Assembly: GCF_900218015.1 (NCBI RefSeq)
Contig: NZ_UFQQ01000004.1
Location: forward strand, 62,001 to 126,000
Direction of reading: 5' to 3'
Origin: Rhodopseudomonas pentothenatexigens
GTDB lineage: Bacteria; Pseudomonadota; Alphaproteobacteria; Rhizobiales; Xanthobacteraceae
DNA: 64,000 nucleotides
Part shown: piece after piece, positions 1 to 64,000 of the stretch
Layout: every line of letters begins with the position of its first letter
How positions within the stretch are numbered: position 1 is the first letter of the stretch
Notes under the pieces: generated by a model
What the model saw: only the letters and a program-made list of their open reading frames with translations
What the model was told of the DNA's origin: nothing
Database searches by the model: none
Position numbers and translations under genes: made by a program

Positions 1-1875
1 GAGGATGGTAAGCAGCTTCATCTGCTCCACGGTCTCGACCACCGCGGCGAAGTTCTCGATGGTCTTGCGGTCGGACAGATCGCGCGACTGCGCCACCGTC
101 GACATCACGAGATGCTGCTCGATCAGCCACGCCACCAGCTCGGTGTCGGCGGCGCTGAATCCGAATCGTGGGCACAGCCGCCGCGCCACCTTGGCGCCGG
201 CGGTGGAGTGATCCTCGGGCTGGCCCTTGGCGATGTCGTGCAGCAGCACCGCGACGTACAGCACCGCGCGATGATCGGGGCGGATCTTGCGCATCAGTTC
301 GGACGACAGCATGAACTCGTCGTTGCCGCCGCGCTCGATCTCCTGAAGATTGCCGACGCAGCGCAGCAGGTGCTCGTCCACCGTGTAGCTGTGGTACATG
401 TTGAACTGCATCATCGACACGATGCGGCCGAAGGCGCGGATGAAGCGGCCGAGCACGCCGGTCTCGTTCATTCGCCGCAGCACCGGCTCGGCGTTGTCGG
501 AGGTCAGGATCTCGACGAACAGCCGGTTGGCTTCGGGATTGTCGCGGAGCTGCGGCGTGATCAGCGACAGCGAGCGCGTCACGATCCGCATCGCGTCGGG
601 GTGGAAGGCGAGGCTGTTCTTCTGCGCCAGCCGGAAAATCCGGATGAGATTGACCGGATCGTGCTTGAACACGTCCGGCACCGCCAGATTGATTCGGTTG
701 TTGTCGATGACGAAGTCGTCGCTCTCCGGCACCCGGCGGCGCTTGGCGGCGGGCCGCAGCCGCGCCATCATCCGGGTCAGCGCCGGCGCCGCCTTGGCCT
801 GCTGATCCTCCAGCTTGGCGCACAGGATCGCGGTCAGGTTGCCGACTTCCTTGGCGATCAGGAAGTAGTGCTTCATGAAGCGCTCGACGTCCTGCATCCC
901 CGGATGCGAGGTGTAGCCGAGCCGCACCCCGATCTCGCGCTGCAGGTCGAACGACAGCCGGTCTTCGGCGCGCTTGGTCACGAAGTGGATGTTGCAGCGG
1001 ACCGACCACAGGAAGTCTTCGCAGCGGCGGAAGGTCCGGAGTTCGGCGGGATCGAACACGCCGCGCTCCGACAGCTCGCTGGTCTCGCGCACCCGGTAGA
1101 CGTATTTGGCGATCCAGAACAGCGTGTGCAGGTCGCGCAGCCCGCCTTTGCCGTCCTTGACGTTGGGCTCGACCAGATAGCGCGACTGGCCGGAGCGGCG
1201 GTGGCGCTCCTCGCGCTCGGCCAGCTTGGCGGCGACGAATTCGGCCGCAGTGCCCTCGACCACGTCCTTGTCGAAGCGCTCGACCAGCTCGGCGTACAGC
1301 GCCTCGTCGCCGGCCAGGAACCGCGTCTCCAGGATCGCGGTGCGGATCGTCATGTCGGCGCGCGCCTGGCGGATGCACTCGTCGACCGAACGGGTGGCGT
1401 GGCCGACCTTCAGGCCGATGTCCCACAGACAGTACAGGATGACTTCGGCGACCTGCTCGCCCCAGGCGGTCTGCTTGTAGGGCAGGATGAACAAGAGATC
1501 GATGTCGCTCTCCGGCGCCATCAGGCCGCGGCCGTAGCCGCCGGTCGCCACCACCGTCATGCGTTCGGAGCTGGATGGCGTCGGGGAGTTGTAAAGGTAC
1601 TCAGTTGCGGCGTTGAACAGTAGCCGGATGATCGTGTCCTGGACGAAACACAGTCGCTCGGCGCAGCGCCGGCCGTGGCGATCGCGCAGCAACTGCGCCT
1701 CGGCCTCGGCGCGGGCTTTCGCCAGTTCCGCCTTCATCAGCATTGCCAACGCAGTGCGGAACGCCGCGTCGTTGCCGGCGTGTTTCTCGGCCAGCGCGGC
1801 GATCTCGGCGGCGACCCGGGCGCTGTCGAAACGCTCGTCGGCGGCGGGGCGGGAAGGTGACACGACTTTGTCCAT
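1..1875 (-). CDS. glnD: [Protein-PII] uridylyltransferase / uridylyl-removing enzyme, C-terminus outside window
   Basis: GlnD uridylylates PII signalling proteins when nitrogen is scarce and de-uridylylates them when glutamine is high, so it is the primary nitrogen sensor. The visible 625 residues start at an ATG at 1875. They show a nucleotidyltransferase motif (GGYGRG, residues 112-117, followed by DID at 124-126), a conserved middle domain (VKDGKGGLRD) and an HD-type hydrolase motif (His546-Asp547) for UMP removal. The reading frame is still open at base 1. Family members are about 900-950 residues, so the C-terminal tandem ACT (glutamine-binding) domains lie beyond the left edge. Identification is firm from the motif order and the upstream length. 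Confidence 0.96.
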   Translation of the reverse strand, partial: MDKVVSPSRPAADERFDSARVAAEIAALAEKHAGNDAAFRTALAMLMKAELAKARAEAEAQLLRDRHGRRCAERLCFVQDTIIRLLFNAATEYLYNSPTPSSSERMTVVATGGYGRGLMAPESDIDLLFILPYKQTAWGEQVAEVILYCLWDIGLKVGHATRSVDECIRQARADMTIRTAILETRFLAGDEALYAELVERFDKDVVEGTAAEFVAAKLAEREERHRRSGQSRYLVEPNVKDGKGGLRDLHTLFWIAKYVYRVRETSELSERGVFDPAELRTFRRCEDFLWSVRCNIHFVTKRAEDRLSFDLQREIGVRLGYTSHPGMQDVERFMKHYFLIAKEVGNLTAILCAKLEDQQAKAAPALTRMMARLRPAAKRRRVPESDDFVIDNNRINLAVPDVFKHDPVNLIRIFRLAQKNSLAFHPDAMRIVTRSLSLITPQLRDNPEANRLFVEILTSDNAEPVLRRMNETGVLGRFIRAFGRIVSMMQFNMYHSYTVDEHLLRCVGNLQEIERGGNDEFMLSSELMRKIRPDHRAVLYVAVLLHDIAKGQPEDHSTAGAKVARRLCPRFGFSAADTELVAWLIEQHLVMSTVAQSRDLSDRKTIENFAAVVETVEQMKLLTIL

Positions 1876-2095
1876 AGCTGTTTCCGGATATCGGACGGCA
1901 CCGCTGCTGTCACGGAATTCCGCGTGCGGGCGAGCGGCGGCACCACCCGGCCCCGCCAGCATAGGCGCCTGCAACGGATTGTGACGATGGGATTTTCGTC
2001 AGGTTTCGCGAATTCTCCTTCTCATCTTCGCGAGCTTGTGAGAGAGGGGAACGCCGCTCCCGCGCCGGCGGGGTACAACCTGCCGAAAGCGCACG

Positions 2096-3337
2096 ATGTC
2101 CAGCAAAGTCTCCCCGCTCGCTCCCACCGACGTTCCCGCCATGCCGATGATCGCCGGCGTGCGCCTCGCGACCGCCGCGGCCGGCATCCGCTACAAGGGC
2201 CGCACTGACGTGCTGCTGGTCGAGATGGAGAAGGGCACCACGGTCGCCGGGGTGTTCACCACCTCGAAATGCGCCTCGGCTCCGGTGGAATGGTGCCGCG
2301 ACAAGCTGAAGGGCGGTAGCGCCCGGGCCCTGGTGGTCAACTCCGGCAACGCCAACGCGTTCACCGGCAAGTCCGGCAAGCAGGCGACCGCGCTGACCGC
2401 GCAGCTCGCCGCCAAGGCGGTCGGCTGCAAGCCGGCCGAAGTGTTCCTGGCCTCGACCGGGGTGATCGGCGAGCCGATCGACGCCACCAAGTTCGACGGC
2501 GTGCTCGACGCGCTGGCGCTCGATGCCGGCCCGGACGGCTGGATGGACGCCGCCAAGGCGATCATGACCACCGACACCTTCCCGAAGGTCGCGACCGCCA
2601 CCGTCAAGCTCGGCAAGGCCAAGGTGACGATCAACGGCATGGCCAAGGGCGCCGGCATGATCGCGCCCGACATGGCGACGATGCTGTCGTTCATCTTCAC
2701 CGACGCGCCGCTGTCGGCGTCCTGCCTGCAGGCGCTGCTCAAGGCCGGCGTCACCGACACCTTCAATGCCGTCACCATCGACGGTGACACCTCGACCTCC
2801 GACACGCTGTTGGCGTTCGCCACCGGCGCGGCCGCCGAAAACGGCGCGCCGAAGATTTCGCGCGCCTCCGATCCGCGGCTGAAGGCGTTCGTCAAGGCGT
2901 TCAACGCGGTGCTGGCCGATCTCGCCGAGCAGGTGGCGCGCGACGGCGAAGGCGCCCGCAAGCTGGTCGAGATCATCGTCGAAGGCGCCAAGACCAAGGT
3001 CTCGGCCCGCAAGATCGCGCTGTCGATCGCCAATTCGCCGCTGGTCAAGACCGCGATCGCCGGTGAGGACGCCAATTGGGGCCGGGTGGTGATGGCGGTC
3101 GGCAAAGCCGGCGAGCCGGCCGATCGCGACAAGCTGTCGATCTCGTTCAACGGTATCCGCGTGGCGAAAGCCGGCGCGCGCGATCCGTCCTACAACGAGA
3201 AGGAAGTCTCGGCCGAGATGAAGAAGCCGGTGATTCAGATCAAGGTCGCCCTCGGCCTCGGCAAAGGCCGCGACCGGGTGCTGACCTGCGACCTCACCAA
3301 GGAATACGTCGCGATCAACGGCGACTACCGGTCGTGA
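2096..3337 (+). CDS. argJ: Bifunctional ornithine acetyltransferase / N-acetylglutamate synthase
   Basis: ArgJ moves the acetyl group from N-acetylornithine to glutamate (cyclic arginine pathway) and may also make N-acetylglutamate from acetyl-CoA. The 413-residue protein has the family's self-cleavage site: [10 protein letters not shown], with the scissile Ala194-Thr195 bond. Thr195 becomes the N-terminal nucleophile of the beta chain. The C-terminal motif GEDANWGR is also present. The ATG at 2096 gives a normal family length. The gene lies just before mutT, a common alphaproteobacterial neighbour, separated here by a palindromic repeat. argB for the same pathway lies 36 kb away in this window. 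Confidence 0.96.
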
Positions 3338-3392
3338 TCGGCGGGGCCTTCAGGCGGTCCAATGTGAAAGCGGCGTCGCCACACCTCCAGCC

Positions 3393-3492
3393 GTCATCGC
3401 CCGCGCAGGCGGGCGACCCAGTACGCCGTGCCGCTCGTGGTTTTTCGCAAGCGCTCTGGAATACTGGATGCCCCGCCTTCGCGGGGCATGAC
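3393..3492. repeat. BIME-like double-palindrome repeat, CCAGTAT family
   Basis: This 100-bp element lies between argJ and mutT. It has two inverted arms, each a GC-rich hairpin bordered by GTCAT and CCAGTAY. The left stem is CGCCCGC/GCGGGCG, while the right stem is GCCCCGC/GCGGGGC, so both strands of the stem have changed together. The same arms occur at 29585, 32703, 36404, 36544 and 36992. It is probably transcribed as the argJ 3' untranslated region. Confidence 0.85.
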
Positions 3493-3536
3493 GCCGGGAG
3501 TGTTGTCGGCGTCGTGCGTCCCATCGGGGGCGCGGC

Positions 3537-3938
3537 ATGAACCTCCTGCTCGTCGTCGCCGTGGCGCTGATCGATGCCGACAATCGCGTGCTGATCGCGC
3601 AGCGGCCGAAGCACAAGCAGCTCGGCGGCTTGTGGGAGTTTCCCGGCGGCAAGCTCGATCCCGGCGAGCGCCCGGAGGCGGCGCTGATCCGCGAGCTCGA
3701 CGAAGAGCTCGGCATCACCGTGAAAGAAGCGTGCCTCGCGCCGCTGACCTTCGCCAGCCATGCCTACGAGGACTTTCACCTGCTGATGCCGCTGTATGTC
3801 TGCCGGCGCTGGGAAGGCCTGGCGATGCCGCGCGAGGGCCAGGAGCTCGCCTGGGTCCGGGCCAACAAGCTGCGCGACTACCCGATGCCACCGGCGGACC
3901 TGCCGCTGATCCCGCCGCTGATCGAATTGCTGATGTAA
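3537..3938 (+). CDS. mutT: MutT-type Nudix hydrolase (8-oxo-dGTP diphosphatase)
   Basis: MutT hydrolyses 8-oxo-dGTP to the monophosphate and so prevents A:T to C:G transversions. The 133-residue protein carries a full Nudix box from GGKLDPGERPEAA through RELDEELGI, matching GX5EX7REUXEEXGU. The preceding GLWEFPGGKLD and the overall length are typical of MutT. Its position directly after argJ matches other alphaproteobacteria. No thiamine-phosphate synthase domain is fused, unlike some MutT relatives. The ATG at 3537 is close behind the upstream repeat. Confidence 0.9.
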   Translation: MNLLLVVAVALIDADNRVLIAQRPKHKQLGGLWEFPGGKLDPGERPEAALIRELDEELGITVKEACLAPLTFASHAYEDFHLLMPLYVCRRWEGLAMPREGQELAWVRANKLRDYPMPPADLPLIPPLIELLM

Positions 3939-3948
3939 AATCCGAGGA

Positions 3949-4024
3949 GTCATGCGCGGGCTTGACCCGCGCATCCATCATCTTGCGAAGAGGGATGGAT
4001 CGCCGGGTCGAGCCCGGCGATGAC
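3949..4024. repeat. BIME-like palindromic repeat, ATCCATC variant
   Basis: This is a 76-bp element in the convergent gap between mutT and the methyltransferase gene. The left arm is GTCATGCGCGGG-CTTGA-CCCGCGC and the right arm is CGCCGGG-TCGAG-CCCGGCG followed by ATGAC. It has the same two-hairpin layout as the CCAGTAT family, but the inner conserved word is ATCCATC. It may act as a bidirectional transcription stop. Confidence 0.75.
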
Positions 4025-4066
4025 CGAGATAGACAAAAGCAAGAGCCTGAAACGGGGGCAGGCTGT

Positions 4067-4891
4067 TCAGCGCTTTCCCTTCACCGCCTCTTCCAAACTC
4101 ACCTTCGCCGAGCCGCGCTTCAGCGGCTGCTGCTGGCTTTCGTGCGGGGACCAGCCGGACAGCCATACGATCTCGAAGGTGGCGCGGATGCGGCCGTCGG
4201 GGTCGCTGAAGCGGTCGGCGTAAATCTGGGCCATGCGGCTTAGCGTGGCGCGGCGCAGCGGCGTCTTGCGGCGTTCGATCAGCACGTTGGTGGCGCCCAT
4301 CCGCCGCAGATCCTGCATCAGTGCGAACGCATGGTCGTAGCGCACCACGACGCGGTCGACGTCGGTGACCGGCAGCGCGAAGCCGGCGCGCTGCAGCAGT
4401 GCGCCGAGATCGCGCAAATCCGCGGCCGGCGCGACCCGCGGCGACACCCCGCCTTCGATCTCGGCCTCGGCTGCGGCGAACGCCTGGCGCAGCTCGGTCA
4501 GGGTGTCGCCGCCGGTCAGCGCGGCGAGGAACAGGCCGTCCGGCTTCAGCGCACGGCGAAGCTGCGCCAGTACGCCCGGCAGGTCGTTGGCGAATTGCAG
4601 CGCCAGCGCCGATACCACGAGGTCGAGCGAGTCCGGCGCGAACGGCAGCGCTTCGCTGCCGGACGGGTCGATGGCGACGTGAACGAGGTCGGGAAACCGC
4701 TGCAGCGTCAGTTCGCCGGGCGTCCAAAGATCGGCGGTGGCGGTGAACTCGCGCAGCACCGCGTGCAGCCGTTCGTCCATCTCGTCGGCAACGCGGTCGA
4801 GCAGGAAGCGCACCGGCCCGAGCGCCGCGGCGCGCTGCAGCCGGGCCGCCAGCACGCGGCGCTCGAACAGGATCGGCGTCAAGTCAGGCAT
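4067..4891 (-). CDS. BioC/NDUFAF5-like class I SAM-dependent methyltransferase
   Basis: This is a 274-residue predicted methyltransferase of the BioC-like family. An N-terminal segment (LFERRVLAARLQRAA) is followed by a SAM-fold core with the post-core sequence LDLVVSALALQFANDLPG and RRALKPDGLFLAAL. In alphaproteobacteria and mitochondria, related proteins (NDUFAF5) modify a complex I subunit, so a role in respiratory complex assembly is possible but not shown here. The usual glycine-rich SAM loop is weak (the region reads ATADLWTPGEL). The gene is downstream of, and probably co-transcribed with, the small conserved gene at 4917-5216. Confidence 0.75.
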   Translation of the reverse strand: MPDLTPILFERRVLAARLQRAAALGPVRFLLDRVADEMDERLHAVLREFTATADLWTPGELTLQRFPDLVHVAIDPSGSEALPFAPDSLDLVVSALALQFANDLPGVLAQLRRALKPDGLFLAALTGGDTLTELRQAFAAAEAEIEGGVSPRVAPAADLRDLGALLQRAGFALPVTDVDRVVVRYDHAFALMQDLRRMGATNVLIERRKTPLRRATLSRMAQIYADRFSDPDGRIRATFEIVWLSGWSPHESQQQPLKRGSAKVSLEEAVKGKR

Positions 4892-4916
4892 GGCAGATCA
4901 AATCGTCGAGCCGCGA

Positions 4917-5216
4917 TCAGTTCAGCTTGGAGGCCGCGGCGGGGCTCTGCTGCGAGGCTTCGAACATCTTCAGCACCGCATCCAGCGCGTTGCGCAAGTG
5001 CAGCGCGCCGGCCTGGCTGCAGCGCAGCCGCGCGGTGGTGACGAACTTGACCTCGACCGAGCCGTCCGTCAGCGGATTCAGGGTGCGCGCCGCCAGCTCG
5101 ACTTCGACGCCGTTGGCGATCACCCCGTGCGCCGGGGCGATGTCGAAATACACGTGCGGCGCGGTCGGAATGTCCAGATAGGTGATGTCGGCGGACTTGT
5201 CGGTGGGCTCGGACAC
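4917..5216 (-). CDS. Small conserved protein of unknown function
   Basis: This 99-residue protein is not assigned to a named family here. A GTG start at 5216 is preferred over an ATG 57 bases upstream because GGGAG lies 7 bases before the GTG. The sequence is a single small domain with alternating hydrophobic strands (APHVYFDIAPAHGVIANGVE, VEVKFVTTARLRC) and a C-terminal helix (GALHLRNALDAVLKMFE). No signal peptide or membrane segment is visible. It precedes the methyltransferase gene by 25 bases and is transcribed divergently from comF. Confidence 0.7.
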   Translation of the reverse strand: MSEPTDKSADITYLDIPTAPHVYFDIAPAHGVIANGVEVELAARTLNPLTDGSVEVKFVTTARLRCSQAGALHLRNALDAVLKMFEASQQSPAAASKLN

Positions 5217-5323
5217 GGCGATCTCCCGAATGAGGATTCGCCGGGTGTTGTGCGCTTTTTCGGCGGCTGGCACTACAGGGTTATTGGCCTTGACGGTTGT
5301 GATGTGTGCGCTAGTTTCGCGTT

Positions 5324-6133
5324 ATGCGTGCAGACGCGATCGATCGGGTCCGGGGGCTGGGTGGCTATATCGCCGCAACCCGGGGGCTGCGCCGGATGTG
5401 GTCGCGCGCCGTCCGGGCTGCGCTCGATCTGGCGCTGCCGACGCTGTGCGTCGCCTGCCGCGAGCCGGTCGCCGGCGACGGCCTGTGTGCGCGCTGCTGG
5501 GCGCAACTGTCGTTCATCGCGCCGCCCTATTGCGAGAAGCTCGGAATCCCGTTCGTCTATGATCCCGGGCCCGGGATGCTGTCGATGCAGGCGATCGCCG
5601 ACCCGCCGGCCTACGCCCGCGCCCGCGCCGCGGTCCGCTACGACGACATCGCCAAGGCGCTGGTGCACGGCCTGAAGTTCCACGACCGCACCGATCTGGC
5701 CCCGACGATGGGGCGTTGGATGGCCCATGCCGGGCGGCCGCTGCTGGCCGACGCCGACCTGCTCGTACCGGTGCCGCTGCATTGGCGCCGCGGTTTCTCG
5801 CGCCGCTATAACCAGTCCGGCGCGCTGGCCAGGGTGATCGGCAGGCAGGCCAAGCTGCCGGTCGCCGTCGAGGCTTTGCAGCGGGTGCGGCCGACCGCAC
5901 ATCAGATCGGGTTGTCGCGGTCCGAGCGGGCCGCCAATGTGCAGGGGGCGTTCAAGGTTCCGGCGGACCGCAAGGCCGAGATCCAGGGACGGCGGATCGT
6001 TCTGATCGACGACGTGCTGACCTCGGGTGCCACCGTCGATGCCTGCGCCCGTGCGCTGCTGCGGGCGCGAGCGGTCTCGGTCGACGTGCTGGTCTTCGCG
6101 CGGGTTGTCGATGCGCTGAAATCCCCCATATAA
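5324..6133 (+). CDS. comF: ComF family phosphoribosyltransferase-like protein
   Basis: ComF-type proteins have a type I phosphoribosyltransferase fold and are linked to DNA uptake in competent bacteria; the role in this group is not established. The 269-residue protein has an N-terminal zinc finger (CVACREPVAGDGLCARCW), a conserved RYNQSGALAR segment, and the PRPP-binding loop VLIDDVLTSGAT near the C-terminus. The ATG at 5324 leaves about 25 residues before the zinc finger region; an ATG 24 codons in is possible. It is followed 42 bases later by the grxC operon. Confidence 0.88.
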   Translation: MRADAIDRVRGLGGYIAATRGLRRMWSRAVRAALDLALPTLCVACREPVAGDGLCARCWAQLSFIAPPYCEKLGIPFVYDPGPGMLSMQAIADPPAYARARAAVRYDDIAKALVHGLKFHDRTDLAPTMGRWMAHAGRPLLADADLLVPVPLHWRRGFSRRYNQSGALARVIGRQAKLPVAVEALQRVRPTAHQIGLSRSERAANVQGAFKVPADRKAEIQGRRIVLIDDVLTSGATVDACARALLRARAVSVDVLVFARVVDALKSPI

Positions 6134-6175
6134 TCCGCTCCTTGCGCCCATCCCCGGCAACCAAACGGAGCCTGA

Positions 6176-6451
6176 ATGCCCGCAGCGATCGAAATCTTCA
6201 CCCGCCCCGGCTGCGGCTATTGCAGCGCCGCGAAATCGTTGCTGAACCGCAAAAAGGCGACGTTCACCGAATACGACGTCTATGTCGATCCGGGCTATCG
6301 GGTGAAGATGGACGAGCGCGTCGGCCCCGGCGCCACCTATCCGCAGATCTTCATCGGCGATTACCACGTCGGCGGCTGCGACGATCTCTATGCGCTCGAC
6401 CGCGAGGGCAAGCTCGACGCGCTGCTCGCCGGCGAGAAGGCGGCGTCATGA
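6176..6451 (+). CDS. grxC: Glutaredoxin 3 (dithiol, GrxC type)
   Basis: This is a 91-residue glutathione-dependent disulfide reductase. The redox motif CGYC sits at Cys13-Cys16, followed by the glutathione-binding segment ATYPQIFIGDYHVGGCDDL (the cis-proline is in TYPQ). Length and motifs match bacterial Grx3. Its stop codon overlaps the start of the nitrilase-family gene in an ATGA, so the two are translationally coupled. A third overlapping gene (DUF1178) follows, which suggests one transcript from 6176 to 7814. Confidence 0.95.
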   Translation: MPAAIEIFTRPGCGYCSAAKSLLNRKKATFTEYDVYVDPGYRVKMDERVGPGATYPQIFIGDYHVGGCDDLYALDREGKLDALLAGEKAAS

Positions 6452-7323
6452 CCGGCGCGGTGCCGTTCAATGCCGCCCTGGTGCAGATGCGCAGCGGTCT
6501 GGCGCCGGAGCCCAACCTCGAGCAGGGCATCCGGCTGATCCGGGAGGCGGCCGCGGCCGGCGCCGACTACGTGCTCACCCCCGAGGTGAGCAACATGATG
6601 CAGCTCAACCGCCAAGCGCTGTTCGCCCAGCTCGCCGATGAAGACAGCGACGCTTCGTTGAAGGCGTATCGCGAGCTGGCGCGCGACCTGAACATCCATC
6701 TGCACATCGGCTCGCTGGCGCTGCGCGCCTCGCCGGAGCGCGCGGTCAACCGCTCGTTCCTGATCGGCCCCGACGGCACGATCCTGGCGAGCTACGACAA
6801 GATCCACATGTTCGACATCGATCTCGGCAACGGTGAGAGCTACCGGGAGTCGGCGAGCTACCAGCCGGGTGAGACCGCGGTGATCTCCGATCTGCCGTGG
6901 GGCCGGATCGGATTGACGATCTGCTACGACTTGCGGTTTCCGGCGCTGTACCGGGCGCTCGCCGAAGCCGGCGCGTCGTTCCTGGCGGTGCCGGCGGCGT
7001 TCACCAAGCCGACCGGCGAGGCGCATTGGCACGTGCTGCTGCGTGCCCGTGCGATCGAGAACGGCTGCTTCGTGTTCGCCGCGGCGCAGGGCGGCCTGCA
7101 CGAGAACAAGCGCGAGACCTTCGGCCATTCGCTGATCATCGATCCATGGGGCAAGGTGCTGGCCGAGGGCGGCATCGAGCCCGGCTTCATCATGGCGCGG
7201 ATCGAGCCGGACGAGGTGGCGAAAGCACGCGGCAAGATCCCGTCGCTGCAGCACGGCCGCCGCTTCACCGTCGCTGATCCGAAAGCCGGCGCCGGACATC
7301 TGCATCTGGTCCGGCCGTCATGA
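6448..7323 (+). CDS. Nitrilase-superfamily amidohydrolase (Nit1/NitFhit-like)
   Basis: This is a 291-residue carbon-nitrogen hydrolase. The catalytic triad is visible as Glu46 (TPEVSN), Lys118 (YDKIHMFD) and Cys159 (LTICYDLRFP). The YDKIHMFDID and CYDLRFPALYR signatures are those of the Nit1/Nit2 branch. Related enzymes hydrolyse deaminated glutathione, so the pairing with glutaredoxin makes glutathione metabolite repair a plausible role (inference). The ATG at 6448 is inside the grxC stop (ATGA). The 3' end likewise overlaps the DUF1178 start by 4 bases. Confidence 0.9.
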   Translation: MTGAVPFNAALVQMRSGLAPEPNLEQGIRLIREAAAAGADYVLTPEVSNMMQLNRQALFAQLADEDSDASLKAYRELARDLNIHLHIGSLALRASPERAVNRSFLIGPDGTILASYDKIHMFDIDLGNGESYRESASYQPGETAVISDLPWGRIGLTICYDLRFPALYRALAEAGASFLAVPAAFTKPTGEAHWHVLLRARAIENGCFVFAAAQGGLHENKRETFGHSLIIDPWGKVLAEGGIEPGFIMARIEPDEVAKARGKIPSLQHGRRFTVADPKAGAGHLHLVRPS

Positions 7324-7814
7324 TTCGCTACAGCCTGCGCTGCGACAAAGGCCACCTGTTCGAGAGCTGGTTTCAGAGCTCATCGGCCTACGAGTCCCAG
7401 GTCCGGCGCAAGCTCGTGAGCTGCCCGCAATGCAATTCGGTGAAGGTCGAAAAGGCGATCATGGCGCCGCAGATCGTCGGCAAGAAGGGCCGTGGCCGCG
7501 CGCCCGAGCCGGTCGCCGCCGAACCTGCCGCGGCCAACCTCCCGGTCGAGACCGCGTCCGCAGATTCGTCGACGTCGCTGCTGATGGCGCAGGAGCGCGA
7601 GCTGCGCGCCAAGCTCAAGGAACTGCGCGACCACATCGTCAAGACCGCCGACAATGTCGGCGAACGCTTCCCCGATCAGGCGCGCGCCATGCACTACGGC
7701 GATATCGAGCACCGTCCGATCTACGGCGAAGCCTCGCCGACCGAAGCCAAGGCGCTGATCGAAGAAGGCATCGAAGTGGCGCCGCTGCCGGTGCTGCCGG
7801 ACGATCGGAATTGA
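7320..7814 (+). CDS. DUF1178 family protein
   Basis: This 164-residue protein belongs to the alpha/betaproteobacterial DUF1178 family, whose function is unknown. The N-terminus resembles a zinc-ribbon substrate-capture domain (MIRYSLRCDKGHLFESWFQ, then SCPQCNSVKVEKAIMAPQI). An Ala/Pro-rich linker follows (about residues 60-80), then a conserved C-terminal part containing GERFPDQARAMHYGD and EASPTEAKALIEEGIEVAPL. It starts inside the stop codon of the nitrilase gene and ends the grxC operon. Confidence 0.88.
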   Translation: MIRYSLRCDKGHLFESWFQSSSAYESQVRRKLVSCPQCNSVKVEKAIMAPQIVGKKGRGRAPEPVAAEPAAANLPVETASADSSTSLLMAQERELRAKLKELRDHIVKTADNVGERFPDQARAMHYGDIEHRPIYGEASPTEAKALIEEGIEVAPLPVLPDDRN

Positions 7815-7848
7815 CCTCTTGGTTGTAGCTAGCCTCATGCTTTCTTTT

Positions 7849-7991
7849 GTCATTCCGGGGCGCGCGAAGCGCGAGCCCGGAATCCATACGCCGCAGCGTC
7901 GGTTGTGACGCGAGGCGGCTGTTACTTCGTCCACGAAGCGGGCTCAGGGGTTATGGGTTCCGGGTTCGCGCTTCGCGCGCCCCGGAACGAC
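7849..7991. repeat. Palindromic repeat, ATTCCGGGG family
   Basis: This 143-bp inverted-repeat element has arms GTCATTCCGGGGCGCGCGAA and its mirror, ending CCGGAACGAC. Each arm can fold into a hairpin around CGCGCGAAGCGCG or CGCGCTTCGCGCG. It lies between the DUF1178 gene and the EamA gene at 8036. A related copy is at 41003. It accounts for most of the 221-base gap. Confidence 0.78.
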
Positions 7992-8035
7992 GAGCGAGAG
8001 GTTTGGGTGCCAAGTAGCTCGCTGGAGACGCCACT

Positions 8036-8473
8036 GTGAACCCAGATACCCTGCTCACTTGGCAATTCTGGGCGGTGCTGTCGGCGGTGTTCGCGGCGCT
8101 GACGGCGATCTTTGCCAAGGTCGGCGTGACGGACATCAATTCGGATCTCGCCACTTTCATCCGGACCGTGGTGGTGCTCGTGGCGCTCGGCGGGTTGCTG
8201 GCGGCGACCGGAAAGCTGGTCACGGACGGGCCGATCAGCGGCAAGACCTGGCTGTTCCTGATCCTGTCCGGGCTGTGCACCGGGGCGTCGTGGCTGTGTT
8301 ACTTCCGGGCGCTGAAGCTCGGGCCGGCCAGCCTGGTGGCGCCGATCGACAAGCTCAGCGTGGTGCTGGTGGTGGTGTTCGGCGTGCTGTTTCTCGGCGA
8401 GCGGCCGTCGGGTACGGAGTGGATCGGCATCGCGCTGATCGCCGCCGGCGCGGTGATCATCGCGCTGAAGTAA
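8036..8473 (+). CDS. Half-size EamA/DMT-type membrane protein
   Basis: This 145-residue integral membrane protein has about five hydrophobic segments and one EamA repeat, where the usual drug/metabolite transporter has two. Recognisable pieces are FWAVLSAVFAALTAIFAKVG, TGASWLCYFRALKLGPASLV and WIGIALIAAGAVIIALK. A GTG start is used, with GGAGA 8 bases upstream. Single-EamA proteins are thought to dimerise. The substrate is unknown. Its TAA stop touches the stop codon of the full-length EamA gene on the other strand. Confidence 0.85.
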   Translation: MNPDTLLTWQFWAVLSAVFAALTAIFAKVGVTDINSDLATFIRTVVVLVALGGLLAATGKLVTDGPISGKTWLFLILSGLCTGASWLCYFRALKLGPASLVAPIDKLSVVLVVVFGVLFLGERPSGTEWIGIALIAAGAVIIALK

Positions 8474-9373
8474 TCACACCGCGACCAGCAGCGCGACGCC
8501 GAGCACGATCAGGACGATGCCGATGATCTCGCGTGGCGCCACCGGCTGCTTGAACGAGTAGTAGGCTACGGCCTGCGCGAACAGCACCTCGATCAGCGCC
8601 AAAGTGCGGACATTGGCGGCGGCAGTGAGCGCAAACGCCAGGAACCAGAACTGCGATGCCGCCGCGCCAATGAAGCCGGCCAGCATCGACGGTCGCCATA
8701 GCCGCAGGATGTCGCGCAGCACCTGCGGCGCCCGCGCCAGCAGATAGATCGTCAGGACCAGAGTCTGCACTCCGAGCGCGAACACCAGGGTGAAGGTCGC
8801 GGCGGTGACGAAGGTCACGTCCGGCACCACGATGATCGCGCCGCGAAACCCGACCGCCGACAGCGCAAAGGCCGCGGCGGCGCCAAGGCCCAGCAGCGTC
8901 GGCCGGAGGCTGACGAGGCCGCGGGCGGCGCCCGGGCGCAGCGCTGTGACGACGACGCCGACGGTCGCGATCAGGATCGCCACGACCTTCCACAGGTTCA
9001 GGTGATCGCCGAGAAACACGAAGCCGAAGATCGCGGTCTGGATCGCCTCGGTCTTCAGATACGCGGTGGTGACGACGAACGAGCGTTCGTTCATCGCCGC
9101 CAGCATCATCCCGGTGGCGGCGATCTGCGACAGCGCGCCGAGCAGCAGCCACGGCCAGAATTCGAGACCCGGCCAAGTTACGCTGTCCCCGGTCGCCGCG
9201 ATCACGCCGGCGAAGAACAGCAGCGAGAACGGGAAGCCGAACAGGAACCGGATATTGGTGGCGCCCCAGGTGCCGAGAGGTCCGGTCAGCGAACGCTGCA
9301 TCGCGTTGCGCGCGACCTGGCCGAGCGCAGCGACGAGCGTGAAGGGAATCCAGAGTGAGGCGACGGTGAACAT
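8474..9373 (-). CDS. EamA family (DMT superfamily) transporter
   Basis: This 299-residue membrane protein has about ten predicted transmembrane helices and two EamA repeats, the standard DMT architecture. Conserved blocks are AAMNERSFVVTTAYLKTEAI in the first half and AAANVRTLALIEVLFAQAVA in the second. The substrate cannot be inferred. It converges on the half-size EamA gene with no bases between the two stops, and is divergent from the metallo-hydrolase gene at 9533. Confidence 0.87.
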   Translation of the reverse strand: MFTVASLWIPFTLVAALGQVARNAMQRSLTGPLGTWGATNIRFLFGFPFSLLFFAGVIAATGDSVTWPGLEFWPWLLLGALSQIAATGMMLAAMNERSFVVTTAYLKTEAIQTAIFGFVFLGDHLNLWKVVAILIATVGVVVTALRPGAARGLVSLRPTLLGLGAAAAFALSAVGFRGAIIVVPDVTFVTAATFTLVFALGVQTLVLTIYLLARAPQVLRDILRLWRPSMLAGFIGAAASQFWFLAFALTAAANVRTLALIEVLFAQAVAYYSFKQPVAPREIIGIVLIVLGVALLVAV

Positions 9374-9532
9374 GGCACGGGTGGCAGAAGGGACGCCGCA
9401 CCCTCGGCGATCGGGTCCGCCGCGGTCAACCGGAACCGGCTCATGCCTGCATTGCGGGATGCCGGTTTGCCGCTACACTCTGCGAGCAGGTCGCACGGAT
9501 GATCGTCGCAACGGCTTCCGAGGGAGCATCGC

Positions 9533-10357
9533 ATGGCGCGGACCTTGAAGTGGATCGTGGCGGTGGTGGTTGCCGCGGTGGGATCGGCAGCGGCGGCATC
9601 GGCGCAGGACGGCTTCCGCGGCAGCGAATGTCTGGCGATGGCCAGCGCACCGCCCCGGGCGACGCCGGTCAGCCTGCGCCGGACCGCCGCGACCGAGCAG
9701 GTGCTGATCACCTATCGCGGCCACTCCACCTACACGATCGAAACCCCGGGTGGCGTGATGATCGCCACCGACTACAGCGGCAGCTACGAAACCGGCCGCG
9801 TTCCCGACGTCGTCACCATGAACCGGGCGCATTCCACCCACTACACGCTGGCCCCCGATCCGGCGATCGCCCACGTGCTGCACGGCTGGGGCGAGAACGG
9901 CGAGGCGGCGCGCGTCCGGTTGCGGGTCGGCGACGCGATGATCCGCAACGTGACCACCGACATCCGCCGTTTCCGCTTCGACGACGGTTCCGGCGGCATG
10001 ATCAAGGACGGCAATTCGATCTTCATCTTCGAGGTCGCCGGGCTGTGCATCGGCCATCTCGGCCATCTGCACACTACGCTCGACGACAGCCACATCGCCG
10101 CGATCGGCCGGCTCGACATCGTGATGGTGCCGATCGACGGCAGCTACACGCTGTCGCTCGAAGGCATGTCGGATATCACCCGGCGCCTGCGCGCATCGGT
10201 AGTGTTGCCGATGCACCGCTTCATGACGCCGCTGGAGGATTTCATGCAGCGGATCGGCGCGTCCTTCGCGATCGATCAACGCAGCGAGCGCAGCTTGCGG
10301 ATCTCGCGCGACGCTCTGCCGAGCGTGCCGACGGTGATCATTTTGAAGGGTGTGTGA
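9533..10357 (+). CDS. Exported metallo-beta-lactamase-fold hydrolase (UlaG-like)
   Basis: This 274-residue protein has a clear Sec signal peptide (KWIVAVVVAAVGSAAAASAQ, cleavage near residue 25). The mature part resembles UlaG/L-ascorbate-lactonase-like MBL proteins: YRGHSTYTIETPGGVMIATD near the N-terminus, a FIFEVAGLCIGHLGHLHTTL strand-loop, and a late VLPMHRFMT. The canonical HxHxDH motif is not intact; the corresponding region reads MNRAHSTHYTL. Metal binding and activity are therefore uncertain. It is a single gene, divergent from the EamA transporter. Confidence 0.78.
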   Translation: MARTLKWIVAVVVAAVGSAAAASAQDGFRGSECLAMASAPPRATPVSLRRTAATEQVLITYRGHSTYTIETPGGVMIATDYSGSYETGRVPDVVTMNRAHSTHYTLAPDPAIAHVLHGWGENGEAARVRLRVGDAMIRNVTTDIRRFRFDDGSGGMIKDGNSIFIFEVAGLCIGHLGHLHTTLDDSHIAAIGRLDIVMVPIDGSYTLSLEGMSDITRRLRASVVLPMHRFMTPLEDFMQRIGASFAIDQRSERSLRISRDALPSVPTVIILKGV

Positions 10358-10362
10358 GGATC

Positions 10363-10456
10363 GTAGGGTGGGTCAGGCGCGTAGCGCCGTAACCCACCAT
10401 CTTCGGAACCGCGATGTGGAATCGGTGGGTTACGCGCTGAGCGCTAACCCATTCCA
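10363..10456. repeat. GTAGGGTGGGT / AACCCACC palindromic repeat
   Basis: This short interspersed element contains GTGGGTCAGGCGCGTAGCGCC followed by GTAACCCACC, and then GGTGGGTTACGCGCTGAGCGC followed by TAACCCA. It gives two stacked hairpins around GCGCGTAGCGCC and GCGCTGAGCGC. It is a different sequence family from the CCAGTAT and ATTCCGG repeats. It lies between two convergent genes and could end transcription of both. Confidence 0.75.
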
Positions 10457-10463
10457 CGGATTT

Positions 10464-11225
10464 CTACGGCGCCGGCTCGGCGACCATCATGTAGTTGACG
10501 TCCATGTCGGGTGACAGCTTCCAGCGGTCGGCGAGCGGATTGAACACCAGGCCGGACTGCTCGGTGACGGTGAGCTTGAGCCGGTTGAGGTGCTGCTCGA
10601 GCTCGGCCGGGGTGACGAACTTGTCCCATTGATGGGTGCCGCGCGGCAGCCAGCGCATCACATATTCGGCGCCGACGATGGCGAGCGCGAAGCTCTTCCA
10701 ATTGCGGTTCAGAGTCGCCACAACCATCATGCCGGTGGGCTTCATCAGCGCCGCGCAGCGCGACAGGAACGCGCCGACGTCGGTGACGTGCTCGATCACC
10801 TCCATCGCCAGCACGATGTCGAACCGCTCACGCGGGTCGATCTCCTCGACCATGACGTTGCGGTAGTCGATCGACAGATGCGACTTGTCGGCGTGCAGCT
10901 TGGCGGCCGCAATGTTGGTGGCGGAGGGGTCGATTCCGATCACCTGGGCGCCGAGCCGGGTGAACGGCTCGCACAGCAGGCCGGCGCCGCAGCCGATATC
11001 CAGCATCCGCAGACCTTCGAGGCAGCTCAGGCTCTTGGCATTTCGCTCGAATTTGCGGCAGGCGGCATCGCGGATGAAGCTGATCCGCAGCGGGTTGATC
11101 CGGTGCAGCGGCGCCATCCGCCCCGTGGGGTCCCACCACTCGGCCGACAGTTTGGAAAATTTCGCGATCTCGGCCGGATCGACGGTCGAGGCCGGCTGGC
11201 TCGGGGACTCGGGTTGCAGTGCCAT
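10464..11225 (-). CDS. ubiG: Ubiquinone biosynthesis O-methyltransferase
   Basis: UbiG carries out both O-methylations in ubiquinone synthesis (2-polyprenyl-6-hydroxyphenol and 3-demethylubiquinol) at the inner membrane. The 253-residue protein has the family hallmark WWDPTGRMAPLHRINPLR near the N-terminus, SAM motif I (MLDIGCGAGLLCEPF) and AMEVIEHVTDV. The ATG at 11225 gives the normal UbiG length. A TTG seven codons upstream is possible but less likely. It is transcribed divergently from lysC. Confidence 0.96.
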   Translation of the reverse strand: MALQPESPSQPASTVDPAEIAKFSKLSAEWWDPTGRMAPLHRINPLRISFIRDAACRKFERNAKSLSCLEGLRMLDIGCGAGLLCEPFTRLGAQVIGIDPSATNIAAAKLHADKSHLSIDYRNVMVEEIDPRERFDIVLAMEVIEHVTDVGAFLSRCAALMKPTGMMVVATLNRNWKSFALAIVGAEYVMRWLPRGTHQWDKFVTPAELEQHLNRLKLTVTEQSGLVFNPLADRWKLSPDMDVNYMMVAEPAP

Positions 11226-11415
11226 GGGGTGAGCGGTGCTCCTCAATGTCCTTGCCTCTCCGCCCGGCGAGCGACGGGCGGGTTGCGCCAGTTCCGCAGC
11301 CGTAACGCCCTTGCTTGCCCGAAACCGCGACGCTGTGTATACGCGCCACGCGGCTCCCGCCTGACGGATTCCGCGCCATCAATACTCGTTGTCTCCAAGG
11401 ATTGCACTATTCGTC

Positions 11416-12669
11416 ATGGGCCGGCTGGTGATGAAATTCGGCGGCACGTCCGTCGCCAATATCGAGCGCATCCAGAACGTCGCGCGCCATGTCAAACGCG
11501 AGGTCGACGCCGGCCACGAGGTGGCCGTGGTGGTGTCGGCGATGTCCGGCAAGACCAACGAGCTGGTGGCCTGGTGCACCGAAGCCTCGCCGCTGCACGA
11601 CGCCCGCGAATACGACGCGGTCGTGGCGTCCGGCGAACAGGTGACGTCGGGGCTTCTTGCAATTGCGCTGCAATCGCTCGGTATTCAGGCCCGGTCCTGG
11701 CAGGGCTGGCAGATCCCGATCCGCACCAGCGACGCCCATGCCTCGGCCCGGATCGTCGAGATCGACGGCAGCGAAATCATCAAGCGCTTCGCCGAGCGCA
11801 AGGAAGTGGCGGTGATCGCCGGTTTCCAGGGCATCCATGCCGAGACCGGCCGGATCACCACGCTCGGCCGTGGCGGCTCCGACACTTCGGCGGTGGCGAT
11901 CGCGGCGGCGCTGAGGGCCGATCGCTGCGACATCTACACCGATGTCGACGGCGTCTATACGACCGATCCGCGGGTGGTGCCGAAGGCGCGCCGGCTCGAC
12001 AAGGTGTCGTTCGAGGAGATGCTGGAGCTGGCCTCGCTCGGCGCCAAGGTGCTGCAGGTCCGCTCGGTCGAACTCGGCATGGTCCACAACATGCCGATCT
12101 TCGTCCGCTCCAGTTTCGACAAGCCCGAAGATATCGATCCGCACGGCACGCCGCCGGGCACGCTGATCAGCAGCGAGGAGGACTCCATGGAGAACCACGT
12201 CGTCACCGGCATCGCCTTTTCCAAGGACGAGGCGCAGATTTCGGTGCGCCGGATCGAGGACAAGCCGGGCGTGGCGGCGTCGATCTTCGGGCCGCTGGCG
12301 GATGCCAACATCAACGTCGACATGATCGTGCAGAACGTCTCCGAAGACGGCAAGACCACCGACCTGACCTTTACGGTGCCGGCCGCCGACTTCGCCCGCG
12401 CCAAGCAGACCATCACCTCGGCGCAGGACAAGATCGGCTATGCCCGCTTCGACAGCGAGACCGACGTCGCCAAGGTGTCGGTGATCGGCTCGGGGATGCG
12501 CAGCCACGCCGGCGTCGCCGCCCAGGCTTTCGCCGCGCTCGCGGCGCGCAACATCAACATCCGCGCCATCACCACCTCGGAAATCAAGTTCTCGGTGCTG
12601 ATCGATGCGGCCTACACCGAACTCGCGGTGCGGACGCTGCATACGCTCTATGGGCTGGATCAAGTTTAG
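11416..12669 (+). CDS. lysC: Aspartate kinase
   Basis: Aspartokinase phosphorylates L-aspartate, the first step toward lysine, threonine and methionine. The 417-residue protein has the kinase N-terminus MKFGGTSVANIERI, the GGSDTSAVAIAAAL active-site region and TDVDGVYTTDPR, then two C-terminal ACT domains (GVAASIFGPLADANINVD and GVAAQAFAALAARNINI) that usually mediate feedback inhibition. The ATG at 11416 is preferred over a TTG nine codons upstream. dapD and dapE of the same pathway lie at 34-36 kb. Confidence 0.96.
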   Translation: MGRLVMKFGGTSVANIERIQNVARHVKREVDAGHEVAVVVSAMSGKTNELVAWCTEASPLHDAREYDAVVASGEQVTSGLLAIALQSLGIQARSWQGWQIPIRTSDAHASARIVEIDGSEIIKRFAERKEVAVIAGFQGIHAETGRITTLGRGGSDTSAVAIAAALRADRCDIYTDVDGVYTTDPRVVPKARRLDKVSFEEMLELASLGAKVLQVRSVELGMVHNMPIFVRSSFDKPEDIDPHGTPPGTLISSEEDSMENHVVTGIAFSKDEAQISVRRIEDKPGVAASIFGPLADANINVDMIVQNVSEDGKTTDLTFTVPAADFARAKQTITSAQDKIGYARFDSETDVAKVSVIGSGMRSHAGVAAQAFAALAARNINIRAITTSEIKFSVLIDAAYTELAVRTLHTLYGLDQV

Positions 12670-13001
12670 AACAATTTTTCGGTGATTTGAGATCGCGCGC
12701 GGCGGCCGACGCCAGCTCGGCTGGCAGGCGTTTTGCTTGGCAAATCAAGCCTCAATTCGCTATACGGCCTGAGCGGCGGGACGTGCCGGCCGGCCGGCTG
12801 GCAATGCCGGCTTTGTTGCGTCGCGAAGGTTCGGCTAGGGACATTCGAGGCCTCGTGCTGCCGCTCGTAGGTGCGCGAAGCCCGCCGTGCCGAGCCCTCG
12901 GCTCGGGTTCGGATCAACGCCGAACCGTGAAGGTTTTTAGAGCTTTTCCGCTGGCGCTGCGGCGCGCCCGAGGGCAAGGCTCGCAGAGGAGATTGCGACC
13001 C
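12670..13001. other. lysC-ptsP intergenic region (332 nt)
   Basis: No supported gene lies here. It contains short GC-rich inverted repeats (GAGCCCTCGGCTC near 12891 and GCCGGCCGGCCGGC near 12787) and, at its end, AGAGGAGATTGCGACCC, a good ribosome-binding site for ptsP. It probably holds the ptsP promoter, but no convincing -35/-10 pair is visible. Confidence 0.5.
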
Positions 13002-15269
13002 ATGCGGAGCACGTCGGGCGGCCCCCGCGTCTTGCTGAGACGGCTCCGCGAAACCATGGCGGAGCAGGTCTCCGCGCAGGAGCGCCTCGACAAGATCGTG
13101 GTGCTGATCGCTGCCAACATGGTGGCCGAGGTGTGCTCGGTCTATGTGCTGCGGATCGACAACACCCTCGAGCTCTACGCCACCGAAGGCCTGAATCGCG
13201 AGGCGGTGCACCGCACCGTGCTGAACGCGCATGAAGGCCTGGTCGGTCTGGTCGCCTCGGAGGCGACGCCGCTGAACCTGTCGGATGCGCAAAGCCATCC
13301 GGCGTTTTCATTCCGGCCCGAGACCGGCGAAGAAATCTACCACTCGTTCCTCGGCGTGCCGATTCTCCGCGCCGGCAATACGCTCGGTGTGCTTGTGGTG
13401 CAGAACCGCGCCAAGCGCACCTATGTCGAGGAAGAAGTCGAGGCGCTGCAGACCACCGCGATGGTGCTCGCCGAGATGATCGCCTCGGGCGAATTGTCGG
13501 CGCTGGCGCAGCCCGGCGCCGAGCCGGCGGCGCGGCACTCGATCCACAAGACCGGCGCGGTGCTATCGGACGGCATCGCGCTCGGCCATGTCGTGCTGCA
13601 CGAGCCGCGCGTCGTCATCACCAATTACATTGCCGAAGACCTGCCGAAGGAAATCAAGCGGCTCGACACCGCGCTGGCGAAGCTGCGCGCCGACCTCGAC
13701 CGGATGCTGGAGCGCGGCGACTTCGCCGAAGGCGGCGAACATCGCGACGTCCTCGAAGCCTATCGGATGTTCGCCAACGACCACGGCTGGTCGCACAAGC
13801 TGCACGAGGCGGTCGCCACCGGTCTCACCGCCGAAGCCGCGGTCGAGCGCGTGCAGTCTGACACCAGGGCGCGGATGCTGCGCTCGACCGATCCGTATTT
13901 GCGCGACCGGCTGCACGATCTCGAAGACCTCGGCCACCGGCTGATGCGCCAGCTGGTCGGCCAGGATCATGCGCCGTCGCGCGAGCAGCTGCCCGACAAC
14001 GCCATCCTGATCGCCCGCTCGATGGGCCCGGCGGCGCTGCTCGACTACGACCGCAAGCGGCTGCGCGGCCTGGTGCTGGAGGAAGGCACCGCCAATTCCC
14101 ACGTCTCGATCGTGGCGCGGGCGCTTGGAATCGCCGCGGTCGGCGAGGTGCCGAACGCGCCAGGCATCGCCGATCCGGGCGACGCCATCATCGTCGACGC
14201 CACCTCGGGCTCGATCTATGTGCGGCCGTCGGCGGAGATCGAATCGGCCTATGCCGAGCGGGTGCGGTTCCGCGCCCGGCGTCAGGCTCAATATTCGGCG
14301 CTGCGCGACCTGCCTTGCGTCACCAAGGACGGTCAGCCGATCGACCTGATGATCAATGCCGGCCTGACCATCGACCTGCCGCATATCGAAGACACCGGCT
14401 CGTCCGGCATCGGCCTGTTCCGAACCGAACTGCAATTCATGGTCGGGCAGAGCCTGCCGCGCTCGTCCGATCAGCTGGCGCTGTATCGCGCCGTGCTCGA
14501 CGCTGCCGGCAGCAAGCCGGTGACCTTCCGCACCCTCGACATCGGCGGCGACAAGGCGCTGCCCTATATGGAGACGGTGGTCGAGGAGAATCCGGCGCTG
14601 GGCTGGCGCGCGATCCGGCTCGGGCTCGACCGGCCCGGCCTGCTGCGCAGCCAGATCCGCGCGCTGCTGCGCGCCGCCGCCGGGCGCTACCTGCGGGTGA
14701 TGTTTCCGATGATCTCGGAGGTTGCCGAGTTCGACGCCGCCAAGACCATCGTCGAACGCGAGCTGACCTATCTGCGCCAGCACGGCCACACCCTTCCGGA
14801 ACGGGTCGACGTCGGCACCATGCTGGAAGTGCCGGCGCTGCTGTATCAGCTCGACGAGCTGTTCAAGCGTGCCGACTTCGTCTCGGTCGGCTCCAACGAC
14901 CTGTTCCAGTTCCTGTTCGCGGTCGATCGCGGCAACTCGAAAGTGTCAGAGCGGTTCGACACGCTGTCGGCGCCGATCCTGCGGGCGCTGCGCGACATTG
15001 TCCGCAAAGCGCGGGCGGCGAAGCGCTCGCTGTCGCTGTGCGGCGAGATGGCGTCGCAACCGCTGGCGGCGCTGGCGCTGATCGCGATCGGCTACCGCTC
15101 GCTGTCGGTCTCGGCGCTGGCGCATGGTCCGGTGAAGGCGATGATTCTCGGTCTCGACCTCGCCAAGGCCGAGGCGATGATCGGCCCGCTGCTCGACGCG
15201 CCGGCCGGCAGCGTGTCGATCCGCGATCAGCTGACCGCATTCGCCGAGGCGCATCAGCTCGCCTTGTAG
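13002..15269 (+). CDS. ptsP: Phosphoenolpyruvate-protein phosphotransferase of the nitrogen PTS (EI-Ntr)
   Basis: PtsP takes phosphate from PEP and passes it through NPr to EIIA-Ntr, a regulatory cascade tied to nitrogen and potassium status. The 755-residue protein has an N-terminal GAF domain (about 20-160), a PEP-utiliser N-terminal domain, the phospho-histidine site GTANSHVSIVARALG with His367, and a C-terminal PEP-binding TIM barrel (GIGLFRTELQFM, MFPMISEV, VSVGSNDLFQF, LCGEMAS). The start is the ATG at 13002, 6 bases after GGAGATTG. The same frame is open far upstream without coding for the protein. PII-family enzyme GlnD, which often interacts with this cascade, is also encoded in the window. 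Confidence 0.96.
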   Translation: MRSTSGGPRVLLRRLRETMAEQVSAQERLDKIVVLIAANMVAEVCSVYVLRIDNTLELYATEGLNREAVHRTVLNAHEGLVGLVASEATPLNLSDAQSHPAFSFRPETGEEIYHSFLGVPILRAGNTLGVLVVQNRAKRTYVEEEVEALQTTAMVLAEMIASGELSALAQPGAEPAARHSIHKTGAVLSDGIALGHVVLHEPRVVITNYIAEDLPKEIKRLDTALAKLRADLDRMLERGDFAEGGEHRDVLEAYRMFANDHGWSHKLHEAVATGLTAEAAVERVQSDTRARMLRSTDPYLRDRLHDLEDLGHRLMRQLVGQDHAPSREQLPDNAILIARSMGPAALLDYDRKRLRGLVLEEGTANSHVSIVARALGIAAVGEVPNAPGIADPGDAIIVDATSGSIYVRPSAEIESAYAERVRFRARRQAQYSALRDLPCVTKDGQPIDLMINAGLTIDLPHIEDTGSSGIGLFRTELQFMVGQSLPRSSDQLALYRAVLDAAGSKPVTFRTLDIGGDKALPYMETVVEENPALGWRAIRLGLDRPGLLRSQIRALLRAAAGRYLRVMFPMISEVAEFDAAKTIVERELTYLRQHGHTLPERVDVGTMLEVPALLYQLDELFKRADFVSVGSNDLFQFLFAVDRGNSKVSERFDTLSAPILRALRDIVRKARAAKRSLSLCGEMASQPLAALALIAIGYRSLSVSALAHGPVKAMILGLDLAKAEAMIGPLLDAPAGSVSIRDQLTAFAEAHQLAL

Positions 15270-15323
15270 CGACGCGGCTGCTGTTGCCCGCTTCGCCGTT
15301 TCCGCGTTGATCCGAGATCGTCC

Positions 15324-16409
15324 ATGTCCACACTGCCCGAAGCCAAGCTCGACATCCTCCTCGCGCATCACGCCGCGCTCGAAGCGCAGTTGATGGGCCA
15401 GGTCGGCGCCGAGGACTACGTCCGCATCACCCGCGAGTTGTCGGAGCTGAATCCGCTGGTCGAGGCGGTGAAGAGCTATCGCCAGGTCCGCGACGAGCTC
15501 GGCGAGATCGATGAACTGCTGGAGGATCCGGCGACCGAGCCGGAGATGCGGACCATGGCCGAGGCCGAGCGCGATGCGCTCGACGCCCATCGCGACGAAC
15601 TGATCCAGCAGATCCGCATCGCGCTGCTGCCGAAGGACGCGATGGACGAGCGTAACGTGATGCTGGAAATCCGCGCCGGCACCGGCGGCGACGAGGCGTC
15701 TTTGTTCGCCGGCGACCTGTTCCGGATGTACGAGAAGTTCGCGGGCTTGCAGGGCTGGAGCGTCGAGGTGATCTCGGCGAGCGAAGGCACGGTGGGCGGT
15801 TTCAAGGAAATCATCGCCGAGGTGAAGGGCCGCGGCGCGTTCGCCAAGCTGAAGTTCGAATCCGGCGTGCATCGGGTTCAGCGCGTGCCCGACACCGAAA
15901 CGCAGGGGCGCATCCACACCTCGGCCGCGACCGTCGCGGTGCTGCCGGAGGTCGAGGACGTCGACGTCGACATCAAGCAGGAGGACCTGCGGATCGAGAC
16001 GATGCGGGCGCAGGGCGCCGGCGGTCAGCACGTCAACAAGACCGAATCGGCGATCCGGATCACCCATCTGCCGACCGGCATCGTGGTGATGATGCAGGAC
16101 AGCCGATCCCAGCACAAGAACCGCGCCTCGGCGATGAACATCCTGCGGTCGCGGATTTACGACGCCGAACAGCAACGGCTCGACGCGGCGCGGTCCGCCG
16201 AGCGCAAGGCGAAGGTCGGCTCCGGCGATCGCTCCGAACGCATCCGCACCTACAACTTCCCGCAGGGCCGCGTCACCGATCACCGGATCAATCTGACGTT
16301 GTACAAGCTGCCGCAAGTGATCGCCGGCGAAGCATTGGGCGAACTGATCGACGCGCTCACCACCGAGCACCAGGCAGCGCAGCTCGCCGAGCAGGGCAAC
16401 GCAGCGTGA
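15324..16409 (+). CDS. prfA: Peptide chain release factor 1
   Basis: RF1 recognises UAA and UAG stop codons and triggers peptide release. The 361-residue protein has the GGQ motif at residues 233-235 ([15 protein letters not shown]) and the codon-recognition tripeptide PDT within [18 protein letters not shown] (usually P-x-T). It overlaps prmC by 4 bases (GTGA). PrmC methylates the GGQ glutamine, so the overlap couples enzyme and substrate synthesis. Confidence 0.98.
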
Positions 16410-17275
16410 GCGACGCGCCGACGGTCGCGTCCGCGCGTCGTCGTCTCGCCCGGCAGTTTCAGGACGCGGCGATCGAGTCCGCTGCGCTCGATGCCAGGTT
16501 ATTGGTCGGCGAGGTCACCGGGCTCGATCTCACCGGGCTGATTACGCAAGCCGACCGCGTACTGACGCATCAGCAGATCGAGCGGCTGCAGTCGTTCGCA
16601 GCCCGGCGGCTTGGCGGCGAGCCGGTGGCCCGCATCCTCGGGATGCGCGAGTTCTGGGGACTGCCGTTCGAGTTGTCGGCCGACACGTTGGTGCCGCGGC
16701 CGGACACCGAGACGGTGGTCGAGGCAACACTCGCTTTTCTCGCCGAACGAGGTGCAGCCGCGCCGCGGATTCTCGATATCGGCACCGGCAGCGGCGCGAT
16801 CCTGCTGGCGCTGCTCTACGAACGGCCCGATGCCGTCGGCGTCGCGACCGACATCAGCCTTGGCGCGCTTCGCACTGCACGCTGCAACGCGCAGCGCCTC
16901 GGTCTTGCCGATCGCGTCTGCTTCGTCGCCTGCGACTACACTGCGGCGCTGCGCGGCCCTTTCGACCTGATCGTCTCCAATCCGCCGTATATTCCAGGTA
17001 CTGAGATTGCGGCGCTCGACCGCGAGGTGCGGGAGCACGATCCGCGCCGGGCGCTGGACGGCGGCGCCGACGGGCTGGACGCCTACCGGAAAATCATCCC
17101 CGAATCGGTCCGGCTGCTGCAACCAGACGGCGCGCTGACGGTTGAAATCGGACAGGGCCAGGAGGCCGACGTGAGCGCCCTGATGCAGGCTGCGGGGTTA
17201 ACCGTCTCCGACCCGTTCCGGGCTGATTTGTCAGGGATTTTCCGGTCCGTGACCGGGCGTCTCGCAGTCGCGTGA
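16406..17275 (+). CDS. prmC: Release factor glutamine N5-methyltransferase
   Basis: PrmC methylates the glutamine of the GGQ motif in RF1 and RF2. The 289-residue protein has an N-terminal helical domain (about 1-85), the SAM loop [15 protein letters not shown] and the catalytic NPPY at residues 192-195 (VSNPPYIPG). The GTG start at 16406 lies inside the prfA stop codon. Length and motifs are standard. Confidence 0.96.
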
Positions 17276-17728
17276 TATCGGAACAAATTGCAAAAAACCG
17301 CTTGGAATATCGACCGAGAGCGACTACGTTCCGCACCAGATATCGGTCAGAGCGGCTGGCCCCGCGGTGCAGCGGGGATCTGTTGTTCTCTACGAGAGCC
17401 CCTGACCGAAAGGGTTCCATAGTGCGGTTTCGATCAAGCGCGATAGGCCGGTAGCCGCGCAGCTTTCGACCGCAAAGCGAACGAAAGCCTGAACGATTCA
17501 CGCTTGAAGACCTCACGCGCGAGAAGCTGAGCCTCGTTGCACAGGCTCATTGAGTTGGTCTGGCTGGGCGCGGCACGACGGCCCGCCGGAGTTGGGGAAC
17601 GCGTCTTTGTTGAGCGCGACATACGGCACTAAGCGACCACAGACTGAAGGACTGTTCGAAGAGGCGTAGTGTGACCTGCGTCAGGCGCAGCCATGCCTTG
17701 CAAAAGAGGTTCGGTAAGAAGGTAGGAC
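17276..17728. other. Long prmC-DUF4167 intergenic region (453 nt)
   Basis: No supported coding sequence is seen. The first 60 bases are AT-richer than their surroundings. Local hairpins include CCCCGC-GGTGCA-GCGGGG near 17360 and CCCTGACCGAAAGGG near 17399. The region ends with GAAGGTAGGAC before the ATG at 17729, a good ribosome-binding site. It may be a long 5' leader of the DUF4167 gene or carry a small RNA; the sequence alone does not decide. Confidence 0.4.
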
Positions 17729-18421
17729 ATGAGAAACGGGCAGAACAATAAGCGGCTGCGTAACCGGAATAACGGCGGCAATAACAACAACAATCGACGC
17801 GGCCAGAATCCGATGACCCGGGTGTTCGAATCGAACGGTCCCGATATCAAGATCCGCGGCACCGCTTCTCACATCGCCGAGAAATACGTCCAGCTCGCCC
17901 GCGACGCCCGCTCCTCGGGCGATCCTGTCGCGGCTGAAAACTACTATCAGCACGCCGAGCACTACTTTCGGCTGATCGCAGCGGCCCAGGAGCAGTTTCG
18001 GCAGAATCAGCCGCAGCCGCGGATTGACAACGACACGCTGGACACCGACGACGGCGAAGACGGCGAGTTTTCCAATTTCGGCGCCGAGCCCGGCTTGGTG
18101 CCGGTGCAGCAGGCGCAACCGTTTCAACCGCGCGAGCAGCCGCAGCCTTACCAGCCGCGCGAGCAGCCGCAGCCGCGCGAGCATCGCCCCCAGCCGCAAT
18201 TCGTTCCGCGCGAGCAGCCGCAGCCGATCGCGGAGGGCGTCGACCGCCTGCCGTCCTTCATCACCGGGCCGCAGCCGGCGCTCGGCCCCAACGCTTTCGA
18301 TGCCAATGGCGGCGGCGAGCGGTTTCCGCCGCGCCGTCGGCGCCGTCCGCGCGGCGAGCCCGCCGCGGCACAGGCCGCCGCCCCGGCGCCGTCGGGTGAG
18401 GATGCCGGCGCCGGCGAGTAA
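17729..18421 (+). CDS. DUF4167 family protein, low-complexity and likely nucleic-acid binding
   Basis: This 230-residue protein has one conserved domain between disordered tails. The N-terminus is Asn/Arg/Gly-rich (NNGGNNNNNRRGQN). The conserved block is FESNGPDIKIRGTASHIAEK through AENYYQHAEHYFRLI (about residues 33-90). It is followed by a Pro/Gln region with REQPQP repeated four times with variations, then an Arg cluster PPRRRRRPRG and an acidic-Ala tail. The composition resembles RNA-binding proteins, but no function is established. A long untranslated leader precedes it, and RF1/PrmC genes are upstream. Confidence 0.88.
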   Translation: MRNGQNNKRLRNRNNGGNNNNNRRGQNPMTRVFESNGPDIKIRGTASHIAEKYVQLARDARSSGDPVAAENYYQHAEHYFRLIAAAQEQFRQNQPQPRIDNDTLDTDDGEDGEFSNFGAEPGLVPVQQAQPFQPREQPQPYQPREQPQPREHRPQPQFVPREQPQPIAEGVDRLPSFITGPQPALGPNAFDANGGGERFPPRRRRRPRGEPAAAQAAAPAPSGEDAGAGE

Positions 18422-18510
18422 GCCGCCGCGAACGGTCATCGAAGCTCGATCACGTCAGATGAGGCCGCGCCATGGGTGCGGCCTTCGTCGTTCCGGGCGC
18501 CTTGTCGGGT

Positions 18511-19284
18511 TCAGGGACGCAGTACCGGCGGCGCATCCGGCTGATCGGCCTGCAGCGGCGTCGGGGACGGCACCAGCGACGGCTCAAGAGATGGGATCAG
18601 CCGGATCCGTTCGCGCTTGACCGGCTGGGCCCGCACCACCTGCTTGGTGGCTTCGACCACATGCACGCCGGCGAACGGCAGGGAAGTGGCCGCGCCGATC
18701 CGCTCCCAGGCCGGTGCCGAACGCAGCAGCCAGCCCTGTGCCAGCGGCGGCACGAACAGCGCCTCGCTCCAGGCGGTGGGTGTGAACCAAGTCCGCCGCA
18801 ACAGGTCGGCGACCTGCGAGCGCGAATAGGGGCGGCCGTGTCCGAACGGATTGTTGTCGAGCCGCGCCCAGACGCCGCGGCGATTGGGCACCACCGCCAG
18901 CAGTCGCCCGGTCGGCGCCAGCACCCGCCACACCTCCCGCAAGAGACGCTCGGGATCGTCCGACATCTCCAGCGCGTGCACCAGCAGGATGCGGTCGAGC
19001 GCGGCGTCCGGCAGCGGCAGCGCGTGCTCGTCGACCAGGCTGGAGAGCGTCGACCGCGCAGTCGGCCATTTCAGCACACCCTGGGCAGCCGGCATGAAGG
19101 CGATGCAGCGCTCGCAGCGGTCGCGGAACAGGCCGAGATACGGCGTCGGATAGCCGAAGCCGAGCACGCGATCGCCGCGCGCATCCGGCCAACGAGACTG
19201 GATGCCGCGATTGATCAGCCGTCGTGCCACGATGCCGAGCCGGCTACTGTAGAACTCCCGCAGGTCGACGACGTCGATGGTCAT
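18511..19284 (-). CDS. Predicted class I SAM-dependent methyltransferase
   Basis: This 257-residue protein has a methyltransferase-11 type domain. Supporting blocks are DRVLGFGYPTPYLGLF (a divergent SAM loop), LPLPDAALDRILLVHALEMS and LREVWRVLAPTGRLLAVVPN. The latter two are typical of the family's post-I and motif II/III region. A Pro-rich C-terminal tail (about 230-257) looks disordered. The substrate is unknown. It is convergent with the DUF4167 gene and divergent from gloB, where a similar methyltransferase is often found in this lineage. Confidence 0.8.
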   Translation of the reverse strand: MTIDVVDLREFYSSRLGIVARRLINRGIQSRWPDARGDRVLGFGYPTPYLGLFRDRCERCIAFMPAAQGVLKWPTARSTLSSLVDEHALPLPDAALDRILLVHALEMSDDPERLLREVWRVLAPTGRLLAVVPNRRGVWARLDNNPFGHGRPYSRSQVADLLRRTWFTPTAWSEALFVPPLAQGWLLRSAPAWERIGAATSLPFAGVHVVEATKQVVRAQPVKRERIRLIPSLEPSLVPSPTPLQADQPDAPPVLRP

Positions 19285-19463
19285 GATGATTGTTTATCAT
19301 GGCGCCGTACGGTCCGGCAAAGCTGCCCCCTGCTTGGTTTACGAGGCTGTGACCGCTTCATTTCGTCTCGGTCCGCCCCATGTTAGGATTTCGCTCTGCG
19401 TGACGCCGGCGACAGACACGGCGCCGGGCACGCTCCTGCCGCTTCCAGTTTTCCGGAGATCTC

Positions 19464-20231
19464 ATGCCCGCCGACATCCGCATCGTTCCGTGCCTTACCG
19501 ACAATTTCGGCTATCTGGTCCACGATCCGGCCACCGGTGCCACCGCCTCGATCGACGCGCCGGAAGCGGGCCCGCTGATCGCGGCGCTCGACAAAGAAGG
19601 CTGGAAGCTGACCGACATCCTGGTCACGCATCATCACGGCGATCACGTCGGCGGCATCGCCGCGTTGAAGGCCAAGTATCAGTGCCGCGTCCATGCGCCG
19701 CACGACGCCAACGCCAAGATCGCCGACGTCGACGTCCGGCTGCAGGAGGGCGATTTCGTCCGGATCGGCGATCTCACTGTGCGGGTGCTGGAAACGCCCG
19801 GCCATACCCTCGACCACATTTCCTATGTGTTCGAGGACGATCGCGCGCTGTTCGCGGCCGACACGCTGTTCTCGATCGGCTGCGGCCGGGTGTTCGAGGG
19901 CACCTACCCGATGATGTGGGAATCGCTTTTGAAGCTGCGGGCGCTGCCAGACGACTTCAGGCTGTATTGCGGCCACGAATACACCGCCTCCAACGTCAAA
20001 TTCGCGCTCGGCATCGAGCCCGGCAACGCCGCCCTGCAGGCCCGCGCCAAGCAGGTCGAAACGCTGCGCGCCGAGGGCAAGCCGACGATCCCGGTGACTC
20101 TGGGCGAGGAGAAGCAGGCCAACGTGTTCCTGCGCGCCGACGTGCCGTCGGTCGCCGATGCGGTCGGTCTGTCGGGTTCGCCCGCGGCCGACGTGTTCGG
20201 CGAGCTGCGCGAGCGCAAGAACAACGGATGA
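19464..20231 (+). CDS. gloB: Hydroxyacylglutathione hydrolase (glyoxalase II)
   Basis: Glyoxalase II hydrolyses S-lactoylglutathione to lactate and glutathione, finishing methylglyoxal detoxification. The 255-residue MBL-fold protein has the binuclear metal motif THHHGDH (His56, His58, Asp60, His61), the ETPGHTLDHISY histidine and the YCGHEYTASN glutathione-site region. GGAG lies 7 bases before the ATG. It overlaps the downstream cupin gene by 4 bases (ATGA). Confidence 0.96.
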   Translation: MPADIRIVPCLTDNFGYLVHDPATGATASIDAPEAGPLIAALDKEGWKLTDILVTHHHGDHVGGIAALKAKYQCRVHAPHDANAKIADVDVRLQEGDFVRIGDLTVRVLETPGHTLDHISYVFEDDRALFAADTLFSIGCGRVFEGTYPMMWESLLKLRALPDDFRLYCGHEYTASNVKFALGIEPGNAALQARAKQVETLRAEGKPTIPVTLGEEKQANVFLRADVPSVADAVGLSGSPAADVFGELRERKNNG

Positions 20232-20665
20232 ACGCGATGTCGCTCAGCGCTGCCGAGGTGATCGCGCGTTTTGGTCTGCAGCCGCATCCGGAAGGCGGGC
20301 ACTATCGCGAGACGTTCCGTGATCCCCGCTGCGACGCCGGCGGCCGCAGCTACTCGACGGCGATTCACTTCCTGCTGCGTGCGGGCGAACGCTCGCACTG
20401 GCACCGGATCGACGCGGTCGAGGTCTGGCACTACTACGCGGGCGCGGCGCTCACGCTGCAGATCGCCGCCGACGACGGTGCTCGCGTGGTGATGCTCGGC
20501 GCCGATCTCGGCGCCGGGCAGCAGCCGCAAGCGATCGTGCCGCCGCACGCCTGGCAGGCGGCATCGTCCACCGGAGACTGGACGTTGGTCGGCTGCACCG
20601 TCGCTCCGGGCTTCGATTTCGCCGGCTTCGAACTGGCGCCGCCGGGTTGGGAGCCGGCGACATGA
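20228..20665 (+). CDS. DUF985-type cupin protein
   Basis: This 145-residue cupin-fold protein is predicted from FGLQPHPEGGHYRETF, STAIHFLLRAGERSHWHRID and AVEVWHYYAGAALTL, which are the hallmark blocks of the DUF985 family. The ATG at 20228 lies inside the gloB stop, so translation is coupled. Members are proposed sugar-isomerase-like or ligand-binding proteins, and no reaction is established. The gloB pairing hints at small-metabolite detoxification (inference). Confidence 0.87.
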   Translation: MNAMSLSAAEVIARFGLQPHPEGGHYRETFRDPRCDAGGRSYSTAIHFLLRAGERSHWHRIDAVEVWHYYAGAALTLQIAADDGARVVMLGADLGAGQQPQAIVPPHAWQAASSTGDWTLVGCTVAPGFDFAGFELAPPGWEPAT

Positions 20666-20744
20666 AGTCACGGCGGTCGCCAACATCTCACGTCGTCCAT
20701 CGTGCGCGCTGGTCGCGACTCCGTCGTTGTCGATGCCTTCCCGG

Positions 20745-21590
20745 CTAAGTTGGCGGTTCTGGCTTCGTCGTGGTGGAAGAGGGCGGGGAAACAGTATTCC
20801 CTGCCTTTTCTGAAGCCTCTCGGCGAGCCTTGACGGCGGCGCGCAGGGCTTTCGTTCCTTCTTCGGTCGCCTTGATGGTTTGCGCGCTCGGGTCGAACAG
20901 GATGTTGGCGATGTTGCCGCCGTCGATCATCAGGTAGTCCCAGACGCGGCGCTGCGCGGGGGTGCCGCGAAAGATATCAAGCTGCTGCCCGGTGGGAAGG
21001 TCGACGTCTGCGAAATTCATGTAGTACCGCGCGCAGTCCTTGAGGATGACGTAAGAAATCTTGCCGCCTTCGAGCATGAAGAACTCGTGCAGCCGTCCGC
21101 GATACATCAGGACCTTGTTGTCTTCCTGTGTCGTGGTCATCACGTAGACAGTCGTGATCCCGCGCCGCCGATCTCGGTCGATCAGGTCGTAAACCCATTT
21201 GTGTTTGACGAGGCCGCGTAGCGGTCCGCTCACGATTCCGACCGCCACCAGAACGCCGAGTGCGCCCCCGCATAATGTGGAGGCGATGAGATACAGCGCG
21301 GTAGGCAGCAATTTGCTGGTCACGCGATCGACCAGCTCGACGTGCGAGATGTCGGCGTATTGAGCCAACGGAGCGATGAAGGCGCTCAAGCGGAATCCAA
21401 AAGCGCTCAACGTGGAGAGAAGGACGACGTGGATTCCGATCGAGAACAGCATCGCGAGAGCGAGTTCGCTCACCGCTCCGCTTCGAATGACCTCACGGGA
21501 GACCCGTTCGTAGCTCGCGACGCCAATGAAAAAGAATATGCCGGGTAGCAGCAGGGCGACAATGGCTGCGGTCGTCCAGATCGCAGTCAT
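20745..21590 (-). CDS. Membrane protein of unknown function (possibly DUF6338-like)
   Basis: This 281-residue protein has three hydrophobic helices in its first 140 residues (TAAIVALLLPGIFFFIGVAS, LALAMLFSIGIHVVLLSTLS and LIASTLCGGALGVLVAVGIV) and a soluble C-terminal half. The soluble half includes WVYDLIDRDRRRGITTVYVM and EFFMLEGGKISYVILKDCAR. The late-N PGIFFF and WVYDLI features recall DUF6338, with low certainty. The C-terminus ends in Ser/Thr/Pro-rich sequence. G+C is visibly lower than in adjacent genes. A small gene is 15 bases upstream on the same strand. Confidence 0.7.
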   Translation of the reverse strand: MTAIWTTAAIVALLLPGIFFFIGVASYERVSREVIRSGAVSELALAMLFSIGIHVVLLSTLSAFGFRLSAFIAPLAQYADISHVELVDRVTSKLLPTALYLIASTLCGGALGVLVAVGIVSGPLRGLVKHKWVYDLIDRDRRRGITTVYVMTTTQEDNKVLMYRGRLHEFFMLEGGKISYVILKDCARYYMNFADVDLPTGQQLDIFRGTPAQRRVWDYLMIDGGNIANILFDPSAQTIKATEEGTKALRAAVKARREASEKAGNTVSPPSSTTTKPEPPT

Positions 21591-21605
21591 TGTGCAATTG
21601 CGGCC

Positions 21606-21884
21606 TTACGCCGCCAGTGGCTCTGGAAGGTGATCCAGAATGTACTGAACCACGTCTTTCAAATCGGCCTCGCCGCTGGGCCCCGAGGCGCAGTTTCGAA
21701 CCGCATCCTCGACAAGGCGAGCGTCACCATCGGCGATCTCGACCAGCTGGTCGAAAAGTTCCGAGCTTTTCATGGTGACGAGCATCCAACTCTCCCAACG
21801 ACCCAGGAAATGCGCTTTGGACCCGATTTGTTCCTCGAACCATCGCATGTGCCGAATCGGTCTGCAAGCCGCCGCGGTCCGCAT
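21606..21884 (-). CDS. Small hypothetical protein
   Basis: This 92-residue open frame begins at the ATG at 21884. Internal ATGs at residues 13, 34 and 38 leave the start uncertain. The C-terminal part is acidic and helical (LFDQLVEIADGDARLVEDAV, then DLKDVVQYILDHLPEPLAA). No membrane segment or known motif is recognised. It shares the strand and lower G+C of the membrane-protein gene 15 bases downstream, so they probably form a two-gene unit. Confidence 0.55.
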   Translation of the reverse strand: MRTAAACRPIRHMRWFEEQIGSKAHFLGRWESWMLVTMKSSELFDQLVEIADGDARLVEDAVRNCASGPSGEADLKDVVQYILDHLPEPLAA

Positions 21885-21968
21885 GCTCTGCTAAGCACTG
21901 GAAAATATCGTTAACGACATCGGCCTGGCGACAAAAATTTGAAGGCGCCAGCGGCCTATGGTGTCTGG

Positions 21969-22907
21969 TTACAGCGCACCCACCGGCGATTTCGCCAGCA
22001 GGTCGTCGACCTCGGCGCGGGTTGGGCAGGCAAAGGCGCCACCGGGGCGGGTGCATTTCAGCGCTGCGGCGGCGGAGGCGAAGCGCAGCGCGTGGGCGAT
22101 GTCCTGGCCTTCGCCGAACGCCACCGTGAAGCCGCCGTGGAAGATGTCGCCGGCACCGAGGGTGTCGACCGAATGCACCGGGAACGCCGGGGTCTCGCGG
22201 AACTGCTGCTTGTCGTCGAGCCAGAGCGTGCCCTTCGGGCCGCGCGTCACCGCCACGAAGGCGTGGGTGAGGGTCGCCAGCTTCTTCAACGCCGCAGCGT
22301 CGTCGTCGGTGCCGGCAGTGGCGTGCAGCGCCTCGGCCGAACAGATCAGGTGCGAAGCCGCGGTCAGCAGGCCCTCGTTCATCGCCATCGCGTTGTCGAC
22401 GTCGACCACCACCGGGATGCCGCGCCGCGTCGCCTCGGCGCACAGTGGCGTCGCGAAGCTGGAGCAGCGGCTTTCGGTGAGGATCGCGTCGCAGTCCTTC
22501 AGCAGCGTCTCGGCGTCCGGCAGCGTGACCTTCCACAGCCCGGGATCGCGGAAGGTGACGATGGTGCGTTCGCCGGTCGGATCGACCAGCACCGCCGAGA
22601 TCGGCGTCACCAGCCCAGGCATGTGGACGAGGTGGTTCGAGCCGATGCCTTCCTCGCCGAGCTTGTCGAAGATGAATCGCGCCGCGGCCTCGTCGGCGTC
22701 GCCCATCGGGCCGCACATCTGAGCCTCGCCGCCGAGCCGGGCGATCCCGATCGCGGCGTTCAGCGCATTGCCGCCGCAGATTTCGCCGAACGAGCTCGCC
22801 GGCACCTTGTTGCCGCGGCCCGGCACCGCCTCGATCCGGAAGGTGAGGTCGCGCACCGGAATCCCGATGCACAGCACGCGCGGCTTGCGCTTGGCAGTTT
22901 GGCTCAT
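21969..22907 (-). CDS. PfkB-family carbohydrate/nucleoside kinase
   Basis: This 312-residue ribokinase-like kinase has the N-terminal FGEICGGNALNAAIGIARLG substrate motif and the C-terminal DTLGAGDIFHGGF motif, whose Asp is the catalytic base and whose GAGD forms the anion hole. The substrate could be a sugar such as ribose or fructose, or a nucleoside, and cannot be decided from the sequence. Its ATG is inside the stop codon of nudC (ATGA), so it is the last gene of a HIT-nudC-pfkB unit whose members all act on nucleotides or phosphorylated sugars. Confidence 0.88.
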   Translation of the reverse strand: MSQTAKRKPRVLCIGIPVRDLTFRIEAVPGRGNKVPASSFGEICGGNALNAAIGIARLGGEAQMCGPMGDADEAAARFIFDKLGEEGIGSNHLVHMPGLVTPISAVLVDPTGERTIVTFRDPGLWKVTLPDAETLLKDCDAILTESRCSSFATPLCAEATRRGIPVVVDVDNAMAMNEGLLTAASHLICSAEALHATAGTDDDAAALKKLATLTHAFVAVTRGPKGTLWLDDKQQFRETPAFPVHSVDTLGAGDIFHGGFTVAFGEGQDIAHALRFASAAAALKCTRPGGAFACPTRAEVDDLLAKSPVGAL

Positions 22908-23836
22908 GTCACGTCCTCCAGCCAGCGGCCGAGCAGATGGTGCGCGATCGCAAACGGATGCGGCCCGAACAATCCGTCGGGATGCTCGCGCTTCAGCATC
23001 TGCGCCGCCTCGTCACGGGAAAACCACCGCGCGTCTTCAAGTTCCGTCCGATCCACGGTGATGGCGTCGGTGGTGGCGGTCGCCGTGCAGGCGATCATCA
23101 GCGACGAAGGATACGGCCACGGCTGCGTCATGTAGTAACGCACGTCGGTGCACAGAATGCCGGACTCCTCGACGATCTCGCGGCGAACCGCGTCTTCGAT
23201 CGTCTCGGCCGCCTCGACGAAGCCGGCGAGGCACGAATACATCCCGGCCGGAAACTGCTTCTGGCGGCCGAGCAGACAGCGCTCGCCGTCGGTGACCAGC
23301 ATGATCACCACCGGATCGGTGCGCGGGAAGTGCTCGGCCTTGCACGACGGGCAATCGCGCTTCCAGCCGCCTTGCGCCATCGCGGTTCGGGCGCCGCAAT
23401 TGGCGCAATAGCCGTGGCGCTGATGCCAGTTGACCAGCGATTTCGCCATCGCGATCGCCGAGAGCTGCTCGACCGGCAGCACGCCCTGCATCGCGAGGCC
23501 GCGCAGCTCGGCGAGTCCGGCATCCGGCCGGCCGGCCAGCTTGTCGGCCGCCGGGGCGCCGATCCCCATCCCGAACACCGCCGCGCCGCCGCGCAGGCCG
23601 AGGAAGATCGTACCGGCATTGGCGCCGAGCGCCAGCGCTTCCTTGATGGTCAGTTCGGCGCGCGGGCCGTTGGGTTCATGCTTCACCAGCAGCGAATCGC
23701 GATGCACCACGTAAGCGCGGGTGTCGCCGCGCTCCTCCAGCGCCATCAGCCTGGCGTCGTTGCCGCGCAGATGCGCGGCGCGGTCGAGCACATCGGTGAC
23801 GAAAGCGGGCCGGCCGAGCGGGAAAGGCGTGCTCAT
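22904..23836 (-). CDS. nudC: NADH pyrophosphatase / NAD-cap decapping hydrolase
   Basis: NudC splits NAD(H) to NMN(H) and AMP and removes NAD caps from RNA. The 310-residue protein has a zinc ribbon with Cys144, Cys147, Cys162 and Cys165. A Nudix box (GFVEAAETIEDAVRREIVEE) follows, then the NADH-specific QPWPYPSSLM signature. The N-terminal domain is conserved in length. It is 4 bases downstream of the HIT gene and overlaps the PfkB gene. Confidence 0.94.
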   Translation of the reverse strand: MSTPFPLGRPAFVTDVLDRAAHLRGNDARLMALEERGDTRAYVVHRDSLLVKHEPNGPRAELTIKEALALGANAGTIFLGLRGGAAVFGMGIGAPAADKLAGRPDAGLAELRGLAMQGVLPVEQLSAIAMAKSLVNWHQRHGYCANCGARTAMAQGGWKRDCPSCKAEHFPRTDPVVIMLVTDGERCLLGRQKQFPAGMYSCLAGFVEAAETIEDAVRREIVEESGILCTDVRYYMTQPWPYPSSLMIACTATATTDAITVDRTELEDARWFSRDEAAQMLKREHPDGLFGPHPFAIAHHLLGRWLEDVT

Positions 23837-23840
23837 CGGC

Positions 23841-24260
23841 TCAGCTCAGCCAGATCTTGCGGCGGAGCAGGTTGATGAACTGCTGCACCTCTTCGGCATC
23901 GTGCGCCAGTGGCGGCATCACGCCCCACACCGGCCGCGGCCAGGCGGCGTCGCTGGAACGGCGGGCGATGATGTGGACGTGAAGCTGCGGCACCAGATTG
24001 CCGAGCGCCGCGACATTGAGCTTGTCGCATTGGGTGACCTCCTTCAGCGCCCGGCTCACGCGCGCGATCTCGGTCATCAGCTGCGCCTGCGCCACCTCGT
24101 CGAGGTCGATGATCTCGCTCGCGCCGGACCGGCGCGGCACCAGCAGCAGCCACGGATAATGCGCGTCCTTGATCACGAGCACGCGGCTGAGCGGCAGGTC
24201 GCCGATGTTGATGGTGTCTTGTTCGAGCCGTGGGCTCAGCGACCAGTCGGAGGAGGACAT
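23841..24260 (-). CDS. HIT-domain nucleotide hydrolase
   Basis: This is a 139-residue histidine-triad protein, probably a dinucleoside polyphosphate or AMP-conjugate hydrolase. The triad region reads NLVPQLHVHIIAR. The first His of the usual HxHxHxx is Gln, while the second and third, including the catalytic one, are kept. It opens an apparent operon with nudC and the PfkB kinase, all concerned with nucleotide turnover. Confidence 0.9.
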   Translation of the reverse strand: MSSSDWSLSPRLEQDTINIGDLPLSRVLVIKDAHYPWLLLVPRRSGASEIIDLDEVAQAQLMTEIARVSRALKEVTQCDKLNVAALGNLVPQLHVHIIARRSSDAAWPRPVWGVMPPLAHDAEEVQQFINLLRRKIWLS

Positions 24261-24433
24261 TGCGGTTCCATCGGCCCGTTGCGGGAGCGTGGGCTCTTGT
24301 CTGTGGCGGGACGGCGCACGGCCGCCCCGCAGTCATACCAAGCCGCCCGGACCGGCGGAAGCGCCACCTAGCCGAAGGTCCAAGGCCGCGACCGGCGACT
24401 TGCATTCGGTTCGGTTTGGCGCCAAATAGGCAC

Positions 24434-24530
24434 CGGGAGATTGGCGGTGGACGAGCCTCTCGCCAACCGGGTCAGGTCCGGAAGGAAGCAGCCCTAACGA
24501 GGTCTGGATCGGGTCGCTCGTCAGTCTCCT
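24434..24530 (+). ncRNA. ffs: Signal recognition particle 4.5S RNA (bacterial small type)
   Basis: The universally conserved SRP domain IV is present: GGTCAGGTCCGGAAGGAAGC, then AGCCC (24470-24494), forming the GGAA-tetraloop hairpin that binds Ffh. Outer pairing is visible between GACGAGC (24450-24456) and GCTCGTC (24515-24521), and between GAGATT and AGTCTC at the ends. A T-rich stretch (CATTTTTC) follows at 24535, consistent with termination. The position immediately before dnaX is usual in this lineage. The exact ends are estimated from pairing. Confidence 0.95.
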
Positions 24531-24715
24531 ACTTCATTTTTCGGCCGCACTGCCCCCGGCTTCGGGGCCCGCGGCCGGACGAAGGTGGATCAGGATCGGC
24601 AGATGCCGGTCCGGTGTGAGGGTGTTCCGGGCCAGCCACATGATCCTGCCCCGTCGCGCGCGCCCCGCTCCCTTCCGCAAGCCCGCCCCACTGACGCAGC
24701 ATTGCGGACCGACCG

Positions 24716-26584
24716 ATGAGTGACTCTGGCCTTTCCGCGACACCGAACGCTGCCCCCGAGCAGCCGGGCAGCATGAGCGCGCCGGCCGGCGCCTATCGGG
24801 TGCTGGCGCGGAAATATCGCCCGAGCAGCTTCGACGATCTGATCGGCCAGGAGGCGGTGGTGCGCACCGTCTCCAATGCGTTCGATACGGGCCGGATTCC
24901 GCAGGCCTGGATTCTCACCGGCGTCCGCGGCGTCGGCAAGACCACCACGGCGCGCATCCTGGCGCGGGCGCTGAACTACGAATTGCCGGACGGCTCGGTG
25001 AAGGGGCCGAGCATCCACATGCCGGTGCACGGCGTGCACTGCAAGGCGATCATGGAAAGCCGGCACATGGACGTGCTGGAGATGGACGCCGCCTCGCACA
25101 CCGGCGTCGACGACGTCCGCCAGATCAACGACAGCGTGCGCTATGCCCCGGCATCGGCCCGCTACAAGGTCTACATCATCGACGAAGTCCACATGCTGTC
25201 GACGGCGGCGTTCAATGCCTTTCTGAAGACGCTGGAGGAGCCGCCGGAGCACGCCAAATTCGTGTTCGCCACCACCGAGATCCGGAAAGTGCCGGTGACG
25301 GTGCTGTCGCGCTGCCAGCGCTTCGACCTGCGCCGGGTCGAGGCCGACGTGCTGATGAACCATCTGTCGAACATCGCCCAGAAGGAAGGCGTCGAAGTCG
25401 AGCCGGAAGCGCTCGGCATCATCGCCCGCGCGGCCGAAGGCTCGGTGCGTGATTCGCTGTCGCTGTTCGACCAGGCGATCGCGCATGCCGCGGGTGAAGT
25501 GCGCGCCGACGCGGTGCGGCAGATGCTCGGGCTTGCCGATCGCACCCGGGTGATCGAGCTGTTCGACGCGCTGGCGCGCGGCGATATCGCCGCGGCATTC
25601 GCCGAATTCCGCGACCAATACGACACCGGCGCCGATCCGGTGGTGGTGCTGTCCGATCTCGCGGAGTTCGTGAATTTCGTCACGCGGGTGAAGATCGTGC
25701 CGGCGATCGCCGACAACGTCGCGTTCGGCGAGGCCGAGCGGCTGCGCGGCCGCGAATTCGCCACCAAGCTGTCGATGCGGGTGCTGTCGCGGATGTGGCA
25801 GATGCTGCTGAAGGGCATCGCCGAGGTACAGGGCGCGACCCGCCCGGCCGCGGCGGCCGAGATGGTGCTGGTGCGGATCGCCTATGCGGCCGATCTGCCG
25901 ACCCCGGACGAAGCGCTGCGGATGCTGCAGCAGAGCGGCGGCGGCGATGCGCCGGCGAGCCCGGGCGGTGGCGGCAGCAGCGGCCGCGGCGGTGCATCTG
26001 CTGCGCTGGCGTCCGCCCCGGTCTTGTCCGCTCCCAGTGCGGCAATGCTGCGCAGCGCGCCGACCATGAGCACCGCACCTGCGCCGACCATGCTGCGCGG
26101 CGGTCTCGATGGTGCCGCCCGCTCGCCGGTCAGCGCGCCGCCGCCCGAACCCGAACCGCCGGCGCTGAAGGTCACCACGTTTCCGCAGCTCGTCGCGCTG
26201 GCGTCGGAGAAGCGCGACGTGATGACCCGGCTGGCGCTCGAAGCCGACGTGCGGCTGGTGCGAATCGAGGACGGACGGCTCGAACTGGCGCTGGAGCCGA
26301 CCGCGTCGCGCAGCCTGATCAACGAACTCGGCCGCAAGCTGGAGCAATGGACCGGGCGGCGCTGGACCGTGATCGTGTCCAACGAGCCCGGCCAGCCGAC
26401 CCTGCGCCAGCAGAACATGGCGCAGCAGAACGAGCGCGAGCGCGCCGCGGAGAACGATCCGCGGGTGCAGGAAGTGCTGGCTCGCTTTCCCGGCGCCAAG
26501 CTGACGGTACGGCGGCTCGCCTCCGAGCCGGTGGAGATCGAGTCTGAAATGGACGATCCCTCCGAGCAAATCGACGACGATTAG
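24716..26584 (+). CDS. dnaX: DNA polymerase III subunits gamma/tau (clamp loader)
   Basis: DnaX forms the ATPase core of the clamp loader and links it to the polymerase. The 622-residue protein has a Walker A motif (GVRGVGKTTTARILAR, about residues 63-78), the DExx motif YIIDEVHML, sensor SRC (VTVLSRCQRFDLRR), a Gly/Ser/Ala/Pro-rich linker (about 415-480) and a C-terminal tau-like domain. The zinc module after Walker A is altered: only one Cys (VHCKAIM) with several His remains. No frameshift slippery site for a short gamma form is evident, although it was not searched exhaustively. Confidence 0.95.
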   Translation: MSDSGLSATPNAAPEQPGSMSAPAGAYRVLARKYRPSSFDDLIGQEAVVRTVSNAFDTGRIPQAWILTGVRGVGKTTTARILARALNYELPDGSVKGPSIHMPVHGVHCKAIMESRHMDVLEMDAASHTGVDDVRQINDSVRYAPASARYKVYIIDEVHMLSTAAFNAFLKTLEEPPEHAKFVFATTEIRKVPVTVLSRCQRFDLRRVEADVLMNHLSNIAQKEGVEVEPEALGIIARAAEGSVRDSLSLFDQAIAHAAGEVRADAVRQMLGLADRTRVIELFDALARGDIAAAFAEFRDQYDTGADPVVVLSDLAEFVNFVTRVKIVPAIADNVAFGEAERLRGREFATKLSMRVLSRMWQMLLKGIAEVQGATRPAAAAEMVLVRIAYAADLPTPDEALRMLQQSGGGDAPASPGGGGSSGRGGASAALASAPVLSAPSAAMLRSAPTMSTAPAPTMLRGGLDGAARSPVSAPPPEPEPPALKVTTFPQLVALASEKRDVMTRLALEADVRLVRIEDGRLELALEPTASRSLINELGRKLEQWTGRRWTVIVSNEPGQPTLRQQNMAQQNERERAAENDPRVQEVLARFPGAKLTVRRLASEPVEIESEMDDPSEQIDDD

Positions 26585-26605
26585 CGATCTGAAAGGAAAC
26601 CGATC

Positions 26606-26926
26606 ATGGCTGATTTTCTCGGCATGATGAAGCAAGCGGCCCAGCTGCAATCGAAGATGAAGGCGATGCAGGCCGAGCTCGACGGAATCGAGGTCGAAGG
26701 CCTGTCCGGCGGCGGCCTCGTCAAGGTGCGGATGAGCGCCAAGATGGAGGTGCGCGGCATCTCGATCGATCCGTCGCTGATCAAGGCCGACGAGCGCGAA
26801 GTCCTCGAAGATCTGCTGGTGGCGGCGCATGGCGACGCGCACCGCAAGGCCGAAGCCGCGATGCAGGAGAAGATGCAGGCGCTGACCGGCGGCCTCGGCC
26901 TGCCGCCTGGGCTCGGCCTGGGTTAG
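26606..26926 (+). CDS. YbaB/EbfC family nucleoid-associated protein
   Basis: This 106-residue DNA-binding protein has the typical sequence [20 protein letters not shown], followed by [20 protein letters not shown] and [20 protein letters not shown]. Family members form tweezer-like dimers that bind DNA non-specifically or with weak preference and affect expression and recombination. GAAAGGA lies ahead of the ATG. The dnaX-ybaB-recR order is widely conserved, so one transcript with dnaX is expected. Confidence 0.94.
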
Positions 26927-27023
26927 TCTCTCCGGCCTTCTCGATTCGCGGCAGAGCGCCGCGCCTCGGCGGCGGCAACGCTGCCTCGTCGCGTCTGATC
27001 AATCCACGGAAGATGGAGTCCCG

Positions 27024-27629
27024 ATGGCCGGTGCGGTCGCAGGCCCCGAGATCGAACGTCTGGTCCAATTGCTGGCGCGGCTGCCCGGATTGGGTCCGCG
27101 TTCGGCGCGGCGTGCCGCGCTGCACCTGATCAAGAAGCGCGATGCGCTGATGGCGCCGCTCGCCACCGCGCTGCAGGTCGCGATCGACAAGATCGAAGTC
27201 TGCAGCACCTGCGGCAACATCGACTCGCAGAATCCGTGCACGGTGTGCACCGATCCGCGCCGCGATTCCTCGATCATCGTCGTGGTGGCCGACGTCGCGG
27301 ATTTGTGGGCGCTCGAACGCGCCTCCGCCACAAACGGCCGCTACCACGTGCTTGGGGCGACGCTGTCACCGCTCGACGGCGTCGGTCCCGAGGATCTGAC
27401 GATCGACACTCTGGTGAAGCGGGCGCATGATCCCGGCGTCACCGAGATTATCCTGGCGCTCAACGCCACCGTCGACGGCCAGACCACCGCACATTACGTC
27501 ACCGACCTGTTGCAGGACGCCAATGTCAAAGTGACCCGGCTCGCGCATGGCGTGCCGGTCGGCGGTGAACTCGACTATCTCGACGAAGGAACGCTGTCGG
27601 CGGCGATGCGCCAGCGCACCTTGTTCTGA
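27024..27629 (+). CDS. recR: Recombination mediator RecR
   Basis: RecR acts with RecF/RecO to load RecA at gaps. The 201-residue protein has the helix-hairpin-helix [17 protein letters not shown], a C4 zinc finger (Cys60, Cys63, Cys72, Cys75), and a Toprim domain ([17 protein letters not shown] and [19 protein letters not shown]). Motifs and length are standard. Confidence 0.97.
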
Positions 27630-27648
27630 CTCGATCGGATTGGACCTG

Positions 27649-28065
27649 ATGACTCGACACCGCTTCCCGCTCTCGACCATTGCTGCGCTCGCTCTGACGC
27701 TCGCTGCCTCCGGAGTGTCGGCGCAAGATTCGGCGCAGGCGGCGCTGCCGAAGCCCACCGCGCTGCGCGTCGGCGACGTGCTCAGCGGCGAGCTCAACGC
27801 GCTGAAGACGCGGGCCAAGGGCAACAAGGGCCCGGTGTATCAGCTCGTCAGCGATCCGCGCCGGCTGCCGGCGCCGTCCGGGCTGTGCAATCTCGAGAAC
27901 GGCCCGGAGACGTTCCAGATCGTTCCCGCTGACGACGCCCAGGCGGCGCAGTTGAAGACCCATCGCGGCAAGCAGGTCGCGCTGAAGGTCGTCTCGGTCT
28001 CCTGCGCCAACGAGCCCGGCCAGATGAGCGAAGCGGTGGTGACCAAATGGAGTCTGGTGAAGTAA
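27649..28065 (+). CDS. Small exported protein of unknown function
   Basis: This 138-residue protein has a Sec signal peptide (FPLSTIAALALTLAASGVSA, cleavage near residue 25). The mature part contains two cysteines (GLCNLENG and VVSVSCANEPGQ) that could form a disulfide, plus the blocks RVGDVLSGELNALKTRAKG and ETFQIVPADDAQAAQLK. The name is unknown; it looks like a conserved periplasmic protein of this family of bacteria. The ATG at 27649 gives the signal peptide, so upstream in-frame sequence overlapping recR is not used. Confidence 0.8.
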   Translation: MTRHRFPLSTIAALALTLAASGVSAQDSAQAALPKPTALRVGDVLSGELNALKTRAKGNKGPVYQLVSDPRRLPAPSGLCNLENGPETFQIVPADDAQAAQLKTHRGKQVALKVVSVSCANEPGQMSEAVVTKWSLVK

Positions 28066-28105
28066 GCGACGGGCTGCAGCTGCGAGAAGCGGGCGTCGCC
28101 TCCAG

Positions 28106-29479
28106 CTACACTTTCACCGGCCCGAGCGCGGCGAAATGGCCGCGGCGCTGCAAGAAGGCCAGCAGCACCAGACTGGGCGCCGCAACCGCGACGCTGATCA
28201 TGAAGAACGCCGGCCAGCCGGTGGCTTGCGCCACGTAGCCGGCGCTCGCCGACAAATAAGTGCGGCCGACCGCGGCGAGTGCGGTGAGCAGGGCGTATTG
28301 GGTCGCGGTGTGCAGCGGATTCTGGCACAGCGCCGACAGGTAGGCGACGAAGATCACGGTGCCGATCGCGCCGGTGAAGTTCTCCACCGAGATCGCCAGC
28401 GCCAGCGCCCATTGATCGACGCCGACGGTCGACAGCCAGGCGAACGCCAGATTCGACACCGCCTGCAGCACCGCTCCGATCCACAGGCTGGCGACCAGCG
28501 AGTAGCGCCGCGCCAGATAGCCGCCGGCGAAGCCGCCGATCAGCGTTGCGGCGAGGCCGACGCCCTTGACGATCGCCGCGTAGTCGTTGCGCGAATAGCC
28601 GAGATCGATCACGAACGGCGCCGTCATGGTGCCGGAGAACGCATCGGTGAACTTGAACAGCACCACGAAGGCCAGGACTGTGAGCGCATCCTTGCGGGTG
28701 AGAAATTCGGTGAAGGCCCCGAGCGCGGCGTGAACCACCCGCTTGAATCCGCTTTCGCCGCTGGTCGCTGCTTCGGCGCGGCGCGACTGCTCCGGCTCGG
28801 TGGCGAGCAGGGCGGTGACGGTGCCGATCAGCACCATCGCGGCCATCGTCACATAGCCCCACATCCACGCCGTACTGCGTGTCAGTCCGGTGCCCTCATA
28901 GGCGCTGACCAGGAACAGCACGCCCGCGGTCGAGATCAGCATGCCGATCCGGTAGGCAGCGACGTAGGACGCCATGCCGGCGGCCTGTTCGTCTTCCGGC
29001 AGGCTCTCGACCCGGAAGGCGTCGATGACGATGTCCTGGGTCGCCGAGGCGGCAGCGACCAGCAGCGCGCCGATCGCCACATACAGCGGCGACTTCGCCG
29101 GATCGGTGAGCGCCAGCAGCAGGATCGCGGCGATCAGCAGCAGTTGCACGAACACCAGCCAGCCGCGGCGGCGGCCGAACGCGCGGGTGAGCAGCGGCAC
29201 ATGCAGCGCATCGACCAGCGGCGCCCAGATGAACTTCAGCGTGTAGGGGGTGCCGACCAGCGCGAACAGCCCGATGGTGCCGAGATCGACACCGGACTCC
29301 CGCATCCACACCAGCAGCGTCGAGCCAGACAGCGCCAACGGCAGCCCCGACGCGAAACCGAGAAACAGCACCACCAGCACCCGCGGCTGCAAGTACACCG
29401 CCATCGCCTCGCGCCAGCTCGGCTTGGCGGGGGCGGTCGGCGCGAGTGAGGCGTTCGGTGGACTGTCGGACGGGGTCAT
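28106..29479 (-). CDS. AmpG-like MFS transporter (muropeptide permease family)
   Basis: This 457-residue, 12-helix transporter matches the AmpG branch of the major facilitator superfamily: LFLGFASGLPLALSGSTLLVW, GTPYTLKFIWAPLVDAL, ASATQDIVIDAFRVE and FKFTDAFSGTMTAPFVIDLG are characteristic. AmpG imports anhydro-muropeptides for cell-wall recycling, and this substrate is assumed by family. The ATG at 29479 is chosen; upstream in-frame sequence runs into a repeat element and is not coding. It is convergent with the small exported protein gene. Confidence 0.88.
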   Translation of the reverse strand: MTPSDSPPNASLAPTAPAKPSWREAMAVYLQPRVLVVLFLGFASGLPLALSGSTLLVWMRESGVDLGTIGLFALVGTPYTLKFIWAPLVDALHVPLLTRAFGRRRGWLVFVQLLLIAAILLLALTDPAKSPLYVAIGALLVAAASATQDIVIDAFRVESLPEDEQAAGMASYVAAYRIGMLISTAGVLFLVSAYEGTGLTRSTAWMWGYVTMAAMVLIGTVTALLATEPEQSRRAEAATSGESGFKRVVHAALGAFTEFLTRKDALTVLAFVVLFKFTDAFSGTMTAPFVIDLGYSRNDYAAIVKGVGLAATLIGGFAGGYLARRYSLVASLWIGAVLQAVSNLAFAWLSTVGVDQWALALAISVENFTGAIGTVIFVAYLSALCQNPLHTATQYALLTALAAVGRTYLSASAGYVAQATGWPAFFMISVAVAAPSLVLLAFLQRRGHFAALGPVKV

Positions 29480-29584
29480 GGCGAAGGGGTAACAGATTCG
29501 ACGGCGGGCGGGCATGCCGCCGGAGAGCCCGCGCTTTTGGATCATGGCCATCATGTCGCTCGAAGCCGTGACCACGAACCAGAC

Positions 29585-29717
29585 GTCATCGCCCGCGTAT
29601 GCGGGCGATCCAGTACTCACCGCCCTGCGTGATGAAGCGAGAAGGTTGCGCGGGGGCGTCGCGGCGAAATCGGTGGTGCTCTGGGATACTGGGTCGCCCG
29701 CATACGCGGGCGATGAC
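29585..29717. repeat. BIME-like double-palindrome repeat, CCAGTAT family
   Basis: This 133-bp element lies between the AmpG-like gene and rmuC. The left arm is GTCATCGCCCGCGTATGCGG through CCAGTAC and the right arm mirrors it (ATACTGGGTCGCCCGCATAC to GATGAC). The loop bases TAT and ATA match as exact inverted copies, so the two arms share a recent origin or are kept paired. The inner spacer (about 60 bp) is longer than in other copies. Confidence 0.85.
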
Positions 29718-29737
29718 GGTGGGTTCGTGGCGTGTCC

Positions 29738-30994
29738 TCAGGCCGATGTGACCTCGTCGATCTTGAAGGCGCCGGAGCCGAACAGTTCGGTGCGCTCCGG
29801 TGCCAGCGGCGCCTCGTGGCTCGATGCCGAGGTTCGCGCTTCGGCCGACGCCATCGGCGGGGCGGCCTCGGGCGCCGCAAAGTCCAGTTCCTCGATCCGG
29901 GCGGCGCGGCGCTCGATCTTGTCGGCCGAGATCAGGATCTGGCGGACGTCGTCGTTGACCTGGCCGAAATGGGTCTGGAGCTTGGCGACGCGCTCGCGCA
30001 GCCGGGCCAGATCGTCAGACAGGCTGAGCACTTCGGTGCGGATCTGGTCGGCTGCGTCGCGCATCCGCGCGTCCTTCAGGATCTGCTGCATCACCTGGAT
30101 CGCCAGCATCAAGAGCGACGGCGACACCAGCACGACGCGGGCACGGTAGGCCTTCTGGATCACGTCGTCGAAGCCGTCGTGAATTTCTGCATAGACCGAC
30201 TCCGACGGCACGAACATCAGCGCGGTGTCCTGGGTCTCGCCCGGGATCAGGTACTTCGACGCGATGTCGTCGACATGGCGCATCACGTCGGTGCGCAGCC
30301 GCTGCGAGGCCGACTTCCTGTCCTCGTCGGTCCGCGCCTCGCGCAGCGCGGTGACCGCCTCCAGCGGAAACTTGGCGTCGATGCACAGCGGCGGCTGATC
30401 CGGCATCAGCACCACGCAGTCCGGCCGCTTGCCGGTCGACAATGTGTATTGGAATGCGAACGAGCCCTTCGGCAGCCCGTCCTGCACGATCGTTTCCATC
30501 CTGGCCTGGCCGAACGCGCCGCGCGCCTGCTTGTTGGCGAGTACGTCGCGCAGGGTCGTCACCTGGTCGGTCAATTCGGTGAGGTTGTCATGGGCACGGT
30601 CAATGATGCCGAGCCGCTCGTGCAGCGCCTGCAGGCTCTGCATGGTGTAGCGGGTCGACTGGGTCAGCGACTGGCCGAAGCGGTGGGTGACGCTGTCGAG
30701 CCGTTCGCTCATCGCCCGGGCCATCTCGGCCTGGCGGCCGGCGAGCGCCCGGCCCATCGCATCGACCCGGCCGTTGGCCTCGTGCTGGGCCCGCATCAAC
30801 AGCGCCAGCCGCTGGTCGATCTCTGCGGTCCGCCGCGCGGCGCTGCCGCGGGCCACCAGCACGGCGATGATCGCGAGCAGCGCCAGTGCCGCGACTGCAA
30901 GAGCCCCGCCGGCCATTCCGACGCTGACCGGGAGGTCGCCGAACCTGAACAGGATCTGATCCATCGCCGCCGGTGTCGCAGATTGCACACTCAT
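29738..30994 (-). CDS. rmuC: DNA recombination protein RmuC
   Basis: RmuC limits inversions at short inverted repeats. The 418-residue protein has an N-terminal membrane anchor (AGGALAVAALALLAIIAVLV), a long coiled coil (about 55-155), and a nuclease-like C-terminal domain with LPDQPPLCIDAKFPLEAV-type core (DCVVLMP, CIDAKFPLEA) and ALMFVPSESVYAEIHDGFDD. The C-terminus is Ala/Glu-rich. It is divergent from def. Functionally it is interesting next to so many inverted repeats, but the gene is widespread. Confidence 0.93.
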   Translation of the reverse strand: MSVQSATPAAMDQILFRFGDLPVSVGMAGGALAVAALALLAIIAVLVARGSAARRTAEIDQRLALLMRAQHEANGRVDAMGRALAGRQAEMARAMSERLDSVTHRFGQSLTQSTRYTMQSLQALHERLGIIDRAHDNLTELTDQVTTLRDVLANKQARGAFGQARMETIVQDGLPKGSFAFQYTLSTGKRPDCVVLMPDQPPLCIDAKFPLEAVTALREARTDEDRKSASQRLRTDVMRHVDDIASKYLIPGETQDTALMFVPSESVYAEIHDGFDDVIQKAYRARVVLVSPSLLMLAIQVMQQILKDARMRDAADQIRTEVLSLSDDLARLRERVAKLQTHFGQVNDDVRQILISADKIERRAARIEELDFAAPEAAPPMASAEARTSASSHEAPLAPERTELFGSGAFKIDEVTSA

Positions 30995-31113
30995 GGGGAA
31001 CGAAGATAGAACGGGGCGCTGAACAGACCTTTAAGCCCGAACGCGCCGAAAGTGGCAGAGGCTCCGTTCGGTCCCGGATTGACCGCAACGTCGGCGCATC
31101 TTAAATCGCCGCC

Positions 31114-31641
31114 ATGGCCCTGCGCGAAATCATCATCCTGCCCGACAAGCGGCTACGTGAAATCTCCAAGCCCGTCGCCGAGGTGACGACCGAGATCCGC
31201 AAGCTCGCCGACGATATGTTCGAGAGCATGTACGACGCGCCCGGCATCGGGCTGGCGGCGATCCAGATCGCCGAGCCGGTGCGGCTGATCACGATGGATC
31301 TGGTGCGCAAAGAAGGCGACGGCAAGACCGAGCCGCGCGCCTTCATCAATCCTGAGATCGTCGGCGCGTCCTCGGAGATGAACGTCTACGAGGAGGGCTG
31401 CCTGTCGATTCCGGAATACTACGCCGAGGTCGAACGGCCGAAGACGGTCCGGATCCGCTACACCGACCTCGACGGCAACGTCAAGGAAGAGGACGCCGAC
31501 GGTCTGTTCGCGACCTGCATCCAGCACGAGATCGATCACCTCAACGGCGTGCTGTTCGTCGATCATTTGTCGAAGCTGAAGCGCGCGATGGTGATTCGGA
31601 AGTTCGAGAAGGCTGCCAAGCGCGGCATCAAATACGTCTGA
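31114..31641 (+). CDS. def: Peptide deformylase
   Basis: Def removes the N-formyl group from nascent proteins. The 175-residue metalloenzyme has all three motifs: GIGLAAIQI (about residues 45-53), EGCLSIP with metal-binding Cys96, and QHEIDHLNG with His138 and His142. The downstream gene is fmt, which adds the formyl group to initiator tRNA, the usual pairing. Confidence 0.97.
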
Positions 31642-31716
31642 GCGCTCGCGCAGGTGACCGGCGGGCGCGTTGCGGCCGCTCGGCCTCCATCGCCAGATCT
31701 GTCCGGGACTTATGTC

Positions 31717-32649
31717 ATGCCGCTTCGCCTCGTCTTCATGGGCACGCCCGAGTTCGCGGTGCCGACGCTGCTGGCGCTGTCGGCCTATGGGCACGACATC
31801 GCCGCGGTCTATACCCGCGAGCCGAAGCCGGCCGGCCGTGGCATGAAGCTGCAGGAGACGCCGGTGGCGCTCGCCGCGCATCGGCTCGGTATTCCGGTGC
31901 TGACGCCGAAGACGCTGAAGACTGAGGACGCGCAGGCCGAGTTCCGCAGCCACGAGGCCGATGCCGCGGTGGTGGTCGCCTACGGCATGATCCTGCCGCA
32001 GCCGATTCTGGATGCGCCGCGGCTCGGCTGCTTCAATCTGCACGGCTCGCTGCTGCCGCGCTGGCGCGGCGCGGCGCCCCTCAATCGCGCCATCATGGCG
32101 GGCGACGCGGAGTCCGGCGTGATGGTGATGAAGATGGACATCGGCCTCGACACCGGCGACGTCGCGATGGCCGAACGGATCGCCATCACCGACGCGATGA
32201 CCGTCACTGAGTTGCACGATGCGCTGGCGCGGCTCGGCGCCGATCTGATGGTGCGGGCGATGGCGGCGCTGGAGCGCGACCAGTTGCAGCTCACTAGGCA
32301 ACCCGAAGACGGCGTCACCTACGCGGCCAAGATCGACAAGGCCGAGGCGAAGATCGATTTTGCCCAGCCGGCGCGCGCGGTGCTGCGCCACATTCACGGC
32401 CTGTCGCCGTTCCCGGGGGCGTGGTGCGAATTGCCGATCGACGGCGCGCCGGTGCGGCTCAAGGTGCTGCGCTGCGCGATCGCGGACGGTCATGGGGAGC
32501 CCGGCGAGGTGATCGACGACGATCTCACCATCGCGTGTGGAGATGGGGCGATCCGCGTGACGCAACTGCAGCGCGCCGGGAAGCAGCCGATGACCGCCGA
32601 GGATTTCCTGCGCGGCACGCCGATCGCGAAGGGCGTGCGGGTGGGCTGA
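31717..32649 (+). CDS. fmt: Methionyl-tRNA formyltransferase
   Basis: Fmt formylates initiator Met-tRNA using 10-formyl-THF. The 310-residue protein has [12 protein letters not shown] at the N-terminus, the catalytic block [20 protein letters not shown], and IGLDTGDV. The C-terminal OB-fold domain begins around residue 205. The ATG at 31717 aligns with the family N-terminus; an upstream in-frame ATG at 31654 is rejected. It follows def by 75 bases and precedes truA, with a palindromic repeat between. Confidence 0.96.
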
Positions 32650-32702
32650 AGCACGAACCCTGCGCTCAGCGTTGTCGCAGGGGCGTCACCCCATCCTCGG
32701 CG

Positions 32703-32803
32703 GTCACCACCCGCGAAAGCGGGCGGCCCAGTATCCCAGAGCGCTCGTGATTGATAACCATCGCTCTGTAATACTGGGTCGCCCGGTCGAGCCGGGCGAT
32801 GAC
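32703..32803. repeat. BIME-like double-palindrome repeat, CCAGTAT family
   Basis: This 101-bp element fills most of the fmt-truA gap. The left arm runs GTCACCACCCGCGAAAGCGG to CCAGTATCCCAGAGCG and the right arm is GTAATACTGGGTCGCCCGGT to GATGAC. It shares the inner CCAGAGCG word with the gene-bearing copy at 36544, which supports a common family. Confidence 0.85.
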
Positions 32804-32844
32804 GACAGAATTCGGGGCTGCGCCGCGCCCTAAAGATGAGCCGC

Positions 32845-33582
32845 ATGCCCCGCTACAAACTCACCATCGAATATGACGGCGCGCCGTTCTGCGGCTGGCA
32901 GCTGCAGCCGGCGCTGCCGTCGGTGCAGGGCGCCCTGGAGGCCGCAGCGCTGGCGACGTGTGGGGAGGCGGTGCGGGTGCATGGCGCCGGGCGCACCGAC
33001 GCGGGCGTCCACGCGCTGGGACAGGTCGCGCATCTCGACATCGCCAAGCCGTTCCGCGCCGACAAACTGCGCGATGCGCTGAACGCCCATCTGCGGCCCA
33101 ACCCGATCGCGGTGCTGGCGGCCGAGATCGTGCCGGACACGTTCGAGGCGCGGTTCTCGGCAGTGCGGCGGCACTATCGCTACCGCATCGCCAACCGCCG
33201 CTCCAACCTGGCGCTCGATCTCGGCAAGGTGTGGCGGGTGCCGAAGCGGCTCGACACCGACGCGATGCACCATGCCGCGCAGGTGCTGATCGGCAAGCAC
33301 GACTTCACAACCTTCCGCGACACCGAGTGCCAGGCCGCCTCGCCGGAGAAGACCCTCGACGTGCTCGACGTGATCCGCGACGGCGACGCCGTCGATATCG
33401 TGACGAATGCGCGCTCCTATCTGCACAGCCAGGTCCGCTCGATGGTCGGCTCGCTGGTCTGGGTCGGCGAAGGCCGCTGGAGCGCCGATGATCTCGCCGC
33501 CGCGCTTGCCGCCCGCCGCCGCTCCGCCTGCGGCCCGGTCGCGCCGCCGGAGGGGCTGTATCTGGTGCGAGTGGATTACTGA
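32845..33582 (+). CDS. truA: tRNA pseudouridine(38-40) synthase
   Basis: TruA isomerises uridines 38-40 of the tRNA anticodon arm. The 245-residue enzyme begins [16 protein letters not shown], has the catalytic aspartate in [14 protein letters not shown], and the [12 protein letters not shown] and [19 protein letters not shown] blocks. The ATG at 32845 matches the family N-terminus; an ATG three codons earlier at 32836 is also possible. It follows def-fmt, all three concerned with translation. Confidence 0.96.
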
Positions 33583-33607
33583 GCGCCGCAAGCGCGGCGC
33601 GTCCTAA

Positions 33608-33739
33608 CCTCTCCCCGCGTGCGGGGAGAGGTCGACCGGCGAAGCCGGGCGGGTGAGGGGGCGTCTCCGCGAAGCCGAGCTTCAGTGCTTGAAGTGCCCC
33701 TCACCCCACCCCTCTCCCCGCAAGAGCGGGGCGAGGGAG
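33608..33739. repeat. CCTCTCCCC/GGGGAGAGG interspersed repeat
   Basis: This 132-bp inverted repeat lies between truA and dapE. The left part is CCTCTCCCCGCGTGCGGGGA, then GAGG, and the right part is CCCTCTCCCCGCAAGAGCGG ending GGCGAGGGAG, with GTGAGGGG and CCCCTCAC as inner complementary words. It is a different family from the CCAGTAT repeats. Its position between convergent genes suggests a transcription barrier. Confidence 0.8.
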
Positions 33740-33781
33740 CGCGCTGTGCGTGTGGAGGCGCCGCGGCCCACACGGGGAGTT

Positions 33782-34957
33782 TCAGGCGAAATATCTCTCC
33801 AGCACGCCGCGATAGATCGCGGTCAGCTTGTCGAGATCGCTCACCGGGGTGCGTTCGTCGATCTGGTGCATGGTTTGGCCGACCAGGCCGAACTCGACCA
33901 CCGGGCAGTATTTGGCGATGAAGCGGGCATCCGAGGTGCCGCCGCCGGTGTTGAGATCTGGTGTGCGGCCGGTCACCTCGGCGATCGACGCCGACACGAG
34001 ATCGGTGAAAGCGCCCGGCTTGGTGACGAACACGTCGGCGTTCGACGGCAGCCATTCGATCCGGGCGCGAATGCGATTGCCGCACGCCGCCGCCAGCCGC
34101 TGGTCGACCAGCGCCCTCAGCGTCTCCTGGGTGTGGTGATCGTTGAAGCGGATGTTGAACTTGGCGCGCGCCTGTGCCGGGATCACGTTGGTGGCCGGAT
34201 TGCCGACGTCGACCGACGTGAATTCGAGATTGGATGGCTGGAACTGCGCCGAGCCGGCGTCGAGCGGTTCGTCGTTCAGCGCGGTGATCAGTCTGGCGAT
34301 GTCCGGCACCGGATTGGCGGCGCGGTGCGGATAGGCGACGTGGCCCTGCGTGCCGTCGACGATCAGCACGCCGGATTGCGAGCCGCGCCGGCCGATCTTG
34401 ATGGTGTCGCCGATCGCCTCGACATTGCTCGGCTCGCCGACGATGCAGTGGTCGAATTGCTCGCCGCGTTCGGCCGCCCATTGCAGCAGCTTGACGGTGC
34501 CGTTGACGGCGACGTCTTCCTCGTCGCCGGTGATCAGGAACGAGATCGAGCCTTTGCCGGATTGTTGCGGCTGGCCGCCGTTCGCAGCCAGATAGTCCAG
34601 CGTCGCCGCCACCGCGCAGGCGATGCCGCCCTTCATGTCGACGGCACCGCGGCCGTACAGCAGACCATCCGCGACCTCGCCGTCGAAGGCGCCGTGCGTC
34701 CAGGCGCCGTCATCCCCCGGCGGCACCACGTCGGTATGGCCGGCGAAGCAGATGTGCGGCGCGCTGGTGCCGATCCGCGCATACAGATTGTCGATGTCGG
34801 CGGTGCCGACTTCCGAGAAGGTGACGCGGTGCACCTCGAAGCCGGCGGCCTTCAGCAGCGTTTCCAGCACGCCGAGCGCGCCGGCATCGGCCGGCGTGAC
34901 CGACGGGCAGCGTAACAGCTCTTGGGCGATCGAAAGAGCAGTCGGAGTCGAGATCAT
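33782..34957 (-). CDS. dapE: Succinyl-diaminopimelate desuccinylase
   Basis: DapE makes LL-diaminopimelate, for lysine and cell wall, from the N-succinyl form. The 391-residue M20 metallopeptidase has metal ligands in [43 protein letters not shown] and, near the end, [11 protein letters not shown]. It overlaps the stop of the DUF805 gene by one base (TGATG), so dapD, DUF805 and dapE form a tight unit on the minus strand. Confidence 0.96.
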
Positions 34958-35430
34958 CAGGTCAGCGTGCCTTGCGGCTCCAGCGGGTCGGGGCCGTATT
35001 GGTTAGGACCGCGGGTGCCGCGCAGGCAGCCGAGTTCGACGAAGCCCCAGATCGCGATACCGAGCCCGATCAGCGCCAACACGAGGCTGACGGGGCTGTC
35101 CTCCATGGTCTGGTTGGAGCCGCCGAGCAGGCTCGGGCCGAACCAGAACAACAGGATCCACCAGCCGCTCTTGTCTCGGTCGTGCAGGCGCTTCACGCCG
35201 GTGGCGAGAAACGCCCAGGTGCCGGCAATGCTGAGTGCGATCGCCACGACCCAGATCAGCAGCGCGCCGCCGGCGAATCGAAACAGGTTCTCCGGATCGA
35301 TGCCGCCGAGCCAGATCAGCGCGATGCTGCCGAACACGATCCAGGCGGCGATGTTGAGCAGAGCGACCAGCCAGTACTTGGCCCGGTTGATCCGGCCCTG
35401 GAAGCTGAACAGCAGCGTGGTCCAGTCCAT
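34957..35430 (-). CDS. DUF805 family membrane protein
   Basis: This 157-residue inner-membrane protein has four predicted helices. Its N-terminus [20 protein letters not shown] and the [15 protein letters not shown] motif define DUF805. The function is unknown. It sits between dapD (21 bases upstream) and dapE (one-base overlap), so expression with lysine biosynthesis genes is likely, although a role in that pathway is not shown. Confidence 0.9.
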
Positions 35431-35451
35431 CGTCGCCTCCCGTGGCAGCGA

Positions 35452-36297
35452 TCAGTCGCGCAGCAATTCGTTGATGCTGGTCTTCGACCGGGTGCGTTCG
35501 TCGACGCGCTTGACAATCACCGCGCAGGCGGTGGCTGGGCCGGGCGCGCCGTTCTTCATCGGCTTGCCGGGCAGCGTGCCGGGCACCAGCACCGCGTATT
35601 CGGGTACTTCGCCGATGAAGGTCTCGCCGGTCTCGCGGTCGACGATCTTGGTCGAAGCGCCGAGGAACACGCCCATCGCCAGCACTGCGCCCTTGCGCAC
35701 GATCACGCCTTCGGCGACCTCGGAGCGGGCGCCGATGAAGCAGTCGTCCTCGATGATCACCGGGCCGGCCTGCAGCGGCTCGAGCACGCCGCCGATACCG
35801 GCGCCGCCGGAGATGTGGACGCGCTTGCCGATCTGAGCGCAGGAGCCGACGGTGGCCCAGGTGTCGACCATGGTGGATTCGTCCACATAGGCGCCGAGAT
35901 TGACGAAGGACGGCATCAGCACCGCGTTCTTGGCGATGAAGGCGGAGCGGCGCACGATCGCACCCGGCACCGCGCGGAAGCCGGCCTCACGGAAGCGGTT
36001 CTCGCCCCAGCCCTCGAACTTCGACGGCACCTTGTCCCACCAGTTGGCGCCGCCGGGGCCGCCTTCGATCACGCCCATGTCGTTGAGCCGGAACGACAGC
36101 AGCACCGCCTTCTTCAGCCACTGATTGACCGTCCAGGCACCGGATTCGTCGCGCTGGGCCACCCGCACCTTGCCCTGGTCGAGCAGATCGAGCGCATCGT
36201 TGACCGCCTCCCGAACCTCACCCTGGGTCGCAGGCGTAACGGTGTCGCGCGCCTCGAAAGCGGCGTTGATGGTAGATTCCAGGGCAGTGAGCGGCAT
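35452..36297 (-). CDS. dapD: Tetrahydrodipicolinate N-succinyltransferase
   Basis: DapD succinylates tetrahydrodipicolinate, the step before DapC and DapE in lysine/DAP synthesis. The 281-residue trimeric enzyme has an N-terminal helical domain and a left-handed beta-helix with hexapeptide repeats ([40 protein letters not shown]). The start is the ATG at 36297, since upstream in-frame sequence is repeat DNA. dapE and DUF805 follow. Confidence 0.96.
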
Positions 36298-36403
36298 CGA
36301 CGGGTCCTTGGCGAGTGTCGGAAAGGCGTTGACTGTCAACGCGGACGTTGGGGCTTTGTCCGGATTCGCCGGGTCGGAGTCAAGGCGCCGCCGCGTCCCC
36401 CAC

Positions 36404-36505
36404 GTCGTCGCCCGGCTCGTCCGGGCGATCCAGTATTCAAGGGCGATGGATGGAAGATCGCGAGCGCTCTGCGATACTGGTTCGCCCGCCTGCGCGGGCG
36501 ATGAC
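36404..36505. repeat. Gene-less 102-bp double-palindrome unit A
   Basis: The left arm (GTCGTCGCCCGGCTCGTCCG to CCAGTAT) and inverted right arm (ATACTGGTTCGCCCGCCTGC to GATGAC) enclose a spacer of about 35 bases. A 38-base linker separates it from the gene-bearing unit at 36544. A unit of identical length lies at 36992. This is the compact form of the element that carries the GIY-YIG gene. Confidence 0.88.
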
Positions 36506-36543
36506 GATTGGGGATATGGCGACGCCGGCTCCCATTCCCCCAC

Positions 36544-36953
36544 GTCGTCGCCCGGCTCGTCCGGGCGATCTAGTATCCTAGAGCGTTGGACTATTGGGGA
36601 GGCCGCCGATGCCGCGGCAGTTCTACGTCTATATCCTGGCCAGTCGGATCGGCGGGACGATCTACGTCGGCGTCACCAATGATCTCGTCCGTCGCATATT
36701 CGAGCACAAATCCAAAGAGGTCGAGGGTTTCACGCTGCGCTACGGCGTCGATCGGCTGGTGTATTTCGAAGTGTACGACGATGTCGAGAATGCGATCCGG
36801 CGCGAGAAGCGGCTGAAGAAGTGGCCGCGCGAATGGAAGATCAGGCTGATCGAGGAGCACAATCCGGATTGGAATGATCTGTACCCGGAGATCGCCGGTC
36901 CGCCCTAAGCGGCGCTCTGGAATACTGGATCGCCCGCCTTCGCGGGCGATGAC
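36544..36953 (+). mobile_element. GIY-YIG nuclease gene inside one repeat unit (candidate autonomous element)
   Basis: This 410-bp unit has inverted arms of 42 bases (36544-36585) and 41 bases (36913-36953). Outside the hairpin loops, 31 of 35 positions match, and all four differences are transitions. Each arm folds by itself (CGCCCGG/CCGGGCG and CGCCCGC/GCGGGCG). The arms directly bracket a 99-codon GIY-YIG gene (23 bases before the ATG, 4 bases after the stop). Units without the gene flank it on both sides. The layout is that of a nuclease-coding element with non-autonomous derivatives; mobility is inferred and not shown. Confidence 0.7.
36609..36908 (+). CDS. GIY-YIG family endonuclease, small single-domain
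   Basis: This 99-residue protein is essentially one GIY-YIG domain. The motif appears as FYVYILAS and, after a short loop, [20 protein letters not shown], giving the two active-site tyrosines and the conserved Arg. Further conserved pieces are [20 protein letters not shown], the catalytic Glu region [11 protein letters not shown] and [13 protein letters not shown]. The ATG at 36609 has GGGAGG 7 bases upstream. No DNA-binding extension is present. Small proteins of this type are multi-copy in related genomes (from memory). Its placement between repeat arms suggests the arms are its substrate. Confidence 0.92.
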
Positions 36954-36991
36954 GGTTGGGGATGTAGTGGCGCCGGCTTTCGTTCTCCCAC

Positions 36992-37093
36992 GTCGTCGCC
37001 CGGCTTGTCCGGGCGATCCAGTATGCCAGAGCATAGGAGGGGAGGTCGCGGCCTCTCTGGAATGCTGGTTCGCCCGCCTGCGCGGGCGATGAC
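36992..37093. repeat. Gene-less 102-bp double-palindrome unit C
   Basis: This unit has the same length and arm sequences as unit A (GTCGTCGCCCGGCTTGTCCG and TGCTGGTTCGCCCGCCTGCG to GATGAC). It follows the gene-bearing unit after a 38-base linker that matches the A-B linker at 29 of 38 positions. The spacer between arms differs from unit A, with transversions, so this is not a very recent duplicate. Confidence 0.88.
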
Positions 37094-37119
37094 GTCGTTA
37101 CTGGGGAGGGCGCGGTGCC

Positions 37120-37821
37120 TTACTTCGCGGGGCTCAGCGTCTTCAAAAACCCCGTCAGATCATCCGTCACATGGTCGACGTGGGCGGCGTCGCGGCCTTC
37201 GAGCTCCCAGTCTTCGCGAACCACCTCCTGGCTGCCGTCGGGCACCACCAAAACGGTGGTCATGCCGAGTTGGTGCGGCACGGTGAGGTTGCGGGCGAGG
37301 TCTTCGAACATCGCGGCGCGCGCCGGGTCGACGCCGTGGCGGTCGAGGAAGCGGCGGTAGGTCTGCGGCGCCGGCTTCGGTTCGAGCTCGGCCGCGACGA
37401 TGTCGAACACCGCCTCGAAATGATGGCCGATGCCGAGCCGCTCCAGCACCTTGCCGGCATGCGCGACCGAGCCGTTGGTCAGGATCAGCTTGCGTCCCGG
37501 AAGCCGCTGGATCGCGTCGCCCATCGCCGGGTTCGGCTCGAGCGGCGAATGGTCGATGGCGTGGACGTAAGCGAGATAATCGTCGGCGTGGACGCTGTGC
37601 TCGGTCATCATCCCTCGCATCGTGGTGCCGTAGCGCTTGTAGTAATCCTTCTGGATGCGGAAGGCTTCCTCCGCCGACACCTTCAGCCAATCGGCGACGA
37701 AGTCGCGGATGCGAACGTCGACCTGCTGCCACAGATTGAGGTGATGCGGATACAGCGTGTTGTCGAGGTCGAACACCCAGGTCTCGACGTGATCGAAGCC
37801 GCGTTTGCCGAGTTGCATCAT
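37120..37821 (-). CDS. HAD-superfamily pyrimidine 5'-nucleotidase
   Basis: This 233-residue HAD hydrolase belongs to the SDT1/PPN1-like pyrimidine nucleotidase group. Motif I is WVFDLDNTLYPHHLNLW, with the nucleophile and acid aspartates. Motif II is LILTNGSVAHAGKVLERLG, followed by the Lys in ELEPKPAPQTYRRF and motif IV around MFEDLARNL. It would dephosphorylate UMP/CMP or modified nucleotides. The start ATGATG overlaps the stop of the upstream DUF1036 gene. In this lineage it neighbours dapD and argB. Confidence 0.9.
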   Translation of the reverse strand: MMQLGKRGFDHVETWVFDLDNTLYPHHLNLWQQVDVRIRDFVADWLKVSAEEAFRIQKDYYKRYGTTMRGMMTEHSVHADDYLAYVHAIDHSPLEPNPAMGDAIQRLPGRKLILTNGSVAHAGKVLERLGIGHHFEAVFDIVAAELEPKPAPQTYRRFLDRHGVDPARAAMFEDLARNLTVPHQLGMTTVLVVPDGSQEVVREDWELEGRDAAHVDHVTDDLTGFLKTLSPAK

Positions 37822-38816
37822 GGTGCCGTGAACCTGAGGGGCTTGCCGTCGGAAAGATCGACCGCGGCGAAGCCGGTGGCGGCGAGGCCGCGGCCGGCGC
37901 AGTCGCCCTGTTCGCCGATCTCGAATCTGCTGTCGCGCGTGCACAGCGCGGTGCCGCCGCCCCAGTTCAGTGCGCGGCCCTTGATGCTGACCGGGCGGCC
38001 GTTGCCGTCGACCGCTTCGGCGAAGCTGAACACCCGCTTCGGCTGCGCGCCGAGGTCTGGACGCAGGCACTGGCCGGGCGCGACGCCGTACCAGCCGCGG
38101 CTGGTGATCGTCCTGCCATCGTCCTCGCCGACCGCCGCCATGATCTTGTACTTGGTGTCGTTGCACCAGGTCAGGCCGCTTCCGGTCGGCTGCTGCACCG
38201 CCTTGATCATGACGTCGAAGAAATCCGGCGCGTCGACGATCTCCGGCTTCAGCCCGCGGCTCTTCAGGAAGGCGGACAGCGCGGCCTGGGTCTTGGGGCC
38301 GTCGACGCCGTCGATCGGCGAGGCGTCGTAGCCGGCGATCAGCAGCAGCCGCTGGATCGCGGCGAGCTTGGCCTGCTCGTCGTCGTAGCCGGAATCCTCG
38401 GCCAGATACGCGATCTTGTTGCCGTCCTCGGTGTCGGTGGGCTTGATCTCGGTGAAGGCGGCCGGCGTCTGGTTGCCGCGGCACTGCCGCGCCGCGGCGA
38501 TGACGAAATTGTCGTCGGCGACGCACAGCCGGTCGGTGCCGTTCTGCGGCAGCGGCGAGGCGCCGTACAGCGGCAGCACCCGGGCGTTCAGCATGATGCG
38601 GTCGGCGTTCAGCGCACCCTGCACCACGACGCGGCATTGCGCCGGATCGATTCGCAGCCAGCCCCGCGTTGCCGTGGCGCCGCTCGAATCCACCCCGATC
38701 GCCGTCTCGACCACGTAGCTCATGCGGTTGCACAGCTTGAGGTCGGCGTGAGCCGCGGAGGTGAGGGAGAGAGTGGTGACGATGGTGGCGAGGGCGCGCG
38801 ATCTCCACCCCGTCAT
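37818..38816 (-). CDS. Exported DUF1036 protein with peptidoglycan-binding-like segment
   Basis: This 332-residue protein has a signal peptide (SRALATIVTTLSLTSAAHA). Two DUF1036-like modules follow: LCNRMSYVVETAIGVDSSGA with GWLRIDPAQCRVVVQGAL, and WCNDTKYKIMAAVGEDDGRT with GWYGVAPGQCLRP. The segment between them resembles a peptidoglycan-binding helix bundle (IQRLLLIAGYDASPIDGVDG PKTQAALSAF, given in two parts). Paired cysteines suggest disulfides in the periplasm. The only good start codons lie within a palindromic repeat (ATG at 38816, alternatively 38837). It overlaps the nucleotidase gene. Confidence 0.8.
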   Translation of the reverse strand: MTGWRSRALATIVTTLSLTSAAHADLKLCNRMSYVVETAIGVDSSGATATRGWLRIDPAQCRVVVQGALNADRIMLNARVLPLYGASPLPQNGTDRLCVADDNFVIAAARQCRGNQTPAAFTEIKPTDTEDGNKIAYLAEDSGYDDEQAKLAAIQRLLLIAGYDASPIDGVDGPKTQAALSAFLKSRGLKPEIVDAPDFFDVMIKAVQQPTGSGLTWCNDTKYKIMAAVGEDDGRTITSRGWYGVAPGQCLRPDLGAQPKRVFSFAEAVDGNGRPVSIKGRALNWGGGTALCTRDSRFEIGEQGDCAGRGLAATGFAAVDLSDGKPLRFTAP

Positions 38817-38899
38817 GCCCGGCCTTGTGCCGGGCATCCACGTCTTGCTGAGGAAGCCCCCGGAAAGACGTGGATGGCCGGGACGAGCCCGGCCATGAC
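38812..38899. repeat. Palindromic repeat, ATCCACGTCTT family, overlapping a gene start
   Basis: This 88-bp inverted repeat has arms GTCATGCCCGGCCTTGTGCC to ATCCACGTCTT, and AGACGTGGATGGCCGGGACG to CATGAC. It has the same layout as the CCAGTAT family with different inner words. On the minus strand its final ATGAC provides the likely start codon of the DUF1036 gene, so the element reaches into coding sequence. It fills nearly all of the space between argB and that gene. Confidence 0.83.
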
Positions 38900-38923
38900 G
38901 GATGTTGTCGCCGCCGCCTCGCA

Positions 38924-39820
38924 TCACTTGTGGATCAGCGTGCCGGTGCCCTGGTTGGTGAACAGTTCGAGCAGCACCGCGTGCGGGACCTTGCCGTCGA
39001 GGATGACGACGCCTTCGACGCCCTGTTCGAGCGCGTAGATGCAGGTCTCGACCTTGGGGATCATGCCGCCCGAGATGGTGCCGTCGGCGATCAGCTTGCG
39101 GGCGTCCTTGATCGACAGTTCGGGGATCAGCTTCTTGTTCTGATCCAGCACGCCGGGCACGTCGGTCAGCAGCAGCAGGCGCTTGGCCCGCAGCGCGCCG
39201 GCGACCGCACCGGCGAAGGTGTCGGCATTGACGTTGAAGGTCTGACCCGAGGCCGAGGTCGCCAGCGGCGCCAGCACCGGGATCAGCTCGTGGCCGATCA
39301 ACTGGTTGAGCAGGGTCAGGTCGACCTTCTCGGGCTCGCCGACGAAACCCAGATCGATCACTTCCTCGATCCGCGAATCCGGATCGACCATGGTGCGGGT
39401 CGCCTTGGTGGCGGACACCATGTTGCCGTCCTTGCCGCACAGCCCGACCGCCTTGCCGCCGGCCTCGTTGATGTAGCCGACCAGCTGTTTGTTGATCGAA
39501 CCGGCCAGCACCATCTCGACGATCTCGATGGTGGCGGCGTCGGTGATGCGCAGACCGGCGGCGAATTCCGACTTGATGCCGAGGCGCTTGAGCATCTGGG
39601 CGATCTGCGGGCCGCCGCCGTGCACCACCACCGGGTTCACCGCGGTCTGCTCCAGCAGCACGATGTCGCGGGCGAACGCCTTGGCGGTGTCCTCGGCGCC
39701 CATGGCGTGGCCGCCGTACTTGATGACGATGGTTTCTTCGTCGTAGCGCTGCATGTGCGGCAGCGCCTCGGACAGAATCCGGGCCTGATCGAGCGGGCTG
39801 ATGACGGGCACGTCGGTCAT
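38924..39820 (-). CDS. argB: Acetylglutamate kinase
   Basis: ArgB phosphorylates N-acetylglutamate in arginine synthesis, and in many bacteria is controlled by PII protein, the target of GlnD (also in this window). The 298-residue protein has [20 protein letters not shown], the acetylglutamate-binding FAAGLRITD and [16 protein letters not shown], and [11 protein letters not shown]. Length and motifs are those of arginine-sensitive ArgB. Confidence 0.97.
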
Positions 39821-39933
39821 GAAGCGGTCTTTCGAGCTGAAGGGACGGTCTGGACGGGCGATTCCGGGGCCGTTGCGGCGGGACAGATCGCTAGCATTTC
39901 GGCGCGGCCGATCCTAGAGGCCGCGGCTGCGGG

Positions 39934-40308
39934 TCAGGACCGGCGTCGCGGCCACAGCGCGGCGACGGTCAGCAGCAGCCAGCTCCCGATCAGGATCGAG
40001 CCGCCGGTCGGCGCCGCCATCGGAAACAGGCTGTGACTGGTGAACTGGCGCAGCGACAGGTCGCCGGCGAACAGCGCCGTGCCGAACACGAAGCCGAAGA
40101 TCGCCGCCAGTCCCGGAATCCGGTGGGCGATGCCGCGCTCCACCAGCAACACCGCGGCGGCGATCGCGCAGGCGTGAAACAGCAGCATCGACGACGCCGG
40201 ACCGAGCCGGCCGGCGTCCGGCACATGGGCGGCCGCGGCGGCGAGCGCCACACCCGCGGCCCCGTACAGGCCGGCGATTACGATCAGGAGGCGCAGGGCG
40301 GCTGCCAT
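39934..40308 (-). CDS. DUF423 family membrane protein
   Basis: This 124-residue protein has four hydrophobic helices. The sequence LYGAAGVALAAAAAHVPDAG and the late FGFVFGTALFAGDLSLRQF with PTGGSILIGSWLLL match DUF423 (YgdD-like). The function is unknown. Its ATG overlaps the stop of engB by one base (TGATG), so translation is probably coupled. Confidence 0.88.
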   Translation of the reverse strand: MAAALRLLIVIAGLYGAAGVALAAAAAHVPDAGRLGPASSMLLFHACAIAAAVLLVERGIAHRIPGLAAIFGFVFGTALFAGDLSLRQFTSHSLFPMAAPTGGSILIGSWLLLTVAALWPRRRS

Positions 40309-40958
40309 CAGCGGCGCTCGTCGAGCAGGCGGATCATCGCGGCGCGCAGTTCCGGCATCCCGGCGCCGGTGCGCGAAGAGGTGGTCAGTACCTCCGGAAA
40401 CGCGGCCGGGTGCCTGGCCAGCGCCGCGACCGTCGCGGTCACCCGCTCGGCGAGCTCGGCGGCTTTGACCTGGTCGGCCTTGGTCAGCACGATCTGGTAG
40501 CTGACGGCGGCCTTGTCGAGCGTCTTCAGGATATCGAGGTCGACGTCCTTCAGTCCATGGCGGCCGTCGATCAGCACATAGACCCGCGCCAGCGTGGCGC
40601 GGCCCTGCAGGAAATGATGGATCAGCGAGGTCCAGGACGCGACCTTGGCCTTCGACGCTGCAGCATAGCCGTAGCCCGGCATATCGACCAGCCGCAGCCC
40701 GGCATTGGGCGGACCTTCGAAGAAGATCAGTTCCTGGGTCCGGCCCGGCGTATGGGAGGTGCGGGCCAGTGCGTTGCGCCCGGTCAGCGCGTTGATCAGG
40801 CTGGACTTGCCGACATTCGATCGGCCCGCGAAGGCGATTTCGACGCTGCCCATCGGCGGCAGCGTTTCGATCGACGGCGACGCCCAGATGAAATGCCAGT
40901 CGCCGGCAAACATCTTGCGACCGCGTTCGATCAGGTCCGGGTCGATGGTGTCGGTCAT
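40308..40958 (-). CDS. engB: Ribosome biogenesis GTPase EngB/YihA
   Basis: EngB is an essential small GTPase in large-subunit assembly. The 216-residue protein has a P-loop (FAGRSNVGKSSLINALTG), switch region TSHTPGRTQELIFF, DMPGYGYA, and TKADQVK (G4). The start at 40958 excludes upstream in-frame repeat DNA. The yidC-engB order on the minus strand is conserved in alphaproteobacteria; a repeat separates the two here. Confidence 0.95.
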   Translation of the reverse strand: MTDTIDPDLIERGRKMFAGDWHFIWASPSIETLPPMGSVEIAFAGRSNVGKSSLINALTGRNALARTSHTPGRTQELIFFEGPPNAGLRLVDMPGYGYAAASKAKVASWTSLIHHFLQGRATLARVYVLIDGRHGLKDVDLDILKTLDKAAVSYQIVLTKADQVKAAELAERVTATVAALARHPAAFPEVLTTSSRTGAGMPELRAAMIRLLDERR

Positions 40959-41002
40959 CGGGCTAACGTTCGAGAGAGACCCGGCCGCGCCCCAGGCACG
41001 GC

Positions 41003-41106
41003 CGTCATTCCGGGGCGCGCGCCCTTGCGCGCGAACCCGGAATCTCTGTGCGCAACAACCTCTGGATTCCGGGTCTGCCCGCATTCGGCGCGCATCCCGG
41101 AATGAC
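41003..41106. repeat. Palindromic repeat, ATTCCGGG family
   Basis: This 104-bp element lies in the yidC-engB gap. Its arms are GTCATTCCGGGGCGCGCGCC to CCCGGAATCTCTG, and CTGGATTCCGGGTCTGCCCG to CCCGGAATGAC, each foldable. It is related to the element at 7849. As it lies within an apparent yidC-engB transcription unit, it may alter downstream expression or RNA stability. Confidence 0.8.
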
Positions 41107-41112
41107 AGGAGG

Positions 41113-42987
41113 TCACGTCGCCTTGTTCTTCTTGGCGAAGCTCGATCTGAGATTGTCCCACAGTTCGACCTTCACGCCGTTGCGGCGCATGATGTAGGCC
41201 TGCTGAATCACCGACAGCAGGTTGTTCCAGGCCCAGTAGATCACCAGACCAGCCGGGAAGTGCGCCAGCATGAAGGTGAAGATCACCGGCATCCAGGCGA
41301 AGATCATCTGCTGGGTCGGATCCGGCGGCTGCGGATTGAGCTTCATCTGGAACCACATGGTGAAGCCCATCACCAGCGGCCAGGCGCCGAGCACCAGATA
41401 CTGGCCGAGCACCGGGATCGCGGTCGGATCGTACGGGATCAAGCCGAACAGGTTGAACAGATTGGTCGGATCCGCCGCCGACAGGTCGTGAATCCAGCCG
41501 AAGAACGGCGCGTGCCGCATTTCGATGGTGACGAACAGCACTTTGTACAGCGAGAAGAACACCGGGATCTGCAGCAGGATCGGAAGACAGCCGGCGACCG
41601 GATTGATCTTCTCCTTGCGGTAGATCTCCATCATCTCCTGCTGCTGCTTCGTCTTGTCGTCCGGGTGGCGCTCCTTGAGCGCGGCCAGCTGCGGCTGGAT
41701 CGCCTTCATCTTCGCCATCGAGGCGTAGGACTTGTTGGCGAGCGGCAGGAAGATCAGCTTGACCAGCACCGTCACCAGCAGAATCGCGACGCCGAAATTC
41801 CCCACCAGATGGAAGAAGAAGTCGAGGCCCAGGAACATCGGCTTGGTGATGAAGTAGAACCAGCCCCAGTCGATCAGCAGGTCGAAATGGTTCAGCCCGA
41901 GCTGCCGGTCGTAGCCGCCGAGCCCGGCGAACGGGAAGTTGATGCCGACCACGCGCGCTTCCTTGGCGCCGGCGAACAACCGGGCGCTGGCAGTGGCGGT
42001 GCCGCCGATCGGGACCGTGCGGGCGTCTTCGAGATAATCGGTCTGGTAGGTGGTGATGTTGCCGGTCTTGTTGGCCGAGAAACGTGCCTGAAGCTGCGCG
42101 TTGGTGTCGGGCAGCAGCGCCGAGGCCCAGTATTTGTCGGTGATGCCGAGCCAGCCGTTGGTCGCCTTGAAGCCGACCGACTTCGCCTCGTCGATCTTGC
42201 TGTAGCTGTATTCCTGCAGGCCGTGCTCGCCGAGATAGCCGATCAGGCCTTCGTGCAGGATGTAGTAGCCTTCGACGTGCGGGGTGCCGTGGCGCGAGAT
42301 CAGCGCAAACGGATACAGCGTCACCGGCGCGCCGCCGGTATTGGTGACGTCGTCCTTGACGGTGAACAGATAACGGTCGTCGACGGCGATCTGGCGCCGG
42401 AAGGTCAGGCCCTCGCCGTTGTCCCATTTCAGCGTGACGGGATTGGTCGGGGTCAGCGCGCCCGAGCCTTCCTGTTCCCACACCGTGTTGTGGTCCGGCA
42501 GCTTGACGTTGGCGCCGGCGGCGCCGACCCAGCCGAATTCGGCGTAGTAGGGCTTGGCGCTGCCCGACGGCGAGAACAGTTCGATCGGCGGCGATTTCGG
42601 ATCGACCGTCTCGCGATACTGCGTCAGCGCCAGATCGTCGATCCGCGCGCCCTTGAGCGCGATCGAACCGGACAGCCGTGGCGTCTCGACCTTGATCCGG
42701 GGCGCGGCGGCGAGTGCCGCTTCGCGGCTGATCACCGGAGCGGCAGCGGTGTTCGGCTTGGCGGGGGACGGTGCGCCCGGGGCCGCCGGGGCGCCTGGAG
42801 CGGGCGCCGCCGATGGAGTCGTCGCCGAAGGCGAGGCGCCAGGAGTCGTGGTCTGGGCCTGCTGCTGTTGCGCCTGCTGGGCGGCGCGCTGCTTCTCCAT
42901 CTGCGGGATGTTGAAGAAGTACTGCCAGCCGAGCAGCACGAGGCCCGACAGAACGACGGCGAGGATGGTGTTGCGGTTGTCGGACAT
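41113..42987 (-). CDS. yidC: Membrane protein insertase YidC
   Basis: YidC inserts and folds inner-membrane proteins alone or with Sec. The 624-residue protein has an N-terminal anchor (AVVLSGLVLLGWQYFFNI), an Ala/Pro/Thr-rich linker, a large periplasmic domain (about 75-355) and the conserved five-helix C-terminal core. The core includes FFHLVGNFGVAILLVTVLVK, KMKAIQPQLAALKERHPDD and GCLPILLQIPVFFSLYKVLF. It ends in a basic tail (SSFAKKNKAT). It follows rnpA by 12 bases; the usual yidD is absent between them. Confidence 0.96.
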   Translation of the reverse strand: MSDNRNTILAVVLSGLVLLGWQYFFNIPQMEKQRAAQQAQQQQAQTTTPGASPSATTPSAAPAPGAPAAPGAPSPAKPNTAAAPVISREAALAAAPRIKVETPRLSGSIALKGARIDDLALTQYRETVDPKSPPIELFSPSGSAKPYYAEFGWVGAAGANVKLPDHNTVWEQEGSGALTPTNPVTLKWDNGEGLTFRRQIAVDDRYLFTVKDDVTNTGGAPVTLYPFALISRHGTPHVEGYYILHEGLIGYLGEHGLQEYSYSKIDEAKSVGFKATNGWLGITDKYWASALLPDTNAQLQARFSANKTGNITTYQTDYLEDARTVPIGGTATASARLFAGAKEARVVGINFPFAGLGGYDRQLGLNHFDLLIDWGWFYFITKPMFLGLDFFFHLVGNFGVAILLVTVLVKLIFLPLANKSYASMAKMKAIQPQLAALKERHPDDKTKQQQEMMEIYRKEKINPVAGCLPILLQIPVFFSLYKVLFVTIEMRHAPFFGWIHDLSAADPTNLFNLFGLIPYDPTAIPVLGQYLVLGAWPLVMGFTMWFQMKLNPQPPDPTQQMIFAWMPVIFTFMLAHFPAGLVIYWAWNNLLSVIQQAYIMRRNGVKVELWDNLRSSFAKKNKAT

Positions 42988-42999
42988 CGTCGGGTCTCG

Positions 43000-43344
43000 T
43001 CACTCACGCGGGTTGGGCGATCGCCGCGCCAGACGCTCGAGCGCGGTGCGCAGATCGCCGAGCATGACGGCAAAGTCGCGGCTCAGCGCCGCGCGGCGTC
43101 CGATCAGCACATAGTCGCTGTGCGGCAGCAGAAAACCGCGATCCGTCCGCTTCACCAATTCGCGCAGTCTGCGGCGAATTCGATTGCGTTCGGTCGCGGT
43201 GCCGATTTTCTTTGTCACGGTGAAGCCGACCCGGATCGGACCTTGGTCCTCGCGGCGCCGGCTCTGCAGCACGAAGGCAGCTCCGTTGATCCGCGGCCCA
43301 CCGGCAACGGCGATGAAATCCGCCCGCTGCCGTAACCGCTCCAT
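43000..43344 (-). CDS. rnpA: Ribonuclease P protein component
   Basis: RnpA is the protein subunit of RNase P, which matures tRNA 5' ends. The 114-residue basic protein starts MERLRQRADFIAVAGG, and has the RNR motif region TKKIGTATERNRIRRRLREL with a conserved phenylalanine nearby (RVGFTVTKKIG). The ATG at 43344 is chosen over the adjacent TTG. It lies between rpmH and yidC, the classic gene order. Confidence 0.95.
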   Translation of the reverse strand: MERLRQRADFIAVAGGPRINGAAFVLQSRRREDQGPIRVGFTVTKKIGTATERNRIRRRLRELVKRTDRGFLLPHSDYVLIGRRAALSRDFAVMLGDLRTALERLARRSPNPRE

Positions 43345-43367
43345 CAACGGATCTCGGGCAAGCCCAC

Positions 43368-43502
43368 TCAGGCGCTCAGGCGCTTGCGTCCGCGGGCGCG
43401 GCGCGCCGCCAGCACCTTGCGGCCACCGGCGGTGGCGAGACGGGCACGAAAGCCGTGACGGCGCTTGCGCACCAGTTTGCTGGGTTGATAAGTCCGCTTC
43501 AC
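43368..43502 (-). CDS. rpmH: 50S ribosomal protein L34
   Basis: This 44-residue protein reads [18 protein letters not shown], followed by [20 protein letters not shown] and RKRLSA, a canonical L34. It starts with GTG at 43502, with GGAGAACGACCC upstream as the ribosome-binding site. It stops 23 bases before the rnpA start and leads the rpmH-rnpA-yidC unit. Confidence 0.97.
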
Positions 43503-43863
43503 GGGTCGTTCTCCGCTGCCGGGTCAGTTATTCATAAGTTGGTGGGTAAGCCCGGAGATGTCGGCTCAGTGCTGAGCCGATGCAGCCCAAAAATGAACCG
43601 CCCCGGGCAGAGCCGGGCCATCGCGGACAGTTGGCGCGGCTTATACGGGAGCGTCCTGGCTTCGTCAATTGCGCCCGCGCCCGCTTCAGCCGTGCCAGAA
43701 GCGCACGCCGCAACGCACCTGACCGCGCGCGGCCAATGTGCAGATCACGCATGAGAAAACGGTAATTTGACCTGGTTCTGGCAAAAGAGCATCTTGACAT
43801 TAGATATCGTCGCGAATCCGGCACGGTGCGACCGGCGAGGCGCAGGGCCGAAAGCGAGGTGCG
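43503..43863. other. rpmH / sensor-kinase divergent intergenic region (361 nt)
   Basis: No supported gene is seen. The rpmH side has the GGAGA ribosome-binding site at about 43510-43514 (minus strand). The kinase side holds an AT-richer stretch with TTGACA near 43795, but no matching -10 at normal spacing. No DnaA-box cluster was seen, so this is not an obvious origin despite the rpmH-rnpA context. Confidence 0.45.
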
Positions 43864-45342
43864 GTGCAGACAGCGGACAGACAGCCGGAAACGCAGGCGT
43901 GGCGGCGCGGCCTGGAGCCCAAGATCGGGCTGTCCGGCAAGCTGCTGCTGCTGACGATTCCGCTGATCCTGATCGCCGAAATCCTGATCTACGTCCCTTC
44001 GATCGCGAATTACCGGCTGAACCGGCTGAACGATCGGCTCGCTGCCGCCAACACCGCCGTGCTGGTGCTGGACGCCTCTCCGTCGGGGCGTGTTCCCGAT
44101 TCTCTGGCCCAGCAGATCCTGGATTCGATCGAAGCCCGCGCGGTGGCGATCAAGATGGGACAGCAGCGCCGTCTGCTCGCCAGCTCGAACCTCCCGACCA
44201 AGATCGATCACGTCGTCGACATGCGCAACGTGACGCCGTGGGGCGCGATCCTGGATTCCTTCGTGATGATGCTGGAGAGCGGCAACCAGAGCATCCGGGT
44301 GGTGGGGCCGGCCGAGGGCAATGCCGAGTTCATCGAGGTGGTGATCGACGCCGCGCCGCTGCGCAACGCGATGTACCGGTTCTCCAGCAATCTGTTGCTG
44401 GTGTCGCTGACCATCACCAGCCTGACCACGGCGCTGATCTATCTGGCGCTGCACTTCCTGTTCGTGCGGCCGATGCGACGGCTGACCGCCAATATGGTGA
44501 ACTTCCGTCGCGATCCGGAAAGCCCGGCCTCGATCGTGGTGCCCGGTCCGCGCGGCGACGAGATCGGCCTCGCCGAGCGCGAGCTCTCCGACATGCAGCG
44601 CGATCTGGTGTCGATGCTGCATCAGAAGAGCCGGCTCGCTGCGCTCGGCCTCGCGGTGTCCAAGATCAATCACGATCTGCGCAATCTGCTGGCGTCGTCG
44701 CAACTTCTGTCCGACCAGCTCTCCAGCGTGCCGGACCCGCGGGTGCAGCGGTTCGCGCCGAAGCTGGTGCGCTCGCTGGAGCGGGCGATCGCGTTCTGCC
44801 AGTCGACGCTGTCCTACGGTCGCGCCCAGGAGGCGGCGCCGGACCGGCGCAGCATCCTGATCGAGCCGCTGGTCAACGACGTCCGCGAGACCGCCGGGCT
44901 GGCGGACGAGGCGTCGATCACCTGGGTCAGCGCGATCGAGCGCGGCCTCACCATCGACGCCGACCCCGACCAACTGTTCCGGGTGCTGCTCAATCTGGTG
45001 CGCAATGCTGCGCAGGCGCTGGAAGGCCAGCCGCGCAATGACGCCAATCTGCAGCAGATCCGCATCACTGGCCGCCGCGAAGGGTCGGTGACGGTGCTGG
45101 AGGTCTCGGATACCGGCCCTGGCGTGCCGCAGAAGGCGCGCGACCACCTGTTCGAGGCGTTTCAAGGCTCGGTCCGGGCCGGCGGTTCCGGCCTCGGCCT
45201 CGCGATCGCGGCCGAGCTAGTGCGGGCCCATGGCGGCGACATCAAGCTGGTCGAAGGCACGATCGGCGCGACTTTCCGGATCTCGATCCCCGACCGCCCG
45301 GTCGACCTGCACAGCCTGCGCAACGAACGCGCCCGTGCCTGA
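43864..45342 (+). CDS. Membrane sensor histidine kinase (orphan)
   Basis: This 492-residue kinase has an N-terminal transmembrane segment (LLLLTIPLILIAEILIYV), a periplasmic sensor region (about 50-170), a second helix (LLLVSLTITSLTTALIYLAL) and a HAMP-like linker. The HisKA-like phospho-acceptor is His270 (KINHDLRNLL), and the HATPase domain has N-box NLVRNAAQAL, DTGPGVP and GSGLGLAIAAEL. No response-regulator gene is adjacent, so its partner is elsewhere or the system is hybrid in regulation. A GTG start is used. Confidence 0.9.
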   Translation: MQTADRQPETQAWRRGLEPKIGLSGKLLLLTIPLILIAEILIYVPSIANYRLNRLNDRLAAANTAVLVLDASPSGRVPDSLAQQILDSIEARAVAIKMGQQRRLLASSNLPTKIDHVVDMRNVTPWGAILDSFVMMLESGNQSIRVVGPAEGNAEFIEVVIDAAPLRNAMYRFSSNLLLVSLTITSLTTALIYLALHFLFVRPMRRLTANMVNFRRDPESPASIVVPGPRGDEIGLAERELSDMQRDLVSMLHQKSRLAALGLAVSKINHDLRNLLASSQLLSDQLSSVPDPRVQRFAPKLVRSLERAIAFCQSTLSYGRAQEAAPDRRSILIEPLVNDVRETAGLADEASITWVSAIERGLTIDADPDQLFRVLLNLVRNAAQALEGQPRNDANLQQIRITGRREGSVTVLEVSDTGPGVPQKARDHLFEAFQGSVRAGGSGLGLAIAAELVRAHGGDIKLVEGTIGATFRISIPDRPVDLHSLRNERARA

Positions 45343-45649
45343 CCAAGGCCTGGGCTTTTCGAATTGAGCCGCCGATTCCGCGCAGGATCCGGGCCGATGG
45401 CGCGGGCAGGGCTGTGCCGCCGCGATCCGGCGCGCCGCGCATCGGTTGGCCTCGCCCGGGGCCGATGCCGGCTGCTGATCCCCGCGGGTAACCCGACGCG
45501 GCGGGCGTCGTCGTCGATCCGTCAGAAAAGAGCAGCCACGGCGCTTGCCAATCCGGATCGGAGCCGCTAGCTATGGCGGCCTTCGCAGCGCTTCGCCGCT
45601 GCGGACCGCCGGCGGCTCAGGGCTTGACCCGACGAGACCCGCGGCAGAC
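45343..45649. other. Sensor-kinase / tRNA-Arg intergenic region (307 nt)
   Basis: No supported gene or repeat family member is recognised. The stretch has high G+C in its middle, and short frames here look like noise. It presumably holds the tRNA promoter; no clear -35/-10 pair can be called. Confidence 0.45.
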
Positions 45650-45726
45650 GCGCCCGTAGCTCAGCTGGATAGAGCACCAGACTACGAATCTGGGGGTCAG
45701 AGGTTCGAATCCTTTCGGGCGCGCCA
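45650..45726 (+). tRNA. tRNA-Arg, anticodon ACG
   Basis: This is a 77-base cloverleaf. The acceptor is GCGCCCG paired with CGGGCGC (45716-45722), with discriminator G and genome-encoded CCA at 45724-45726. The D arm is AGCTCAGCTGGATAGAGC. The anticodon loop CTACGAA sits between CCAGA and TCTGG. The T arm contains GGTTCGAATCC. Anticodon ACG reads CGU arginine codons, and the A would be edited to inosine by TadA to read CGC/CGA, the major Arg codon box in this GC-rich genome. Confidence 0.97.
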
Positions 45727-45771
45727 TTTCGACGGATAGGCTTGGAAATTGGGCGGCCTCATCGCGCGACC

Positions 45772-46581
45772 TCACGCTGAGCCGGTTTGCGGGTCCGTGG
45801 TCGGCGCCTTGCCGATGTCCGGCCAATACAACGCATCGCTGGTCGGGCGCGGTCCGAAGATCGCCTGGCCGACCCGCACCACGTCGGCGCCTTCCTCGAT
45901 CGCGGTCTCGTAGTCGCCCGTCATGCCCATCGACAACTGCGTCACGCCGGGATGGACCGCCGCGGCGCGGTCGCGCAGCTCGCGCAACAACCGGAAGCAG
46001 CTCCGCACCCGCGGCGGATCGGGGCTCAGGATCGCCAGCGTCATCAGTCCGCGCGGCTTCAGCCGCGGGTAGTCCGGCAGGCGCTCGACGAACGGGATCA
46101 GCTCGTCGGGCTGCAGGCCGTATTTGCTGGCTTCGCCGGAGGTGTTGACCTGGACGAAGACGTCGAGATCGCGGCCCTGGGCGTCGAGCCGGCGGTTCAG
46201 CTCCTCGGCCAGCCGGACGCTGTGGAGCGCATGAAACTCCGACGCGAGCTGAACCAGATAGTTCACCTTGTTGGTTTGCAGATGGCCGATGATGCTCCAG
46301 CGGATCGCCAGATCGGCGAGGGCGGCCCGCTTGTCGCGTGCCTCCTGCAGCTTGTTCTCGCCGAAGTCGGTGATGCCCGCGGCAAACGCCAGCCGCAGCA
46401 CCTGCGCCGGGACGGTCTTGGTGACGGGAAGCAGCCGTACGTCTTCCGGCCGGCGGCCGGATCGACGGCAGGCCGCCGCGATGCGTTCCTGCACGGTCCG
46501 CAGGTTGGCGGCGAACATGCGCGCCGGATCGCTGCCGAACCGTGTGATGTCTTCGGTCGTCAATTGATCTGCGACAGCCAT
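45772..46581 (-). CDS. YggS/PLPBP family pyridoxal phosphate homeostasis protein
   Basis: This 269-residue PLP-binding protein is of the alanine-racemase-fold YggS family. PLP would bind the Lys in LLPVTKTVPAQVL. Other hallmarks are GENKLQEARDKRAALADLAI, WSIIGHLQTNKVNYLV, FVQVNTSGEASKYGL and LSMGMTGDYETAI. It buffers free PLP and affects amino-acid metabolism. The N-terminus is about 20 residues longer than usual; an ATG at residue 22 may be used. It overlaps the upstream amidotransferase gene by 22 bases. Confidence 0.9.
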   Translation of the reverse strand: MAVADQLTTEDITRFGSDPARMFAANLRTVQERIAAACRRSGRRPEDVRLLPVTKTVPAQVLRLAFAAGITDFGENKLQEARDKRAALADLAIRWSIIGHLQTNKVNYLVQLASEFHALHSVRLAEELNRRLDAQGRDLDVFVQVNTSGEASKYGLQPDELIPFVERLPDYPRLKPRGLMTLAILSPDPPRVRSCFRLLRELRDRAAAVHPGVTQLSMGMTGDYETAIEEGADVVRVGQAIFGPRPTSDALYWPDIGKAPTTDPQTGSA

Positions 46582-47276
46582 TCCTCGAACATCCGCTGCG
46601 CGGCGATGCGTGCTTCAGGTGGGATCGTCGACGCCTGCGCCCTCAATGCGCGCGGATCGATGCCGGCTGCCGACAGCTCCGCCGCATGTCCGGTGAGCCA
46701 GCGCTCGATGCCGCTCTCGACCTCGACTTCCGGGTGAAACTGCAAGCCCAGAACGGTGCGGCCGATCGCGAAGCCCTGGGTGGCGCACAGCGCCGTGGCG
46801 GCGAGATTCTCGGCGCCGGCGGGAATCTGGAACGCGTCGCCGTGCCAATGCAGCACCGGCACGCCGTCGAGATGCCGGAGCGGCCCGCGCCGGCCGGCAT
46901 CGGTCAGCGTCAACGGCCCGAATCCGATTTCCTTGTGGCCCATCGGCGCGACATCGGCGCCGAGCGTCGCGGCGATCTGCTGGGCGCCGAGGCAGATGCC
47001 GAAGGTCGGCCGATTCGCGGCCAGCCGCGCCGCTAGAATCCGGCGCTCCTCGAGCAGATACGGATAAACGTCGCTTTCGTAGACGCCTATCGGTCCGCCG
47101 AGCACGATCAACAGATCGGGCTGTTCGGGATCGATGGCCGAAAGCGGAGCCTGATCGAGATCGACATAGCGGATGTCGTAGCCGGCCGCGGTGAGTACGG
47201 GTGCGAAGTAACCGAGGTCCTCGAACAGGACGTGCCGAATCACGACGGCGGTTTTCGAGCGGGGAAGGTGTGTCAT
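46560..47276 (-). CDS. Class I glutamine amidotransferase-like protein
   Basis: This 238-residue protein has the GATase-1 catalytic triad: Cys in FGICLGAQQIA, and His and Glu in LQFHPEVEVE. Oxyanion-strand features are VLGGPIGVYE and HWHGDAFQIP. It is of the GuaA-like stand-alone type, with no synthetase domain and an unknown physiological partner; related proteins hydrolyse gamma-glutamyl compounds. It shares a transcript with the PLPBP gene through the 22-base overlap. Confidence 0.88.
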   Translation of the reverse strand: MTHLPRSKTAVVIRHVLFEDLGYFAPVLTAAGYDIRYVDLDQAPLSAIDPEQPDLLIVLGGPIGVYESDVYPYLLEERRILAARLAANRPTFGICLGAQQIAATLGADVAPMGHKEIGFGPLTLTDAGRRGPLRHLDGVPVLHWHGDAFQIPAGAENLAATALCATQGFAIGRTVLGLQFHPEVEVESGIERWLTGHAAELSAAGIDPRALRAQASTIPPEARIAAQRMFEEWLSQIN

Positions 47277-47505
47277 CGTGCGCTCCGCACCACGTCGCGG
47301 CGGATGCGAGCGACGCGTGCTTGATCGAATAATCTGTCCGGAACGGACATGTCGTCGATCAGCATCGACGCCACCAGTGACCTCGATGTCAAGCCGCAGG
47401 ACCTCTCGCGCCCCGTCGAGCAGATGAGAAATGCTGCAGCTCGAATGAGATCGCTTCAGTTTTGCAAAGTGATACCTTGCGTATGATCAACCTCAGGCGG
47501 GCACC

Positions 47506-48045
47506 ATGGCACCAGTGATCATCCTTCCGGGTATCAGCGGCTCCGGAGAGACGCATTGGCAAAGTCTGTGGCAGTCCGCCTCCCCCTCGTTTTCGCGGTT
47601 TCGTCCGGCGGATTGGGATGCGCCCGATCTCGCCGACTGGACAGCCGCGCTGCACGCCGCGCTGGCCGATGCGCCGCGGCCGGCGGTTCTGGTGGCGCAC
47701 AGCCTGGCCTGCCTGCTGGTCGCGCATGCGGCCGAGCAGATTCGGGACCGCGTGCGCGGCGCCTTTCTGGTTGCGGTGCCTGATCCGGAGGCTCCGGCGT
47801 TTCCGGCCGAAGCTGCGAGCTTCTGCAATCCGCCGGCGCGGCCGCTGCCGTTTCCGGCGCTGATCGTCGCCAGCAGCGACGATCCCTACGGCTCGCTCGA
47901 CTACGCGCGGCGACGGGCCGGCGAATGGAACACCGGTCTGGTGATCGCCGGCGCTCACGGCCACATCAACGGCGCAAGCGGTCTCGGTGAGTGGCAGCAG
48001 GGCCGGTCGCTGTTCGACGCATTCTGCGCCGGCCTCGGAGGTTGA
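47506..48045 (+). CDS. RBBP9/YdeN family alpha/beta hydrolase
   Basis: This 179-residue small alpha/beta-hydrolase has VIILPGISGSGETHWQSLWQ at the N-terminus, the nucleophile in VLVAHSLACLLVAH, the Asp in ASSDDPYGSLDYAR and the His in GAHGHINGASGLGEW. Such proteins are predicted serine hydrolases with unknown substrates. It ends one base before the LysE start at 48047, so the two are probably co-transcribed. Confidence 0.87.
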   Translation: MAPVIILPGISGSGETHWQSLWQSASPSFSRFRPADWDAPDLADWTAALHAALADAPRPAVLVAHSLACLLVAHAAEQIRDRVRGAFLVAVPDPEAPAFPAEAASFCNPPARPLPFPALIVASSDDPYGSLDYARRRAGEWNTGLVIAGAHGHINGASGLGEWQQGRSLFDAFCAGLGG

Positions 48046-48046
48046 G

Positions 48047-48694
48047 ATGGATTGGGTGTCTGCGATCGCCGCGTTTTCCGTCGCCGCCGCGCTGCTGACG
48101 ATCACGCCGGGATTGGACACCGCACTGGTGCTGCGCACCGCGACGGTCGAAGGCGGCGGGGCGGCGATGAAAGCCGGTGCCGGCGTCGTGAGCGGTGTGC
48201 TGGCGTGGGGACTATTGGCATCGGTCGGTCTCGGCGCCGTGCTCACGGTCTCCGAGATCGGCTATCGCATTCTGCAATACGTTGGTGCCGCCTATCTGGT
48301 CTGGCTCGGCGCCCAGATGGTCCGCGCTGCGCTGCGGCCGGCGGTGCCGGATTCGGCCGCGGATGCTGCGCTGCCTGAGCCGCCAGCTGCTCGTTCGGCG
48401 GGCTGGTTCGTGCGCGGCCTGATGACCAACTTGCTCAATCCGAAAGTCGGCGTGTTCTACGTCAGCTTCCTGCCGCAGTTCATTCCGCAGGACGCGCCGG
48501 TGATCGCCTTCAGCGTCGGCCTCGCCGGCATTCACGCCGCGATGGGCCTGATCTGGTTCGCTGCGATTACTGCGGCGACGCGGCCTCTCGCCAGGATGGT
48601 CCGCAATCGGGCGTTCACCCGCGGGATCGACGGCGTCACCGGTTCGGTGCTGATCGCCTTCGGGGTGCGGCTGGCGTTCGATCAACGCAGTTAG
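48047..48694 (+). CDS. LysE family amino-acid/metabolite exporter
   Basis: This 215-residue membrane protein has six predicted helices and begins AAALLTITPGLDTALVLRTA, the LysE/RhtB pattern. MTNLLNPKVGVFYVSFLPQF is also diagnostic. The substrate is unknown, probably an amino acid or homoserine lactone type. It follows the small hydrolase gene and converges on the MocR regulator gene with an 18-base gap. Confidence 0.9.
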   Translation: MDWVSAIAAFSVAAALLTITPGLDTALVLRTATVEGGGAAMKAGAGVVSGVLAWGLLASVGLGAVLTVSEIGYRILQYVGAAYLVWLGAQMVRAALRPAVPDSAADAALPEPPAARSAGWFVRGLMTNLLNPKVGVFYVSFLPQFIPQDAPVIAFSVGLAGIHAAMGLIWFAAITAATRPLARMVRNRAFTRGIDGVTGSVLIAFGVRLAFDQRS

Positions 48695-48712
48695 GCGACG
48701 CCGGCGTCGGAC

Positions 48713-50086
48713 TCAGCGGAGCGCCGACGAGGTATCTTCACTGCGGGCGGCGATACGCGCGATGATCGACTTAATCGCGCCGAGTGCTTTCTCGAGATCC
48801 GCCCGCGGCGGCGCGCCGATACAAAGACGAATGCCGGCGCTGATGCCGCCCACCGAGGTCGAGGACGGCGGCGTCACCACAATGCCGATCGCCTTGGCGG
48901 CGGCATCGACCGCTTCGGCGTCTGCGGACGAAAGCGGAAGCCAGACGTGGTAGCCGATATGCGCGGGGTGATGCATCGCGGCGCCGAGCAGCTCGGTCGC
49001 GACGATGCGACGCCGCTGGGCCTCTTCCTGGATCGCGACGCTCACCGCGTCGGCGGTGCCGTCGAGCAGCCATTGCTCCATCACCGAGCAGCTCAGCGGA
49101 CTGATCATCAGCCCGCTGGCATGCAGCGCCGCCTCGGCGCGGGCGAACCAGGCGGCCGGCACCACCAGGCCGCCGATCCGTAGCGCCGGGTTCAGCGTCT
49201 TCGACAGGCTGTTGATGTAGAACACCCGATCGGGCGCCAGAGTCGCGATCGGCGGATAGTCCGGGTCGGGACGCAGCGCATAGACGTCGTCTTCGATCAC
49301 CACGATGTCGTGGCGGCGGCAGACCGTGGCGATCGCCTCGCGCCGGCTCCTGCTCATCGAGCCGGTGGTGGGGTTCTGCATCGTCGGCGTCAGGTAGACC
49401 GCGGCGGGGCGGAGCAGCTGCGTCGTCAGCTCGCGGTCGAGCGCCTCCGGCAGCATGCCCTCCTGGTCCATTGCGACGGGGATGAGGGTCACGCCGAGAT
49501 GCCGGGCGAGGCCGATGATCCCCGGATAGGTCTGCTGCTCGACGAACAGCGTGCCGGCCGGGCCGCACAGCGTCGACAGGCTGACAGCGAGCGCATGCTG
49601 GGCACCGTTGGTCAGCAGCAGATGCGCCGGGTCGGCGTCCATCCCGAGCCGGCGAAACCATCGCGCCAGCTCGCTGCGAAACCGGATGTGGCCGATCACC
49701 GGCGGATAGGCATTGAACACGTCGGCGTCGACGCGTTTGGCCACGGCGGTCAGCGACCGCGCGATCAGCCGTTCGCTCACCGCCGACGGCGGGGCGTTGC
49801 GCGACAGGTCGATGACGTCGCCGGTGCGGGACCCGGTGACAGCCACGAAGGTGCCGCGTCCGGTGACCGAGCGGACCAGCCCGCGCCGCTCGAGGATGCC
49901 GTAAGCCTTGGTGACCGTGCCGAGACCGATGCCGAGCTTCCAGGCGAGGTCGCGATGCGCCGGCAGCCGGGCGCCGACCTCCAGCCTTCTGATCCCGATG
50001 TCTTCCGACAACGCCGAAACCAGCCGGTCGCACGGCGACTCGGCGCCATCGGCCAGTCGCGGGTGCCAGGGAGACTGCAGACGCAT
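48713..50086 (-). CDS. MocR-type GntR/aminotransferase fusion regulator
   Basis: This 457-residue regulator has an N-terminal GntR winged helix (VGARLPAHRDLAWKLGIGLG, then TVTKAYGILERRGLVRSVTG) fused to a type I aminotransferase domain that binds PLP. The PLP lysine is in INSLSKTLNPALRIGG, and the PLP/phosphate contacts include LTPTMQNPTTGSMSRSRR and the IEDDVYALRPD aspartate. MocR regulators often control PLP, GABA or taurine genes. A possible operator lies upstream at 50108-50138. The targets may be LysE and the PLPBP neighbourhood (inference). Confidence 0.9.
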   Translation of the reverse strand: MRLQSPWHPRLADGAESPCDRLVSALSEDIGIRRLEVGARLPAHRDLAWKLGIGLGTVTKAYGILERRGLVRSVTGRGTFVAVTGSRTGDVIDLSRNAPPSAVSERLIARSLTAVAKRVDADVFNAYPPVIGHIRFRSELARWFRRLGMDADPAHLLLTNGAQHALAVSLSTLCGPAGTLFVEQQTYPGIIGLARHLGVTLIPVAMDQEGMLPEALDRELTTQLLRPAAVYLTPTMQNPTTGSMSRSRREAIATVCRRHDIVVIEDDVYALRPDPDYPPIATLAPDRVFYINSLSKTLNPALRIGGLVVPAAWFARAEAALHASGLMISPLSCSVMEQWLLDGTADAVSVAIQEEAQRRRIVATELLGAAMHHPAHIGYHVWLPLSSADAEAVDAAAKAIGIVVTPPSSTSVGGISAGIRLCIGAPPRADLEKALGAIKSIIARIAARSEDTSSALR

Positions 50087-50392
50087 GCGTTCGCCTCGAA
50101 GTGTAATGTGACGCTTTATATTTTGCCTAAAGTGTCACGTCCACTAGGATCGGAGCCGGGAAGGCACTTGGTTTCGATGGTGGGCATGGACGACAATCGA
50201 TCAGCTTTCGGGTGCATCGACGAGAGCACCGTCGCGGTGATGCCGACCGCATCGCGCTCGGTCCCTGCCGTATCGTCGCCAAATCGCGGCGCAGCGCGAT
50301 TGAGCAATCGTCAGGCCTCCCTGAAATCGCTTCGCCCGGATCGGGTCGAACCGATCACTGCCGATCGTGAAGCGGTTGGCGTCGCAGACGTG
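50087..50392. other. MocR / LysR divergent intergenic region (306 nt)
   Basis: The MocR-proximal third holds the candidate operator. The LysR-proximal part is an in-frame open stretch back to an ATG at 50177, but it encodes a non-conserved sequence with no match to the LysR family N-terminus. No other gene or repeat is visible. Confidence 0.5.
50108..50138. promoter_or_regulatory. Candidate MocR operator/promoter
   Basis: An imperfect inverted repeat, GTGACGC (50108-50114) and GTGTCAC (50132-50138), brackets an AT-rich core 22 bases upstream of the MocR start. Read on the minus strand, the core contains TATAAA-like sequence that could be a -10 element. Overlap of the repeat and a promoter would suit autoregulation. 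The spacing and core are visible; the role is inferred. Confidence 0.45.
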
Positions 50393-51307
50393 ATGCGGCT
50401 TGGCGTTCCGCTCAACGCTCTGCGGGCGTTCGAAGCGGCGGCGCGCCACATGTCGATCAAGGAGGCGGCGGGCGAAATCGGCGTGACGCCGTCGGCGGTC
50501 AGTCATCAGCTGCGCATCCTGGAAGAGCTGCTGGGTGTCGAACTGATGCGCCGAATCGGGCCGCGGCTCGAGCTGACGGAAACCGGCAGGCTGCTGTCGC
50601 CGGAATTGACCGCCGGCTTTGCCCGGATCACCGGCGCGGTCGGGCGGCTGAAGAACGATCGCAAGCTCGGTCCGCTGCGGCTGTCGATGCTGCCGACCTT
50701 CGCGGTGCATTGGCTGTCGCCGCGCCTGATCTCCTATCCGTTCGCGCGGGCGGGATTCGAGCTCTTGATCTCGACCACCCAGTCGGTGGTCGACCTCGGC
50801 GCCGGCGTGGCCGACGCAGCGGTCCGCCAGGGCGGCGGATCGTGGCCGGGCGTTCGCTCGGAACTGCTGTTCGACGAGAACGTCGCCCTGCTCGGGCGGG
50901 CGGCGGATTGGCGATCGGGCGACGAGGCCGAGAAGCGCAACGCGATCGGGCGCGCCAACCTGTTTCTGTCGCAGCACCGGCAGGAGAATTTCCATCGCTG
51001 GAACGGCAGCCTCCCCGGCGGTCCGATCAAGCCGGCGGCGATCACGATCGTCGATACGTCCGGGCTCGGTCTCAAGGCGGCGATCGACGGCGCAGGCATC
51101 ACCTTTGCCGGAATCGAAGTCGCGGCATGCGACATCGCGTCGGACCGGCTGGTACCGATCCTCGATCATCACGTCCCGGCCAATGCGGGCTACTATCTGT
51201 GCTATCCGCCGGCACTGGAGCGCGACCGCAGGATCAGGAATGTTCGTGGCTGGATGATGAGCGAGGCGGCCAAGCCGCTCGAACCGGTGCCGGCCGCGCG
51301 GCGGTAA
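50393..51307 (+). CDS. LysR-type transcriptional regulator (GcvA-like)
   Basis: This 304-residue LTTR has the N-terminal helix-turn-helix NALRAFEAAARHMSIKEAAG, then EIGVTPSAVSHQLRILEELL, and a C-terminal PBP2-like effector domain (about 90-300, LRLSMLPTFAVHWLSPRLIS). This is the GcvA/AmpR subgroup. The ATG at 50393 places the HTH at the usual distance from the N-terminus. ATGs at 50177 and 50186 would add about 70 non-conserved residues, and no strong ribosome-binding site decides. It is divergent from MocR, and its target is unknown. Confidence 0.87.
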   Translation: MRLGVPLNALRAFEAAARHMSIKEAAGEIGVTPSAVSHQLRILEELLGVELMRRIGPRLELTETGRLLSPELTAGFARITGAVGRLKNDRKLGPLRLSMLPTFAVHWLSPRLISYPFARAGFELLISTTQSVVDLGAGVADAAVRQGGGSWPGVRSELLFDENVALLGRAADWRSGDEAEKRNAIGRANLFLSQHRQENFHRWNGSLPGGPIKPAAITIVDTSGLGLKAAIDGAGITFAGIEVAACDIASDRLVPILDHHVPANAGYYLCYPPALERDRRIRNVRGWMMSEAAKPLEPVPAARR

Positions 51308-51338
51308 TGGCCCGATCCGCATTGCGCGGAGTCTCGCC

Positions 51339-51632
51339 TCAGCCGAGGCCGCGGACCAGCACGACGTTGCCGGTGGTCGCGGCGCGGCGGTCGACCGCGA
51401 TGGTCTCGTAGTCGGGCGAGGTCTCCCACGCCCGAAACGCCGCCTCGTCGGGAAACGCCAGCACGATCACCTTCTGGCAGGTCGGCGATCCTTCCACCGG
51501 CTGCGGCTTCTCGTCGGCGGCGAGCAGCCGTCCGCCATGGGGCTGCAGCGTCGGCAGGAACCGCGCGGCGTAACGCTCGTAACGGGGGCGATCGTGGATC
51601 GTGATCTGGGCAATGGCGTAGACGGTCATCAT
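51339..51632 (-). CDS. DUF1330 family protein
   Basis: This 97-residue protein has the DUF1330 ferredoxin-like fold: AIAQITIHDRPRYERYAARF, GGRLLAADEKPQPVEG, KVIVLAFPDEAAFRAWETSP and YETIAVDRRAATTGNVVLV. GAGGAG precedes the ATGATG start. The function is unknown. It is the last gene of a minus-strand unit with SnoaL-like and LysE genes (49 bases from the SnoaL-like gene). Confidence 0.88.
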   Translation of the reverse strand: MMTVYAIAQITIHDRPRYERYAARFLPTLQPHGGRLLAADEKPQPVEGSPTCQKVIVLAFPDEAAFRAWETSPDYETIAVDRRAATTGNVVLVRGLG

Positions 51633-51681
51633 GCAGCTCCTCTGCAGTCGGCGGTGCGCATGGTCGCTGCTTCGACCGCGC

Positions 51682-52074
51682 TCATACCGAGGCCTGCGTT
51701 AGGTCGGCGCCGTAAAACGCCTCGCCGTAGATCTGCCGGCCGTTTTCGAACCGCATCAGTTCGCAGGCGCGCAGCGTCCGCCCGCCGGCGTGCGACACGT
51801 AGTGCACCAGCACGGTCTGCGCGGCTTCGTCGCAGACCGCGGATTCGAGCTTGAAGACGAGGTCCGGTACCGCGTCGAGCGCCTTGATCCAATAGGCGTG
51901 AAGCGCGTCGCGGCCGCGCACGGTGGCGTCTCCGGTCACGGTCGCGGCGCGCGGACTGACGAACACCGCGTCCGCGGCGAACGGCTCGATCACCGCGCCG
52001 ACGTCGTGACGATTCCAGGCCTCGATCCAGGTCGTCGCGTGATGCTCGAGGTCGCTGCGGGACAGACGTGTCAT
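51682..52074 (-). CDS. SnoaL-like / NTF2-fold protein
   Basis: This 130-residue NTF2-fold protein is supported by HATTWIEAWNRHDVGAVIEP, VRGRDALHAYWIKALDAVPD and FEAVC-type strands (LVFKLESAVCD), ending QIYGEAFYGADL. Such proteins include polyketide cyclases and ketosteroid isomerase relatives; no catalytic residues can be assigned. The ATG at 52074 overlaps the stop of the LysE gene (ATGA), so it is translationally coupled to an exporter. Confidence 0.86.
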   Translation of the reverse strand: MTRLSRSDLEHHATTWIEAWNRHDVGAVIEPFAADAVFVSPRAATVTGDATVRGRDALHAYWIKALDAVPDLVFKLESAVCDEAAQTVLVHYVSHAGGRTLRACELMRFENGRQIYGEAFYGADLTQASV

Positions 52075-52664
52075 AGCCAGAACATTCCTGCTGTGATGGC
52101 CGAAAGGGCGGCCATGGTTCGGTTGATGAAGAGTAGTTTCGCCGGATCGTGGAGGATCCGGCGCAGGCCGGCGCCGAACGCCGCCCACACCGCAAGGCAG
52201 GGCGTGCCGACAATCGCGAACACCGCGCAGACAAGCGCGATCCGCAGCGCATAGCCGTCGCCGGGCGATACGAAAGCGGCGATCACCGTGACGGCGATCA
52301 GCCACGCTTTCGGGTTGACGAACTGGAACGCCGCAGCCTGAAAGAACGTGACCGGCGCAACCAAAGCTGCACCGCGCAGCTCCGCTGCGCGCCATAGTTT
52401 GCCGGCGAGCCAGAGTAAATACAGCGAGCCGATCAGCTTGAGTCCGATCTGCAATCGTGGCTCGACTGCGAACACGGCGCCGAGGCCGGCTCCGACCGCG
52501 ATCAGTTGCGTCGCGGCGCCGAACGCAATGCCGAGGATGTGGGGGCAGGTCCGCGCCATGCCGAAGATCAGCCCGGAGGTGGTCAGCATCAGATTGTTCG
52601 GCCCCGGCGTGATGCACATCACGAAGGTGTAGAGCGCGAGCGCCGCCAGCGACGTGGTTTCCAT
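52071..52664 (-). CDS. LysE family translocator (second copy)
   Basis: This 197-residue membrane protein is of the RhtB/LysE family: ALYTFVMCITPGPNNLMLTT is the diagnostic N-terminus, and FQFVNPKAWLIAVTVIAAFV the middle signature. Six helices are predicted. The ATG at 52664 is chosen over one 15 codons upstream because family alignment starts there. It is the second LysE-type exporter within 5 kb, but the two proteins are not close in sequence. It leads the LysE-SnoaL-DUF1330 unit. Confidence 0.89.
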   Translation of the reverse strand: METTSLAALALYTFVMCITPGPNNLMLTTSGLIFGMARTCPHILGIAFGAATQLIAVGAGLGAVFAVEPRLQIGLKLIGSLYLLWLAGKLWRAAELRGAALVAPVTFFQAAAFQFVNPKAWLIAVTVIAAFVSPGDGYALRIALVCAVFAIVGTPCLAVWAAFGAGLRRILHDPAKLLFINRTMAALSAITAGMFWL

Positions 52665-52877
52665 CTCCCTCGCGCCCTCTCTGGCCGCACCCCACGCCAG
52701 ACATGGCACGGAGACCGCAGAGGCGCTGCTGAGATTTCATCAGGCGAGGATGAGCGCGACACGGCTCAGGACGAGAAATTCTCAAGATGGTGCGGCAGCT
52801 TTTCACTCCGGCCGCGGAGCCTGCTCCCGCTAGACTCGGCGGCAGCGCGAACAGCAACGACGAGTCAGGGGGAGACG

Positions 52878-53348
52878 ATGAAGGGCAAGATCGGAACGGC
52901 GGTCGAACCGGCGCTCGAGCGGCGGATCCGCGACAGCTTCGGCCGTCAGGGACTGATGCAGCATCTCGGTGCTGCGATCGACGAGGTGCGGCTCGGACTG
53001 GTGACGATCCGGATGCCGTTCCGGCCGGAGCTGTCGCAGCAGCACGGTTACTTCCACGCCGGTGGCACGTCGGCGATCGCGGATTCGGCCGGTGGCTACG
53101 CCGCCTATACGATGTTTCCGGAGGACAGTTCGGTTCTCACCGTGGAGTTCAAGATCAACCTGTTGAATCCGGCGCGCGGCGACGCGCTGGAAGCGGTCGG
53201 CAAGGTAGTGAAATCAGGCAGGACGCTGACGATCTGTCAGCTCGAAGTATTCGCCGACGCCGCGGAAGGCCGCTCGCTGGTCGCGATCGGTCAGGCGACG
53301 CTGATCTGCATGGCGGGCCGACCCGATACGCCGGAGAGCGCACGCTGA
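52878..53348 (+). CDS. PaaI-type hotdog thioesterase
   Basis: This 156-residue hotdog-fold acyl-CoA thioesterase is predicted from FGRQGLMQHLGAAIDEVRLG, LSQQHGYFHAGGTSAIADSA and VEFKINLLNPARGDALEAVG. The HGYFHAG catalytic loop and NLL segment are family signatures. GGGGGAG lies 5 bases before the ATG. The substrate is likely an aryl or short acyl-CoA. It is divergent from the LysE operon. Confidence 0.9.
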   Translation: MKGKIGTAVEPALERRIRDSFGRQGLMQHLGAAIDEVRLGLVTIRMPFRPELSQQHGYFHAGGTSAIADSAGGYAAYTMFPEDSSVLTVEFKINLLNPARGDALEAVGKVVKSGRTLTICQLEVFADAAEGRSLVAIGQATLICMAGRPDTPESAR

Positions 53349-53665
53349 CTGTCGGTCGATGCCGCGAGTCGCCCCGTCAACGACCGGCGGCCGCCCCCGA
53401 TTAGTTCCTTGCTACGCGACTTATTAGACCTTTGTCGAAGATCGCCCGCCGCAAGCCGGGCGACCTTCGCATGCCGGTCATGCGCGCGCCTCGCAGGCGG
53501 CCCCCGCGTGGACATTTCTGCGTGATCACGCCGCAAGCTGGCGCGCGACGCCGGACCGGACATGACCGAGGTCAAATCAATTTGCCGCTGCTTGGCTATT
53601 TTGAGCCGCTTTCCCGTCACCTGACGACGCCGTTCGCCGGCCTCGAACCAATCTGTGCTGTCAAC
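53349..53665. other. Thioesterase / Nfn-fusion intergenic region (317 nt)
   Basis: No supported gene is seen. The frame of the downstream gene stays open through this region back to 53432, but that sequence is Arg/Pro-rich and unlike the family. A redox-responsive promoter for the Nfn-rubrerythrin gene would be expected here; no full FNR/FixK box (TTGAT-N4-ATCAA) was found by eye. Confidence 0.45.
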
Positions 53666-56650
53666 ATGTATCGTATTGTGCGACGCGAGCAGTTCTCGGA
53701 CGCGACATTCCTGTGGGACGTCGAGGCGCCGGACATCGCCGCTTCGGCCGAGCCCGGCCATTTCGTGATGCTCCGCCTTTACGACGGCGCCGAGCGCATC
53801 CCGCTCACCGTCGCCGATTTCGATCGCGACAAGGGGCTGGTGACCATCGTGGTCCAGGCGCTGGGCAAGACCACGCGCGAGATGCGCGACAAGTTCAAGG
53901 AAGGCGAGACGTTCGAGGATTTCGTCGGTCCGCTCGGCCTGCCGCAGCACATCGACAAGGCCGGTCACGTCGTGTTCGTCGGCGGCGGCCTCGGTGTCGC
54001 GCCGATCTTCCCGCAGCTCCGCGCGTTCAAGCAGTCCGGCGCGCGGACCACCGCGATCATGGGCTTCCGCACCAAGGATCTGGTGTTCTGGGAAGACAAG
54101 TTCCGCGAATACGCCGACGAGCTGATCATCTGCACCGACGACGGCAGCTACGGCGAACCGGGTTTCGTGACTGCGGCGCTGGAGCGGGTGATCACCCAGG
54201 ATAAGCCCGACAAGGTGGTGGCGATCGGCCCGATGCCGATGATGCACGCCTGTGTCGAGACCACGCGCCCGCACGGCGTCAAGACCATGGTGTCGCTGAA
54301 CACGATCATGGTCGACGGCACCGGCATGTGCGGTTCGTGCCGCGTCACCGTCGGTGGCGAAGTGAAGTTCGCCTGTGTCGACGGCCCGGATTTCGACGGC
54401 CACAAGGTCGACTTCCACGAGCTGCACGCCCGCCAGAAGCGTTTCAAGACCGAGGAAGACAAGGCGAACGAACATTTCGCCCATGTCTGCAATCTCGAAA
54501 AGCAGCTCATCGTCGAGGGCAAGCGCAACTACAAGAAGCTGGCGACGCTGCCGCCGCATCAGACGCCGATGCCGGAGCGCGACGCGCACGAGCGCGCTAC
54601 CAATTTCAAGGAGGTCAACCTCGGCTATTCGGTCGAGGAGGCGCTGCAGGAGGCCGAGCGCTGCATCCAGTGCATCACGCCGACCTGCGTGGCCGGCTGC
54701 CCGGTCGGGATCGACATTCCGGTGTTCATCCGCAACATCCTGTTCCGCGATTTCGATGCGGCGCTGGAGACGATCTATCAGTCGAGCATCTTCCCCTCGA
54801 TCTGCGGCCGCGTCTGCCCGCAGGAGACGCAGTGCGAAGCGCAGTGCATCATCCGCAAGTACAAGAAGCACGAGCCGGTCGCGATCGGACGCCTCGAGCG
54901 CTTCGTCGGCGACAATGCGCGGGCGCCGAAGAGCAAGCCGATCGATCTCAGCAAGGTGATCGGCAAGGTCGCGATCGTCGGCTCGGGCCCCGCCGGTCTT
55001 GCCGCTGCAGCCGATCTCACCCGCTACAATGTCGAGACGACGGTCTATGAGGCGCTGCACGTGCTCGGCGGCGTGCTGCAATACGGCATTCCGTCGTTCC
55101 GGCTGCCGCGCGATATCATCGATCGCGAAATTCAGCGACTGAAGGACATCGGCGTCAAGTTCGAGACCAACAAGGTCGTCGGCAAGACCTTCACGATCGA
55201 GCAGTTGATGAATGGCCGCGGCTTCGATGCGGTGTTCGTCGCGGCGGGCGCCGGTGCGCCGACCTTCCTGGGCATTCCCGGCGAGTTCGCCGGCCGGGTC
55301 TATTCGGCCAACGAATTCCTCACCCGCATCAACCTGATGGGCGGCGATCGCTTCCCGTATCTCGACACGCCGGTCAGCGTCGGCAACAGCGTGATCGTGA
55401 TCGGCGCCGGCAACACCGCGATGGACTGCCTGCGCGTCGCCCGCCGCGTTGGTGCCGAGACCGTGCGCTGCGTGTATCGCCGTTCGGAAGCCGAGGCGCC
55501 GGCCCGCATCGAGGAAATCCGCCACGCCAAGGAGGAAGGCGTCGACTTCTTCTTCCTGCACTCCCCGGTGGAGATTCTGGTCACCGAGAGCGGCGACGTC
55601 CGCGCGGTGCGGCTGCAGAAGATGGAGCTCGGCGAGGCCGACGAGCGCGGCCGCCGCAAGCCGGTGCCGCTCGACGAGTTCATCGAGCTGGAATGCGACA
55701 CGGTGATCTACGCGCTCGGCACCAAGCCAAATCCGATCATCGGTCAGGCGACGCCCGGTCTCGAGCTCAACAAGTGGGGCAACATCGCAGCCGACGACGA
55801 CACCCAGTCGACCAACATGCCGGGCGTGTTCGCCGGCGGCGACATCGTCACCGGCGGTGCGACCGTGATCCTGGCGATGAGCGCGGGCCGCCGCGCCGCG
55901 AAATCGATAGCCGCCTGGCTGCGACTGAACAAGACCAAGTGGCCCATTACGGCGCAGGATGCCGACGACTTCGTCGCCGGCAAGCTGGCGCCGCCGATCG
56001 AGGAGGATGGCGTGGCGCATTGCCCGAAGTGTCACCAGCCGCTGGAAGGCCCTGAGGAGTACATCTGCTGCGCCGGCTCGGAGCTGCAATGGCGCTGCGA
56101 CGACTGCGCCAAGGTCAGCGAAGGCTTCGCCTTCCCTTACGGCATGTGCCCGCATTGCGGCGGCAAGCTGCAGCCGCTCGACCGCGCCGGCGTCAGCGAC
56201 GAGGCAGGGCTGGCGGCGATCCGCACCGCGTTCGAGATCGAGCTCGGTGGCCGCGCGTTCTATGCGCGCGCCGCCAAGGAAACCTCCGATTCCACGTTGC
56301 AGGAGCTGTTCCTCAGCTTCGCCGAGATGGAAGAGGAGCACATGACCACGCTGGCCAATCGCTATCACGTGGCGATTCCACAGGCGACCGAAGGTTTCCA
56401 CCTCGGCACCGCGGCGATCATGGCCGGCGTCAAAGGCCAGATCGGCGATCCGACCACGCTGTTCGAAGCCGCGATCGAGTTCGAACGGCGCGCCGCCTCG
56501 TTCTTCAAGACCCGGGTCGGCGAGACGCCGGACGGCTCGGTCGAGCGCCAGCTGTATCGCGAACTCGCCGCCGAAGAAGACGAGCACGTCTCGGTGCTGC
56601 AGACCGAATTCGCGCGCTGGAAGGAAGGCAAGCGCGGGCTGCTGACGTAA
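53666..56650 (+). CDS. NfnA-NfnB-rubredoxin-rubrerythrin fusion flavoprotein
   Basis: This 994-residue protein holds three functional parts. Residues 1-270 resemble the NADH-dependent NfnA/SudB ferredoxin reductase subunit: ERIPLTVADFD (FAD), VFVGGGLGVAPIFPQL (NAD) and a [2Fe-2S] site with Cys222, Cys225 and Cys237. Residues 320-780 resemble NfnB/GltD: two Cys groups (333, 336, 341, 345 and 380, 384, 390, 394) for [4Fe-4S], GSGPAGLAAAADL (FAD) and VIVIGAGNTAMDCLRVARR (NADPH). Residues 786-831 form rubredoxin-like zinc/iron knuckles, and 848-994 a rubrerythrin diiron bundle (Glu889/His892, Glu971/His974). It would channel NAD(P)H electrons to peroxide or to ferredoxin. The ATG at 53666 fits the family. 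Confidence 0.85.
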   Translation: MYRIVRREQFSDATFLWDVEAPDIAASAEPGHFVMLRLYDGAERIPLTVADFDRDKGLVTIVVQALGKTTREMRDKFKEGETFEDFVGPLGLPQHIDKAGHVVFVGGGLGVAPIFPQLRAFKQSGARTTAIMGFRTKDLVFWEDKFREYADELIICTDDGSYGEPGFVTAALERVITQDKPDKVVAIGPMPMMHACVETTRPHGVKTMVSLNTIMVDGTGMCGSCRVTVGGEVKFACVDGPDFDGHKVDFHELHARQKRFKTEEDKANEHFAHVCNLEKQLIVEGKRNYKKLATLPPHQTPMPERDAHERATNFKEVNLGYSVEEALQEAERCIQCITPTCVAGCPVGIDIPVFIRNILFRDFDAALETIYQSSIFPSICGRVCPQETQCEAQCIIRKYKKHEPVAIGRLERFVGDNARAPKSKPIDLSKVIGKVAIVGSGPAGLAAAADLTRYNVETTVYEALHVLGGVLQYGIPSFRLPRDIIDREIQRLKDIGVKFETNKVVGKTFTIEQLMNGRGFDAVFVAAGAGAPTFLGIPGEFAGRVYSANEFLTRINLMGGDRFPYLDTPVSVGNSVIVIGAGNTAMDCLRVARRVGAETVRCVYRRSEAEAPARIEEIRHAKEEGVDFFFLHSPVEILVTESGDVRAVRLQKMELGEADERGRRKPVPLDEFIELECDTVIYALGTKPNPIIGQATPGLELNKWGNIAADDDTQSTNMPGVFAGGDIVTGGATVILAMSAGRRAAKSIAAWLRLNKTKWPITAQDADDFVAGKLAPPIEEDGVAHCPKCHQPLEGPEEYICCAGSELQWRCDDCAKVSEGFAFPYGMCPHCGGKLQPLDRAGVSDEAGLAAIRTAFEIELGGRAFYARAAKETSDSTLQELFLSFAEMEEEHMTTLANRYHVAIPQATEGFHLGTAAIMAGVKGQIGDPTTLFEAAIEFERRAASFFKTRVGETPDGSVERQLYRELAAEEDEHVSVLQTEFARWKEGKRGLLT

Positions 56651-56673
56651 GCCCGCGGTCGCGAAGGGCGCGG

Positions 56674-58707
<2,034 letters not shown>

Positions 58708-58773
58708 CGCCCAGCCATAAGACCGGGAGGCGGTAAGTTCAACGCCGCGGGCCGCGTCGTCTCGGCGCTGTGA

Positions 58774-59376
58774 TCACTCGGGCAGCGGCGGCAGATCGCC
58801 AACCGCCAGGTTCCGTGCTTCCTCGCGCGACACCCCGAGGCCGACCAGGACCCATTCCACCGTTTCTGCCGCCGCATCGGACCAAGTGCGGTGGCCGTCG
58901 AGACTCGTGAAAATCGCCCCCAGTATCGCGCCCGAGATGAAATTAGCAGCCGAGGCGATTTGCGCGGGAGCGAGGCTGTGGCCGCGCTCCAGCAGCCCGG
59001 TTGCGAGGTCGTCGAGCGGCCGTCCGTCCCACACCACCCGCAGCGTGGTCGGGCTCATGCCGAACCGGCAGACGAACCGCCCGAGCCGCGGTTCCTCATG
59101 CGCCTGACGGATCAATAGCCGCATCCAAGTGGCGAGCCGCCGCACCGGCTCGTGACAATCCGCCAGCGCCACGGTCAGCCGTGGATTCAGTTCGGTGGCC
59201 AAATTGGTAACCACCAGGTCGAACAGGCCGGTGAGGTCGCCGAGGTTATTGTAAACTGTGCCCCGCGCGACACCGGCCGCCTGGGCCAGATCGGTTACGC
59301 TGATCTGCGTCAGGCCGCGCTCAGCGAACAATTGCATCGCCGCCAGATAGATCTGCCGTTGCGCCGGGCTGGACAC
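58774..59376 (-). CDS. TetR family transcriptional repressor
   Basis: This TetR-type regulator has an N-terminal HTH in AQRQIYLAAMQLFAERGLTQ, then ISVTDLAQAAGVARGTVYNN. The C-terminal ligand-binding domain is variable. The reported start is a GTG giving 200 residues; a GTG at 59391 and a TTG at 59409 are alternatives, but the TTG overlaps a palindromic operator. It is divergent from the HlyD/ABC exporter genes, so it very likely represses that exporter and itself. Confidence 0.85.
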   Translation of the reverse strand: MSSPAQRQIYLAAMQLFAERGLTQISVTDLAQAAGVARGTVYNNLGDLTGLFDLVVTNLATELNPRLTVALADCHEPVRRLATWMRLLIRQAHEEPRLGRFVCRFGMSPTTLRVVWDGRPLDDLATGLLERGHSLAPAQIASAANFISGAILGAIFTSLDGHRTWSDAAAETVEWVLVGLGVSREEARNLAVGDLPPLPE

Positions 59377-59401
59377 GATCTTTGGACACACTTGATCTGA
59401 T

Positions 59402-59419
59402 TTGAACAATTGTGTTCAA
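59402..59419. promoter_or_regulatory. Candidate TetR operator
   Basis: This is a perfect 7-base inverted repeat, TTGAACA-ATTG-TGTTCAA, in the divergent region between the TetR gene and the HlyD/ABC genes. The size and symmetry suit a TetR dimer. It lies 114 bases upstream of the HlyD start and at the TetR 5' end, allowing control of both directions. Binding is inferred from position. Confidence 0.6.
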
Positions 59420-59532
59420 TACCGCGAACGAGCTTCGCGGACAATCCGTTTCAACGCGGAATTGGCCTTTAACAAGCGGAGGGATAGCTGAGGCGGGGGC
59501 GCTCACTGTTCAGTCCGTGATTCCGGAGCCGT

Positions 59533-60567
59533 ATGATGACGATCTTCCGCCCGACCCGCCGTGGTGTCCGGCTGTTCAGCGCCCTGTGTCTCGGAGCCGG
59601 CATTTTGGCCGGTCCGCTTCCGGCACACGCCGACGATAAATTCGACAAGCTGATCCAGAAGCTGATGCCGAAGCGATTGCCCGAGGGCTTTGCCTCGGCC
59701 AACGGCCGGCTGGAATCCGAGCAGGTCGAGATCGCCACCAAGCTGGCGGGCCGGATCGCCGAAGTGCTGGCGAAGGAGGGCGACGAGGTCGAGAAGGGCC
59801 AGCTTCTGGTGAAGATGGACGTCTCCGACATCCAGGCCCAGCTTCGCGCCGCGGAGGCGCAGGAACGACGCGCGGTGCAGAGCAAGGCCGTCGCCGAGGC
59901 GATGCTGCTGCAGCGGGAGAGCGAACAGAAACTGGCCGCGCAGCAGCTCGGCCGTGCCGAAGCGCTGTTTGAAAAGGGCTTCTCGACCGCAGAAGTCCGC
60001 GATCAGCGTCAGGCGACGCAGAACGTCGCCGATGCCGCGCTGATCGCGGCGAAGGCCAATCTCAACGACGCGGCGGCGGCGATCGACGCGGCGCGGGCCG
60101 AGGTGGCGCGGATCAAGACCGTGCTCGACGACATGGAGCTGAAGGCGCCGCGGCGCGGCCGCATCCAATACAAGCTGGCGCAGGCCGGCGAAGTGCTCGG
60201 CGCCGGCTCTCGCGTGCTGACTCTGGTCGACCTCACCGATGTCTACATGACGGTGTTCGTCCCCGCCAAGGTCGCCACCTATCTCGCCTATGGCGACGAC
60301 GCCCGGCTGATCCTCGACGCCATTCCGCAATATGTCGTGCCCGCCAAGGTCACGTTCGTCGCCAGCGAAGCGCAGTTCACCCCGAAGGCCGTCGAGACCA
60401 AGGACGAGCGCGAGAAGCTGATGTTCCGGGTCAAGCTGACGCTGCCGCCGGACCTGCTGCGCAAATACGAGCGCGAGGTGAAGACCGGCGTGCGCGGCAT
60501 GGCTTACTTACGCACGCTCCGCGACAAGCCTTGGCCGAACAATCTGCAGGTGAAGCTGCCGCAATGA
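59533..60567 (+). CDS. HlyD-like periplasmic adaptor (membrane fusion protein)
   Basis: This 344-residue adaptor has a signal sequence (FSALCLGAGILAGPLPAHAD), a biotinyl-lipoyl-like half (TKLAGRIAEVLAKEGDEVEK), a coiled-coil hairpin (about 105-200, AQLRAAEAQERRAVQSKAVA), the second lipoyl half (LKAPRRGRIQYKLAQAGEVL) and a beta-barrel domain. GGAG precedes the ATG. It matches the YhiI component that works with a RbbA/YhhJ-type ABC exporter. It overlaps the ABC gene (ATGA). Confidence 0.9.
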   Translation: MMTIFRPTRRGVRLFSALCLGAGILAGPLPAHADDKFDKLIQKLMPKRLPEGFASANGRLESEQVEIATKLAGRIAEVLAKEGDEVEKGQLLVKMDVSDIQAQLRAAEAQERRAVQSKAVAEAMLLQRESEQKLAAQQLGRAEALFEKGFSTAEVRDQRQATQNVADAALIAAKANLNDAAAAIDAARAEVARIKTVLDDMELKAPRRGRIQYKLAQAGEVLGAGSRVLTLVDLTDVYMTVFVPAKVATYLAYGDDARLILDAIPQYVVPAKVTFVASEAQFTPKAVETKDEREKLMFRVKLTLPPDLLRKYEREVKTGVRGMAYLRTLRDKPWPNNLQVKLPQ

Positions 60568-63278
60568 CCAGCTTCGCCGCGCGTCTGACGCATGTCACTC
60601 ACGCCTATGGCAAGACACATGCGCTGGACGACGTCACGCTGGAATTGCCCGCCGGGAAGATGGTCGGCCTGATCGGCCCGGACGGCGTCGGCAAGTCGAC
60701 GCTGCTGGCGCTGATTGCCGGTGTGCGCCGGATCCAGAGCGGCGAGGTGTTGGCGCTGGACGGCGACATGGGCGACGCCCATCATCGCGCCGCCAGCGCG
60801 GCGCGGATCGCCTATATGCCGCAGGGGCTCGGCCGCAATCTGTACCCGACGCTGTCGGTGTTCGAGAATCTGGATTTCTTCGGGCGGCTGTTCGGCCAGG
60901 GCACGGCCGAACGCAATGCGCGCATTGCCGAACTGCTGCGTGCCACCGGGCTGTCGCCGTTCGGCGATCGGCCGGCCGGCAAACTGTCCGGCGGCATGAA
61001 GCAGAAGCTGTCGCTGTGCTGCGCGCTGATCCACGATCCGGACCTGTTGATCCTCGACGAGCCGACCACCGGCGTCGATCCGCTGTCGCGCCGTCAGTTC
61101 TGGGAGCTGATCGACCGCATCAGGTTGCGCCGTCCGCAGATGAGCGTGCTGGTCGCAACCGCCTATATGGAAGAGGCCGAGCGGTTCGACTGGCTCGCCG
61201 CTCTCAATGACGGCAAGATCATCGGCGCCGGCACACCTGCCGAGCTGCGGGCCGAGACCAAGCAGTCCACGCTCGACGCCGCCTTCATCGCGCTGCTGCC
61301 GCCGGAGATGCGCGCGGACTACGCCGACGTGGTGCTGCCGCCGCTGCCGGACAGCGGTGACGGTTACGCGATCGAAGCCGAGAGCCTGACCTGCCGGTTC
61401 GGCGATTTCACCGCGGTCGATCACGTCAACTTCCAGATCAAGCGCGGCGAGATCTTCGGCTTTCTCGGCTCCAACGGCTGCGGCAAGTCGACCACGATGA
61501 AGATGTTGACCGGCCTGCTGACGCCGACCGAAGGCGAGGCGCGGCTGTTCGGCGAGGTGCTCGACGCCTCCGACATGGCGACGCGCAAGCGGGTCGGCTA
61601 CATGTCGCAGAGCTTTTCGCTGTATTCCGAATTGACGGTGCGGCAGAACCTGCTGCTGCACGCGCAATTGTTCGAGCTGCCGCGCACGCAGATTCCGGAC
61701 CGCGTCGCCGAGATGCTGGCGCGGTTCGATCTCGCCGACGTCGCCGATTCGCGGCCCGACAGCCTGCCGCTCGGTCTGCGCCAGCGGTTGCAGCTCGCGG
61801 TCGCGGTGATCCATCGCCCCGAGGTGCTGATTCTCGACGAGCCGACCTCCGGCGTCGATCCGGTGGCGCGGGATTCGTTCTGGCGGATGCTGATCGCGCT
61901 GTCGCGCGACGACGGCGTCACCATCTTCATCTCGACCCATTTCATGAACGAGGCCGAGCGCTGCGATCGGATCTCGCTGATGCACGCCGGCAAGGTGCTG
62001 GCGGTCGGTGCCCCGCACGAGCTGGTCGAGCGTCGCGGCGCCGCCGATCTCGAACAGACCTTCATCGCCTATCTCGAAGAGGCGACCGGCGCGTCGCGCG
62101 ACGGCGAGGAAACCAGCTTCGCGGCGCCGCGCGAGGCCGCCGCCCCGCAGCGGCGGTTCGATCCGTCGCGGCTGTGGGCCTACGCCCGCCGCGAGACCAT
62201 GGAGATCCTGCGCGACCGGCTGAGGCTGGCGTTCGCGATTCTCGGCCCGCTGGTGCTGATGCTGACCTTCGGTTTCGGTATTTCGTTCGACGTCGAAAAT
62301 CTCACCTACGCGGTGTACGACCAGGACAATACGCTGGAGAGCCGCGAACTGCTGGAGAGCTTCTCCGGCTCGCGCTACTTCAAGCAGGCGCCGGACATCA
62401 CCTCGGCCGCCGAGATCGACCGCCGCCTCGCCAGCGGCGAATTGAAGCTGGCGATCGAAGTGCCGTCCGGGTTCGGACGCGATCTGCTCACCGGCAAATC
62501 GCCGGAGGTGGCGGTCTGGATCGACGGCTCGATGCCGTTCCGGGCCGAGACCGTGCGCTCCTACGTCACCGGTCTGTCGCAGGCCTATCTGGCCGAGCAG
62601 TATCGGCGGCATGGGATGGCGTCGCCGACTGCGCCGATCAATATCGAGACCCGCTTCCGCTACAATCAGGCGTTCAAGAGCGTGTATTCGATCATTCCGG
62701 GCGTGATCACGCTGATCCTGATGCTGATCCCGGCGATGCTGACCGCGGTCGGCGTGGTGCGCGAGAAGGAAGTCGGCTCGATCGCCAATTTCCGCTCGAC
62801 GCCCGTCACCGCGACCGAATTCCTGCTCGGCAAGCAGGTGCCCTACGCGCTGCTGTCGTTCTTCAGCTTCGTCCTCCTGATGACCGGTGCGATGCTGGTG
62901 TTCGGGCTTCCGGTGCGTGGTTCGGTCGCCGCCTTGGTCGGCGGCGCACTGCTGTACGTGTTCTCCACCACCGCGCTCGGCATCCTGTTCTCGTCGTTCC
63001 TGCGCACCCAGATCGCGGCGATCTTCGTAGTCGCGATCATTTCGATCATCCCGGCGGTGAATTTTTCCGGCCTGCTGGTGCCGGTGTCGTCGCTGTCGCA
63101 GACCGGGCGGCTGTTCGGCCTGGCGTTTCCGGCCGCTTGGTTTCAGGAGGTCAGCATCGGCGCCTTCACCAAGGGCATGAGTCTCGCGATGTTGGCGCCG
63201 AACCTTTTGGTGCTGCTCGGCTTCGGCCTGCTCTATCTGGTTTGCGCGATCTTCGCGCTGCGCAAGCAGGAGGCGTGA
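60564..63278 (+). CDS. ABC exporter with two ATPase domains fused to a permease (RbbA-like)
   Basis: This 904-residue protein has two nucleotide-binding domains and an ABC-2 permease domain. NBD1 has Walker A GPDGVGKST, signature LSGGMKQKLS and Walker B LLILDEPTTGVD. NBD2 has GSNGCGKST, the less canonical signature LPLGLRQRLQ and VLILDEPTSGVD. The C-terminal part (about residues 540-904) has one helix, an extracytoplasmic loop and five to six further helices. It would export a drug or lipid-like substrate with the HlyD adaptor and the adjacent second permease. Confidence 0.9.
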   Translation: MTSFAARLTHVTHAYGKTHALDDVTLELPAGKMVGLIGPDGVGKSTLLALIAGVRRIQSGEVLALDGDMGDAHHRAASAARIAYMPQGLGRNLYPTLSVFENLDFFGRLFGQGTAERNARIAELLRATGLSPFGDRPAGKLSGGMKQKLSLCCALIHDPDLLILDEPTTGVDPLSRRQFWELIDRIRLRRPQMSVLVATAYMEEAERFDWLAALNDGKIIGAGTPAELRAETKQSTLDAAFIALLPPEMRADYADVVLPPLPDSGDGYAIEAESLTCRFGDFTAVDHVNFQIKRGEIFGFLGSNGCGKSTTMKMLTGLLTPTEGEARLFGEVLDASDMATRKRVGYMSQSFSLYSELTVRQNLLLHAQLFELPRTQIPDRVAEMLARFDLADVADSRPDSLPLGLRQRLQLAVAVIHRPEVLILDEPTSGVDPVARDSFWRMLIALSRDDGVTIFISTHFMNEAERCDRISLMHAGKVLAVGAPHELVERRGAADLEQTFIAYLEEATGASRDGEETSFAAPREAAAPQRRFDPSRLWAYARRETMEILRDRLRLAFAILGPLVLMLTFGFGISFDVENLTYAVYDQDNTLESRELLESFSGSRYFKQAPDITSAAEIDRRLASGELKLAIEVPSGFGRDLLTGKSPEVAVWIDGSMPFRAETVRSYVTGLSQAYLAEQYRRHGMASPTAPINIETRFRYNQAFKSVYSIIPGVITLILMLIPAMLTAVGVVREKEVGSIANFRSTPVTATEFLLGKQVPYALLSFFSFVLLMTGAMLVFGLPVRGSVAALVGGALLYVFSTTALGILFSSFLRTQIAAIFVVAIISIIPAVNFSGLLVPVSSLSQTGRLFGLAFPAAWFQEVSIGAFTKGMSLAMLAPNLLVLLGFGLLYLVCAIFALRKQEA

Positions 63279-63280
63279 CG

Positions 63281-64000
63281 ATGGGCTTCTCGATGTTGCG
63301 ACACATCTATCGGCTCACCGGCAAGGAGCTGCGCAGCCTGTGGGCCGACCCGATTCTGCTCGGCTTCATCGTCTATGTGTTCAGCGCCGCCGTCTATACG
63401 ATCGCGACCGGGGCCAAGTTCGAGGTCGAGGCGGCGCGGGTTGCGGTGGTCGACGAGGATCATTCCGAGCTGTCGCGGCGGATCGCCGCGGCGTTGCTGC
63501 CCCCGCTGTTCCGCACCGCCGAGCAGATCACGCCGGCCGGGATCGACACGGCGATGGACAACGGCCGCTATGTCTTCGTGCTCGAGATTCCGCCGAAGTT
63601 CGAGTCCGACGCGCTGTCGGGCAAGACCCCCACGGTGCAGATCGACGTCGACGCCACCGCGATGGCGATCGCCGGCAACGGCGCGGTCGACATCCAGAAC
63701 ATCGTGTTGCGCGAGACCGCCGCTTACTTGCGCAAGGATTCCGGAACCAGTGCGACGCCGGTCAATCTGGTGATGCACACCAAATTCAATCCGAACCTGA
63801 ACTCGGCCTGGTTCACCTCTGTGATGCAGGTGATCAACAACATCGCGACGTTGTCGATCATCCTCACCGGCGCGGCGCTGATCCGGGAGCGCGAGCGCGG
63901 CACCATCGAGCATCTTCTGGTGATGCCGGTGAACCCGCTCGAAATCATGCTGTCGAAGATCATCGCCAATGGCGCGGTGATCGTCGCCGCCGCGCTGCTG
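63281..64000 (+). CDS. ABC-2 type permease (YhhJ-like), C-terminus outside window
   Basis: The first 240 residues are present and the frame is open at the right edge. The N-terminus RLTGKELRSLWADPILLGFI is followed by a helix and the extracytoplasmic loop (KFEVEAARVAVVDEDHSELS). NIVLRETAAYLRK and a cytoplasmic RERERGTIEHLLVMPV, typical of ABC-2 permeases, follow. It starts 2 bases after the fused ABC gene's stop, forming a HlyD-ABC-permease operon. At least the C-terminal helices are missing. Confidence 0.9.
   Translation, partial: MGFSMLRHIYRLTGKELRSLWADPILLGFIVYVFSAAVYTIATGAKFEVEAARVAVVDEDHSELSRRIAAALLPPLFRTAEQITPAGIDTAMDNGRYVFVLEIPPKFESDALSGKTPTVQIDVDATAMAIAGNGAVDIQNIVLRETAAYLRKDSGTSATPVNLVMHTKFNPNLNSAWFTSVMQVINNIATLSIILTGAALIRERERGTIEHLLVMPVNPLEIMLSKIIANGAVIVAAALL

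Follow-up and report, generated by a model that had tools for sequence, protein, structure and literature searches.

The locus studied here raises the question of whether a small nuclease gene and the palindromic repeats on either side of it form one element, and whether the nuclease is what spreads such repeats. It lies in a window of 64,000 nt (the whole stretch of DNA that was analysed) from Rhodopseudomonas pentothenatexigens, whose assembled genome comprises 5.38 Mb in 69 contigs. According to the available text of PMC3733652 (2013), REPs are split into the GTAG and CGTC superfamilies, and the CGTC REPs, whose hosts include R. palustris, Bradyrhizobium, Neisseria (dRS3, which are CGTC-1 REPs) and R. 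conorii (RPE-4/RPE-6), are apparently without a dedicated transposase; they are defined there by a CGTC tag, AT at the stem base, a stem of 8-9 bp and a CCA-like tail. RAYT is the enzyme proposed as dedicated to the GTAG REPs; the available part of PMC3116915 gives the definition of REPINs, and in it RAYTs are presented as single-copy genes that do not mobilise themselves. As a superfamily, the CGTC-type REPs date in the literature from 2013 and have had no known moving enzyme; the nuclease described here is a concrete candidate for that part. A search of the open-access literature by title, abstract opening and term counts (subscription journals and preprints lay outside its scope) returned, among the matches listed, no paper linking a GIY-YIG nuclease to REPs. 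In the text available of each, PMC5082802 names Br-REP1/2 in Bradyrhizobium and contains no words starting with nuclease or GIY, PMC12306157 makes no mention of transposase, RAYT or nuclease, and PMC1564403, a classification of GIY-YIG nucleases, contains no palindrom- or UPF0213 terms.

Materials and methods

Homologues of the nuclease were found in 16 of 16 genomes of the genus (E ≤ 0.001), 91 of 119 of the family (E ≤ 1e-15) and 100 of 398 of the phylum (E ≤ 1e-12), at 75 loci on the contigs of named genomes and in a plasmid search that gave 31 records (E ≤ 1e-15). Two of the plasmid-labelled records, NZ_CP119140.1 (2.17 Mb) and NZ_AP026896.1 (4.94 Mb), are of whole-chromosome size. The main sample of 175 loci consisted of 45 of the 48 genus matches, 55 family matches (the best of a longer list, two at contig ends being skipped) and the 75 contig loci; L005 and L006 stand outside it. 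A later sample was made up of 26 phylum loci and 10 plasmid hits, the latter picked for variety from 30 listed, and 34 of these 36 loci had enough flank. Loci with short flanks were dropped: 6 of 175 in the tagged-hairpin tests, 5 of 175 in the arm-score test and 2 of 36 in the later sample. Six pairs were identical loci fetched twice (L007/L035, L011/L036, L039/L166, L040/L128, L042/L131 and L047/L177). Loci from other phyla come mostly from metagenome assemblies, and the reliability of their host labels is that of the binning.

Tagged hairpins were detected as NGTC[AG]T followed by a stem of at least 8 bp, settings that had been widened after misses in a stricter version and that were applied unchanged to the later sample. 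Control ORFs were neighbouring ORFs of 110 residues or more. Pairs of loci were counted as different sites under a strict rule that excluded syntenic pairs whose homology is broken by neighbouring repeats. Repeat copies were counted by exact tail patterns in the 16 genus genomes, and the reversed-pattern controls were all 0.

Structure of the window element

The gene lies inside a unit of 412 bp that runs from tag to tag (36543-36954), with both CGTC tags pointing outward and the inner tails mutually inverted (Table 1). Inverted arms of 24 nt (36562-36585 and 36913-36936) are 88% complementary, and the arm score was 64, whereas 1,157 slid pseudo-genes scored 57 at most, with a 99th percentile of 30.4. 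This bears out the sequence-only reading of the window, which had placed a 99-codon GIY-YIG gene between inverted arms; as it also stated, the ATG is 23 bases away from the left arm and the stop 4 bases away from the right one. Its arm coordinates, 36544-36585 and 36913-36953, give way to the ends of the unit stated above, and the two hairpins are not identical but differ in their stems. Folded as DNA, the left REP (36543-36590) reached -13.5 kcal/mol (z -4.41) and the right REP (36909-36957) -12.7 kcal/mol (z -1.88), 11 of 200 shuffles being equally good in the latter case. The window hairpins agree with the published CGTC definition in tag and stem, and depart from it in the left stem base, GT/AT, and the left tail, CTAGTAT; among the repeats of the genus, families C and D depart from it in having longer stem-loops.

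Table 1. Coordinates of the window element and its surroundings
Feature	Position	Strand	Remark
Neighbour gene, presumably dapD	35452..36297	-	One anchor for site comparison
Gene-less copy of the unit	36403..36506	.	REPIN-like doublet; one long hairpin, z -3.87
Left REP	36543..36569	+	Tag CGTC and hairpin, stem TCGCCCGG/CCGGGCGA; outer end of the element
Left tail, CTAGTATCCTAGAGCG	36570..36585	+	Inverted copy of the right tail
GIY-YIG nuclease gene, 99 aa	36609..36908	+	Single domain; from the ORF list, PF01541 match; ATG at 36609, stop ending 36908
Right tail, reading CGCTCTGGAATACTGG on the + strand	36913..36928	-	
Right REP	36929..36954	-	Hairpin ATCGCCCGC/GCGGGCGAT and tag (GACG on +); outer end of the element
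Second gene-less copy	36991..37094	.	85% identity to the first over 111 nt; z -5.74
Neighbour gene, presumably a HAD-type hydrolase	37120..37821	-	Other anchor for site comparison

The gene is flanked by two gene-less units, each with 51 nt between its hairpins; like REPINs, they are inverted REP doublets that form a hairpin. The arms of other copies had been said to enclose about 30-60 bases, and the gaps between facing tag pairs of several families, 36 to 83 nt, are slightly wider. The region 36396-37094 is a tandem of three doublets with a similar spacer between them (127 nt at 85%), which suggests that duplication took in the doublet along with its spacer.

Two other candidates were rejected. 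An Rfam search of 36300-37200 for known structured RNA gave zero matches at the gathering score, CRISPR-DR28 matching the hairpins below it, and a search for carriage by phages gave 0 matches at E ≤ 1e-10 among 50,697 phage records.

The GIY-YIG protein

The GIY-YIG family PF01541 matched residues 5-77 (E 9.4e-17) and was the sole Pfam family above its own cut-off; no RING domain came above the cut-off in the Pfam search of the 99-aa protein, on which the group I intron endonuclease model scored 20.6 against a cut-off of 56.05. Y8, Y19, R29, H33, E54, E66 and N85 were invariant among 19 aligned homologues, and in a 34-row alignment Y19 and R29 were invariant, with Y8, E54 and E66 at 90% or more. 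The protein carries the two Tyr motifs, the Arg and the Glu at the conserved positions of the GIY-YIG superfamily, E54 and E66 being candidates for the catalytic Glu. Values of dN/dS were 0.03-0.15 in 16 pairs (rough in the six with dS > 1; one further pair of unequal length was left out), and by this measure the gene is under purifying selection.

The AlphaFold2 model had a mean pLDDT of 91.9. The single PDB match of this model below E 0.001 in Foldseek was the UPF0213 protein 1zg2 (E 1e-4, TM 0.56-0.58, rmsd 7.0), in agreement with the sequence search (E 1e-5), and the next ten matches, at E 0.026-0.3, comprised another UPF0213 protein and Slx1 or Slx1-Slx4 structures, one of which contains flap DNA. 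We know of no function assigned to UPF0213. Judged from the model, kinship to a branched-DNA nuclease would suit a hairpin substrate.

Arms around the homologues

Outward-tagged hairpins were present on both sides at 93 of 169 loci (genus 30/45, family 36/54, contigs 27/70) and at 0 of the 204 neighbouring control ORFs, and on one side only at 33 of 169 loci against 21 of 204 controls. Inward-facing tags on both sides also occurred (22/169 loci against 2/204 controls), owing to the frequency with which doublets lie next to one another. The stricter detector found the outward layout at 65 of 169 loci and at none of 10,382 slid pseudo-genes. In a test that ignores the tags, the inverted similarity of the flanks lay above the 99% null in 136 of 170 loci, and in 82 it was higher than any null value; of the 34 loci below this threshold, 29 were also without outward tags on both sides. 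Removal of the duplicates left 89 of 163 loci with tags on both sides and 130 of 163 above the arm threshold. The later sample gave 17 of 34 by tags, and 26 of 34 by arm score compared with 1.5% of 204 null draws, its eight loci below the threshold including those of R. tumorigenes and Photobacterium. On R. tumorigenes plasmids, compared as a possible filled/empty pair, the gene-less matches listed cover 35-37% of the query.

These counts agree with the earlier expectation that homologues carry flanking arms, as most of those examined do. Relatives below 50% identity depart from the tagged layout: 0 of 20 such loci had outward tags on both sides, yet 10 of 20 passed the arm threshold. The arm association weakens with protein distance. 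A distant GIY-YIG gene in G008 (L021, 31% identical) has matching arms, GTCATCCTGAGG...CGAAGGATGC, at about 1307-1406 and 1811-1901 with a score of 68, so the association may extend beyond the close nuclease family. On plasmid p1 of Planktothrix agardhii No.66 (L239), a homologue has an MmeI-type restriction gene on one side and DISARM drmA on the other, with imperfect inverted flanks and an arm score of 36.

Ends of the unit and families of arms

Among 2,032 pairs of loci that share the gene at different sites, 138 had tags detected in both members and homology through both hairpins; in the remaining pairs homology stops earlier or tags were undetected. In these 138 pairs, which are mutually non-independent, the end of homology lay no more than 3 nt from the tag in 122 pairs on the upstream side and in 122 on the downstream side (median 0), and it overshot the tag by at most 103 and 28 nt. 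Homology ends at the tags, so the unit runs from tag to tag. One apparent further site, L016, was rejected as being the L002 site.

GTC[AG]T or its complement was present in 143 of 157 arms (distinct genes, tag not required) compared with 21% of random segments; the tag is CGTC or TGTC, with NGTC in some loci. The tail and arm types of the genus are the CCAGTAT of the window, GGCAATCCAT/CGCATCCAT, GAGCCCGGAATCCATA, GAACCCGGAATCTC and GTCCCGGCCATCCA, and arms of the types TGTCATTCTGAGCGAAGCGAAGAATCTA and TGTCATTGCGAG...GAAGCAATCT occur in Bacteroidales and Omnitrophota assemblies, respectively. At L083, L092, L096, L084, L072, L075 and L102, nuclease homologues stand between palindromes such as TGTCATTCTGAGCGAAGCGAAGAATCT and TGTCATTGCGAGGAGC...GACGAAGCAATCT; these loci are in assemblies labelled as Bacteroidales or Bacteroidia, Omnitrophota and Deltaproteobacteria. 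Four such DNA strings, and two peptide strings, were absent from the open-access literature searched. N. gonorrhoeae 2022NG-0076 (L237, about 1366-1392 and 1784-1966) has a GIY-YIG homologue of 54% identity amid dRS3-type repeats, ATTCCCGC...GCGGGAAT, with GTC tags. At L048 (about 2394-2473/2786-2867) and L235 (1391-1474/1815-1899), the gene stands between two complete doublets and not inside one, which is a second layout of the same parts.

Matching of arms and nucleases

Both arms belonged to one family in 16 of the 16 genus loci typable on both sides; family D was not typable on both sides with the pattern used. In the 16 genomes with at least two armed nucleases (40 genes), the median similarity was 0.70 between the two arms of one nuclease against 0.20 with the arms of its paralogues, and none of 300 within-genome shuffles of the arms reached the observed mean. 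Families may be shared within a genome, as in G010, where two paralogues have B arms and two have C arms. Across 66 armed loci, protein identity correlated with arm similarity (Mantel rho 0.55, 0 of 999 permutations), a correlation of which physical linkage alone would give part.

Exact copies numbered 0 to 156 per family and genus genome. Family A had a median of 40 copies with a cognate nuclease and 20 without (p 0.0014), and family D 90 and 33 (p 0.014), with G004 scored as D-positive through L031, whose D repeats face inward. The excess was less clear for families E (p 0.07) and B (p 0.11), and the copy number of family C did not track the nuclease in the 16 genomes (p 0.45); the five families together gave p 0.0001 with phylogeny ignored. 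G008 has no close nuclease, yet holds 23 A, 45 B and 33 D copies: REPs outlast their nucleases.

Filled, repeat-only and empty sites

The site between the two anchor genes of Table 1, called here the dapD-HAD site, was read in 15 genus genomes (for G013 the anchor was not obtained). Gene and arms are present in six (G000, G005, G006, G007, G002 and G014) and the gene is absent from eight, namely G004, which keeps a half-repeat relic, G008 (76 bp, no repeat), G012 (96 bp), G001, G003 and G009-G011; in G015, repeats are followed by unrelated sequence. The gene is thus not fixed among these genomes; fixation, with arms unrelated in position, was one outcome that would have refuted the sequence-only reading. 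In G009, G010 and G011 (L149, L145 and L148), the site holds another palindrome pair, GTAGGATGGGTTA...TAACCCATCCTAC, which looks like a GTAG REP. The window copy occupies one site common to six species and, by shared flanks, to another genus (L111), so it is an old resident; filled and empty sites support a mobile element, and this long residence speaks against a freely jumping one.

A second site, read in 15 of the 16 genus genomes, carries the gene with a B doublet in G011, G010, G000 and G004, a B doublet without the gene in G013, and other doublets, other sequence or none in the rest. In Azospirillum lipoferum 4B, a 509-bp insert of doublet, gene and doublet lies between sufB and sufC, where A. 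ramasamyi and A. oryzae have gaps of 91 and 87 bp without such a repeat. By eye, no target-site duplication was seen at these three sites, the flanks at the sufB-sufC insertion point being too diverged to reveal one. All these comparisons are between species, so insertion and loss are not separable at a single site.

Discussion

Gene and arms almost certainly constitute one discrete, recurrent element. The same unit occurs at different sites with exact ends, and filled and empty sites exist in comparisons between species, as expected of a transposable element. We propose that the unit 36543-36954 is a small mobile element made of two outward-tagged inverted CGTC REPs, a REPIN-like doublet in which a one-domain GIY-YIG gene would take the place of the loop. 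The nuclease would recognise the hairpin arms of its own unit, probably in extruded or single-stranded form, and would cut at or near the GTC-AT junction of tag and stem; host repair or recombination would then copy the gene-bearing unit to new sites, and gene-less doublets would be copied in trans. A GIY-YIG domain acts by hydrolysing DNA and is not known to join ends, which leaves half of the process to host functions. The CGTC REP superfamily would accordingly have its dedicated enzyme in this nuclease, a counterpart of RAYT from an unrelated fold. That the nuclease drives the spread of CGTC-type REPs is the reading we favour and hold to be fairly probable.

The main rival is a free-standing homing endonuclease that parasitises REPINs, homing into gene-less doublets by cutting and recombination while the REPs spread otherwise. 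GIY-YIG is a classic homing fold (PMC1564403, available part), the arms would match because they are the target, and the second site does offer a gene-less B doublet in G013 beside gene-bearing ones in G011, G010, G000 and G004. However, gene-bearing and gene-less doublets share, as judged by eye, the hairpins and only some 10-15 inner bases, with no clean split target; nuclease lineages are matched with arm families; and the gene sometimes stands between two complete doublets (L048, A. lipoferum). We therefore regard homing as unlikely.

An Slx1-like enzyme that serves the host by trimming or resolving REP hairpins, has no part in mobility and stays close to its substrate through linkage or for self-regulation would be consistent with the purifying selection, with Slx1 among the nearest folds and with one site common to six species. 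It fits poorly with many unrelated sites having tag-exact edges, with the patchy spread (91/119 family and 100/398 phylum genomes) and with the many genomes that hold several diverged paralogues, each with its own matching arms, and appears improbable. The gene might instead be cargo, captured by one lineage of doublets that another transposase, RAYT or other, moves. GTAG-type palindromes do occur in the same genomes, for example at the dapD-HAD site of G009-G011, and we take this motif to be RAYT-linked. But a single capture does not readily place one gene family inside differing hairpins in assemblies of several phyla, and among the species examined in PMC3733652 (available text) no gene for a tyrosine transposase had CGTC units at its flanks. 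We regard the cargo reading as very improbable. Coincidence, i.e., small genes often falling between two of the REPs that crowd intergenic space, is scarcely credible: the repeats are numerous (up to 156 exact copies per family in the 16 genus genomes) and 21 of 204 control ORFs do have an outward hairpin on one side, but none of those ORFs, all longer than the nuclease at 110 residues or more, and none of the 10,382 slid positions is flanked on both, and no shuffle in 300 reproduced the within-genome arm matching.

A wider proposal can be made, which we consider about evenly balanced between right and wrong: one-domain GIY-YIG nucleases may form a hitherto unrecognised class of minimal mobile elements throughout bacteria, each lineage acting on its own GTC-AT hairpin and generating the orphan CGTC-type palindromes (the CGTC REPs of alphaproteobacteria, the dRS3 of Neisseria and the TGTCATTCTGAGCGAAGCGAAGAATC-type of Bacteroidales assemblies) by a hydrolytic cut and host repair, with no transposase or recombinase. 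If this were true, many short intergenic palindromes would be miniature offspring of one nuclease family, REPIN-like co-evolution would have a second, independent instance, and an enzyme of about 100 residues would represent a minimal means of DNA mobility. The catalytic domain is not reported with REPs in the open-access papers searched, and the ends of the element are defined almost to the base. A large class of bacterial repeats lacks a known driver, and this nuclease is a good candidate for that role.

Comparison with known systems

Classical insertion sequences share inverted ends with the present element; a target duplication is not definable at the sites compared. I-TevI-type homing endonucleases have the GIY-YIG catalytic domain in a selfish setting in common with it, and differ in that the protein here is 99 aa of catalytic domain only, at many unrelated intergenic sites between hairpin arms, with neither a cognate target gene, intron or intein nor extra DNA-binding modules. 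The UPF0213/Slx1 group provides the best match in sequence and fold (1zg2, then Slx1-Slx4 structures), whereas the protein described here has no RING domain found and sits in repeats.

The CGTC REP superfamily, as presented in the available text of PMC3733652, has the same tag, AT at the stem base, a CCA-type tail, head-to-head doublets and shared hosts in R. palustris and Bradyrhizobium; it was published without a dedicated transposase, whereas here a nuclease gene lies inside the repeat. The REPIN-RAYT system (REPtron) is a parallel in organisation. According to the parts of PMC3116915 and PMC3733652 available, it too has inverted tagged hairpin doublets across intergenic space, REPs of one family on either side of the enzyme gene, a REP of its own for each enzyme lineage, largely vertical descent at the species level and tandem clusters. 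It differs in its tag, which is GTAG there and CGTC/TGTC here, in its RAYTs being single-copy according to PMC3116915, compared with up to 9 homologues in one genome (G098) here, and in the placement of the gene, which here lies inside a doublet or between two doublets. The parallel with RAYTs drawn in the sequence-only reading is accordingly apt in layout and co-evolution and parts company at the enzyme class, an HUH (IS200/IS605-like) tyrosine transposase there and a GIY-YIG nuclease here.
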